Shown here piece after piece: positions 1 to 41,647 of a stretch of DNA of 41,647 nucleotides (the first letter of the stretch is position 1; every line of letters begins with the position of its first letter). Position numbers and translations under genes: made by a program. The notes beneath the pieces are model-generated. The model did not search any database. It saw only the letters and a list, made by a program, of their open reading frames with translations, and was not told the origin of the DNA. The DNA is from Puniceicoccus vermicola. Lineage in GTDB: Bacteria > Verrucomicrobiota > Verrucomicrobiia > Opitutales > Puniceicoccaceae. The stretch spans positions 1 through 41,647 of the forward strand of contig NZ_JACHVA010000038.1 of assembly GCF_014230055.1 (NCBI RefSeq). The letters are read 5' to 3'.

Positions 1-1166
1 AGGAAGTCGTTGAAGTTGAGTTGGTTAGATAATTGAGTTTCGTCAAAATTTGTGAAGGATTCTGTAAATAGCTGATTGATATGAACTTTCTGAAAAGCGT
101 TAACACTCAGAACTTGCAGAATCCGGGTCAAACTGTGGTCGAGGCAGAGAGTCTTTTTGAGACTGGCGACGAGAAGATAGGTGCAGATGGCGATCCAAAT
201 TTGGGTTCTGACGGCATTGTCCGAGGTTCCGAAGAAGGACTTGATCCGCAGGTTCTGTTTGATCCATTTGAAGAAAAGTTCGATCTGCCAGCGGCTCTTG
301 TAGACCAAGGCGACGGTCAATGCTGGGATGGAAAAATTGTTGGAAAGGAATACCAAGTCCTTGCCAGTCTCCTCGTCGAAGAAACGAACTCGACGCAAAG
401 CAATGGGATATCGTTCCTTGGACAGGGCTCCGCTCAGACCGATTGTTTGATCGCTGCGCAGACCTGTGATTTTGGCAACTCTGCGGGACTCCCGGACATA
501 GCAGTCGAGGTTGCGTTTGGCACGGATAACGAAGAACGCTCCGGCCTGGCTGAGGCCGAAGAGTCGACCGAAGTCGAGGTATCCACGATCCATTACATAG
601 ATCGTTCCGGGAGAGACTGGCATTCGGTCGAGGAAAGACACATCGTGTTCCCGTCCCTTCGTAACGTCGATGAACAGCGGGATAGAGCCTTGAAGTTCGA
701 ACTGCGTGTGGATCTTTACCGCCGCTTTCGTGGAACGAAAGTCCGCCCAAGGGAAGAGAGTCAGGCAAAGATCGATGGTGCTCGAATCGACCGCGACGAC
801 CATGCCATCGAGACCCATCGGGTTCGTCTCGCCTGCCTAAAGTCTCCGCGTCCTTCGAATGAGGATATGAGCCATGGCTTCGTAGACGCGCCAGTCCCTC
901 CATTGGTTGGCATATGCCAAATTGGTGCGGGTAATGTTGCCGCGAAACCCCATCGCGTAAGCGTTTTGATTCCCGCGCAAACAAGCCTCGATCTCGCGCA
1001 ACCCCTCCCGGTAAGTCAACTGGGCAAAGACCATGGCAAGGAATTGGTCGCGTGCGGTAAATCCGCGACTGCTCTTGGGCATCGGGTAAAGCTTGATGCA
1101 TCGGTCGAACTCCTTCCGGTCCAAGCCATCGGTAATCTGAGTAAAAACGAGCCTGCCAGCGTTCAT
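1..1166 (-). pseudogene. IS4-family transposase with in-frame amber codon
   Basis: Translation from the ATG at 1166 gives a DUF4372-like N-terminal domain (residues 1-109, including AMVFAQLTYREGLREIEACL). It then meets TAG at 839-837. The same frame continues open to the window edge and encodes a complete-looking DDE domain: AVDSSTIDLCLTLFPW, then YVMDRGYLDFGRL, then VYKSRWQIELFFKWIKQ. Relatives usually have Tyr after the RRTRRL-type segment, so a single TAC/TAT to TAG change is the simplest explanation. I found no other stop between 3 and 836. The last codons run off the left edge, where the family normally ends, so the gene is nearly complete. Without readthrough only a 109-residue fragment without the DDE triad would be made. 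Confidence 0.85.
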
Positions 1167-1295
1167 CCGTTATTGAGAACGAATGCGACGGAAGGTCGCC
1201 AGCCGATTCAAATGCGTGACAACCTTTATCCTGTGTAAGACTCTTCAAATGAATCACTTGGAAAAATCGAAACCCCTCTTAACTGGACACTAGTG
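1..1295 (-). mobile_element. IS4-type insertion sequence, partial at the left edge
   Basis: The stretch consists of a transposase reading frame on the minus strand plus a short non-coding tail. The transposase has the DUF4372-type N-terminal domain followed by an IS4-like DDE domain. The right-hand limit is uncertain. I place it near 1295 because AACTGGACACTAGTG (around 1280-1294) resembles the end of such elements, but the other end lies outside the window, so no inverted-repeat pair or target duplication can be checked. The autotransporter gene begins about 150 bp beyond this edge. Confidence 0.6.
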
Positions 1296-1448
1296 ATACA
1301 AACTAATGACTTCCCACTCACTCCGATTCTGATCTAAGAAAAAGTCTAGGCATTCAATATGCCCCATAAGAGGAAGCACTTCTGGCTCCATTCTTTTAGG
1401 AATGAGCATCCGGAAGTTTCTCTTTTTCGACTTTCACCAATTATTTCT

Positions 1449-4400
1449 ATGCGAAAACACAATCAATTTGATCGTTCTACGACGAAGACGCTTCTGACGG
1501 GGCTGTTCATTGGATCGAGCCTATTTCTTCCTGATGCCGCTGCCACGGAATTCCAGTGGGAAGGATCTTCAGGGGAGCTCTGGGGGGATGATTCCAACTG
1601 GATTCCCTCTGCCGTCCCCAATTCACCCGACGACTCGGCAATCTTTACCATTGCCGGAAACGCGAACGAACTCGTTCGACTGTCCGGGGGTCTGGTCGCA
1701 GGTCCGTATACGATTGAGAATCTCACGATTCAACAAGGCGGCCCGACCGATCTCGGCTCTTTCCGATTCACAGGAGGAACGCTTGAGTTTGCGACCAACG
1801 ATCCATCCGGACAAGCCCAGTTGAACTATGAGTCGACCGGGAATACCTTCGAGAGCTTAGCCTCGGTGGAGCTCTCAGACGACACGGTTTTCAACGGAGC
1901 CGCCGACAGCGATTTAACCTTCGCCGAGTCCTCCTCAATCATTGGTTCGGCTGCACTCATTAAACAGGGTGAAGGCGAGCTGATCATGGACAATGCGGGC
2001 AACAGCTATTCGGGAGGAACCGAAGTCAACGAAGGAACGCTCTCGGTTTCCAGCGATACTCAGCTTGGAGGCTCATCCGGAAATCTTTCTTTTGATGGCG
2101 GCACCCTCCGCACCCGCGAGGACATGAGCACTTCCCGGGACACTACGATCGATTCCGGCAACGGGACCATTCGTACCAACAACGGGACCAAGCTGACCCA
2201 CACCGGCACCATCTCCGGCAACGGCACTTTGACCAAAACCGGCAACGGGAGCTTGATCCTCAAAGGAGACAACACCTACTCGGGGGGCACCCTTCTCTCC
2301 TCCGGAACTCTCGTTGTAGGCCATGAAAATGCCTTGGGCACTTCTCCCCTCACGATCGAAGCGGGCACTACCCTCGGTTCGAATAATAATTTCACCGTTT
2401 CCAACGATTTCTTCGTAAACGGAGATTTCAACATCGCCCCGGAAGGTGCACCTTCCACTTTCACATCGACGACCTTCGGGACCAGTGGAAAAGTCAACCT
2501 CGGTGGAGAAACTCGCACCATTACTAATTCCATCAACCTGTTCGATAACCACCTAGCGGCCGCTCTTTTCTCGGGGGTAATCTCCAACGGTGGAATCAAT
2601 TTTGCCTCCAGCGGTGTCCCCGGAGCCAATGAAGTTTATTTCTATCTAGAAGGCTCCGAAGCCAATACCTATACGGGTCCGACCACGATCGGGAGCAATG
2701 TGATACTCAAGCTACGGAAAGACGAAAACGTTACCGCGATTGCCGGCGACATTTTTATCGACGATAACGGATCCCTCACAACGAACAAAAGCGAACAAAT
2801 CGCATCCACTGCTAACGTTCATTTTTCCGGAAACAGCAGGATGACTATTGGCACTGGCATTCTTTTGGGGGAGGAGACCATCGGATCTCTTTCCGATGAC
2901 GGAAGCGGAGATGCCGAAATCGATCTTGGTTATTCAACTCTACGGGTTTCCTCCGGAGAATTTTCAGGGACAATTAGTGGAGCCCCCCGTGAGCCCAGTC
3001 TCGAAAAATACGGTCCCGGAACCCTCGTGCTTTCGGGTACCAATACCTATCAAGGCGGCACCCTTGTCTCGGGGGGCACCCTCCAAGTCAGTGCCGACGA
3101 AAATCTCGGCGATGCCTCGGGAGAACTCATTCTTGACGGGGGCACACTCCGTACGACCGAGAGCTTCACGACCGATCGGGAAACCACTCTGGAATCGGGA
3201 GACGGAACATTCCGCACCAACAATGGCACCAAGCTGACCCACACCGGCACCATCTCCGGAGACGGGGCCCTCATCAAAACCGGCGGTGGCAACCTTCAGC
3301 TCGAAGGCAACAACACCTATACCGGAGGCACCATCATTCAGAATGGAGCCGTCCGCGTCTCGAAAGACGAGAATCTGGGAAATGCTAGCGGTGATCTCAT
3401 TCTCGAAGGCGGTCGCCTCCGGGTTACCGACTCTTTTGCAACCACCCGCACGACCCGTCTTCGCGGCTCGGGAGGCGAGATCAGTGTTCGGAAAGGCGCC
3501 ACCCTTTTTCACTCCGGACTTCTCCGCGGTCCCGGCTCACTGAGCAAGATCGGAAACGGCACCTTGGATTTGTACTCTGCCAACACGTACAAAGGTGGAA
3601 CCGTTCTCGACGGTGGCACTCTCGTCGCTCGGAATGCCCAGTCGCTCGGAACTGGTAGACTCGATTTGCAGTCAGGCAACCTCACCCTTCCCGGGAACCT
3701 GAACCTCGGCGATGACTTCAACTGGAGCGGAGGCTCCATCAATTCGATCCTCGGGACAAACACTTCCCTCGTGAATATCGACGGTTCGCTCAACCTGACG
3801 GGCATCGGTGAATACGAGTTCACGCCCGATGCAGGATTCTCGAACAACACGGACTACCTGATCCTCACCGCCAATGACCCGATCACCTCGGCCACCAGCA
3901 GTGACTTCATCGCCAACGACCTCTTCGGCCTGACCGCCCAGTTCAAGGTCGTCGGGGACAAACTCTACGTGAACTATCTCGGATCGGTTTACGCCGGGGG
4001 TAATGTTCTGCAAAACAGCGCTCCCGTCGGCACTCCATCCTTCGCCGAGTTTATCGTCGCAGGAGAGGCCCATACCGGCGGACCCAACGAGAGCAACACC
4101 ATCCGAAGCCTCATTTTCCGCCCGGGCGGCACCCTCCAGGTCAACAACACTCTCTCGATGACCGACGGAAGATTCAGCGTCGACGAAGGAACCGGGACAT
4201 TGAATGGCGGGCTCATTTTCGTTCCGCAAACCTTCAACAAGACGGGCGGCGGGTCCCTCGTCGTCAACAGTGACGTAAACGTTCAGGGCGCCACCTATGT
4301 CGATCAGGGTAGCCTCTACGTCAACGGGAGCTTCTTCTCCGGATTCGGCTTCAACGTCGGCCCCAACGCCCTCCTCGGAGGGAATGGTCGGCTCATTGGC

Positions 4401-5915
4401 AACCTGATCAATAATGGCACCGTGGCCCCAGGGAACTCAATTGGAACCCTGACCGTCAACGGGGACTACACCCAGACCTCGGGCGGCACCCTCTCGATGG
4501 AGATCCGCAACGCCTCCGTCTCCGACCGGATCAACATCACCGGAGCCGCCTACCTCGCCGGAACTCTTGCATTGGACTTCATCAGCAATGAGATCTCCTT
4601 CGGCGACGTCGTTACCCTTTTGACAGCACAGGGTGGTATCAACGGTGCCTTTGAGCAGATCTCCGGGGTTCCAGGAGGCTTCCGCGCCCGTCCATGGACC
4701 GTGGGCAACAACAGCGTCTACAACCTGATTTTCGCCCCCAGCAGCTACACCCAAGTTGCCCAAGGAGCCAATCAGACCGCGCTCGCCAGAGCTCTCGACC
4801 AATGGATCGGTGTCAGCGATCCGCAGATCTCTTCCGCGACCCTGCAACTGGATCTCCTCTCTGCCGATGCTTATCCGGTCGTCTTCGAATCGATCCTTCC
4901 GAGCATCTACGGCACCCTCTCAGCCACGACCTTCACCGACTCCTACAGCGATGGTCGCTCCGTAAACCAGCAGGCTCTCTTCGGACGCCAGCGCTTGATG
5001 GCCCTCGCTGCCGCCGAGGCGGCAGCCGACGAAACTTCGCCGAGTGAGAAAGCCGCCGACGAATCGGGTGCGACGAACGCTCAGCCTCAACCAGACGACC
5101 ACGGCTGGCGTGTCTGGGCCGACGCACGAGGACTCTACTCCGACGACGATCCACTCAACCTCGACAGCAAAGGCGGAACCGTCCTCGCCGGAGCGGACAT
5201 CCTCCTCGCCGAGAACTTCCTCGCCGGGATTTACGTCGGAGGCCAAACCCGCGAATCCCGCGGATCCAGTCCCGACTACCAGTCCGACGGGCCTCGCTTC
5301 GGAGCCTACGGCCTCGTGACCTTCCTCCAAAACGCCTACATCAGCGCCGTAGTCGGCGGCGGCACTTCGGATATTAGCGCCACCCGTCCGATCGCCTTCG
5401 GTGGCAGCGCCAGCGGCGACACCGATGGCACCGACTGGTTTACCCGCATTGAGAGTGGCTACACCTTCAAGCCGGGCGGTTTCCAATTGACGCCCTTCGC
5501 CGGACTCCAGTTTTCCACGGCTGATTTCGACGGACTCACCGAATCGGGTGAAAGCGTCTACGCCCTCGAAATCGAAGACTGGGGATCGGACCGCTTCGAA
5601 GGTTACCTCGGAGGCGATCTTTCCCGCCCGATCCCCCTCTCCGGTCAGTATGTCCTCCAGCCCTACGTGCGTCTGACCCTCCGGGAAACCTTCGACCAGA
5701 ACGACGACAGCCTCAACTCCTCCCTCCTCGCTGGCCAAGGCCCCTCCTTCGCCTACACCCCGGATGAGATCAACGGTGACGGATTCGAATACGGCGGCGG
5801 CATTCGCCTCTCCGCGATGCAAACTGGCTGGAACGTCAATCTCGGCTACACCGGATTCTCCGGGGACGACAGCACCTCCAACCAGATCAACCTCGGCTTC
5901 AGCTGGGACCTCTAG
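1449..5915 (+). CDS. Autotransporter adhesin with PATR repeats
   Basis: This is a type V secreted surface protein of about 1488 residues. The ATG at 1449 is preferred because it gives a compact signal peptide: MRKHNQFD, a hydrophobic core TLLTGLFIGSSLFL, then AAA before the mature start. An in-frame ATG at 1359 would add 30 residues, as in extended signal peptides, and neither has a clear ribosome binding site. The passenger is rich in Gly, Thr, Ser and Asn and contains autotransporter-associated beta-strand repeats of the type NTYSGGT, GTLxKTGNGSL and GGTL. At least three long units lie near nt 2010-2280, 3055-3320 and 3328-3590, as expected for a beta-helix. The last 270 residues or so, from HGWRVWADARG, form an outer-membrane beta-barrel ending in NLGFSWDL. 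The ligand is unknown. A hairpin terminator follows directly. Confidence 0.9.
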   Translation: MRKHNQFDRSTTKTLLTGLFIGSSLFLPDAAATEFQWEGSSGELWGDDSNWIPSAVPNSPDDSAIFTIAGNANELVRLSGGLVAGPYTIENLTIQQGGPTDLGSFRFTGGTLEFATNDPSGQAQLNYESTGNTFESLASVELSDDTVFNGAADSDLTFAESSSIIGSAALIKQGEGELIMDNAGNSYSGGTEVNEGTLSVSSDTQLGGSSGNLSFDGGTLRTREDMSTSRDTTIDSGNGTIRTNNGTKLTHTGTISGNGTLTKTGNGSLILKGDNTYSGGTLLSSGTLVVGHENALGTSPLTIEAGTTLGSNNNFTVSNDFFVNGDFNIAPEGAPSTFTSTTFGTSGKVNLGGETRTITNSINLFDNHLAAALFSGVISNGGINFASSGVPGANEVYFYLEGSEANTYTGPTTIGSNVILKLRKDENVTAIAGDIFIDDNGSLTTNKSEQIASTANVHFSGNSRMTIGTGILLGEETIGSLSDDGSGDAEIDLGYSTLRVSSGEFSGTISGAPREPSLEKYGPGTLVLSGTNTYQGGTLVSGGTLQVSADENLGDASGELILDGGTLRTTESFTTDRETTLESGDGTFRTNNGTKLTHTGTISGDGALIKTGGGNLQLEGNNTYTGGTIIQNGAVRVSKDENLGNASGDLILEGGRLRVTDSFATTRTTRLRGSGGEISVRKGATLFHSGLLRGPGSLSKIGNGTLDLYSANTYKGGTVLDGGTLVARNAQSLGTGRLDLQSGNLTLPGNLNLGDDFNWSGGSINSILGTNTSLVNIDGSLNLTGIGEYEFTPDAGFSNNTDYLILTANDPITSATSSDFIANDLFGLTAQFKVVGDKLYVNYLGSVYAGGNVLQNSAPVGTPSFAEFIVAGEAHTGGPNESNTIRSLIFRPGGTLQVNNTLSMTDGRFSVDEGTGTLNGGLIFVPQTFNKTGGGSLVVNSDVNVQGATYVDQGSLYVNGSFFSGFGFNVGPNALLGGNGRLIGNLINNGTVAPGNSIGTLTVNGDYTQTSGGTLSMEIRNASVSDRINITGAAYLAGTLALDFISNEISFGDVVTLLTAQGGINGAFEQISGVPGGFRARPWTVGNNSVYNLIFAPSSYTQVAQGANQTALARALDQWIGVSDPQISSATLQLDLLSADAYPVVFESILPSIYGTLSATTFTDSYSDGRSVNQQALFGRQRLMALAAAEAAADETSPSEKAADESGATNAQPQPDDHGWRVWADARGLYSDDDPLNLDSKGGTVLAGADILLAENFLAGIYVGGQTRESRGSSPDYQSDGPRFGAYGLVTFLQNAYISAVVGGGTSDISATRPIAFGGSASGDTDGTDWFTRIESGYTFKPGGFQLTPFAGLQFSTADFDGLTESGESVYALEIEDWGSDRFEGYLGGDLSRPIPLSGQYVLQPYVRLTLRETFDQNDDSLNSSLLAGQGPSFAYTPDEINGDGFEYGGGIRLSAMQTGWNVNLGYTGFSGDDSTSNQINLGFSWDL
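2190..2218 (+). repeat. Direct repeat copy 1 inside the autotransporter gene
   Basis: These 29 bp are identical to 3231-3259, and similarity continues on both sides. The offset is 1041 bp, exactly 347 codons. Both copies encode KLTHTGTISG in equivalent PATR units. Confidence 0.85.
3231..3259 (+). repeat. Direct repeat copy 2 inside the autotransporter gene
   Basis: This is the second copy of the 29-bp perfect repeat at 2190-2218. Recombination between the copies would remove or duplicate 347 codons without shifting the frame. Confidence 0.85.
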
Positions 5916-5941
5916 TTCGAAGATCCATTGCTTTCGCCAAA

Positions 5942-5974
5942 GGGCGGGCCCGCGAAAGCGAGTCCGCTCTTTTT
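5942..5974 (+). terminator. Rho-independent terminator after the autotransporter
   Basis: GGGCGG at 5942-5947 pairs with CCGCTC at 5964-5969 (one G-U pair). An inner CGC-GAAA-GCG hairpin lies at 5951-5960, and five T follow at 5970-5974. It starts 27 bp after the stop codon of the autotransporter gene. Confidence 0.75.
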
Positions 5975-6235
5975 CTGCAAACCGCTCTTTCGCTCTACAG
6001 CTTGCAGAATTCTCCCAATGGAGGGGTTCCCGATCGACTTCGGTCAGTCGGCACGATGAGGCAGAGATACCTCTCCGGAAAATGGCATCAAGCGCTATCC
6101 TCACAAGGAGCGCACGACTCCAATCATCGAAGAATCCCTCTCATATACCGAATTCAGGAAGTCTTAACCCGAAAACCGAACAATCCTAAATTTCCAACTA
6201 CGGTCTACCGTAGACGCCCCGATCCTCTGCTCTCC
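5975..6235. other. Intergenic stretch, nothing recognised
   Basis: Between the autotransporter terminator and the GTG start of the next gene I see no convincing gene, RNA or repeat. The upstream frame stays open from 6002, but its residues are basic and unlike a signal peptide or domain, so I read it as non-coding. Confidence 0.4.
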
Positions 6236-6754
6236 GTGAAGTCCCTAATCATTTTTTTCATCACCCTCATCTTCGGTCCGTTCATCACCCAGAGCGCTCC
6301 GAGTCCGGCGGTCCCCGCCCCCCAGGCGATCCTCACCGTCGAAGAATTCGCGCTGGGCGGAGTGGGCTTCGGTGGGCAGTCCAGCGACGGCGAGATCGTC
6401 TTCGAGCAGATCATCAGCCGGAACGACAACCTCGAGCAGTTCCTTCAAATCTACGCCAAGGGAAACAATCAGTCCAAAATGTATTCGATGGTCGCTTTCT
6501 ACTATTTGGATCGAGATCTCTACGAACACATCAAAGCGAATCACATCAATCGTGACCCCGCCCCGACCCTTATGTGGGCACAAGGATGTTCCTGGGAAAC
6601 GGTCCCCTGTCAGTATATTTTCCCCCGTATTGAAGAGGGAGCCTATGAACGATTCATTCCCGAAGAACTTCGGCCCCCTTCTTCAAACGAAAATGAGTCG
6701 GATTCGGCTACTTCTCCAAATTCAACCGAAACGGAATCATCGGGGATGGGCTGA
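6236..6754 (+). CDS. Small secreted protein of unknown function
   Basis: I do not recognise a family. Starting at the GTG at 6236, the product is 172 residues with a clear Sec signal peptide: MKS, a hydrophobic IIFFITLIFGPF core, and a likely cut after TQSA. The mature part has a Gly-rich segment (FALGGVGFGGQ), an alternating acidic/aromatic central region, and a Ser/Glu/Asn-rich polar tail from about residue 150. Two cysteines in GCSWETVPCQY could form a disulfide in the periplasm. No strong ribosome binding site precedes the GTG, and the frame is open upstream to 6002, so the start is inferred from the signal peptide. The 3' end overlaps the convergent acetyltransferase gene by 47 bp. Confidence 0.6.
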   Translation: MKSLIIFFITLIFGPFITQSAPSPAVPAPQAILTVEEFALGGVGFGGQSSDGEIVFEQIISRNDNLEQFLQIYAKGNNQSKMYSMVAFYYLDRDLYEHIKANHINRDPAPTLMWAQGCSWETVPCQYIFPRIEEGAYERFIPEELRPPSSNENESDSATSPNSTETESSGMG

Positions 6755-7157
6755 ACCCCGCCTTTTCGTAAAATCGGATCGCTCCTTCGTTGGTCCCGTC
6801 CGTCAGCAAAGTGATTCTTCCGGCCCCCTTTTCCTTCGCCCGATCAATGGCGGCCACGAGAATTCTCTCACCGATTCCCAGATTCCGGTATTCCGGATCT
6901 ACGACCATGTCTTCGAGGATGACCACCTCTTGTCCCATAAAGGTGCTGATCGTAGAGAGTAGATTCACCATCCCGACAATCACACCGTCCCTTTCAGCCA
7001 CCAAAACCTCCCCCCGCTGCGGTTCCTCAAGGATCTTCCGCAAACCAGCTTCCTGCTTCCTTGAGTCAGGACCAAACTCTACCTCCTGCTGGAACAAAAC
7101 CCCGAGTAATCGACACAGCGCAGGGATATCCCGCCTTGTCGCAATTCGAATTTTCAT
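6708..7157 (-). CDS. GNAT-family N-acetyltransferase
   Basis: This 149-residue protein starts MKIRIATRRDIPALCRLL, the typical beta1-alpha1 opening of the acetyl-CoA-dependent GNAT fold. Motif A is visible as ILEDMVVDPEYRNLGIGERI, with the Q/RxxGxG/A pyrophosphate loop in the variant form RNLGIGE. The C-terminal part, TDGTNEGAIRFYEKAGF, is the conserved motif B. Length is normal for the family. The acceptor cannot be told from the sequence: small-molecule amines and protein N-termini are both possible. It is convergent with, and overlaps, the secreted protein gene at 6236-6754. No ribosome binding site is evident upstream of the ATG. Confidence 0.85.
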   Translation of the reverse strand: MKIRIATRRDIPALCRLLGVLFQQEVEFGPDSRKQEAGLRKILEEPQRGEVLVAERDGVIVGMVNLLSTISTFMGQEVVILEDMVVDPEYRNLGIGERILVAAIDRAKEKGAGRITLLTDGTNEGAIRFYEKAGFSPSPMIPFRLNLEK

Positions 7158-7338
7158 AACAAACGCGGTGCATCTCCTATGCCGATTCGAATTCTTCCGC
7201 CAGTGAGGATCACGAAGTCATCGCAGATCGCTCTGATCCGATTTTACGTCGGCCCCAAACCGAACAAGACCCATCCACAGGAAACGCGGCTCCGTTGTTC
7301 TTCCTCCGCCTTATCAACGACAGAACTGCGCCCCGGCT

Positions 7339-7788
7339 CTACACCGATTCACCGTCCTCTAACTGTGAGTCCTCCTTCAATTGGGGCTTCCGCTTGAACG
7401 CCAACAGAAGAGGCAATCCCCAAGCGGGAATCAAAACGAGTAAAGCCACGACAGAATCTACGATCGAGAGCCTATCCTCGTAAAAGGAAAGGACAATGCT
7501 CCCATTGAGGACAACGAAAACGATGATCGCCAACACCAGCAACTGAACTCCGGTCATTCGCCGAGTCTGTTCCTTTCCCGTAATGGCGCCGATGCCAATC
7601 CAGAGTCCAATAACGAGGAGGCTTAAGGCAATGGAGAAGACGAGTACATGAATAAAAACCGACACCAAACCGGTCGATGGCGGTGGATTGCAAAAGTGAA
7701 GCGATAAAAACGAAAGACCTAACCATGCCCCGAAAATGACCATGGAGATGCCCAAAAAGAATCCAATCAATCGCTTCATATATCCCAT
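7339..7788 (-). CDS. Four-helix integral membrane protein, unknown function
   Basis: The product has 149 residues with four predicted membrane segments: about residues 5-28 (LIGFFLGISMVIFGAWLGL), 42-68, 82-102 and 110-130. It ends with a charged cytoplasmic-type tail (KRKPQLKEDSQLEDGESV). I recognise no family motif. The ATG at 7788 is taken as the start. The ATG three codons downstream (MKRLIGFF) is an equal alternative and has GGGA close upstream. The gene stands alone on the minus strand and diverges from the nucleotidyltransferase gene. Confidence 0.6.
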   Translation of the reverse strand: MGYMKRLIGFFLGISMVIFGAWLGLSFLSLHFCNPPPSTGLVSVFIHVLVFSIALSLLVIGLWIGIGAITGKEQTRRMTGVQLLVLAIIVFVVLNGSIVLSFYEDRLSIVDSVVALLVLIPAWGLPLLLAFKRKPQLKEDSQLEDGESV

Positions 7789-7994
7789 GCAATTTTTTTT
7801 GAGCCGTAATTAAATCTGATTTGGGCGAACTGACTTCCTGGGAACCCGGTCCACTTTATCAGGCCAAATCAAAACACCCCTCTGGCATATTACTATCGTC
7901 GATGGGAGCCATTGCAATCGTGGAACTGAACCGATCAGAGAGAGACAACTCTCCCGCCTTGCCATTCCCCTCTTCTCCTTTGAATACTCGATTC

Positions 7995-8882
7995 ATGAAG
8001 CCGACACTCCTCGTCCTCGCCGCCGGAATGGGTAGCCGCTATGGCGGCTTGAAACAGATCGACCCCATGGGTCCCAACGGGGAGACGATGCTCGACTATG
8101 CGGTCTCGGATGCCGTGAAAGCGGGATTCGGTCGGGTAGTCTTCGTGATTCGACGGGACATCGAAGAGGCTTTCCGCGAAACCGTGGGAACGCGAATCCC
8201 GAGCTCTATTGAGGTCGATTACGCCTTTCAGGAATTGGCCGACTTGCCGCCCTCTTTTGTGGTTCCCGAAGGCCGGGAGAAACCCTGGGGCACCGCCCAC
8301 GCGGTGCGGGCGGCCCGAAAGGTCGTGAACGAGCCGTTTGCGGTGATCAACGCCGATGATTTTTACGGTCAGGAAGCATTCTCCTCGATCGGTTCGTGGC
8401 TCAGGGAACAGGATCCGGAACGGCCTGCCGTGGCCATGGTCGGCTATCGGCTGGAAAACACACTGTCCGAGCATGGTTCGGTCAATCGAGGTATTTGCGT
8501 CGTCGAGAATCATTTGCTCCGGCGAATCGAGGAGGTGGAAAAACTCCGCCTCGAGAAAGATGGGATGGTCCGCGGAACTCCTCCCAGTGGATTCCGCCGT
8601 GAGGTTGCCGCCCAGACGCCGGTTTCGATGAATTTCTGGGGCTTCACCCCGGCGGTGTTCCCCCTTCTCGAGCAAGCCTTCGACATTTTCTTGCGCAAGC
8701 GGATCCACGAATCGAAGTCGGAATGGTATCTCCCGGCCGTGGTCGATGAATGGATCGCCTCAGGATTGCTCCAATGCCCAGTCCTCGAAACAGACAGCCA
8801 ATGGTTTGGCGTCACTTATCCGGAAGACCGTGAGAAGGTCACCGCTGCGTTGAAAGAGATGGGTCTGACAGTCGAACGGTAG
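7995..8882 (+). CDS. Sugar nucleotidyltransferase family protein
   Basis: This is a 295-residue cytoplasmic enzyme with the nucleotidyltransferase Rossmann-like fold that couples a sugar phosphate to an NTP. The start is the ATG at 7995, because the protein then opens MKPTLLVLAAGMGSRYGG, with the GxGxR-type nucleotide-binding loop a few residues in. The frame is open further upstream, but those residues match nothing. Other family marks are KQIDPMGPNGETMLDY (substrate loop), KPWGTAHAV (the G-T-A base-recognition motif) and FAVINADDFYG (the metal-binding Asp region). The exact sugar is not evident. Related verrucomicrobial and Bacteroidetes proteins are annotated only as NDP-sugar synthases. 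No sugar-pathway genes are adjacent. Confidence 0.8.
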   Translation: MKPTLLVLAAGMGSRYGGLKQIDPMGPNGETMLDYAVSDAVKAGFGRVVFVIRRDIEEAFRETVGTRIPSSIEVDYAFQELADLPPSFVVPEGREKPWGTAHAVRAARKVVNEPFAVINADDFYGQEAFSSIGSWLREQDPERPAVAMVGYRLENTLSEHGSVNRGICVVENHLLRRIEEVEKLRLEKDGMVRGTPPSGFRREVAAQTPVSMNFWGFTPAVFPLLEQAFDIFLRKRIHESKSEWYLPAVVDEWIASGLLQCPVLETDSQWFGVTYPEDREKVTAALKEMGLTVER

Positions 8883-8883
8883 C

Positions 8884-8902
8884 GCGGTTTGGCCCAAACC
8901 GC
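8884..8902. terminator. Hairpin between convergent genes
   Basis: GCGGTTT at 8884-8890 pairs with AAACCGC at 8896-8902 around a five-base loop, starting right after the stop codon of the nucleotidyltransferase. There is no T-tract, so it may be a weak or Rho-assisted terminator. Confidence 0.35.
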
Positions 8903-9030
8903 ACCCCGCGTCGGATCTCAGCCAATTTCGTCGAAACAACGAAAAATCCCCGCGAACGCGGCCGAAACGGCCCTCGCCATTTCCCGCCACGGAAAGCAAC
9001 CTCTTTTCCTGATCGGAGTGTCGGGTTGCC

Positions 9031-9441
9031 CTACTGCGCCCCACCGGTGCTGCGACAGTCGCGACACCGGCCAAAGATGACAACTTCTTCTCCTTCGTAG
9101 ACGAAATCCGGATGCTGGGGAATACGATCCATGACATCTGGCGTTTCGAAAGGAAGGGTGAAGACCTGATTGCACTCCCGGCAAATGAAATGCGGGTGAT
9201 GTTCCCCATCGGGCGAGGGCAACTCGTATCGATTCGGCTGACCTGGGTAGTGCACTCGGGCGAGCTCAAATTCCTGCACCATTTCAGAAAGGTTGCGAAA
9301 GACAGTGCGCTCACCCAATCCGGGGCATAGCTCCCGGGCACCTGCGAAGATCTGATCAAAGGTAAGAGGACGCCTCTCCTTTTCCAGAACTTCAAGAATT
9401 GCTTTGCGCTGGCGGGTCGATCGTTTACGTGCGGTAGGCAT
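9031..9441 (-). CDS. Fur-family metal-responsive transcriptional regulator
   Basis: The 136-residue protein has a winged-helix N-terminal half (RKAILEVLEKERRPLTFDQI, then ERTVFRNLSEMVQ as recognition helix). Its dimerisation/metal-binding half includes HHPHFICRECNQVF. Cysteine pairs CREC and CRDC form the structural zinc site seen in Fur, Zur and PerR. The HHPHF segment supplies ligands of the regulatory site. Which metal it senses cannot be decided: the CxxC pairs are shared by Zur and PerR types, and no metal transporter or catalase gene is adjacent. It is transcribed divergently from the M20 peptidase. Confidence 0.85.
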   Translation of the reverse strand: MPTARKRSTRQRKAILEVLEKERRPLTFDQIFAGARELCPGLGERTVFRNLSEMVQEFELARVHYPGQPNRYELPSPDGEHHPHFICRECNQVFTLPFETPDVMDRIPQHPDFVYEGEEVVIFGRCRDCRSTGGAQ

Positions 9442-9461
9442 GGAGTAACTAGAAGCCTACA

Positions 9462-9491
9462 AGTATCAGAGCTGACGTGGCGAGTCGTAAA
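9462..9491 (-). promoter_or_regulatory. Candidate sigma-70 promoter for the Fur-family gene
   Basis: On the minus strand TTTACG (9491-9486) and GATACT (9467-9462) are separated by 18 bp, about 20 bp ahead of the ATG at 9441. The boxes are imperfect. Confidence 0.3.
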
Positions 9492-9627
9492 GAGACCGGA
9501 GCCGATCGATCGCCCTCTATGGTCAGCTTTCTCCGAAGAAGGCCCCTCTTTAGCAAAGCGCTTCCGAGCGCGGTATTTTTCTCCTCCGTCGTTGCCAACC
9601 TTCGGCGAGTTCATCAAGGTCGAAGCC

Positions 9628-11001
9628 ATGAAAGACCCGGTTGAACTTCTCAGTGAATACATCGCTCACGCCAGTGTTTCCACGGACCCGAATGCGAAGG
9701 AGGGAATGCGCGGAGCCATCGGATTCGCCACGGAGAGACTGAAAGAGCTGGGCTTCACTGTCGAAGAAGTGCCGACCCCACTCCACCCTATTCTTTTGGC
9801 CGAACGTCTGACCAGCCCTGAAGACCCGCACGTTCTCATTTACGGGCATTACGACGTGCAGCCTTCGGATCCGGACAAACTCTGGACCACACCTCCCTAT
9901 CAAGCCGAGATCCGCGGCAAGCGAATCTACGGCCGGGGCTCCGCCGATAATAAAGGCCCTCAGATCGTCCATATGGCGGCGCTGGCCAAGGCGCTGGAAG
10001 AGAATCCAGATCTGGCCCTGAACATCACCTGGTTCATTGAGGGTGAAGAGGAAATCGGGAGCCCGAGCTTCCGAGGATTTCTCAAGACTTATAAGGACCG
10101 GCTCAGTGCAGCGGATTTCGTTCTTCTCTCCGATACCGGAAGCCCATCCGCCGATCAATTGGTCGTGACCACGGCCTTGCGCGGACTCGTTTCCATGGAA
10201 GTCAAGCTGACCGGGCCGAAGATGGATCTGCACTCGGGCATTCACGGAGGCGCTGTCCGCAATCCGATTCAGGCTCTCTCCACACTCTTGGCCACTCTCC
10301 ACAATGAGGATGGCTCGGTGAACCTCCCCGGATTTTACGACGGAGTCTCGCTCCCCGAGGATTGGGAACGTGAGGAACTCTCGCGTCTCCCATGGACCGA
10401 AGAGGAATACGCCAAGTTCCTCGATGTGGATGAATTTTTCACCGCCCCCGGATACAATGCGCTCGAGGCGGTTCGCTTTGGACCGACTCTGGAAATCAAC
10501 GGGATCGGCGGCGGTTTTCAGGGAGAAGGCCAGAAGACAGTCATCCCCAGCCAAGCCTTCGCCAAGCTCACTTGCCGACTGGTGGCCGGCCAGAGTGCCG
10601 ATCGAATCGAATCTCTCCTCGTCAAAGCCTTACAAGAGCGCTGCCCTTCCGGCGTCCGCATTTCCATAGAAACCCACGGCGGCGGCGATCCCTACTTCAT
10701 CGTACCGCCCAATCGCTCCAACACACCGGCCGACCAAAGTCCGGAAATCCAAAAAGGGTTTTCCGTCCTCGAAAGTGCCATCACCGAATCATTTGGGAAA
10801 AGACCTCTCTACCTCCGGGAAGGCGGAAGTGTTCCCATCATCGCCGATCTCAAAGACATTGTCGGGCTCGACACAATTATGGTCGGCCTCTTTACCCCAT
10901 CCGACAACCTCCATGCTCCGGACGAGAGCTTCCACCTCGACATTTTGAACAATGGCATTTCCGCCTTTGCCAAAGTTTTTGCCGAGCTGGCGAGAAAGTA
11001 G
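9628..11001 (+). CDS. M20-family metallo-dipeptidase
   Basis: This 457-residue cytoplasmic di-zinc peptidase is of the DapE/ArgE/CPG2 clan, dipeptidase branch. The ATG at 9628 has AAGG upstream at good spacing. A TTG at 9592 is less likely. Metal-binding motifs are in order: YGHYDVQP (His ligand and catalytic Asp), YGRGSADNKGP (bridging Asp) and WFIEGEEEIGSPS (catalytic Glu pair). The dimerisation domain follows from about residue 190, with MDLHSGIHGG. The C-terminal lobe has LREGGSVPII and a late His ligand in DNLHAPDE. Members of this subgroup cleave short peptides with broad specificity. It stands alone, convergent with the sensor kinase gene 11 bp away. Confidence 0.9.
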   Translation: MKDPVELLSEYIAHASVSTDPNAKEGMRGAIGFATERLKELGFTVEEVPTPLHPILLAERLTSPEDPHVLIYGHYDVQPSDPDKLWTTPPYQAEIRGKRIYGRGSADNKGPQIVHMAALAKALEENPDLALNITWFIEGEEEIGSPSFRGFLKTYKDRLSAADFVLLSDTGSPSADQLVVTTALRGLVSMEVKLTGPKMDLHSGIHGGAVRNPIQALSTLLATLHNEDGSVNLPGFYDGVSLPEDWEREELSRLPWTEEEYAKFLDVDEFFTAPGYNALEAVRFGPTLEINGIGGGFQGEGQKTVIPSQAFAKLTCRLVAGQSADRIESLLVKALQERCPSGVRISIETHGGGDPYFIVPPNRSNTPADQSPEIQKGFSVLESAITESFGKRPLYLREGGSVPIIADLKDIVGLDTIMVGLFTPSDNLHAPDESFHLDILNNGISAFAKVFAELARK

Positions 11002-11012
11002 TTTTGCGAAAT

Positions 11013-12602
11013 CTACTGAGCCAATAAAACGGGCACCTCGATCAAAACCCGCAACCCTCCGGCCTTCGCCTGACTCAAAACAACCGTGCCTCCTAAGAGG
11101 TTCACGTTGGACCTCACGAGACTGAGGCCGAGCCCAACTCCTTCGTGGCGCCGGGTTAAAGTCCCATCGACCTGCTCAAAGGGCAGGAATACCCGTTCGC
11201 GATCATCGCTCGATATCCCTTCGCCACCGTCCTCCACTTCCAGCCTCAGCACCCGAACTCCCTTATTCGATTTGCCTTCAGACATTTTGACGCTAATCGG
11301 AGAGCCGTTCCCAAACTTGATCGCATTCCCGATCAGGTTCTCGAGAATCACATACCAAGCGTTCGGATCGGTCAGGTACGAACGGGCTTCGACCCCTGTG
11401 AAATCGACCTGAATGAGATCCTTCGCCTCCTCAAAACGGACGCCCAAAATTTCAATCACTTCCAGAGCCACGGTTTCGACAACGATCGGCTCACGAACCG
11501 ATTGTTGAACTTCGCTGGCCATATCAGAATAGCGTAGGATCGCGGTGAGAAGTGACTCCAGCCGACGACCTGACTCTACGATAGCCTCAACGCTTTCCTT
11601 CTCGGACGAGCCAAGGTCTTCACTTGACTCCAGAAGTTGGCAAAAACCGAGGATCCCGTTCAGAGGCGTTCGGATCTCATGGCTCACGTTCCCAAGAAAG
11701 TGAGCCTTTGCCCGATCCGCAGCCGCCGCTCGGTCACGTTCCAAGCGCAGCTCCTCCGTTCTTTGCTCGACCAGCTTTCGCAAAATTCGATTCAGCCCGA
11801 TTACGACAAATACCACAATCAAAACGGCCCCAAGAAGAGCCCACAAAATCAGCGGAATCTGTGTCTCCACCTGGGGAGAAAGGTATTTCACGATTGCTCG
11901 ATTCAAGACGGAATCGGTCTCATTCTGCTGCCGACTGAGAACTTCATCAATCTGGCTGATCAACTCCGGCGAAACCTCCTTGTTGTAGCCGATTCGAATC
12001 TCGACTGGATTGAAGCTAACATAGGTCGAGACGATTGCGTCCTCCCTCTTCAGCTGGCTGGAGTAAATCTCATTGAGCACTGCGAGATCGACCTTGCCGC
12101 TCAGCAACGACTCAAGCGCTTCGTCGTAAGAATCAACCCACCGAATATCGCTCGTGATTCCATAGATCTCGCATAGCTCTTGGAAGGCCTCTGCATGAAC
12201 GTCATCACGGATAAGAGCGACTTTCTTCCCAGCGAGGTCTTCCATCTCGTGAAAAACAAAGTTCTGACGTCGAAAGAGGACCGCTCGATTTCTCAACAAA
12301 AAGACTTTTGAGAATTTGAGCAATTGCTGACGCTCGTAGGTCTGAGCGAGCGCGGGCATAACATCCATCTTCCCATTTGCGGTCATCTCCTTGGCATCCA
12401 CGAAACTCGCTTCGTGGAACCGAAAATCGAGATTCGTCTCTTTTTGCAGAGCGCGAAAAAAATCCGGAACAATCCCTGAAGGCTTCTTTCCTTCCTCAAG
12501 AATGATCAATGGGGGGTTGTCATAGAGAACGACATCAATCTCTTCGCCGCGACTCGCAAGCGTTGATAGAATGAGAAAGAATACCGCGGGCAAAAACTTC
12601 AC
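11013..12602 (-). CDS. BvgS-like sensor histidine kinase with periplasmic SBP domain
   Basis: The 529-residue membrane kinase has a signal peptide (residues 1-19) and a periplasmic family-3 solute-binding (Venus-flytrap) domain at about 22-245. One membrane helix follows at 249-271 (LILWALLGAVLIVVFVVIGL) with a short coiled-coil linker. HisKA comes next, with the phospho-acceptor His308 in GNVSHEIRTPLNG, then a HATPase_c domain from about 400, with N-box LENLIGNAIKFG and G-box GVGLGLSLV. There is no receiver or HPt domain and no response-regulator gene nearby, so its partner is elsewhere. Its ATG overlaps the stop of the upstream solute-binding protein gene as ATGA, showing translational coupling. 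The ligand is unknown. Confidence 0.88.
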   Translation of the reverse strand: MKFLPAVFFLILSTLASRGEEIDVVLYDNPPLIILEEGKKPSGIVPDFFRALQKETNLDFRFHEASFVDAKEMTANGKMDVMPALAQTYERQQLLKFSKVFLLRNRAVLFRRQNFVFHEMEDLAGKKVALIRDDVHAEAFQELCEIYGITSDIRWVDSYDEALESLLSGKVDLAVLNEIYSSQLKREDAIVSTYVSFNPVEIRIGYNKEVSPELISQIDEVLSRQQNETDSVLNRAIVKYLSPQVETQIPLILWALLGAVLIVVFVVIGLNRILRKLVEQRTEELRLERDRAAAADRAKAHFLGNVSHEIRTPLNGILGFCQLLESSEDLGSSEKESVEAIVESGRRLESLLTAILRYSDMASEVQQSVREPIVVETVALEVIEILGVRFEEAKDLIQVDFTGVEARSYLTDPNAWYVILENLIGNAIKFGNGSPISVKMSEGKSNKGVRVLRLEVEDGGEGISSDDRERVFLPFEQVDGTLTRRHEGVGLGLSLVRSNVNLLGGTVVLSQAKAGGLRVLIEVPVLLAQ

Positions 12603-13918
12603 TCAGTCTCCTCCGTTCCCAGCTGAAGCAATTCCTCAACCGCTTCCGACGCAGATTCTTTCCCGGACAAATACGCAGCAAAAATTTCTGCGGCCGCCTC
12701 GGAAAATGCTGGATATCCCCGATTCTGCGCACGGGAGATGGTGTCCTGAATAGCCTCCTCATAAGCATCTAACCAAGGCAAGGCTGCAGCGATCTTCTGA
12801 TGATCCAAAGATATCGTCCGTGTCGGGGATGCCCCTCTTCTCACCAGCAAAAGATTCGTCTCAGGCTCCGACCAAAAGGCCGCAAATTCCACAGCAAGAT
12901 CCGCTTTTTCACTGCGCCGGGGTATTCCCATCGTCCACATTCCACTGATGCAGACGGGAGAACCGTCTGGCGCTCTCGGACCGACCGAAAAGCCAAGATC
13001 ATCCTGAACAAACGTCTCCTTCGGATCCATAATATTGGGAATATATGCAGGCCATAGCATCCCTTGCGCCAGTTTACCCACCCTCATTAGATCTGCTCTC
13101 TGATCGTAGTGCCACGCCCCTCGCTTCTTGGGTCCGAAGGCTGATAGAGACCGATACCATTCAAGAGCATCCTCCGCAGCCTCCTTATCGAAGTTTGTTT
13201 GAAGCTCATCGTCCGAGAGAGTCTGCCCAAAAAGCTCGAGTGACCAAATAAGTGCGATCGTCAGAGCCTCGGAGACTTGATCGACAGGAGAGAACCCATA
13301 TAAATCCGGCGGCCGATGGAAGAACTCGGCCATATCTCGAAATTGTTGGGCATCGCGCGGCGGAGCGAGTTCATAGCCGTAGCGCTCTTCAAAGGCCTGC
13401 TGTTCTTTCGGCGAGTCCCAGAGATCCTTCCTATAAACATAAAGATAAACGTTTGGGTTAACGGGAACTCCATAGAGGACTCCATCAATTGAGGATGCCT
13501 CGATCATTTGCTCGTTGGTCCACCCTTCCAACTGAATGGGGTCAAACTTCTGCGGACTTGGCCAATCGTCGAAGGGCAGCAGAACATCACTCATCAACGC
13601 CAAGAAGGGCTCATCCACCGTAACCAAGTCGAACTGGGAAAGATAATCCGTCAAGTTCAGCTCATTTAACATCTCCGACCGATGTAATTGAGTCATCTCT
13701 ACAAGGATCCCCGTAGTATCCTCAAACTTCCGGGTGATCTCAAAAAGCGCTTGGGATTGAGGATCGTGAAAGGTCAGAACCTTGATGACCTCAGACTCTT
13801 TTTGTGGGCTCTCCTCTTGCCCGAAAACCAGATTCCCAAGAAAAAAGGCAACCATTGCCAAACCGACTCCAGTCAGGCGTATTCGAGTGAGGATGAGAAA
13901 GGGGTTCACAAAGCCCAA
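12599..13918 (-). CDS. Extracellular solute-binding protein, family 1, orphan
   Basis: This periplasmic binding protein of about 439 residues resembles the sugar/polyol binding subunits of ABC importers. It has an N-terminal hydrophobic signal (TGVGLAMVAFFLGNLVFGQ), then VIKVLTFHDPQSQALFEI, a hinge region YGVPVNPNVYLYVYRKDLW, and the late segment WTMGIPRRSEKADLAVEFA. The start is uncertain: TTG at 13918 and GTG at 13909 are both possible, no ATG gives a full signal peptide, and no ribosome binding site is clear. No permease or ATPase genes lie nearby. The only partner is the coupled sensor kinase downstream, so a sensing role rather than transport is likely. This is inference. Confidence 0.85.
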   Translation of the reverse strand: MGFVNPFLILTRIRLTGVGLAMVAFFLGNLVFGQEESPQKESEVIKVLTFHDPQSQALFEITRKFEDTTGILVEMTQLHRSEMLNELNLTDYLSQFDLVTVDEPFLALMSDVLLPFDDWPSPQKFDPIQLEGWTNEQMIEASSIDGVLYGVPVNPNVYLYVYRKDLWDSPKEQQAFEERYGYELAPPRDAQQFRDMAEFFHRPPDLYGFSPVDQVSEALTIALIWSLELFGQTLSDDELQTNFDKEAAEDALEWYRSLSAFGPKKRGAWHYDQRADLMRVGKLAQGMLWPAYIPNIMDPKETFVQDDLGFSVGPRAPDGSPVCISGMWTMGIPRRSEKADLAVEFAAFWSEPETNLLLVRRGASPTRTISLDHQKIAAALPWLDAYEEAIQDTISRAQNRGYPAFSEAAAEIFAAYLSGKESASEAVEELLQLGTEETE

Positions 13919-14138
13919 ATGGAAAGATTTCAGGAGTTAAATGAGATGAGTCCCCGCAAGCGGCAAACTCTAAAAATAGAGTAAATCGCAAAACCACCGA
14001 AAGGCAAGAATACAGTCTCTCATCCACCGATTGAAGACTCGCTCGGCTCTATCTCCCTCTCAGCTTTTGGAAAATCCATCCTCAACTCCCCCTTTCGAGG
14101 GAATTTCTTCACATCAATCGCCGATCGCGATTCGATCC

Positions 14139-14176
14139 AAAAAAAGACCTCCCTCCGGAAATCCGGAAGAAGGTCT
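14139..14176 (-). terminator. Terminator of the helicase-desaturase operon
   Basis: A 14-bp stem (14163-14176 with 14145-14158) with a four-base loop is followed on the minus strand by a run of T (14145-14139). Two apparent mismatches become G-U pairs only in minus-strand RNA, which fixes the direction. Confidence 0.85.
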
Positions 14177-14241
14177 CTCAAAAATCGGAGGTGAGCAGCG
14201 GTCTTGGCCACCAACCCCGAGAAATTAGCAAATAACTCTGA

Positions 14242-15300
14242 TCAACCGCGGTAGCCGACGAGGCGAGCTTTTTCCACATTCCAAATCTTCAGCCGGAAAC
14301 AGCGGAAGACTTCTACTGGAGACAAGCTGGTCGTCTTGGCATTCTGCAGTTCCGGGATCGCCTTGAAGGCTTCCGGCAAACGATAGAATGGAATCCGAGC
14401 ATTCAGGTGATGGATATGGTGATACCCAATGTTCCCGGTGAACCAATGAAGAATGCGAGGCATCTTCATGAAACTCGAAGATTCGAGAGCAGCCCCTTCA
14501 TAAGTCCAGCCATCTTCATCCTTGAGGAGAACCCCGGGGAAATTGTGCTGGGCATAAAAGAGGTAAGAACCGAGACATGCCGCGATAATGAACGGAAGGA
14601 CGAGGGAGAAGAAGACTCCTGCCCAGCCGAAAGTCACTGCGAGCAAGACAATCAACGCCGCGTGAACCACCAAAGCGATGGCACAATCGAAATGCTTTCG
14701 TGGATTCTCGAAGATCGGTTCGAGGCACATCGAAAACACGAACGAGGTCAAATATCCGGCCAGAATCGTCAATGGATGACGGCTGACTCGGTAGCGAATC
14801 CGAACCAGCAATGGCGAAGAACGATAGCGTTCCACCGTCATGGTCGGGAACGAACCCAAATCATTTCCGTGAAGCTTCGAATTATTCGCGTGATGCGAAT
14901 CGTGTGAGTGCTTCCAGACACTACTGGGCGTCAGGGTAAGAATCCCCACCACCGTCATCAGACGGTCGGCGAGCTTCGACTTGGCCAGAATCGCCCGGTG
15001 CTGATGGTCATGAAAAATCACGAACACCCGGACAATCATCAACGCCGTCAAGACGCTGAAAGCGATCCGAAACGGGATGGCCCAGAACGGAAACGTCCCG
15101 ACTACCGCCAGTGCCAGAATGAGTAGAGAGGAAATTACGGCAAACCAACTCTTCGAAGGAATGTCCCTCGCAAACTGAGCAGTAGCCCGTGAGATCTTCT
15201 TCCCGCCTGTGGGCGCCGTCTTACCGGCTTCCTGAACGAGCGGAGTTTCGATGTGACCCTCCGGGGCGGGGATTGGCATCTGAATTGAAGATCCACTCAT
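14242..15300 (-). CDS. Membrane fatty-acid desaturase
   Basis: The 352-residue integral membrane di-iron enzyme introduces double bonds into acyl chains. All three histidine boxes are present: HDHQH (about residue 97), HSHDSHH (about 131) and HHIHH near the C-terminus (GYHHIHHLNARIPFYRL). Paired hydrophobic helices lie at about 55-95 and 180-250. The N-terminal 40 residues are soluble and rich in Pro and Gly. Box spacing fits the soluble-donor or lipid-linked acyl desaturase superfamily (PF00487). The bond position cannot be told. Its ATG overlaps the stop of the RNA helicase as ATGA, so the two proteins are translated together. A strong terminator follows at 14139-14176. Confidence 0.9.
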   Translation of the reverse strand: MSGSSIQMPIPAPEGHIETPLVQEAGKTAPTGGKKISRATAQFARDIPSKSWFAVISSLLILALAVVGTFPFWAIPFRIAFSVLTALMIVRVFVIFHDHQHRAILAKSKLADRLMTVVGILTLTPSSVWKHSHDSHHANNSKLHGNDLGSFPTMTVERYRSSPLLVRIRYRVSRHPLTILAGYLTSFVFSMCLEPIFENPRKHFDCAIALVVHAALIVLLAVTFGWAGVFFSLVLPFIIAACLGSYLFYAQHNFPGVLLKDEDGWTYEGAALESSSFMKMPRILHWFTGNIGYHHIHHLNARIPFYRLPEAFKAIPELQNAKTTSLSPVEVFRCFRLKIWNVEKARLVGYRG

Positions 15301-16649
15301 CCTCTCGCCTTCCGTTTGGCTCCTGCCGGTCCACGACTTCCTTGAGCTGCCCCGCTGCGGCCTCGGCCGCCTCCGGGGAAACCACCACCACCCGAACGAT
15401 CACCGCGTCCGCCACGTCCGTAAGGGCGCTTGCGGCGACCACCGCCACCCTGTCCGCGGCCTTTACCGCCACCGGATTTACTCTTCGGCATTCCTTCGTA
15501 ATGGAAAGGTTGATCCCGCTCCAAATCGATTTCCTTACCGAGGTGTCGTTCGATCTGGAACAACTCTGAGGTCGTTCCTTCATCGCAGAAGCTGATTGCG
15601 CGACCTGAGGTCTCCGCACGGGCGGTCCGTCCAATCCGGTGCACGTAGGTGTCAGCTTCATTCGGCAAATCAAAATTCACGACCAGACCGATGTCTTTCA
15701 CATCGATTCCCCGGGCAGCCACATCGGTGGCGACCAGGACCGATACGCGGCCATCGCGGAAACGATCCAACGCCTTTTGACGGGCCGCTTGGGTCTTGTT
15801 CCCGTGAATCGCCTCACTGACGATTCCGAAGCCTTTGAGCTTCTTGGAAAGTTTGTCGCACCCGTGCTTGGTCCGGCTAAAAACGAGAGTCCGCAGATCC
15901 GAGGGAGAGCCGTCTTGCTCTGTCAGGTAATACTGCAAGAGTGGAAGCTTATCCTCGACCCGCACGTGGCAGACCTTCTGGTCGATCCGTTCGACAACCG
16001 GCTTACCGGGATCAATGCGGATTTCCACAGGATCATTGATGAAGCGATCGGCAACCGAGCGGACTTGGCCATTCAGGGTTGCCGTGAAAAGAGCCGTCTG
16101 GCGCTCACTGGGCATCATTGCCGCGATTTTCTTCACGTCGTGGACAAATCCCATGTCGAGCATCCGATCCACTTCGTCGAGGACGAGGAATTCAACCCGC
16201 TGCAGATCGACGTGGCCTTGATTGATCAGGTCGAGCAATCGACCAGGAGTGGCGACGAGAATGTCGACCCCGCGGCGCATGGCGTTGACCTGTGGTTTCT
16301 GGCTCACGCCTCCATATATCAGGCAGTGACGCAATTTCAGGTATTTCCCGTACTTCGAGAAGCTCTCGCCTACTTGAACCGCCAACTCGCGAGTCGGGGT
16401 CAGGACCAGAGCGCGGGCGCAATTGGCCACCGGACGGTCCGGACTTTGGGACATGTGGTGAAGAATCGGCAGCGCAAAAGCGGCCGTTTTCCCCGTCCCC
16501 GTCTGGGCACATCCAATAATGTCCCGGCCTTCCAGTTGCGGCGGAAGCGCCTGTTCCTGGATCGGAGAAGGAGTGTCGTAGCTGAGATCGCGCAATGCAC
16601 GTTGAATCGGCTCCGCCAATGGCAAAGCCGAGAATGGTGTAGTAGTCAT
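15297..16649 (-). CDS. DEAD-box ATP-dependent RNA helicase, RhlE/DeaD-like
   Basis: This 450-residue protein has the two RecA-like domains of superfamily 2 helicases: the Q motif (PIQEQALPPQL), motif I AQTGTGKTAAF, Ia PTRELAVQ, motif II DEVD instead of the usual DEAD, and motif III TAT instead of SAT. In the second domain come ATDVAARGIDV and HRIGRTAR. The last 60 residues are a Gly/Arg tail (GGGRRKRPYGRGGRG), typical of RhlE-like proteins and probably RNA-binding. Such enzymes unwind short RNA duplexes in ribosome assembly and mRNA decay, and are often cold-induced. The gene is first in an operon with the overlapping desaturase. A strong AGGAGG lies unusually far (24 nt) upstream of the ATG. 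Confidence 0.92.
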   Translation of the reverse strand: MTTTPFSALPLAEPIQRALRDLSYDTPSPIQEQALPPQLEGRDIIGCAQTGTGKTAAFALPILHHMSQSPDRPVANCARALVLTPTRELAVQVGESFSKYGKYLKLRHCLIYGGVSQKPQVNAMRRGVDILVATPGRLLDLINQGHVDLQRVEFLVLDEVDRMLDMGFVHDVKKIAAMMPSERQTALFTATLNGQVRSVADRFINDPVEIRIDPGKPVVERIDQKVCHVRVEDKLPLLQYYLTEQDGSPSDLRTLVFSRTKHGCDKLSKKLKGFGIVSEAIHGNKTQAARQKALDRFRDGRVSVLVATDVAARGIDVKDIGLVVNFDLPNEADTYVHRIGRTARAETSGRAISFCDEGTTSELFQIERHLGKEIDLERDQPFHYEGMPKSKSGGGKGRGQGGGGRRKRPYGRGGRGDRSGGGGFPGGGRGRSGAAQGSRGPAGAKRKARG

Positions 16650-16727
16650 GTCTTGGGTGGGGCCTCGAAGGGGCCTCCTGAGATTCGATGAGATTTGGTT
16701 GTAAAACCCTCAGCAATCTCTCATCGA
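16650..16727 (-). promoter_or_regulatory. Structured leader of the RNA helicase mRNA
   Basis: On the minus strand a 9-bp stem (TCGATGAGA at 16685-16693 with its complement at 16719-16727) precedes an AGGAGG. The AGGAGG is separated from the ATG by 24 nt containing a small GGCC/GGCC hairpin. Folding of that hairpin would shorten the effective spacing. Role inferred, not shown. Confidence 0.35.
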
Positions 16728-16919
16728 TCAAGACCGGTCAGGGGAACCCGAATGACAACATTCGAGCGGGACGAGTGTCCCATCAGAAACTCGGAAAATG
16801 ACAGTGGTTCTGTCAAAGGCAAGGGCAATCGCACGAAAATCGATACACAGTCTCAATGACCCGACTCCGCCCTCTCAGGGTGGCATTCAACCGCTCCCGA
16901 GAGGTTCGCCCTCAAAAAT

Positions 16920-17609
16920 TCAGGAGATGCTCTCCCCTCTCTCGAACGGCTTACGAGCGAGATAACTACGCCCGATCCCACTGAGCCATATGGACCAGAG
17001 GAAAACCAGCGGCGCCACCGTCTCCAACCCCTCCTCCAAAGCTTGCAGGTGATCGACCCAACCTTGACTGAGCGTGATGTCAAAGAGGTTGTTCAACTCA
17101 GCCGGAAGCCGATCAAGACACTTGCTCGCAACAAGAAGAACGCCGGTGGCGAAAAGCCATAGAGCTGACCGGGAACTCCACCCGCCTTCAAAAAACAAAA
17201 ACCGGATTGCCGCGTAGAAGGCGTAAACCATCCCGGCGATGAGAATCAGAACAATCAGTCCTGCGATCAGACGTTCCATCAACGGGGCCGAAGAATCCAG
17301 ATAGAAATTGATCTTCAGCGCCCCTTGCGTGGTAAATTTCTTGTGCCAGTCCGCTTCCCGTGCCGCCAAAGCCAGACTCAACAAAGCAAACGAAACAGCC
17401 CGGAAACCCAAAGGACGCACGCGAACAAAAATCAAAACCGCCCCCGCAATCCATCCGTAGAACGAAAGGGTCTCAAAGAACCCATCCTCCGCAAACATCC
17501 GCTGGAAGGCATCTGCCGACAACACAATCGGAGCAATCACCAAGAAGCCCAACAGAACCGCCAGAATCGCAAGAAAGATCCGGTCCCCCGGAGATAGTCG
17601 AATCGCCAT
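16920..17609 (-). CDS. Polytopic inner-membrane protein, unknown function
   Basis: The 229-residue protein has about six hydrophobic segments (starting IFLAILAVLLGFLVIAPIVL, then FYGWIAGAVLIFV, FALLSLALAAR, LIAGLIVLILIAGMVYAFYA, LWLFATGVLLVAS and VAPLVFLWSIWL). I recognise no catalytic motif or named family. The ATG at 17609 is chosen over a TTG two codons upstream. Charged loops contain READWHKKFTTQGALKINFY and DRLPAELNNLFDITL, which resemble conserved loops but which I cannot assign. It stands alone on the minus strand between the helicase operon and the glycoside hydrolase gene. Confidence 0.6.
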   Translation of the reverse strand: MAIRLSPGDRIFLAILAVLLGFLVIAPIVLSADAFQRMFAEDGFFETLSFYGWIAGAVLIFVRVRPLGFRAVSFALLSLALAAREADWHKKFTTQGALKINFYLDSSAPLMERLIAGLIVLILIAGMVYAFYAAIRFLFFEGGWSSRSALWLFATGVLLVASKCLDRLPAELNNLFDITLSQGWVDHLQALEEGLETVAPLVFLWSIWLSGIGRSYLARKPFERGESIS

Positions 17610-17678
17610 CGACAAAATGTTTCAGAAATTTTGCGTCCGGTAAATCGGAATCCAATGTCCGCCGAGCCAAGCCCTACC

Positions 17679-17700
17679 CCACTGGTAAGCTCCCCAGTGG
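17679..17700. terminator. Hairpin downstream of the glycoside hydrolase gene
   Basis: CCACTGG at 17679-17685 pairs with CCAGTGG at 17694-17700 around an 8-base loop. There is no T-tract on the minus strand, so termination is only suggested by its position between two minus-strand genes. Confidence 0.3.
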
Positions 17701-17778
17701 CCGAATTAAGAAACCAGGTTACTTATTAATTGACATCATCAAACCTATTCTCGCTTAGGTTCAGTCCTGAGACGCCAA

Positions 17779-19818
17779 TCAGTATTCGAGCGCGAACATC
17801 GCGTGATGATCCATCGAGTCGAGCCGGAAGGTCACGGTCTCGGGACTGATTCCTGCCTCAATGTCTCTTCCTTCGGGGACCGAAATCACTCGCTTCACTG
17901 ACTTGGGAAGGCGCACGGTGACTCCAAGATTGTGAAGGGGTCGGACGTCTTCAATTACTTCATAGCCATTCAGTTTCCCCCCCAAGGTGCCTCCATGGAG
18001 AGTGACAGCCCCTCCCCGATTGATGGTGCAGCCATTGAGAAGGTGAAGGATATAGCGATTTTCCGTCTCTTGATGAGTAAGGACAACGCGTGCGGTCGAG
18101 GGGAAATTCTCGACGGACACGCTTCGGCCTCCGTCCAAGAGAAGATCCAGATGCTTTCCAATAAGCTGCCGCAGGGCGACCTGGCCGGTTCCGCGGTAGA
18201 TCGAGAAAACCGGGTGCGCCATGTAGAGGATATTGCCTTTCTTCGATCCGGTGGAGAATTCCGACGGCTCCGGCTTCGGTGGGGTGTGCTGGTGACTGCA
18301 AAAGTGGTCCCACTCGCGATTGAAATACGGCTCGTAAACTTCGCCGAGGGATTCGCCATCGGTCATTTTCAGACGACGGGATTGCCCGTACATCACCATA
18401 GGCTGGTTGACGAAATCCGCCCGCAAATCTTTTCGGGGTAGCGAATAATCCGGCTGGAAGGGAGAGATCTCCGAAACCGAGGCACCGATATCAAACAAAC
18501 ATCCCGATTCAGAATCCACGGCGCTATCGTGCGACAAGAAGAGTTTCCCGCCCGCCTCCAGATAGGAGCGGAGCTTTCTCTCGAGCGCTTCGTCGACCGA
18601 CACGTCATCGGGCAACACAAGCATTTGGTAGGGAGAAAAATCCATATCGACGTCGATCACGTCGAAGAGCTGGTGTTCCTCCAATAAAACACGGGCAGCC
18701 CCGATATCGGATGCGGTCTCCCGTTCCGAATTGAGGAAAGCCTCCTTGCCTCGGACTGAAAGGCTCGAGAGCAAGGCGATGTCAGCCACATTGCGGGCAC
18801 CTCGGGCGTAGGACTCTTTCTCAGCCACTTCGCGATAAGCCTCGCCGACGATCTCGTAGGTGGATTCGTCAATTTCCCCCGTCGGGTGCAACTGGTCCCC
18901 GACGCTGCAACGGGCGCCATAGGCCAACATGGCACAACACTCGTATCGCAAGGCGTTTGGATGCTTATATCCACCAAACTCGCCCCAAGTAGAATGGAAT
19001 TTTCCCGTCATCCCCAAATAGTCGAAATCCAACTGGTGAGCATATTTCGCGAGGAAGGGGAAATGGTCATAGCCCCAGCCTCCGGTAGGGAGACTTTCCA
19101 ACTCCAAATGGCTGAAAAAGGGAAGAATCTCTCGGAATCCCGGAGTGATATTCCCACTGTTGTGAAAAACGGGCATCTCGGGCTGGAGACGTCGGACCGT
19201 CTCCGTCGTCCGCTGGTAATACTTCATCAGCGCATCGTACCGGGACTGCAGGCGATCTTCGGGATTCTTCGGATCGAGCCCTTTCTCCTGCATGTGCTGG
19301 AGAGCCCACATCGAGCAGTCCTCTCCTTGGTTGATGATGTCGTAAAAAATACCATCCGCATCCGGGAACAGCTCCACGACCTCCTCCGTCAGTTCACAGA
19401 GGTAATCCAGGTAGGGGGAATGGAAACTGAGCATTTTGAAACCCGCCACGATATTACTCTTCGACCAACCGGTGAACTGTCCGTCGGGGCCGATCTCCCG
19501 CCAACCGGGATTTTCGTCCGCAGCCAGGTTATTCACCCCAGCTGTCAGGTAGATGGGCACATTGATTCCGATTTCCTTACAGGCATCGAACTGAGCCCTT
19601 AAGAGGTCAAAATTGAGCCCTGGATGACGCTTTCCCACCTTCCCGTCGTAGTAGGCCCAGCCGTGGTGGCAGACTGCAAAGGTCGTCACGCTGTCCACCT
19701 CCGCCCGCTTCAGGGTTTCCTGATACTTTTTCTTATCGAATCGTGATCCGATGCCGGGAATCGCTCCAGAGGTGTGAAAATCGAGGTGAATCTGACGGTA
19801 GCGGAGTGGATTAGACAT
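17779..19818 (-). CDS. Glycoside hydrolase, GHL6-type TIM barrel with trimerisation-like domain
   Basis: This 679-residue protein has no signal peptide and is probably cytoplasmic. The N-terminal 340 residues resemble the hypothetical glycosyl hydrolase 6 barrel: RYRQIHLDFHTSGAIPGIG, VTTFAVCHHGWAYYDGKVG and GIFYDIINQGEDCSMWAL, with acidic residues at strand ends as candidates for catalysis. A central Rossmann-like segment follows (about 350-460, including SPYQMLVLPDDVSVDE and LRSYLEAGGKLFLSHDSA), like the beta-galactosidase trimerisation domain. A C-terminal beta domain then ends with an immunoglobulin-like fold. The ATG at 19818 is preferred to a TTG seven codons upstream. Substrate is unknown, probably an oligosaccharide. 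The divergent AraC gene probably controls it. Confidence 0.78.
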   Translation of the reverse strand: MSNPLRYRQIHLDFHTSGAIPGIGSRFDKKKYQETLKRAEVDSVTTFAVCHHGWAYYDGKVGKRHPGLNFDLLRAQFDACKEIGINVPIYLTAGVNNLAADENPGWREIGPDGQFTGWSKSNIVAGFKMLSFHSPYLDYLCELTEEVVELFPDADGIFYDIINQGEDCSMWALQHMQEKGLDPKNPEDRLQSRYDALMKYYQRTTETVRRLQPEMPVFHNSGNITPGFREILPFFSHLELESLPTGGWGYDHFPFLAKYAHQLDFDYLGMTGKFHSTWGEFGGYKHPNALRYECCAMLAYGARCSVGDQLHPTGEIDESTYEIVGEAYREVAEKESYARGARNVADIALLSSLSVRGKEAFLNSERETASDIGAARVLLEEHQLFDVIDVDMDFSPYQMLVLPDDVSVDEALERKLRSYLEAGGKLFLSHDSAVDSESGCLFDIGASVSEISPFQPDYSLPRKDLRADFVNQPMVMYGQSRRLKMTDGESLGEVYEPYFNREWDHFCSHQHTPPKPEPSEFSTGSKKGNILYMAHPVFSIYRGTGQVALRQLIGKHLDLLLDGGRSVSVENFPSTARVVLTHQETENRYILHLLNGCTINRGGAVTLHGGTLGGKLNGYEVIEDVRPLHNLGVTVRLPKSVKRVISVPEGRDIEAGISPETVTFRLDSMDHHAMFALEY

Positions 19819-19908
19819 ACCCGAATTCTTAGTGGTCAATTTCCCCGAGGAAAGCGGATTCGGTTGTCATAAACCGGACTTTACTGGTAATTTTTCACCA
19901 ACCAGACC

Positions 19909-20706
19909 ATGACTCGCGATTCCCTCAACTCCCTCCTACTCACCCCACCCCAACCGAGCACCATTTCCCGTGCAATTCACGGACTCGGAGGGGTGACCAC
20001 GGAGACGTTTCTTCTACCTGATCAGTGGATGCTGCATTTCTACCACTATTCTGGGCGGGTGCGCATCCGCGACCATGAGTTCTCTCTCCATCCAGGGTGC
20101 GCAACTCTCATTCCCCCAGCGACGCAAATCGTATTCTGCTACGAGGGAGAATCGCCCCATCTCTACTCTCATTTTTACCTTCCCCCCGGATCCGATCCCG
20201 CCCCCTATTATTGGCCAGCGGACCCTCGAGTCTCCGCCCTCGAAGACCTACTGGAGGGAGCCCTTACGTTCCATCGGACCCATTCCCGCCGAGCCGCCGC
20301 CCGGCTCTGGGAGGTACTTCTAGGCCTCTCCTCACTACTCGACGGCGGATCGGCCGACTCCCAGTCCCAGGAAAAGCTCGACGAATGTCTCCGGCTGATG
20401 AACGCGACGACCTCGACCACTCTCCCCATCGCCGAACTGGCGGACGAAGTCGGTCTCTCCCAAAATCAACTCACCCGGCTTTTTCGCTCGGAACTGGGCT
20501 GCACTCCGGTCAGCTATCGCCGCGAACTCAAGATGGACCGGGCCTGCCTCCTCTTACGTCACTCGGATCTTCCGGTGAAAGCGATTGCCTGCAGCGTCGG
20601 AATCCCCGATTTGCAGGCCTTCAATAAAACCTTTCGCAAGAGCCGAGGAGTCAGCCCGCGTCAATATCGCGCCGATCCGGAAGGCCCGCTTATTTTTTCA
20701 CAGTGA
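19909..20706 (+). CDS. AraC-family transcriptional regulator
   Basis: The 265-residue protein has an N-terminal cupin-like sensing domain (WMLHFYHYSGRVRIRDHEF, then LHPGCATLIPPATQ) and a C-terminal pair of helix-turn-helix motifs from about residue 165. The first is TLPIAELADEVGLSQNQLTR. The second is VKAIACSVGIPDLQAFNKTF, followed by the signature GVSPRQYR. Such regulators usually bind a sugar through the N-terminal domain and activate adjacent catabolic genes. The 90-bp divergent gap to the glycoside hydrolase gene points to that gene as the target. The 3' end overlaps the convergent sensor kinase gene by 9 bp. Confidence 0.9.
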   Translation: MTRDSLNSLLLTPPQPSTISRAIHGLGGVTTETFLLPDQWMLHFYHYSGRVRIRDHEFSLHPGCATLIPPATQIVFCYEGESPHLYSHFYLPPGSDPAPYYWPADPRVSALEDLLEGALTFHRTHSRRAAARLWEVLLGLSSLLDGGSADSQSQEKLDECLRLMNATTSTTLPIAELADEVGLSQNQLTRLFRSELGCTPVSYRRELKMDRACLLLRHSDLPVKAIACSVGIPDLQAFNKTFRKSRGVSPRQYRADPEGPLIFSQ

Positions 20707-22191
20707 AGTTTGCGGAAGAGTCAGGAGGAAGGTAACCGAATCCTCTTCTCCGCTTTCCAGAACAAGGTCTCCTCCCTGAGCCCGGGCAAACTCGCGGGAG
20801 AGACTGAGTCCGAGTCCTAAGCCCGCACTCCCATTTTGGCCGGAGCGGGAAGAATCCCCCCGGGTAAATCGATCAAAGATTTCGGCCCGTAAACTTTCCT
20901 CAATCGCGGGTCCTGTATTCCTGACACGCAGTTCTACCTTCCCTGCCCCGCAGTCCAGACGGACGTCAACCGTTCCTCCAGCATGATTGTAGTTCACGGC
21001 GTTACTCAACAAATTCAAGACGATCTGGCGCACAAGCGAGGGATCACACAAAGCCCGGATCGATTGTCCGGCTTCCCATTCGAAGCGGATGCTCGGAAAG
21101 GCCTCGATCATTTCTTCGATCAAGGCCCTCACTACCTCAGAGAGATCCGTTTCGATACGGTCCGGCCGCAAGCCGCCGCCATCAATTCTCGCCAAGAGAT
21201 GGAGCTTGCGCACGATCTCTCCCAATCGCCCCAATTCGTCGGATACCTCTCCGAGCCGTTGCTGATCCTCAGAACCATCCTCGGCCTCCGCGACAGCGTC
21301 ATCGACTTTGGCGGTCAGAATGGTCAAGGGGGTATTCAGCTCGTGCGCCGCGTCCTGCCCAAATCGGCGAGCCTGCCCGAAACTCTTCTCAAGACGCTCC
21401 AACATTCCGTTGAACACCTCGATCAACTCCCGAAACTCCCGCTCCATCCCCTCACCCGAGATCCGGTGGGACAGATCATCTGCGGTCGTCGAAGCAGCTA
21501 CCCGTGTCAGCTTGCGAATCGGAGCGATGGCCCTCGACGAAAAGAACCACGCACAGAGAGCAACCAACCCCAAAGCCACCGGAGATGCTAGTCCGAAGAC
21601 CACGAATAGACGCCTCATCTGCGGTCGGTGAATGGCATCCGGCACGGCAAGCACCACTGCACCGTGATCGGCAGCAACACCGGCAAACAACCAGCCTCTT
21701 GGCAGCTCTCCGCCTCGAAAAACAGGAACTCGATTTCGCTCAATCGAGGGATCTTGATCCCGGCGCCCAAGCCTTCCAGGCCCCTCTTCAAACCTATTGT
21801 TCCCCCCGGGCCTAGCCGGGCCCTTCGCCAAGAGGGGGATTAGACGATCCAAAATCTCAGTATCCTCAATGGGCCAGTCCGGGCCCAGATTCCAGCCTCC
21901 CCCCGGTCGATAAACCGCATACTCCGCACCGAACTCTTCCAAACGCCCCAGCACTTTTCCGGCGAAACGACTCTCCCTCGGCGTCAAATCCGAACCAGAA
22001 AACCGCATGATGACAGGAGCCGTCCGCATCAAGGCCCCGCGAAGATCACGCTCTAAATTCCTCCTGAGCTCCCGTTGATAGAATCCCAACGCAACCAGAG
22101 CGAACCCGAGCAAGCCCACCGCAGCAACCACAGTCGAAAAAAGGACCATCCGCGTCCGGAACGAACCTCGGCTCTGTCGCCTCCCGCTCAT
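20698..22191 (-). CDS. EnvZ-type sensor histidine kinase
   Basis: The 497-residue inner-membrane kinase is the sensor of the two-component pair with the upstream OmpR-type regulator. One membrane helix lies at about 14-37. A periplasmic sensing region of about 155 residues (38-190) carries Gly/Arg/Pro-rich stretches and no recognised fold. A second helix lies at about 194-217, then HAMP (SSRAIAPIRKLTRVAASTTA). HisKA has acceptor His283 in QDAAHELNTPLTIL. HATPase_c has N-box QIVLNLLSNAVNYN and G-box AGLGLGLSLSREFA. Start ATG overlaps the regulator stop (ATGA). The arrangement matches the metal- or cation-sensing CusS/PcoS/CarS class. Confidence 0.92.
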   Translation of the reverse strand: MSGRRQSRGSFRTRMVLFSTVVAAVGLLGFALVALGFYQRELRRNLERDLRGALMRTAPVIMRFSGSDLTPRESRFAGKVLGRLEEFGAEYAVYRPGGGWNLGPDWPIEDTEILDRLIPLLAKGPARPGGNNRFEEGPGRLGRRDQDPSIERNRVPVFRGGELPRGWLFAGVAADHGAVVLAVPDAIHRPQMRRLFVVFGLASPVALGLVALCAWFFSSRAIAPIRKLTRVAASTTADDLSHRISGEGMEREFRELIEVFNGMLERLEKSFGQARRFGQDAAHELNTPLTILTAKVDDAVAEAEDGSEDQQRLGEVSDELGRLGEIVRKLHLLARIDGGGLRPDRIETDLSEVVRALIEEMIEAFPSIRFEWEAGQSIRALCDPSLVRQIVLNLLSNAVNYNHAGGTVDVRLDCGAGKVELRVRNTGPAIEESLRAEIFDRFTRGDSSRSGQNGSAGLGLGLSLSREFARAQGGDLVLESGEEDSVTFLLTLPQTSL

Positions 22192-22853
22192 TCCCTGAAA
22201 CGGTATCCCACGCCGCGCACGGTTTCGATAAAGTCACGAGAGGGCTCGCCGAGATGCTGTCGTAATCGCTTCACGTATACATCAACGAGGTTCGTCTGCG
22301 GGTCGAAATCGTAATCCCAGACTCGATCAAGGATCTGGGTCCGGGTGAAAACTCGACCCGGTGATCGGACGAGCATTTCCAGCAAAGAGAACTCACGAGC
22401 CGTCAACTCAAGCTTCTCTCCTAAGACCAAAACTTCCCGCGTCGCCACATTGATGCGGACGGGTCCCGCCTCGACGACATTTAGATGGTCCCCCTGCGAA
22501 CGCCGACACACCGCTCGCAGCCGGGCGATGAGTTCATCAATATGAAAAGGCTTGGGAAGATAATCGTCAGCGCCGAGGTTCAGCCCTTCCACCCGTTCAC
22601 CCCACTCGCCTCTAGCCGAGAGAACGACAACCGAAAGGTTGTTCCCTTCGCGCCGCAAGGATTTCAACAGGCTCAGTCCATCACGGCCCGGCAGCATGAT
22701 ATCGAGAATCGCCCCATCATAACTGCGCGTCTGCAGAAGTTGGTAGGCCTCATTCCCTTCCCCGACTGGATCCACGACAAAACCATTTTCCCGGAGAGCC
22801 TTGGTTACCCATTCCCGGATCTTGATCTCATCTTCCACCAGTAGAATTTTCAC
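22188..22853 (-). CDS. OmpR/PhoB-family response regulator
   Basis: The 221-residue protein has a receiver domain (MKILLVEDEIKIREWV, phospho-acceptor Asp51 in AILDIMLPGRDG, conserved Lys in ADDYLPKPF) and a C-terminal winged helix (RVFTRTQILDRVWDYDFDP, then VDVYVKRLRQHLG). The GTG at 22853 is chosen because AGGA sits 7 nt upstream. A TTG two codons earlier would leave almost no spacing. It is the first gene of an overlapping operon with the sensor kinase and is divergent from the secreted EF-hand protein, its most likely target. Confidence 0.93.
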   Translation of the reverse strand: MKILLVEDEIKIREWVTKALRENGFVVDPVGEGNEAYQLLQTRSYDGAILDIMLPGRDGLSLLKSLRREGNNLSVVVLSARGEWGERVEGLNLGADDYLPKPFHIDELIARLRAVCRRSQGDHLNVVEAGPVRINVATREVLVLGEKLELTAREFSLLEMLVRSPGRVFTRTQILDRVWDYDFDPQTNLVDVYVKRLRQHLGEPSRDFIETVRGVGYRFRE

Positions 22854-22905
22854 GAACAATTCCTATCACGCGCCCGGTGCTTCGGCAATCCAAGGCATCT
22901 CCTTC

Positions 22906-22958
22906 TTCATGACAATTTATTCATCCAACCATGCCCGGAATGTTCATGGAGTCATGAT
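22906..22958. promoter_or_regulatory. Inverted repeat in the regulator/EF-hand divergent gap
   Basis: TCATGAC at 22907-22913 and GTCATGA at 22951-22957 are inverted copies. Further TTCAT motifs lie at 22920 and 22943. They sit in the gap shared by the response regulator and EF-hand genes, so regulator binding is a reasonable guess. Spacing is not that of a textbook OmpR site. Confidence 0.3.
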
Positions 22959-23017
22959 TTAATGATCTCCGAATTCAGCGGATGATCCGCCGAAATCCAT
23001 CAACCAAAAGGAAAACC

Positions 23018-23452
23018 ATGAAATCCAAATTGCTTCTCATCCCCATCCTCTCTGCCTCACTCATCGGAACTCTTTTCGCCCAACAGGGCCCACAACCAGG
23101 CGGAGGGCCTGGGCAGAAAGGAAGATCCGGTCCCCCGAGTCCGGAACAAATGCTCGAGCACTTCGACGCGAATGAAGATGGCGTTATCGACTTGGAGGAA
23201 ATTGAGGTAGTATTTGCCGAAAAGCAGGATCGTATGCAAAAGCGGCAGGAAAAGCGAAATACGCAAGGCTCCGCGGACGCCAATTCCAAAGGACAGAAGC
23301 GCGACGGCTCCAAGATGGCCGTGGTCATCGTCGAAAAGTTTGATTCCGACGGAGATGGACTCCTCAGCGCCGAAGAGCTGCAAAAGTTCTTGGTCAAATC
23401 CCACCAAAAACGCATGGGCGGTCAGAATGGACCCCGAGGTCCGCAGGAATAA
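23018..23452 (+). CDS. Secreted EF-hand calcium-binding protein
   Basis: The product has 144 residues. The ATG at 23018 has AGGAAAA just upstream. A signal peptide (MKSKLLLIPILSASLIGTLFAQ) is followed by a Gly/Pro/Gln-rich linker. Two canonical EF-hand loops follow: DANEDGVIDLEE and DSDGDGLLSAEE, each with acidic residues at positions 1, 3, 5 and 12 as needed for calcium. They are separated by a basic, Gln-rich stretch. The C-terminus is KRMGGQNGPRGPQE. It is likely periplasmic or extracellular and may buffer or report divalent cations. It diverges from the two-component operon and ends at a strong terminator, so it is a single-gene transcript. Confidence 0.88.
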   Translation: MKSKLLLIPILSASLIGTLFAQQGPQPGGGPGQKGRSGPPSPEQMLEHFDANEDGVIDLEEIEVVFAEKQDRMQKRQEKRNTQGSADANSKGQKRDGSKMAVVIVEKFDSDGDGLLSAEELQKFLVKSHQKRMGGQNGPRGPQE

Positions 23453-23478
23453 ATCCAGCCTCTCTCGAGTCTATCCGG

Positions 23479-23511
23479 GATCCGGTCCTTTCAGGGCCGG
23501 ATCTTTTTTTT
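23479..23511 (+). terminator. Rho-independent terminator after the EF-hand gene
   Basis: A 10-bp stem (23479-23488 with 23494-23503, one G-U pair) with loop TTTCA is followed by eight T. It is the strongest terminator in this part of the window. Confidence 0.92.
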
Positions 23512-23532
23512 CTCGAACGATCAGAGAGAAAG

Positions 23533-23964
23533 TTAATCCATCTGATCCGGGAACCGTTGGAAGAGAACGACCGGAACCTGCGCGAGAACAAGAAAGATCA
23601 AGGTGCCGGACCACGCCGGAAGCCCCAGTTCGCCACCAAGGGCCTCGACGGCACGGGCTTCGAAGAGGACGCCAATGACCCGAAGAAAAACGAAAGCCAC
23701 ACAGACGATCAACAAAACCAGGAAAGCCTTGGTCCAGAGCCGCGGAAACTTTTGCCCGATCTTCTGAAACGGCAATAACAGGATCAGCCCGAGCAAAATC
23801 TCAAGACCCGCTCTCACCCGAAAAAACCACGGAGGATCAAAGGGGGGCGAGTTCAGATCGCGAATCGCCCCGAAGAGAAGAATCCCCACCAACGGGATCG
23901 CGAGCCAGCGGAGCCAGCGCAGGATCTTCAGTTTGGTGTCCGCCCCTTGGCTCTCGTCATTCAT
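23533..23964 (-). CDS. Four-helix membrane protein downstream of cytochrome c
   Basis: The 143-residue protein starts at the ATG at 23964 (MNDESQGADTKLKILRWL). The longer open frame upstream only overlaps the cytochrome c gene in another frame. Four hydrophobic segments are seen: WLAIPLVGILLFGAI, RAGLEILLGLILLLPF, AFLVLLIVCVAFVFLRVIGV and GTLIFLVLAQVPVVLF. No family is recognised. It lies 7 bp after the membrane cytochrome c gene on the same strand and is probably co-transcribed with it. A role in respiratory membrane assembly is only suggested by context. Confidence 0.6.
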   Translation of the reverse strand: MNDESQGADTKLKILRWLRWLAIPLVGILLFGAIRDLNSPPFDPPWFFRVRAGLEILLGLILLLPFQKIGQKFPRLWTKAFLVLLIVCVAFVFLRVIGVLFEARAVEALGGELGLPAWSGTLIFLVLAQVPVVLFQRFPDQMD

Positions 23965-23971
23965 CCAAGGA

Positions 23972-24829
23972 TCAGATGGCGTTCGCAGTGCCTTGATCCT
24001 GGGAAGGCTCGGACGATTCAGAAGTTCCCGTTTCGTTCGATGATTCAGAATTTTCAGTGGATTCCGCGGCCGCGTCTGCAGATCCTTCGCCACTATCTTC
24101 TTCCTGAGCCTCAGTCGCCTCGCCTGTCGCTTCAGCTTCCGGGGCGGCCGATACTGTTTCCAGAGGTGCCAATGCCAGGAGCTCATCCGCTGTCCAAGGA
24201 GAACCGCGTCCACCGTGCAAGGAACGGGCCTCGGCAACTTGCTCCTCGGAGATCGGTTCTGCTTGGTTACCCCAAGCCTGACGAACATACGTCAGCACGG
24301 CGCCGATATCACGGTCGCTCAAAAGATCGCCAAAGGCTGGCATCACATTCCCGTCATATACGTTCCCCTTGACCTCGATCGGACCACTCAAGCCGTTCAG
24401 CAAGATGGAAGCAGGGATCACACGGGTGTCGGTGACCCAGGATGAACCTGCCAACGGAGGATAAGTGCCCGGCAGGCCTTCCCCATTCGACTGGTGGCAC
24501 TGGGCACATTTTTGCGAAAATACCCGCTCTCCCCGTGCAATCGGGTCAAACGCTGGCTTCGAAGAGGCTTGTGCTGCCGTAGCCGGATCATAATTCGGAT
24601 CGTAAACGAACGCACTGAATCCAGCGGAGTGCTTCCCAAGATACAGTCCGGAGATGAAAACCACGATCGCGAAAAGAAAAAGGAGAGCAATCGGCAACGG
24701 GGGAAAACCCTCCTGCGGCTCCTCCTTTTCACGCATTAACTGGGCGTGGACCTTCTGAACTTCCGGGTCAGAAAGAGGGCTCTGATCGGAACGTGGATGA
24801 TTGCTGAGTGGAGATGGGAGGTCTTCCAT
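23972..24829 (-). CDS. Membrane-anchored monoheme cytochrome c with acidic tail
   Basis: The 285-residue protein has a soluble N-terminus, then a single membrane anchor at about 44-64 (LPIALLFLFAIVVFISGLYLG). A cytochrome c domain follows, with heme site CAQCH (Cys108, Cys111, His112) and a probable Met ligand in GNVMPAFGD. The last 65 residues or so are low-complexity and rich in Glu, Ala, Ser and Thr, with no hydrophobic segment. The ATG at 24829 is chosen over a TTG four codons upstream. It diverges from the caa3 oxidase operon across a 137-bp gap and is likely an electron donor to it (inference). The small membrane protein gene follows 7 bp later. Confidence 0.85.
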   Translation of the reverse strand: MEDLPSPLSNHPRSDQSPLSDPEVQKVHAQLMREKEEPQEGFPPLPIALLFLFAIVVFISGLYLGKHSAGFSAFVYDPNYDPATAAQASSKPAFDPIARGERVFSQKCAQCHQSNGEGLPGTYPPLAGSSWVTDTRVIPASILLNGLSGPIEVKGNVYDGNVMPAFGDLLSDRDIGAVLTYVRQAWGNQAEPISEEQVAEARSLHGGRGSPWTADELLALAPLETVSAAPEAEATGEATEAQEEDSGEGSADAAAESTENSESSNETGTSESSEPSQDQGTANAI

Positions 24830-24966
24830 GCCGGATGACAAATAAAATCGATTAGTCTTTTAAGAATAGAAAGTTGCCAAGATAGGACAATCAAATCAAT
24901 TATGCCCACCATAAAATCTTCTACCCTCCTCAATTCTTCTCAACTCCACTCTCTCAACTCAGTCTT

Positions 24967-26148
24967 ATGATAGGACTTCCGTTTCTACGGTTGATGCTGA
25001 TTTGCATGACACTGCTCCTTTTCGGGTGCAATTTTGATGCGCGTCAATCTTTTATCGATCCCAAAGGGGTCGTCGCTCAAAACCAATACGATCTGTTCCT
25101 CCTTACGGTATGGGTCACTGGATTGATCTTCGCCCTCGTCGGCGGCGCCCTCCTCTGGACGGTCTGGCGCTACCGCGAGAAGAAGACCGACGATCTGAAC
25201 AGCCTCCCTTCGCAGTCTCATGGGAATCCTCTCATTGAGATTGGGTTGATTGGCGTCTCGGTCGCGCTCCTCGTCGTAATCGCGGTCCCGACCCTCCAGC
25301 AGATCTGGTACACCAACGAGATGCCCGAAGACCCGGAAAGCAATCTCGGAGCTTGGTTCGATGGAGAGACCGCGGAAGACACCGACGATGAACCGCTCAT
25401 CATCGAAGCCCGCGGCTGGCAGTGGTGGTTCTCCTTCGATTACCCGCAACTCGGGATCGTTACCGGAAACGAGTTCGCAATCCCCGAAGGCAAGACCGTC
25501 CGCATTGAGCTCCGCGGCGAGGATGTCATCCACTCATTCTGGTTGCCGAAAATCGCTGGCAAGGTCGATATGATCCCCGGCCGCAACAATTTCATGTGGG
25601 TCCGCGCAGACGAGCCCGGGTACTATTATGGGCAATGCGCGGAATATTGCGGGGAATCCCACGCCTACATGCAGTTCCGCGCCAGGGTTCTCCCGGAGAA
25701 GGAATTCGAAGAGTGGGTCGCTCAGCGCCGCCAAACGCCTCCTCCCCCTGCGACTGAAAGCTGGGAAGAGTTCGTCACCCTCTCGGCCAATGACCCCGAG
25801 GCCCTGCCGGATACCGACACCGTCAAAGGCGCCCGCCTCTTCTTCGGAAAAGGCACCTGTGTTCAGTGCCACTCCATCGACGGGACTTTTGCCGCGGGGA
25901 AACTCGGCCCCAACCTGACCCACGTCGCCGACAATGGCTCCATCGCCGCCGGCTGGCTGGAAAACATCAATCCGGACGGCTCCATCAACCGGGAAGAGCA
26001 ATTGCAGAATTTTTATGAATGGGTTCGCCGCTCCGAGGACATCAAACCCGGGAACCTCATGTACCACGATCCCAACGGCCTCCAAAACGTGGATCTCACC
26101 GACGAAGAGGTGCACCAAATCGCCACCTTCCTCCAAACTCTCCGCTGA
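24967..26148 (+). CDS. ctaC: caa3-type cytochrome c oxidase subunit II with fused cytochrome c
   Basis: The 393-residue protein begins with a lipoprotein signal (LLLFGC, lipidated Cys21). Two membrane helices follow, at about 43-67 and 91-112. The cupredoxin domain carries the dinuclear CuA site: VIHSFWLP (His ligand) and CAEYCGESHAYM (two Cys, Glu, His, Met). The aromatic patch GWQWWFSFDYP for electron entry is also visible. A fused class I cytochrome c domain with CVQCH ends the protein and defines the caa3 subtype. It takes electrons from soluble or membrane cytochrome c and passes them to subunit I. First gene of the ctaC-D-E-F operon. Confidence 0.95.
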   Translation: MIGLPFLRLMLICMTLLLFGCNFDARQSFIDPKGVVAQNQYDLFLLTVWVTGLIFALVGGALLWTVWRYREKKTDDLNSLPSQSHGNPLIEIGLIGVSVALLVVIAVPTLQQIWYTNEMPEDPESNLGAWFDGETAEDTDDEPLIIEARGWQWWFSFDYPQLGIVTGNEFAIPEGKTVRIELRGEDVIHSFWLPKIAGKVDMIPGRNNFMWVRADEPGYYYGQCAEYCGESHAYMQFRARVLPEKEFEEWVAQRRQTPPPPATESWEEFVTLSANDPEALPDTDTVKGARLFFGKGTCVQCHSIDGTFAAGKLGPNLTHVADNGSIAAGWLENINPDGSINREEQLQNFYEWVRRSEDIKPGNLMYHDPNGLQNVDLTDEEVHQIATFLQTLR

Positions 26149-26157
26149 TCTCTCTCC

Positions 26158-28137
26158 ATGGCTCTCTCCACTACCACTACTCACACACCTCCCGACAAAG
26201 CCGATCCCCACTCGTCCGATTCGGATGCACCCGCGCGCAGCCACCTCGGCCTCGTGCGGCCCGACCATTCGACCGGGTTGAAAGACTGGTTGACCACCGT
26301 CGATCACAAAAAGATTGGGGCCATGTATGCCATCTTCGCACTGGCCTTCCTGGTCTTCGGAGGAATCGAGGCCCTCTTCATTCGCGCCCAACTGGCTGTC
26401 TCGGAGAACAACCTCGTCTCCGCCGAAACCTATAATCAACTCTTCACCATGCACGGCACGACGATGGTCTTCCTCGCCGTCATGCCCCTGAGTTCCGCAT
26501 TCTTTAATTTCCTGGTTCCTCTGCAAATTGGTGCCCGCGATGTCGCCTTTCCCCGATTGAATGCGTTCAGTCTCTGGACCTTCGTCGCCGGGGCCCTCGT
26601 GGTCAATCTGAGCTGGCTCTTCCAGGCGGCCCATGCCTTTGGATGGTTCACCCCCGCCAACGGGATGAGCGATATCGTCCCTTCCGCAGGGTGGTTCGGA
26701 TACGCCCCGCTCACAGGCGACCAATACACCGGGATCGGAACCGACTTCTGGATCTTCGGACTCCAGGTTCTCGGGATCGCTTCCATCGCCGCCGCCCTGA
26801 ACTTCATCGTCACCATCATCAACTTCCGAGCCCCCGGAATGAAAATGATGCGCCTCCCGGTCTTCATTTGGATGACCCTGATCACCTCGATCCTCATCAT
26901 CTTCGCGTTCCCTCCGATCACCGTCGCTCTGGGAGAGCTGATGTTTGACCGAACCTTCGGTGCCAACTTTTTCCGGGTCGAAGAAGGCGGTCAGCCGATT
27001 CTCTGGCAGCACCTCTTCTGGGTTTTCGGTCATCCGGAGGTCTACATTTTGATCCTACCGGCGATGGGTATCATCTCGGAAATTCTTCCCGTTTTCTCCC
27101 GAAAACCCCTCTTCGGTTACTCGCTGATCGTTTTCTCCGGTGCCGTCATCGGCTTCCTCGGCTTTGCGGTCTGGAGCCACCACATGTTTACCACTGGGCT
27201 GGGTAAGGTCGCCACCGCCGCCTTCTCCCTCCTAACCATGGCCATTGCCGTCCCTACCGGGGTCAAGATTTTCAACTGGATCGGCACTCTCTGGGGAGGA
27301 CGCATCAAATTCTCCGTTCCCATGATCCTGTCACTCGGGTTCATCTGGATGTTTATGATGGGTGGATTCTCCGGGATCATGCACTCCTCGGCGCCCTCGG
27401 ACGCCCAACAGCAGGATTCCTACTTCGTCGTCGCCCACTTCCACTACGTTCTCATTGGTGGGAGCATCCTCTCCCTTCTCGCCGGGATCTACTTCTGGCT
27501 GCCTAAGATGAGCGGCAAGATGTGGTATGGCAAATTGGGCTACTGGGTCTCGGGGATCGTCATCGTCGGGCTCAACGTAACCTTCTTCCCCATGCACTTC
27601 CTCGGGATGATCGGAATGCCTCGCCGCACCCATACCTACCTGGAGGGGACTGGCTGGCAGCCCATGAATCTGGTCTGCACAATCGGCGCCTTCACTCTGG
27701 CTATCGGAATTTTTCTCTTCCTCTGGGATGTTATTCGCACCCTCCGCAACGGAAAACCCGCAGGCGACGATCCGTGGGATGGGCGCACCTTGGAATGGAC
27801 GATTTCTTCTCCTCCACCTTCTTACAATTTTGCCCGCACGCCTATCGTTCACTCACGGGATGCGCTCTGGGCCCACAAGCACGGGCGGGCCAATCTCCGG
27901 ATTGGATCGGTCGAAGCGGATCCTCACGGGATTCACATGCCCAGCCAATCGTGGTTCCCCCTCTTAGCCTCGTCGGGCTTCCTCATTCTCGGTCTGAGCA
28001 TGGCCCTTAGACAGGCGGGCGTTCCGTTCTGTGGCTATATCGCAATTGGAGGGCTAGGCATCACCATCCTGGGAATCTATCTCTGGGCCCTTGAAGGTCC
28101 AGGCGGCTATCACGTCAAACCGGAGGCAGCCAAATGA
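26158..28137 (+). CDS. ctaD: Cytochrome c oxidase subunit I
   Basis: The 659-residue heme-copper oxidase catalytic subunit is of type A1: the segment FGHPEVYILILPAMGI contains the CuB His-Tyr pair and the proton-channel Glu. The low-spin heme His is in LFTMHGTTMVFLAVMP. SHHMFTTGL gives the two further CuB His, and VAHFHYVLIGG carries the heme a3 and low-spin axial His residues. At least 12 membrane helices are visible, plus an extra C-terminal pair (residues about 600-650) as in caa3 oxidases. The N-terminal 40 residues form a polar extension. It reduces oxygen to water and pumps protons. It starts 9 bp after ctaC and overlaps ctaE by ATGA. Confidence 0.97.
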   Translation: MALSTTTTHTPPDKADPHSSDSDAPARSHLGLVRPDHSTGLKDWLTTVDHKKIGAMYAIFALAFLVFGGIEALFIRAQLAVSENNLVSAETYNQLFTMHGTTMVFLAVMPLSSAFFNFLVPLQIGARDVAFPRLNAFSLWTFVAGALVVNLSWLFQAAHAFGWFTPANGMSDIVPSAGWFGYAPLTGDQYTGIGTDFWIFGLQVLGIASIAAALNFIVTIINFRAPGMKMMRLPVFIWMTLITSILIIFAFPPITVALGELMFDRTFGANFFRVEEGGQPILWQHLFWVFGHPEVYILILPAMGIISEILPVFSRKPLFGYSLIVFSGAVIGFLGFAVWSHHMFTTGLGKVATAAFSLLTMAIAVPTGVKIFNWIGTLWGGRIKFSVPMILSLGFIWMFMMGGFSGIMHSSAPSDAQQQDSYFVVAHFHYVLIGGSILSLLAGIYFWLPKMSGKMWYGKLGYWVSGIVIVGLNVTFFPMHFLGMIGMPRRTHTYLEGTGWQPMNLVCTIGAFTLAIGIFLFLWDVIRTLRNGKPAGDDPWDGRTLEWTISSPPPSYNFARTPIVHSRDALWAHKHGRANLRIGSVEADPHGIHMPSQSWFPLLASSGFLILGLSMALRQAGVPFCGYIAIGGLGITILGIYLWALEGPGGYHVKPEAAK

Positions 28138-28745
28138 GTCACGCTTCAGACACAACCCTCCCGGTGGAACACATTCCGACCGGCCTCAACAGCAAAAAGC
28201 TCATCATGTGGCTTTTTCTGGCCTCGGACTGCATGTTCTTTGGCACCCTGATCACCACTCACCTCGTCTATCGCAAAATCTACGAGAACATCGGGGTCGA
28301 TCCGATTAAGATCTTCGACATTGAGCTCACCACTGCCAGCAGCTTCATCCTCCTGATGAGCTCCCTCTTTATGGCCCTCGCCGTCTCGGCGATTCACAAA
28401 GGAGAGATCAAATCCTTCCGCTGGAACCTCATCGGTGTGATCATCTTTGGATCTCTCTTCCTCTGCGGACAAGTCTACGAATTTAACCACTTCGTCCACC
28501 ATTCGGGACTCACCCTCTCCTCGGGCACCTTCGGCTCGACCTTCTACCTGATGACCGGGACCCACGGGGTTCACGTCGCCATGGGGGTTCTCTGGTTGAT
28601 TTCCTGGTTCTTTTATTCGTTCTCGCCACGATTCAACGCCCACGAGAATGCCATCGACGTCGAAACAGCCGGACTCTACTGGCACTTCGTCGACATCATC
28701 TGGATCGTGATCTTCACCGCGGTCTACCTCATCGAATACGTCTGA
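28134..28745 (+). CDS. ctaE: Cytochrome c oxidase subunit III
   Basis: The 203-residue membrane protein has five hydrophobic helices, the shorter caa3/quinol-oxidase type of subunit III. Recognisable segments include LIMWLFLASDCMFFGTLIT, GTFYLMTGTHGVHV-like HGVHVAMGVLW and the late YWHFVDIIWIVIFTAVYLIE. The Glu of the mitochondrial form (WEW) is replaced. It stabilises subunit I and its proton uptake. The start codon overlaps the ctaD stop (ATGA), showing translational coupling, and ctaF follows 11 bp later. Confidence 0.93.
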   Translation: MSHASDTTLPVEHIPTGLNSKKLIMWLFLASDCMFFGTLITTHLVYRKIYENIGVDPIKIFDIELTTASSFILLMSSLFMALAVSAIHKGEIKSFRWNLIGVIIFGSLFLCGQVYEFNHFVHHSGLTLSSGTFGSTFYLMTGTHGVHVAMGVLWLISWFFYSFSPRFNAHENAIDVETAGLYWHFVDIIWIVIFTAVYLIEYV

Positions 28746-28756
28746 TCCAAACGACC

Positions 28757-29146
28757 ATGTCTCATCCCGCAGATCCCAGTATTGACCAAGAGTTCCTCCT
28801 CTCGGAACAGAAGAAGTACTTCACCTTCATGAACCTCGCGTTCTTGATGACCGCCCTGACGGGAATCGAGCTCGTGATCATCTTCCTGCCCTTTCCGGGC
28901 TCCGTCCTCATCTTCGGATCACTTGTTTTCCTCTCCCTGATCAAATTTGTCGGCGTCATTTTCTGGTTCATGCACCTGATCTATGACGGCAAACTGCTGA
29001 CCGTCATCTTCCTCTTTGGCATGGCCTTGGCCGCCGGCACCTCCGCCGCCCTTCTCCTTATATTCAGCGAAGACCGCATCGACAAATCCCTCCCTTTCTA
29101 TGAGGACGGGAAAATTGCCCATGAGGAAGGCGCGTCCGGGCACTGA
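28757..29146 (+). CDS. ctaF: Cytochrome c oxidase subunit IV, prokaryotic type
   Basis: The 129-residue protein has three membrane helices: about residues 21-43 (FMNLAFLMTALTGIELVIIF), 46-73 (LIFGSLVFLSLIKFVGVIFWFMHL, conserved FWFMHL) and 79-103. This matches the small prokaryotic COX4 subunit of caa3 and bo3 oxidases, which helps assembly of the CuB site. It is the last gene of the oxidase operon. An N-terminal polar stretch and an acidic C-terminal tail (YEDGKIAHEEGASGH) flank the helices. No heme A synthase or heme O synthase gene lies within the window. Confidence 0.85.
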   Translation: MSHPADPSIDQEFLLSEQKKYFTFMNLAFLMTALTGIELVIIFLPFPGSVLIFGSLVFLSLIKFVGVIFWFMHLIYDGKLLTVIFLFGMALAAGTSAALLLIFSEDRIDKSLPFYEDGKIAHEEGASGH

Positions 29147-29274
29147 TTCGAAAGAAGACCGAAAATCCGCTCCCAGGATCGAACGAAGGGGACCCAGACG
29201 CCCATTTCGCTCACTTATTTTCGACTGCTGGCCTTGCCAATGCGTAGGACCATTGCGAACCTGCGTGCGGATCC

Positions 29275-31005
29275 ATGAATATCATCTTTCGAGTCTCAAA
29301 CTATCTCTTTCGTTACCCGTGGCTATTTGCGGCCACCCTCGGCCTCGCTATCGGAACCGCCGTTTTGGCGATCTCGGTTCCGAAGATCATCCAATACATT
29401 GTCGATAACTACATCGCCGCCAAGGAGTCCAACATGCTCCTTCTCGGGGTCGGCGTCATCATGGTGGTCTATATATTTCGGGAACTCCTCAACTGTTTCC
29501 GCATCCGGCTCAACAACATCCTCGAGCAAAAAGTCCTCCTCGACCTCCGCCAGGACCTCCACAACAAACTGCTCGCCCTCCCCATCAGCTTCTTCGACCA
29601 GCGGAAGAGCGGCGACGTCGCTTCAAGAGTCATCGACGACGTCACCGAAGTCGAACGCGCCCTGCTCGATGGCACGGAACAGGGATCCGTCGCCGTGCTG
29701 ACCATCTTCGGAATCACCATTTTCCTCTTCACCATGCAACCCCTGCTTGCAGCGCTGGTGTTGGTTCCCATCCCTATTCTCTTCATCCTCGCCTACCGCC
29801 ACGCCAAATACACCCGGAAAAACTGGCGCCAAGTGCGAGACAGCTCCGGCCTCCTCAACAGCCTCCTCGTCGAAGACATCCAAGGAAACCGCCTCATCCA
29901 GAGTTTCAATCTCACCCAGCGCGAAACCGAACGCTTTCGGGATCAATCCCTCGACCTCCGAAAAAAGACCCTGAAGGCCATGTTTCGCTATTCGCGCTAC
30001 ATTTCCTCCGTCCAATTCATCTCCAGCTTGGGCGTCATTGCCGTCGTCGGAATCGGCGGCTGGATGGTGATTCAGGAAAAACTCACCATGGGGCAGTTCA
30101 TCGCCTTCAACGTCTACTGCACCATGCTCTACCAGCCGATTTTCCAGCTCAATTCGCTGAATCACATGATCTCGGCCGGAAAAGCAGCGGGTGAACGCGT
30201 CTTCGAAGTCCTCGACCACCCCGTCGACATTGAGAACTCCCCCAACCCAGTCTCCTTCCCGAGCCCTCCAGTTTCGGTGACCTTCGATCACGTCGAGTTT
30301 TCCTACGCCGACCGCAGCCCGGTTCTCCACGATTTCGAACTCACCCTCCCCTCCGGCAAAGTGACCGCCATTGTCGGCCACACCGGAGCCGGGAAGAGCA
30401 CCATCGCCAACCTCATTCTCCGCTACTACGACGTTTCCGCCGGAAGCGTCCGCCTGAATGATACCGATGTCCGCAACATCGAACTGGGATCCCTTCGCAG
30501 CCAAATCGGAGTAGTCGCTCAAGACCCCTTCCTCTTCGATGCCACCGTCCGCGACAATCTCCTCCTAGCCCGAATCGAAGCCACCGAAACCGAAATCTGG
30601 GAAGCCCTCGAAGGCGCCTCAGCCGCCGATTTCGTCCGCCGCCTCCCCGACGGTCTGGAAACCCTCATCGGCGAAAGAGGAATCCGCCTCAGCATGGGAG
30701 AAAAGCAACGCCTCACCATCGCCCGCGTCCTCCTCCGCAACCCTCCTCTAGTCATCCTCGACGAAGCCACCTCCAGCGTCGATACCATCACCGAAAAGCA
30801 AATTCAGGAAGCCCTCGACCACCTGGTCCAGCACCGAACGGTCCTCGTCATCGCCCACCGCCTCTCCACAGTCCGCCGCGCCGACCAAATCGTCGTAGTC
30901 GAACACGGGAGAATCCTCGAAAAAGGCACCCACGACGACCTCATCCAAAACGACGGTCACTACTCCAACCTCTGGCGTCACCAAACCGAACTCATCCCCT
31001 CCTAA
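29275..31005 (+). CDS. ABC exporter, fused permease and ATPase (MsbA/MDR type)
   Basis: The 576-residue half-transporter works as a homodimer in the inner membrane. The first 310 residues are a six-helix type 1 exporter domain (starting FRVSNYLFRYPWLFAATLGL). The ATPase domain has Walker A GHTGAGKST (about residue 367), Q-loop VVAQDPFLFDA, signature LSMGEKQRL (variant of LSGGQ), Walker B LVILDEATSSVD and H-loop IAHRLSTV. Substrate cannot be told: lipid, peptide and drug exporters share this layout. It starts 128 bp after the oxidase operon and has no associated membrane fusion protein. Confidence 0.9.
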   Translation: MNIIFRVSNYLFRYPWLFAATLGLAIGTAVLAISVPKIIQYIVDNYIAAKESNMLLLGVGVIMVVYIFRELLNCFRIRLNNILEQKVLLDLRQDLHNKLLALPISFFDQRKSGDVASRVIDDVTEVERALLDGTEQGSVAVLTIFGITIFLFTMQPLLAALVLVPIPILFILAYRHAKYTRKNWRQVRDSSGLLNSLLVEDIQGNRLIQSFNLTQRETERFRDQSLDLRKKTLKAMFRYSRYISSVQFISSLGVIAVVGIGGWMVIQEKLTMGQFIAFNVYCTMLYQPIFQLNSLNHMISAGKAAGERVFEVLDHPVDIENSPNPVSFPSPPVSVTFDHVEFSYADRSPVLHDFELTLPSGKVTAIVGHTGAGKSTIANLILRYYDVSAGSVRLNDTDVRNIELGSLRSQIGVVAQDPFLFDATVRDNLLLARIEATETEIWEALEGASAADFVRRLPDGLETLIGERGIRLSMGEKQRLTIARVLLRNPPLVILDEATSSVDTITEKQIQEALDHLVQHRTVLVIAHRLSTVRRADQIVVVEHGRILEKGTHDDLIQNDGHYSNLWRHQTELIPS

Positions 31006-31050
31006 TAAGAAAATCCACCTTTTCCGTCCCAAGAATCCTTTAATTAAACC

Positions 31051-31078
31051 TGGTTAGTTTTATTTACACGAATATAAT
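31051..31078 (+). promoter_or_regulatory. Candidate promoter of the RAYT gene
   Basis: A perfect TATAAT lies at 31073-31078, 20 bp before the ATG. The -35 side (TGGTTA at 31051-31056, 16-bp spacer) is weak. Confidence 0.4.
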
Positions 31079-31098
31079 TTCCGTATGTTATTCTAGGT

Positions 31099-32055
31099 AT
31101 GAGACGTAAACGCCTAGTCTTCAAAGATCGCACGACTTACCACCACTTGATGAGCCGAACGGTGAATGGGGAGGCTTGGTTTGGGGATCGAGAGAAAGAG
31201 CAGCTGCGGAAAATGATTCATCAGGTTGCTGAATTTTCGGGAATTCGGGTGATTACTTATGCGGTGATGAAAAATCACTTTCATCTGATGGTGGAAGTTC
31301 CTGGAGAAGCTGAGGTTACGGATGCTGAAATCGTTCGTCGATATCGCGCTCTATACCCGAAACCCACCCCTTGGCAGCCGATGCGGGCTGAGGTTCTTGA
31401 GAAAATTTTGCGGGAAGATCCTGTTGAGGCGGAGCCTCTTCGGAGAAGTCTTACCCGGCGGATGCACGATGTATCTTGGCTGATGAAAACCCTGAAACAG
31501 CGGTTTTCGCTTTGGTTCAACCGCAGCCGGGAAAGGTTTGGGCCGGTTTGGGCGGAGCGATATAAGAGCGTGCTGATTGAAGGAGATTTGAAGGCTCTGC
31601 GCACTGTCGCGGCTTACATCGACCTCAATCCAGTTCGGTCAGGGATTGTTGAAGATCCTAAAGATTATCGATTTAGCGGATATGGGGAAGCCCTCGGAGG
31701 GAGCCGTGTGGCTCGGGAGGGACTCGCGATTCTGGATCGGGATTTGGCTGGATATCGACAGACCTTGTATGGATCCGGGGCCGCTGCCAAAGAGGGTAAA
31801 CGTAGCTTTGACCGCAAAACCGCACTCCGCATTCTCGAGAAGGAGAAAGGTTCACTCCCCCTCCCTGACCTTCTCCGGTGCCGGGTGCGCTATTTTACCG
31901 ATGGTCTCGCTCTCGGCTCGCCGGAGTTTCTGGAAGAAGCGGCCTCGTCATTGAATCGGAACCGAAAGCGGAAAGCCCGCCCCCACTCGATTCATGGAGC
32001 CGACTTCGGAAATCTCTCGGTTCTCGCCGGATTGAAGAAAAACCTGTTCCAATAG
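31099..32055 (+). CDS. RAYT-type transposase (Y1/IS200-like HUH superfamily)
   Basis: The 318-residue protein begins RRKRLVFKDRTTYHHLMSRT and carries the HUH metal motif NHFHLMVEVP. A nucleophile-region helix lies near WAERYKSVLIEGDLKALRTV, followed by the conserved YIDLNPVRSGIVEDPKDYRFSGYG of REP-associated tyrosine transposases. A basic C-terminal extension of about 100 residues ends in NRKRKARP. Such single-copy proteins nick DNA at REP hairpins rather than moving a full IS. The base composition is richer in A and T than the neighbours, with its own TATAAT upstream. No terminal ends of an IS200/605 element flank it. Hairpin repeats 5 kb downstream (37214-37484) are possible substrates (inference). 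Confidence 0.85.
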   Translation: MRRKRLVFKDRTTYHHLMSRTVNGEAWFGDREKEQLRKMIHQVAEFSGIRVITYAVMKNHFHLMVEVPGEAEVTDAEIVRRYRALYPKPTPWQPMRAEVLEKILREDPVEAEPLRRSLTRRMHDVSWLMKTLKQRFSLWFNRSRERFGPVWAERYKSVLIEGDLKALRTVAAYIDLNPVRSGIVEDPKDYRFSGYGEALGGSRVAREGLAILDRDLAGYRQTLYGSGAAAKEGKRSFDRKTALRILEKEKGSLPLPDLLRCRVRYFTDGLALGSPEFLEEAASSLNRNRKRKARPHSIHGADFGNLSVLAGLKKNLFQ

Positions 32056-32176
32056 TCTGTGACGCGTCTCCCATTGACCCAATCTCTTCGTTCTGGATTG
32101 GTAAATCCGCTCTTGCATCCACGGGAAAACCCTTCATTGTCCTCTGTTTTTCCCGATTCCAAACAACGATTAAGCC

Positions 32177-32392
32177 GTGAGAGACGACTACCTAAAAGCT
32201 GCACGCAAGAAAATTCCCGATCCGAACATCCTCGTTAACGTGGTTTCCCGCCGCGTGAAACAGTTGAAGAGCGGATTCAAACCCTTGGTGGAGTCGCTTG
32301 AGCGACTGGACCCAGAAGATATCGCCCTGCGCGAAATCATCGACGAGAAGATCACCTATCAACTTTTCGATCCAGAAGAAGAAAAGGTCTGA
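32177..32392 (+). CDS. rpoZ: DNA-directed RNA polymerase omega subunit
   Basis: The 71-residue protein starts at a GTG (32177). The core matches the omega fold: DPNILVNVVSRRVKQLKSGFKPLV, then LDPEDIALREIIDEKITYQL, in which the last helix corresponds to the conserved ALxEIxxGKI segment. The short length and the N-terminal DDYLKAARKKI are like the verrucomicrobial version. Omega helps the beta-prime subunit fold and join the polymerase. A strong terminator follows 45 bp later, so it is transcribed apart from smpB. Confidence 0.85.
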   Translation: MRDDYLKAARKKIPDPNILVNVVSRRVKQLKSGFKPLVESLERLDPEDIALREIIDEKITYQLFDPEEEKV

Positions 32393-32436
32393 GGAATTTT
32401 AAACCCGAGCTCTTCCGAGAGGTCTAGTTTCTCACA

Positions 32437-32459
32437 AGCGGGGTAGCCCCGCTTTTTTT
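32437..32459 (+). terminator. Rho-independent terminator after rpoZ
   Basis: AGCGGGG (32437-32443) pairs with CCCCGCT (32447-32453) around a TAG loop, followed by a run of seven T. Confidence 0.92.
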
Positions 32460-32487
32460 CTTCCCGGGTCGAGCGCATGAACGAACC

Positions 32488-32967
32488 GTGGCCCGCAGCA
32501 AGAAAAATACAGAACCCGTAGAAATCCGCAATCGACGCGCTTTTCACGACTACCATATCCACGACAAATTTGAGGCGGGATTGGTACTGCAGGGGACCGA
32601 GGTCAAATCGGTTCGCCTCGGCAAAGCCCAAATTCAGGAAGCCTTTGTCCGCTTCGACAAGGGGGAACCGTTCCTTTATCACGCCTACATTGACGAGTAC
32701 AAATTCGGCAATGAGAACAACCACGCTCCCCGTCGTCCGCGGAAGCTCCTCCTCCACCAGAAGGAGATTCGCAAGCTCCACGACGCGATCCAGATGGGAG
32801 GAAAAACGGTCGTTCCCCTCAAACTCTACTTTCTCCGAGGCAATTTGAAGGCGCAGATCGCCATCGCTTCGGGGAAGAAACTCCACGACAAACGGGAAAC
32901 TCTCAAAAAGAAGGAAGCGGATCGTGAGGCCAACCGGGCCGTTCGCGACTTTCAGCGTTACGGATAA
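32488..32967 (+). CDS. smpB: SsrA-binding protein SmpB
   Basis: The 159-residue protein binds tmRNA and brings it to stalled ribosomes for trans-translation. The GTG start at 32488 gives MARSKKNTEPVEIRNRRAFH. Family marks follow: DYHIHDKFEAGLVLQGTEVKS, LGKAQIQEAFVRFDKGEPF, NHAPRRPRKLLLHQKEI, and the basic C-terminal tail KKLHDKRETLKKKEADRE, which contacts the decoding centre. The tmRNA gene itself is not in the window. smpB is the first of a tight operon: thrB begins 4 bp after its stop. Confidence 0.96.
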   Translation: MARSKKNTEPVEIRNRRAFHDYHIHDKFEAGLVLQGTEVKSVRLGKAQIQEAFVRFDKGEPFLYHAYIDEYKFGNENNHAPRRPRKLLLHQKEIRKLHDAIQMGGKTVVPLKLYFLRGNLKAQIAIASGKKLHDKRETLKKKEADREANRAVRDFQRYG

Positions 32968-32971
32968 ATCC

Positions 32972-33883
32972 ATGAACAAGAACTCGGTCGAACTCCGACT
33001 CCCGGCCTCCACTTCCAATTGCGGGCCGGGATTCGATACACTCAGCATCGGTCTTAAACTTTACAACTTCTGCCGTTTGACCCGGCGGGAGGATGATCAA
33101 ATCCACGCGACCGGAGGAGACGCTAGCGGGATCGAGCAGATGGTGCAGAAAGCGGCGGACTACTTCTTCCGCACTACTCAAAATCCTCCGTTCGGCTTCG
33201 ATTTCGATATCTGGGGCGAGATTCCTCCCGAACGCGGACTCGGCTCTAGTTCAACGGTCGTGGGAGGTGTATTCCTCGCGCTAAACCACCTCCACGAAGA
33301 CCCTCTCGACATCCACGCCTGCGTTCGCGCACTGGCCCACTTGGACAACGCCCCGGACAATGTTTGCGCCCTAGTCCGCGGAGGATTCTGCATCTCCCGC
33401 GTCGATCCGAACACGAACGATTACGCCGACTCCTTTCGCTTTCCCATTGAAAAGGACCTCAGCCTAGTAGTCGCTTCGCCGGAGATCCGGGTCCGCACCC
33501 CCGACGCCCGCGCCGTCCTCCCCGACTCCCTTCCTTTCTCCGAAGTCATTTCGAGCATCAATGGTCTCGCCTACTTGGTGGCAGCGTTCGCCAAGGGCGA
33601 TTACGAACGCCTCCGCGGGACGACCGCAGACCGCATCCATCAACCTTTCCGCCGGACGTTGAATCCCTTCGTCGACGAAGCGATTGCCGCCGGAGTCGAG
33701 GCAGGAGCGTATGCTGGATGGCTGAGCGGAAGCGGTTCCAGTGTCGTCTGCGCTTCTTCGGTGGAGCATGCACTTCCGGTCCGCGAGGCGATGGAGTCGA
33801 TTTACCAGGCGAATGGGATCCCCTGCCGCATGCACAACCTCTCCGCCGACAACGAAGGCGCAGCTGTGTTGGAAAATGAGTAA
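32972..33883 (+). CDS. thrB: Homoserine kinase
   Basis: The 303-residue GHMP-superfamily kinase phosphorylates L-homoserine with ATP, the first committed step from homoserine to threonine. The ATG at 32972 gives MNKNSVELRLPAS. Motif 1 is PASTSNCGPGFDTLSIGL. Motif 2, the phosphate-binding loop, is PERGLGSSSTVVGG. Motif 3 is AGWLSGSGSSVVCA. LDNAPDNVCALVRGGF is also conserved. The rest of the threonine pathway (hom, thrC) is not adjacent. It overlaps trmL by 8 bp and follows smpB directly, so the three are probably one transcript. Confidence 0.93.
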   Translation: MNKNSVELRLPASTSNCGPGFDTLSIGLKLYNFCRLTRREDDQIHATGGDASGIEQMVQKAADYFFRTTQNPPFGFDFDIWGEIPPERGLGSSSTVVGGVFLALNHLHEDPLDIHACVRALAHLDNAPDNVCALVRGGFCISRVDPNTNDYADSFRFPIEKDLSLVVASPEIRVRTPDARAVLPDSLPFSEVISSINGLAYLVAAFAKGDYERLRGTTADRIHQPFRRTLNPFVDEAIAAGVEAGAYAGWLSGSGSSVVCASSVEHALPVREAMESIYQANGIPCRMHNLSADNEGAAVLENE

Positions 33884-34358
33884 TCCTCTTGTGCAAGTAG
33901 CTCTCCGTTGCCCGGAAATCCCGCAAAACACTGGAAACGTCGGTAGGCTCTGCGCGATCACGGGCTCCCGCCTTCATCTAATCCACCCTCTCGGCTTCAC
34001 CATTACGGATCGCCACCTCAAGCGCAGTGGCATGGACTACTGGCATTCGCTCGACCTCCACGAGCATGAAAATTGGCAGGCCTTCCGGAATGCCGAAAGC
34101 CATCGACGCACTTGGTTGTTTACGACCAAGGCAACCCGCACCTTCTGGGATGTCTCGTTTGCCGCAGGGGATATTCTCCTTTTTGGCAACGAGGGACACG
34201 GCTGCCCGGAAGAGGTTCACGAGGCGATCGGAGACGAGCACCGCATCCGCATCCCCCACCCGCGGAAAGGGCTGCGCTCGATCAACCTCGCCACCAGCGT
34301 GGGCATTGCCGTCTACGAAGCTCTGCGCCAGCTGCGAACGGACAACCCTACGGACTGA
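33876..34358 (+). CDS. trmL: tRNA (cytidine/uridine-34 2'-O)-methyltransferase
   Basis: This 160-residue SPOUT-class enzyme methylates the wobble ribose of tRNA-Leu isoacceptors. The ATG at 33876 gives MSNPLVQVALRCPEIPQNTGNVGRLC, the N-terminal signature of TrmL. The SAM-binding trefoil knot is seen as LLFGNEGHGCPEEV and RIPHPRKGLRSINLATSVGI. The start lies inside the end of thrB (8-bp overlap). The 3' end overlaps the convergent pdxH gene by 11 bp. Confidence 0.92.
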   Translation: MSNPLVQVALRCPEIPQNTGNVGRLCAITGSRLHLIHPLGFTITDRHLKRSGMDYWHSLDLHEHENWQAFRNAESHRRTWLFTTKATRTFWDVSFAAGDILLFGNEGHGCPEEVHEAIGDEHRIRIPHPRKGLRSINLATSVGIAVYEALRQLRTDNPTD

Positions 34359-34989
34359 GTCGGGCAGTCGTCCAATCGCCCTTCTCGTCCTTCACATACT
34401 CAAAACGATCGTGTAGCCGACTGGGCCGACCCTGCCAAAATTCGAACCGACGCGGCTTCAGGCGAAAACCTCCCCAGAAATCCGGCAACGGAATCTCCCC
34501 TTCGCCGAACTTCCGTTTCATCTCCTCCAACTTCATTTCCAGAATCTTGCGGGAGGAAATGACCGAACTCTGGTCCGAGACCCACGCGCCCAAGCGACTT
34601 CCCCGTGGGCGACTGGAGAAATATTTCAACGACTGCAGCGTCGAGATCTTCTCGCAATCGCCTTCGACGATCAGCTGCCTTTCGAGCTGGATCCAAGGAA
34701 ACAGAATCGAGGCCGCTGCATTTTCGGCGAGATGCTTCGCCTTCCGACTGCGGTAATTGGTGAAAAAGACCAGCCCTTTCTCGTCAAAGGCCTTGAGCAG
34801 AACCATCCGCTGCGAGGGGCGCCCCCTTTCATCCACCGTCGCGAGCGAGAGAGCGTTCGGCTCGTCGACTCCGGCCTCTCGAGCCTGCTCAAACCAGAGG
34901 CGAAACTGATCGATCGGCTTCGGGCATAGATCCTCCCGATTAAGACCCGCACGGGAATATTCGCGACGCAAAGATCCAATATCTTCCAT
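34348..34989 (-). CDS. pdxH: Pyridoxamine 5'-phosphate oxidase
   Basis: This 213-residue FMN enzyme makes pyridoxal 5'-phosphate, the last step of vitamin B6 synthesis and salvage. The ATG at 34989 gives MEDIGSLRREYSRAGL, the expected N-terminus. The open frame upstream is not family-like. FMN and substrate motifs are present: QRMVLLKAFDEKGLVFFTNY, RGSRLGAWVSDQSSVI and the C-terminal WGGFRLKPRRFEFWQG with RLHDRFEY. Length is normal. It is divergent from the lpt genes with a 78-bp gap. Confidence 0.95.
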   Translation of the reverse strand: MEDIGSLRREYSRAGLNREDLCPKPIDQFRLWFEQAREAGVDEPNALSLATVDERGRPSQRMVLLKAFDEKGLVFFTNYRSRKAKHLAENAAASILFPWIQLERQLIVEGDCEKISTLQSLKYFSSRPRGSRLGAWVSDQSSVISSRKILEMKLEEMKRKFGEGEIPLPDFWGGFRLKPRRFEFWQGRPSRLHDRFEYVKDEKGDWTTARLSP

Positions 34990-35067
34990 TCTGCAGATCG
35001 TGGCAGAATCCCACCGAATGATCAAACCCACCGTTGCCATATCCCCATTTTCGAGTAGCTTCATTTC

Positions 35068-35511
35068 ATGCGTTTCCACTCCCGATTCCTCGCGGCATCC
35101 ATTCTCACCGCAATCACGATCCTTTCCTGCGGGAGTCTTCAGGCCGAGGTGAAGCCGGATGCGGAGGTAAAATCGTTCACGTTTCGGAAATTTAACGATC
35201 AAGGCCTCCGGATCTGGGACCTTTCCGGACAGGAAGCGGTTTTCGTCAATGACAATGTCCTTCGCATCATCGAGATGCAGCTCGACATCACCTCAACCAA
35301 AGATCAGGAAGAGACGAGGTTGAGAAGTCCCAACGCCCAAATTTACGTCGAAGACAATATGGCAACCGGCGACGGTTTCCTCTATGTTCAAGGGAACGGC
35401 TTCAACGCCGAAGGAAAGGATTGGGAATGGCGCGGAAGGGAACGGAGAATCGAGATCAACGACGGGGCCAAGGTTACGTTTGACGACGCGATTCGACGGA
35501 TCCTTAAATAA
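35068..35511 (+). CDS. lptC: LptC-like lipopolysaccharide export protein
   Basis: The 147-residue envelope protein has an N-terminal hydrophobic signal (FLAASILTAITILSCGSLQA). ILSC could be a lipobox, so it may be a lipoprotein. The rest is a beta-strand-rich repeat (FTFRKFNDQGLRIWDLSGQE, then LRSPNAQIYVEDNMATGDGF and GKDWEWRGRERRIEI) of the LptC/LptA jellyroll type. The identification rests mostly on its place directly before lptA and lptB. The sequence alone fits any OstA-like bridge protein. It would connect the inner-membrane LptBFG extractor to LptA. Confidence 0.65.
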   Translation: MRFHSRFLAASILTAITILSCGSLQAEVKPDAEVKSFTFRKFNDQGLRIWDLSGQEAVFVNDNVLRIIEMQLDITSTKDQEETRLRSPNAQIYVEDNMATGDGFLYVQGNGFNAEGKDWEWRGRERRIEINDGAKVTFDDAIRRILK

Positions 35512-35532
35512 TCGGAAACCAATCCTCCGCTC

Positions 35533-36102
35533 ATGCGACTCTTCCTCGTCCTCATCCCTCTCCTCTCCTTCTCACCGACTCTCTTTTCCAATACGGCGGC
35601 AACAGAGCCCGTCCCCTCGGCGAACGAATCCGAAAGTGTCGAAGCAACCTCCGCCGCGGCTGCTCAAAAAACGGTGATCACCAGTGATCGCCTCGACGTG
35701 ATCAATACCGAAAAAGGCAATCAGTTCATATTCTCCGGATCCGTCGTCATCCATGGCGAAGACTTTATCGCCGAATGTGACCGCATGGAGGTCCGCACCG
35801 ATTCCTCCGGCAAGAACGATTTCGGAGCCATCTCGGTGATCGAGGCAACCGGGAACGTCGTCATCCAGCAGGGGGACCGAATCGCCTCCGCAGGGCGGGC
35901 CCTGATTCACCCCACTTCGGACGAAGTCATCCTTGAGGATAACCCGAAGGTGAAAGACGGTCGAGGAGCCGTCTCCGGATACCGGATGATCCTCCACGGA
36001 GCCGATCGTAAAATCTCCGTCGAGCCCGGGCCAGACGGGGAGCAACCTCGCGTGGAACTCCCCTCTCTCGAATCCATTCGTGATATCAGCAACGATGAAT
36101 GA
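35533..36102 (+). CDS. lptA: LptA-like periplasmic LPS transport protein
   Basis: The 189-residue periplasmic protein has a signal peptide (MRLFLVLIPLLSFSPTLFSN), then a Ser/Glu/Ala linker. The OstA-type jellyroll follows from about residue 48: TVITSDRLDVINTEKGNQFI, FSGSVVIHGEDFIAECDRME, ATGNVVIQQGDRIASAGRAL and DEVILEDNPKVKDGRGAVSG. These strands stack head to tail to carry LPS across the periplasm. The stop overlaps the start of lptB. Confidence 0.85.
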   Translation: MRLFLVLIPLLSFSPTLFSNTAATEPVPSANESESVEATSAAAAQKTVITSDRLDVINTEKGNQFIFSGSVVIHGEDFIAECDRMEVRTDSSGKNDFGAISVIEATGNVVIQQGDRIASAGRALIHPTSDEVILEDNPKVKDGRGAVSGYRMILHGADRKISVEPGPDGEQPRVELPSLESIRDISNDE

Positions 36103-36835
36103 ATCACCCTCTATTCCTTCGATTCGCACGGAGGGCCTAACTCGGGACTTTGGAAAACGGCGCGTCGTCAATGACGTGGCCCTATCCGTCAATGCCGGAG
36201 AAATTGTCGGCCTCCTCGGACCCAATGGGGCGGGCAAGACCACGACCTTCTACATGATTGTCGGACTTATTGAGCCCACCCGGGGAAGAATCCACCTGCG
36301 CGAGCAAAACGTCACTAAGCTCCCCATGTATCGCCGGGCCCGCCAAGGCATAGGATATCTTCCCCAGGAAGCATCGGTTTTCCGAAAGATGACGGTGCGC
36401 AACAACATCATCTCGGTGCTCGAGACTCTCAAGATCCCCAGAAAGGAACGGGAAGAGTCAGCCGACGAGAAGTTGGCCCAGTTCGGTCTGGAAAAGATCG
36501 CCCACCAGAAAGCCTACACTCTCAGCGGTGGAGAACGCCGGCGCGTGGAGATCGCTCGGGCTCTCGCCACCCGCCCCGACTTTCTGCTCATGGACGAGCC
36601 CTTCAGCGGCGTGGACCCGATCAGCGTCGACGACGTGCAATCCATCATCCGCGACCTCAAGAAGATCGGTATTGGAATCCTCATTACCGACCACAACGTC
36701 CGCGAGACTCTCGAAATCACGGATCGATCCTACCTTCTCTACGAAGGTAAGGTTCTCTGCGAAGGAGACCGCGACACTCTCCTGAACGATCCGTCCGCCC
36801 GCAAATTTTATCTCGGCGAAGGCTTTAAGGCCTGA
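36095..36835 (+). CDS. lptB: LPS export ABC transporter ATP-binding protein LptB
   Basis: The 246-residue cytoplasmic ATPase powers LPS extraction with LptF and LptG. The ATG at 36095 is chosen. A GTG five codons upstream is possible. Walker A is GPNGAGKTTTFYMI, the Q-loop GIGYLPQEASVF, the signature LSGGERRRVEIARAL, Walker B FLLMDEPFSGVDPISV, and the switch His is in LITDHNVRETL. These are diagnostic for LptB among ABC ATPases. The lptF and lptG permease genes are not in the window. The gene overlaps the end of lptA, and downstream lies the repeat-rich gap before hprK. Confidence 0.95.
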   Translation: MNESPSIPSIRTEGLTRDFGKRRVVNDVALSVNAGEIVGLLGPNGAGKTTTFYMIVGLIEPTRGRIHLREQNVTKLPMYRRARQGIGYLPQEASVFRKMTVRNNIISVLETLKIPRKEREESADEKLAQFGLEKIAHQKAYTLSGGERRRVEIARALATRPDFLLMDEPFSGVDPISVDDVQSIIRDLKKIGIGILITDHNVRETLEITDRSYLLYEGKVLCEGDRDTLLNDPSARKFYLGEGFKA

Positions 36836-36919
36836 AACTCAGTGCGTGGGAAAGCACGCGTCGGAGATGTTGGCCACAGCGTATGTCTTTTCGAAGCTGA
36901 GTTTTTGAGCATTCGACGG

Positions 36920-37197
36920 CTAATACCACTTCTGAAAAATTCTGACGTTATTGGTGCTGATCCGAATGGAGGCAGCGCAAGGCTCCGCCGGGTAAGGCGT
37001 ATCGAGATACGTTTCCCCGGCGGGAACGCCGCGATCCTCCATTCGGGCGCATCCCCTAAGAGGACGGGCGGTTCTTCCCCCTGAGCCGCGTTGCCCCGTG
37101 CGGCACGGGTCACAGACCCGCCTCCGCACAGGCCGCCTTGCTCAGGGAGAAGAACCATCCCGCCAATAATGCCAGAATTTTTTAGAAGTGGTATAAG
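36920..37197. mobile_element. MITE-like element with 35-bp terminal inverted repeats
   Basis: The ends 36920-36954 and 37163-37197 are inverted copies with about 4 mismatches in 35 bp, sharing the core ATACCACTTCT and TTATTGG. Inside are nested palindromes. CCGAATGGAGG (36962-36972) pairs with 37036-37046, enclosing CCGCCGGG (36985-36992) with 37016-37023, and CGTATC with GATACG around a GA loop (36998-37011). In the second half 37066-37085 pairs with 37141-37161, and CCCGTG/CACGGG (37095-37109) forms a further hairpin. There is no coding capacity, and no target duplication was identified by eye. Confidence 0.7.
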
Positions 37198-37213
37198 ATC
37201 TCTCCTCTGGGAC

Positions 37214-37246
37214 GCGGGAGAGAGCTGGAAGCTCTCACTACTTTTG
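37214..37246 (+). repeat. Hairpin repeat, copy 1
   Basis: A GAGAGC stem, TGGAA loop and GCTCTC stem are followed by ACTACTTTTG. The 33 bp are identical to 37452-37484. Confidence 0.85.
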
Positions 37247-37355
37247 GAGGAGGGTGTTCACCTGCCACGGAAAGAGATGCAGTTGGAAGCACTTTCGCCA
37301 AAACACTTCCGACTATCAGTTGCCCAGCCTTTCGCTGCCGAACCGCGAAGAAATT

Positions 37356-37382
37356 CACAGGCTGGAAGCCTGTGCTACTTTG
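37356..37382 (+). repeat. Hairpin repeat, diverged copy 2
   Basis: Stem CACAGGC/GCCTGTG with the same TGGAA loop and the same CTACTTTG tail as copies 1 and 3. The stem sequence differs but pairing is kept. Confidence 0.8.
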
Positions 37383-37451
37383 AAAGACTTTCTTCATTTC
37401 ACAGAGAATGTCTTGCAGGCATCCAACAGCTGAAACCTTTCCTCGGGGGAA

Positions 37452-37484
37452 GCGGGAGAGAGCTGGAAGCTCTCACTACTTTTG
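37452..37484 (+). repeat. Hairpin repeat, copy 3
   Basis: Identical over 33 bp to 37214-37246, 238 bp downstream. It ends 58 bp before the hprK start. Confidence 0.85.
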
Positions 37485-37542
37485 CTTTTCCGGTTTGGTT
37501 TGGACTCGTCTAAGCGGCGGATCCCCGCAATGCTTACAGCAG

Positions 37543-38502
37543 ATGAAACCCACGGAGAAAATCATTGAAAGCATCTCGGTTCGCGAATTCTACGAGGCTT
37601 GTCGCGACCCCTTACAACTGGAACTGATCTGCGGGGAAGAAAGCCTCGACCGCATCATTCGAGAGAAAAGCCTCAACCGCCCGGCTCTCGCCCTCACGGG
37701 CTACTTCCGCTTCTTTGCCAACCGCCGCATCCAGCTCTTTGGCGCGGGAGAAATGGGTCACATCCGCGACAGTGATCCGGAGGTCATCGAGAAAGTTCTC
37801 TGCCAGATCGCGAAGAAGAACATCCCCTGCATCCTCATCAGCCGCAATCTCGCCCCGACCCCGGTTCTCCTCAAGGTCGCCAAGCGTTTCAAAATCCCCC
37901 TTTTCCGCTCGACCCTGAAGTCAAAGACTCTCACCACCGAGGCCACCCTCATCCTGGAAGAACGGTTTGCCCCGCGAAAGACCATTCACGGTACTCTGAT
38001 GGACATCCGCGGCATCGGGACCCTCCTCCGCGGGGAAAGCGGCATTGGGAAGAGTGAGTGCGCTCTCGCCCTCATTGAGCGAGGATTCAGCCTCGTCGCC
38101 GACGATCTCACCCACCTCCGCCTCCTCCGCGACCATGAAGTCGTGGGGAACAGCTCGGAATTGAGCCGGGGCTACATGGAGTGCCGGGGAATCGGCATCA
38201 TTGACGTCGCAAAACTCTTCGGGGTCCACTCAGTGCGCGTCGAGAAGCGCCTCGATCTGGTCATCACTTTTGTCACCTGGAGCCCAGACATCGACGAAGA
38301 CCGCACCGGACTCGACCAGGACCACATGGAAATCTTCGGGCAAAAGATCCCGCATAGTACGATCCCCATCCGCCCGGGGCGCGATATGGCCCGGCTCGTC
38401 GAAGTGGCCGCCATGGTGCAGGCTCTACGACTGCTCGGTCACGATGCGGCCAAAGAATTCAACGAGAGACTGATTCGGAAAATGTCGGGGCAAATCAGTT
38501 GA
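37543..38502 (+). CDS. hprK: HPr kinase/phosphorylase
   Basis: The 319-residue bifunctional enzyme phosphorylates and dephosphorylates the serine of HPr-like proteins. The ATG at 37543 gives [20 protein letters not shown]. The open frame upstream runs into the repeat region. The N-terminal domain (1-130) has the MurF-like fold. The catalytic domain has P-loop GESGIGKS (164-171) preceded by the conserved [13 protein letters not shown]. The HPrK signature region is [19 protein letters not shown], and [14 protein letters not shown] is near the C-terminus. In Gram-negatives this enzyme usually sits in the lpt-rpoN-ptsN region. No HPr gene is present in the window. Confidence 0.93.
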
Positions 38503-39041
38503 AGAAGAGATTCCAAAAATTTTTCGGGAATAAAAAGTTTTTTTCGGGCGCAAAAGAGGCCCAAATCCGCCCGATTCCCCCCTCTGCAGAGACCGTTTTT
38601 TGGGGTCCGAAATCCATCCTTCCCCCGAAGGTAGTGCGTTGCCAGCCCGCCCCCCTAAAATTCAACCGAAAAGTACCGGAACTTATGCGCAAAGACATTG
38701 TGAATAACTTGTGCGTAAGTTCATCTTGCTTCACATCCCGGCTCGCGAATGATGATTCCATCTCGCATCCATTCGGTGGGCCGATGACCGCTCAAAGGTC
38801 CTTCGGAGTGATGCGTTTTTTCAATTTCTTCACCAATCGAACTATCCTTAAACTTTCATAAGAACCTGGTAATCAATAACCTAAATCTTATTCACCCTTT
38901 TGAAAAGCTCCTCTACAGAAAACTGCGCCATCTTTACTCGGTTCCTTCGATCCTACTCGTTTTCAGCGGGTTACAGTCTTCGATAAACCAAGTCTTAACC
39001 GCAGCTACTACTGTTAATAATTTTCGTCGATTCCGTTTCTA
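38503..39041. other. Non-coding region upstream of dnaA, candidate oriC
   Basis: These 539 bp hold no credible gene. They start with an A/T-rich stretch (38514-38560) with the 9-mer TTTTTCGGG repeated at 38520 and 38540. Four DnaA-box-like 9-mers lie further on. Position directly before dnaA and the box cluster suggest a chromosomal origin, but strand-skew evidence is not available within one window. Confidence 0.45.
38683..38718. promoter_or_regulatory. DnaA box cluster
   Basis: TTATGCGCA at 38683-38691 has one mismatch to TTATNCACA. The reverse box TGTGAATAA at 38699-38707 is a perfect match. The reverse box TGTGCGTAA at 38710-38718 has one mismatch. The outer two form an imperfect inverted repeat. 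A fourth near-match, TTATTCACC, is at 38888-38896. Confidence 0.6.
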
Positions 39042-40442
39042 ATGCCATCCACCACCCAATTGTCTCACCTCTGGAACGAAACCTGTGAACGGTTTCGCAG
39101 CCGCCTGAATCCCGACATCTTTGAGATGTGGTTCAAGCCGCTGACCTTTGGTGAAGCCTCGGACGAACGCGTCCAGATCCTCGCTCCCAACGATTTTGTC
39201 TCGATTTGGCTTCAGGATAACTATCTTGAGATCATCCGTGCCGAAATTTCGGAAGTATTTGGAGGTCCCCGCGAAGTCGTCATTTCGGTGTCGGAAGACA
39301 GCACCGAGGCCCCTGTTCGCAATAACCGCACCAAAGAGGCCCCTAAACCCGAGACGAAGAAGCGCACGATCGACCGCACTTCGGTTCCGGAAACCGCTCC
39401 GGCTGCCTCCTACTCCGGGATCAATCCGAAGAACACCTTTAAAAATTTTGTCGTGGGCTCCGGAAACCAGCTCGCCCACGCAGCTTCGATCGCGGTGGCC
39501 AATTCTCCGGCAAGAGCGTACAACCCGCTCTTCATCTACGGCGACACCGGTCTCGGCAAGACCCACCTGATGCACGCGATCGCTCACCAGGTCCTCTCTG
39601 CCAAGACAAACGCAAAGATTGCCTACATTTCCACCGAGAAGTTCACCAACAAGTTCATCACGGCGATCCAGGAGAACAAACTTACGGCTTTCCGCCGCCG
39701 CTTCCGTAAAGCGGACATTCTCCTCATCGACGATATCCACTTCCTCTCGGGGCGTGAGCGCATCCAGGAAGAATTTTTCCACACCTTCAACGAGCTTTTT
39801 GAAAACCAAAAGCAGATCGTTTTGACCAGTGACCGCCCTGCCAGCGAGATCGCCCGACTGGAAAGTCGCTTGGTCTCCCGTTTCCAGTGGGGTTTGGTTG
39901 CCGACATCCAATGCCCGGATCTGGATACCCGCCTCGCCATTCTCTCCAAGAAGGCCAAGGCGATGAGCGTCGACATCCCTGCGGACGTCATGGAATTCCT
40001 CGCAGAAAAGGTTTCGCGAAACGTTCGCCGCATGGAGGGAGCGCTCACCCGCGTCGCCGGCTACGCCGCCTTGATTCGCGACCCCCTCTCGGTTGAGGTC
40101 GTAGAGCGACTTCTCTCGGACGTCCTCCAGGAAGAGCTCTTCAACCAAGTCACCATTGAGAAAATTCAGAAAAAGACGGCCGAGTATTACCACCTCCGGG
40201 TGGCTGACCTCCTCAGCCGACGTCGTCCGGCCAAGATCGTCGTCCCGCGTCAGGTTTCGATGTACCTGAGCCGCCAGCTGACAGACCACTCTCTGGTCCA
40301 GATTGGCGATGCTTTCGGCGGCCGCGACCACGGTACGGTGATCAACGCAATCCGGGCCGTTGAGAACCTCATGGAACAGGATCAGACGATGCGCCGAAGC
40401 ATTGACTATTTGACGAAACAGCTTTCCGAGAATAGATCCTGA
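39042..40442 (+). CDS. dnaA: Chromosomal replication initiator protein DnaA
   Basis: The 466-residue AAA+ initiator has domain I (1-80, LSHLWNETCERFRSRLNPDI and FEMWFKPLTF) and a short Thr/Pro/Lys-rich domain II (about 85-125). Domain III starts with NPKNTFKNFVVGSGNQLAHA, with Walker A GDTGLGKTH and Walker B ILLIDDIHFLSGRERIQEEF. Domain IV is the DNA-binding region, with RQVSMYLSRQLTDHSLVQIG and the signature GGRDHGTVINA (usually DHTTV). It melts the origin with ATP. Probable binding sites lie upstream at 38683-38718. Confidence 0.97.
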   Translation: MPSTTQLSHLWNETCERFRSRLNPDIFEMWFKPLTFGEASDERVQILAPNDFVSIWLQDNYLEIIRAEISEVFGGPREVVISVSEDSTEAPVRNNRTKEAPKPETKKRTIDRTSVPETAPAASYSGINPKNTFKNFVVGSGNQLAHAASIAVANSPARAYNPLFIYGDTGLGKTHLMHAIAHQVLSAKTNAKIAYISTEKFTNKFITAIQENKLTAFRRRFRKADILLIDDIHFLSGRERIQEEFFHTFNELFENQKQIVLTSDRPASEIARLESRLVSRFQWGLVADIQCPDLDTRLAILSKKAKAMSVDIPADVMEFLAEKVSRNVRRMEGALTRVAGYAALIRDPLSVEVVERLLSDVLQEELFNQVTIEKIQKKTAEYYHLRVADLLSRRRPAKIVVPRQVSMYLSRQLTDHSLVQIGDAFGGRDHGTVINAIRAVENLMEQDQTMRRSIDYLTKQLSENRS

Positions 40443-40444
40443 CC

Positions 40445-40933
40445 ATGGAACTCGATTCTTCTCAAAAAGACCAGGTCGCCCAATGGGCTTCCGACGGAGA
40501 TACTCTCTCCGCAATTCAGGAAAAGATTTCGTCAGAATTTGGCGTTAAACTGACCTACATGGAAACTCGTTTCCTCGTCGAAGATCTCGAAGTGGATCTT
40601 TCCGACGGCGAGCCCGAGGAACCCGAAGCGGAAGAAGAGAAAGAAACTTCTCCAGCAGAAGGTGAAGCCGAAGCGGTGGACCTCGAAGACGCAGGATTTG
40701 ACGGCGAAGCTGGATCCGGGCGTGTTTCTGTAGATGTCGACAAAATCACTCGCCCCGGTGCCGTGGTGAGTGGAAGCGTCAATTTCTCCGACGGGAAGAG
40801 TGCGACCTGGATGCTCGACCAGATGGGACAGCTCCGCCTCATCCCCGCAGAAGAAGGGTATCAGCCGGGTCAGGACGACATCCAAGCGTTCCAAACAGCC
40901 CTTCAAGCCGAGCTTCAAAAGCAAGGTTTCTAA
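40445..40933 (+). CDS. Conserved hypothetical protein downstream of dnaA
   Basis: The 162-residue soluble protein starts 2 bp after the dnaA stop and is probably co-transcribed with it. Residues 1-52 look helical and resemble a helix-turn-helix (DQVAQWASDGDTLSAIQEKI, then LKLTYMETRF-like TYMETRFLVEDLEV). Residues 53-85 are a highly acidic linker rich in Glu, Pro and Ala. The C-terminal half (about 88-160) is a small beta-rich domain with VDKITRPGAVVSGSVNFSDG and WMLDQMGQLRLIP. I recognise no named family. Place next to dnaA suggests a role linked to replication or only operon sharing. Confidence 0.75.
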   Translation: MELDSSQKDQVAQWASDGDTLSAIQEKISSEFGVKLTYMETRFLVEDLEVDLSDGEPEEPEAEEEKETSPAEGEAEAVDLEDAGFDGEAGSGRVSVDVDKITRPGAVVSGSVNFSDGKSATWMLDQMGQLRLIPAEEGYQPGQDDIQAFQTALQAELQKQGF

Positions 40934-40940
40934 AAATTTT

Positions 40941-40958
40941 CCGGGATAAAGTTCCCGG
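40941..40958 (+). terminator. Hairpin after the dnaA operon
   Basis: CCGGGA (40941-40946) pairs with TCCCGG (40953-40958) around a six-base loop. No T-tract follows, and a TTGACA box begins 2 bp later. Confidence 0.4.
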
Positions 40959-40959
40959 C

Positions 40960-40987
40960 TTGACATAACTCAGAATCCCATAAGGAT
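40960..40987 (+). promoter_or_regulatory. Promoter of tRNA-Gly
   Basis: A perfect TTGACA at 40960-40965 is followed after about 15 bp by TAAGGAT (40981-40987). The tRNA starts 13 bp later, at the expected distance. The -10 is imperfect. Confidence 0.5.
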
Positions 40988-41000
40988 CATCTGTTTTGCC

Positions 41001-41078
<78 letters not shown>

Positions 41079-41103
41079 AATCCGAAACGATGGGTTTCGG
41101 ATT
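41079..41103 (+). terminator. Terminator-like hairpin after tRNA-Gly
   Basis: AATCCGAAAC (41079-41088) pairs perfectly with GTTTCGGATT (41094-41103) around a five-base loop. Only two T end the stem, and the ISL3 element begins 4 bp later, so the natural T-tract may have been replaced by the insertion. Confidence 0.55.
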
Positions 41104-41106
41104 CCA

Positions 41107-41647
41107 GGGTCTACTCCAAAGTTTGGGGACCGGGCATAATTTGTGATTATTTTTCTTTAGGATTATTGTGTGTGTTCATTGGCACTGAGCGAGGACGCGC
41201 AGTCGGTAATTTTCAAAGTTTCTGAAGCCGAAGGCTCTTCTTTGGATGAGTTTCATTTTTCTGTGGAAGCCTTCGGTGATGGCATTGTTTTTGGTAAATC
41301 GCCACATGGTGGCGATGGGCTCGATCCATTGTTGGAGGGTCTTGGCGAGGGTTTTGAGTTGTGCAAAGCCCTGTTGTTGTAGTTCTTCGATATGTCGATA
41401 GAGCTCTTTGGCATTTGATCGACACTTCTTTGCTGTGCAGGACTTCTGGCAGAGAAGGGAGTGGATTTGCCATCGTTTGAGATAGAGGGGCTCGAGGGTT
41501 GGGTGCTTGTCGAAGAGTTCCTGACGGCGTCGGATCTGTTTTTGCGAGAGGCGCCCGGGTCGGGTTCGCAGGATCGCCAGGAGTCCGCTGTTGCGGGTAA
41601 TCTCGGGAGCAATCTCACGGCAAAGGCCCGTGAAGTGATGAGCGAGT
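41107..41647 (-). mobile_element. ISL3-family insertion sequence, partial
   Basis: The left end is placed at about 41107, where GGGTCTACTCCAAAG begins. This is typical of the terminal inverted repeats of ISL3 elements. It lies about 70 bp downstream of the transposase stop. The other end and most of the transposase are outside the window. Confidence 0.75.
41176..41647 (-). CDS. ISL3-family transposase, C-terminal part
   Basis: The last 156 codons of the gene are present and the start lies beyond the right edge. The C-terminal half of the DDE_Tnp_ISL3 domain is clear: ITRNSGLLAILRTRPGRLSQ, then WIEPIATMWRFTKNNAITEG and the closing FHRKMKLIQRRAFGFRNFEN followed by YRLRVLAQCQ. The final catalytic Glu is in NNAITEGFHRK. 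No stop interrupts the visible part, so the element could be active. Stop TGA is at 41178-41176. Confidence 0.88.
   Translation of the reverse strand, partial: LAHHFTGLCREIAPEITRNSGLLAILRTRPGRLSQKQIRRRQELFDKHPTLEPLYLKRWQIHSLLCQKSCTAKKCRSNAKELYRHIEELQQQGFAQLKTLAKTLQQWIEPIATMWRFTKNNAITEGFHRKMKLIQRRAFGFRNFENYRLRVLAQCQ

Follow-up and report, generated by a model that had tools for sequence, protein, structure and literature searches.

A putative IS630-type MITE between lptB and hprK of Puniceicoccus vermicola with a predicted hairpin core found in elements with other ends

The gap between lptB and hprK in Puniceicoccus vermicola raises the question of what a long and highly palindromic element is, and why its interior should be folded. 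The window analyzed here is a stretch of 41,647 nucleotides (contig NZ_JACHVA010000038.1, genome G000), in which lptB ends at 36835 and hprK begins at an ATG at 37543 that aligns with the hprK starts of two genomes of the same genus (G001 and G002). The element lies within this 707-bp gap, and four open reading frames of 69-140 aa from a mechanical ORF listing overlap it. A sequence-only reading had placed a structured element at 36920-37197 and suggested either a MITE or a structured RNA. The lptB-hprK gap is 84 bp in G001, 87 bp in G002, and 55 bp in G003, a genome of the same family; the element was absent from the gap in all three, and the flanks were too diverged to define an exact empty site.

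The inverted ends described in that reading were confirmed, with arms at 36920-36954 and 37163-37197 that are inverted over 35 nt at 89% identity with 4 mismatches. The same span did not hold as the mobile unit, however, since alignment of 26 copies set the edges of a 270-bp element at 36924..37193. This element ends TACC...GGTA and has TAA on either side (36921..36923 on the left and 37194..37196 on the right), the two 3-bp copies of a target duplication; neither they nor the element as a whole are assigned to a strand. The outermost bases of the 35-nt arms are the duplicated target and its neighbor rather than part of the element, and they look inverted because the target DNA is near-palindromic. 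Arm self-alignment defined the terminal inverted repeats as TACCACTTCTGAAAAATTCTGACGTTATTGG at 36924..36954 on the + strand and its counterpart at 37163..37193 on the - strand. Ends similar to the left repeat were found at L030, a solitary end, and at L079 and L085, which are elements of G001.

The stretch folded far better than shuffled sequences on both strands with RNA parameters (z = -11.7 for + and -12.3 for -) and likewise with DNA parameters (z = -12.3), with 0 of 200 shuffles as good in each case. The nested hairpin systems proposed earlier were recovered: the predicted fold has a closing stem, a pair of long hairpins, and a small hairpin in the middle. The long hairpins, A (36963..37044, + strand) and B (37073..37155, - strand), are convergent and mutually alike, each running GCAAGGC, stem, tip, stem, AACGC, and each broken by the identical unpaired strands GCAAGGC and AACGC. 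Both are of the type recognized by the covariance model R1 described below (81.5 bits, E 1.4e-17 for A; 74.2 bits, E 1.2e-15 for B), which was built partly from the window copy and contains both of these hairpins. On the + strand, hairpin A has its GCAAGGC strand at 36977..36983, its tip GTATCGAGATAC at 36999..37010, where the GTATC-GA-GATAC of the earlier reading is indeed present, and its AACGC strand at 37025..37029. The corresponding parts of hairpin B lie on the - strand, AACGC at 37088..37092 (GCGTT on +) and GCAAGGC at 37135..37141 (GCCTTGC on +). The small middle hairpin region (GCATCC...GGAC, 37049..37065) is not assigned to a strand.

A single copy kept with its flanks in relatives would have spoken against mobility, which is not what was observed, and the sequence-only reading had called for a genome-wide search for copies. 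This search, of the whole genome of P. vermicola (5.2 Mb, 143 contigs), gave 31 matches. Set aside were two self-matching arms, a solitary end, one short derivative, and one match to the second half of a copy, which left 26 hairpin-bearing two-ended copies including that of the window (L001-L026). Lengths were 267-270 bp in 23 of these and 254, 225, and 191 bp in the other three. Two more short two-ended copies, L074 (169 bp) and L075 (106 bp), are both flanked TTA/TTA, and together L023, L024, L026, L074, and L075 are shortened derivatives whose lengths all differ (254, 225, 191, 169, and 106 bp). The window copy belongs to a diverged subfamily, with 71-75% identity to the other 25 over matched stretches. 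Convergent hairpins were present in 23 of the 24 two-hairpin copies of this genome; the exception, L025 (G000:C118:58048-58316), is full length with hairpin B inverted in place, which suggests recombination between hairpin arms.

Identical 3-bp TWA triplets stood outside TACC...GGTA in 21 of the 26 copies, and the left triplet was TTA or TAA in 21 of 26. Permutation of the right flanks gave a mean of 9.9 identical triplets and a maximum of 18 in 20,000 permutations. A 2-bp TA duplication was considered for this class and rejected because the base after GGTA follows the left flank (TTA/TTA or TAA/TAA). No ORF of at least 100 aa spanned the joined flanks at 18 of the 26 sites. The other 8 include three apparent gene interruptions (L016, L017, and L026) in frames read by eye; that of L017 (G000:C124:5206-5474) resembles, also by eye, a Gfo/Idh-type oxidoreductase. 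Plasmid sequences gave no match to the element. The family is short, multicopy, and without a transposase gene, and it has terminal inverted repeats and target duplications; on these sequence features the element is a non-autonomous transposon (MITE), one of the two possibilities raised at the outset. The empty gap in three relatives and the matching transposase subgroup described next are further support.

Candidate movers were sought from the ends of the element. With up to three mismatches allowed, 63 sites were found in the genome, 52 in two-ended copies and 11 solitary. One solitary site in the window, at 6146-6167, is a weak MITE end with 3 mismatches and may be chance. Two of the 11 were the ends of an IS630-family element (L073), of which contig C100 has a complete copy and C75 a partial one, with ends TACCTCATAATAAAAGGTTTGATAATTAATA and TACCTAATCTAAAAAGGTTTGATATTTAATA and a transposase, P0001, that has a DDE_3 match and scores 201.5 bits for NF033545 against a cut-off of 100. 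This element has about 50 bp from its left end to the gene and is without the hairpins of the MITE. The main-family MITE end was identical to the IS ends TACCTAATCTAAAAAGGTTTGATATTTAATA and TACCTCATAATAAAAGGTTTGATAATTAATA at 22/31 and 19/31 positions, respectively (0 and 21 of 200,000 shuffles as good), and at 18/27 and 15/27 without the shared TACC (p 0.0001 and 0.008). For the end of the window copy, the corresponding values were 17/31 and 15/31, and 13/27 and 11/27 without TACC (p 0.035 and 0.16), the latter hardly above chance. The ends of L073 are related to those of the MITE, then, but not identical, and the resemblance is weak for the window copy's own end. Solitary TACCGAATTTAG ends were also considered as IS ends and rejected: only the IS630 ends of C75 and C100 adjoin a transposase, the others inspected look like fragments, and no transposase with exact MITE ends was found behind the solitary TACCGAATTTAG ends of this genome.

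We also examined 24 IS630-like loci (4 + 17 + 3) for ends and duplication. TACC was present on at least one end in 7 of the 24, and 5 of those 7 had identical TNA triplets: TGA in G006 and G398, TAA in L240 of G116 and in an Azospirillum plasmid copy, and TTA in ISAcma28. The remaining two, L093 and L254, are consistent with TTA/TTA if a single base of the end has been changed or lost. TACTG ends occurred in three, ISAva6 with TGA/TGA and L238 and L245 without TNA, which would fit TA; the other 14 had different ends or none that were recognized. TACC-ended IS630 elements with a 3-bp TNA were observed at L235, L236, L240, L256, and L257, in this phylum, a cyanobacterium, and an alphaproteobacterium. 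ISAcma28 (TACC ends, TTA/TTA) and ISAva6 (TACTG ends, TGA/TGA) are similar to the MITE in outermost bases and TNA triplet; unlike the MITE, both are autonomous, with their own transposase gene and approximately 30% protein identity to P0001. ISY100, an IS630 element studied in vitro, duplicates TA (PMC2170065), whereas the TACC-ended IS630 elements duplicate TNA. TACC-ended MITEs and TACC-ended IS630 elements have ends and duplication in common, as would be looked for in an IS630-derived element, although L238 and L245 show that end and duplication do not always go together. These data argue well for cut-and-paste movement of the MITE in trans, probably by a TACC-type, TNA-duplicating IS630 (DDE_3) transposase.

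The ends are one part of the element; the folded interior proved to have a distribution of its own. Fifteen hairpins from G000, G001, G034, and G051 were aligned (A1), and R1 was built from this alignment. Throughout A1, AGGC and AACGC do not vary, and double changes occur at 18 of 22 pairs. In the sample of the order, R1 matched 23 of 132 genomes (15 of 68 genera; E <= 1e-3), the four model genomes among them. In the sample of the phylum, it matched 26 of 387 genomes (20 of 197 genera; E <= 1e-4), three of them model genomes, and 15 of the 26 lie outside the order. These runs used strict filters with at most 35 (order) or 11 (phylum) candidates scored per genome, and copy numbers are lower bounds in which weak families may be missed. 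The distribution was patchy; under the strict filters, G002, of the same genus as P. vermicola, had no R1 match. When 150 of 2,562 candidates were scored in the genome of P. vermicola, all 60 of the listed matches (E up to 1; 52 at E < 1e-3) fell within the element family or its remnants, which supports the specificity of R1.

A second alignment (A2) held 66 hairpins, every match obtained at 47 selected loci, with one match, in L079, on the wrong strand. Because it was fitted to the model, A2 leans towards structure; in it, 91.7% of cells were paired compared to 57.5% when shuffled, and the covariation score was 0.822 compared to 0.201 when shuffled and 0.106-0.143 with partners slid. The number of A2 pairs changed on both sides gave no separation (20 vs 18.8; 79 of 500 shuffles). 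The covariation is that of a structured RNA, and it is equally expected of a conserved DNA hairpin. For the earlier suggestion of a structured RNA, strong conservation of pairing is borne out, but the layout is strand-symmetric, and the results would suit an RNA or a DNA structure alike.

Since the matches themselves had been selected with the motif, we turned to the neighboring hairpin, which is not the selected match. An exact [AG]AGGC...AACGC lay beside the match at 37 of 124 loci, with 1.5% expected by chance per flank. The arrangement was convergent at 25 of the 37 and not at 3, and all of the 9 with an unreadable match direction were placed as in the convergent case. Nine genomes outside the model set contributed 18 of the 25 convergent neighbors. 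The other 87 loci, taken together, include single-hairpin elements, contig ends, and inexact motifs.

Most of the inspected R1 matches fell within short palindromic elements, whose ends are of several kinds. Of one set of 80 loci, 16 had an arm-search score under 10, several of these 16 being truncated where a contig stops, and a further locus, L176, returned a spurious span; in another set, short arms were all that a few distant matches yielded. Sixteen elements with two hairpins and clear ends were hand-picked for alignment, one of which (L156) aligns poorly, and the following figures describe that choice. Six end classes were present: TACC, flanked by the triplet TTA or TAA (6/6); GAGGGC, flanked by TAA (2/2); GAGACT, by TGA (1); GAGCA, by TA (3/3); GAACC, by TAA in one and TA in two; and GTGTAG, by TA (1). 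Mean identity between classes was 0.99 for GCAAGGC and 0.91 for AACGCCGC (the AACGC strand of hairpin A), compared to 0.37-0.40 for the ends. The middle hairpin block had 0.58, and the inner stem of hairpin A, at 0.33 against approximately 0.25 expected, was near background. The G051 family adds further ends, for example GGGTGTGTCTGGG and GGCGCTNTCTTCAAA, mostly in single-hairpin elements of about 165-205 bp. The same core is present, between different ends, in distant genera of this phylum.

Two classes can occur in one genome (TACC and GAGCA in G001, GAGGGC and GAACC in G063, GGGTGTGTC and GGCGCT in G101). Nevertheless, end swapping within one genome was unsupported: cores grouped by end class and not by host genome, and the core of L218 (G001, GAGCA) had an identity of 0.62 to those of G103 and G116 compared to 0.45-0.53 to those of the TACC elements of G001. 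Ends and core seem to have been inherited together in old element lineages moving between hosts, and within these lineages the ends have apparently diverged much further than the loop. Part of the conservation of the core is descent, because cores group with their ends. Movers of the other classes were sought with a DDE_3 profile in 17 genomes, of which 7 had matches, at 17 loci. No IS bounded by GAGCA, GAGGGC, GAACC, or GGGTGTGTC ends was recognized at those loci; single or MITE-like ends of these kinds were near three of them, and G048 has an IS630 element with GTGTGGTG ends that resemble the ends of elements in G466 and G242. In G103 (L144-L149), one MITE end matched 75 times on the forward strand and 74 times on the reverse; the matches listed are mostly identical, and in many contigs such an end lies approximately 50 bp from the start. 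This looks like a recent burst, and it is a likely cause of assembly breaks.

These results are compatible with more than one scenario. The element could be an ordinary IS630 MITE with a functionless interior, in which template switching keeps the stems and similarity between genera reflects recent transfer. The clustering of cores with end class across genera, by which the elements seem to move between hosts, fits this account, and the internal deletions and the one hairpin inversion are DNA processing at palindromes. However, template switching, like any neutral process that keeps complementarity, should close the AAGGC/AACGC mismatch, and that mismatch is instead the best-conserved part; nor would recent transfer leave the inner stem of hairpin A near background while the loop stays. 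We consider a functionless interior unlikely and infer that selection on fold and loop maintains the core, rather than chance or IS decay. The sequence-only reading that the stretch does not match a simple IS remnant also stands: the IS630 element has room for only about 50 bp before its gene on the left and lacks such hairpins, and the interior is retained in distant genera. The hairpins might also be REP-like units moved by a RAYT (HUH) transposase, with the ends secondary. An inverted hairpin pair whose unpaired tag is polar brings to mind REP dimers, which are also named REPINs, and single-hairpin elements do exist. Opitutus terrae is rich in GTAG REPs (PMC3733652). Yet the target duplications are at the terminal repeats and not at the hairpins, and none of the 60 matches listed in P. 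vermicola is a separate solo hairpin outside the terminal-repeat family and its remnants. No GTAG or CGTC tag was found at the hairpin foot or in the invariant columns, where AGGC and AACGC are within the stem. The element is not a REP, the tag being absent, and a RAYT origin of the hairpins is very improbable.

If the core is under selection, it could act as RNA or as DNA. Read-through transcripts may form a four-way junction, with GCAAGGC/AACGC loops that either bind a protein or stabilize or terminate the message, and convergence would let it function in either orientation. Strong covariation with fixed loop strands is as in structured RNA, and the 18 copies of P. vermicola without an ORF of at least 100 aa lie in 7 convergent, 11 tandem, and 0 divergent gene settings. 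In single-hairpin elements, the strand of the hairpin was that of the neighboring ORF in 52 of 86 comparisons (34 against) from 51 loci, which leans the way an RNA would, in a count that rests on crude ORF calls and comparisons that are not independent. In contrast, Rfam 15 gave no match at gathering thresholds in 18 loci, with a best E of 0.61 in the window, at chance level and well short of the gathering score, and the motif is on opposite strands in hairpins A and B, so that any one transcript has only one AAGGC-type hairpin. We regard a functional RNA as rather unlikely and favor a role in mobility at the DNA level. A reading on which the core is an ancient strand-symmetric nucleic-acid device, whether single-stranded DNA, cruciform, or RNA, recognized by a protein through the GCAAGGC/AACGC loop, is a tentative one. 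On that reading, the loop would have remained constant in many mobile elements throughout the phylum as their ends changed to suit different transposases.

Taken together, these considerations lead us to think it probable, with some reserve, that the element is a MITE of IS630 type, belonging to an old superfamily whose folded core is conserved and strand-symmetric, the DNA-level role included. We propose, less firmly than the identification as a MITE, that the core acts when the element is in single-stranded form or has been extruded into a cruciform. Folding of the core would bring the two element ends close together, and the convergent pair, which reads alike on both strands, would present the same loop on either. 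The loop could then be recognized by a putative binding protein, probably encoded by the host, and elements with this core would amplify better. The DNA-level role is suggested by the symmetry, and also by the five deletion derivatives, all of which are different, compared to the other 23 two-ended copies, which are full length.

Several known repeats share features with this element. In its logic it is nearest to RUP and the mover IS630-Spn1, and in its shape to the CIR repeats (PMC2229807). The RUP of Streptococcus pneumoniae, which IS630-Spn1 mobilizes, measures 107 bp and has a TA target, and it is likewise small and non-coding, with terminal repeats that resemble those of an IS630 element of the same genome and with TA-containing targets (PMC2229807). 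The present element differs from RUP in its length of about 270 bp, its 3-bp TWA duplication, its two convergent fixed-loop hairpins, and a core that also occurs between other ends. The CIR repeats found in Caulobacter and Brucella also have two hairpin arms and a linker and are conserved between genera; according to the same review, they have no end-pairing stem and expose a GANTC motif at a loop (PMC2229807), whereas a terminal-repeat stem is present here and the conserved piece is an internal loop. Dimers of GTAG or CGTC REPs resemble it as inverted hairpin pairs with a conserved unpaired tag, but the REPs are 20-40 bp long with the tag at one end (PMC3733652); here the hairpins measure about 80 nt, carry the tag as an internal loop, and lie within terminal-repeat elements that have target duplications. 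The window also has three small hairpins with a ACTACTTT or GCTACTTT tail, at 37214-37244, 37357-37381, and 37454-37484, which on the - strand start GTAG and continue into a palindrome whose loop is CTTCCAG. These three are like the GTAG-type REPs reported to be abundant in Opitutus terrae (PMC3733652).

In the open-access literature, we recognized no description of this hairpin and found no account of a MITE whose core is better conserved than its ends throughout a phylum. A smaller point is that the 3-base TNA duplication is common to TACC-ended IS630 elements and to these MITEs. MITEs are normally recognized by their ends, with the interior treated as filler. Here the pattern is reversed, in that the loop strands are nearly invariant over six end classes and distant genera and the ends are not. 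The covariance model provides a means to find and classify such elements in this phylum, the conserved loop points to a putative binding partner, and the function of a MITE interior becomes a testable question.
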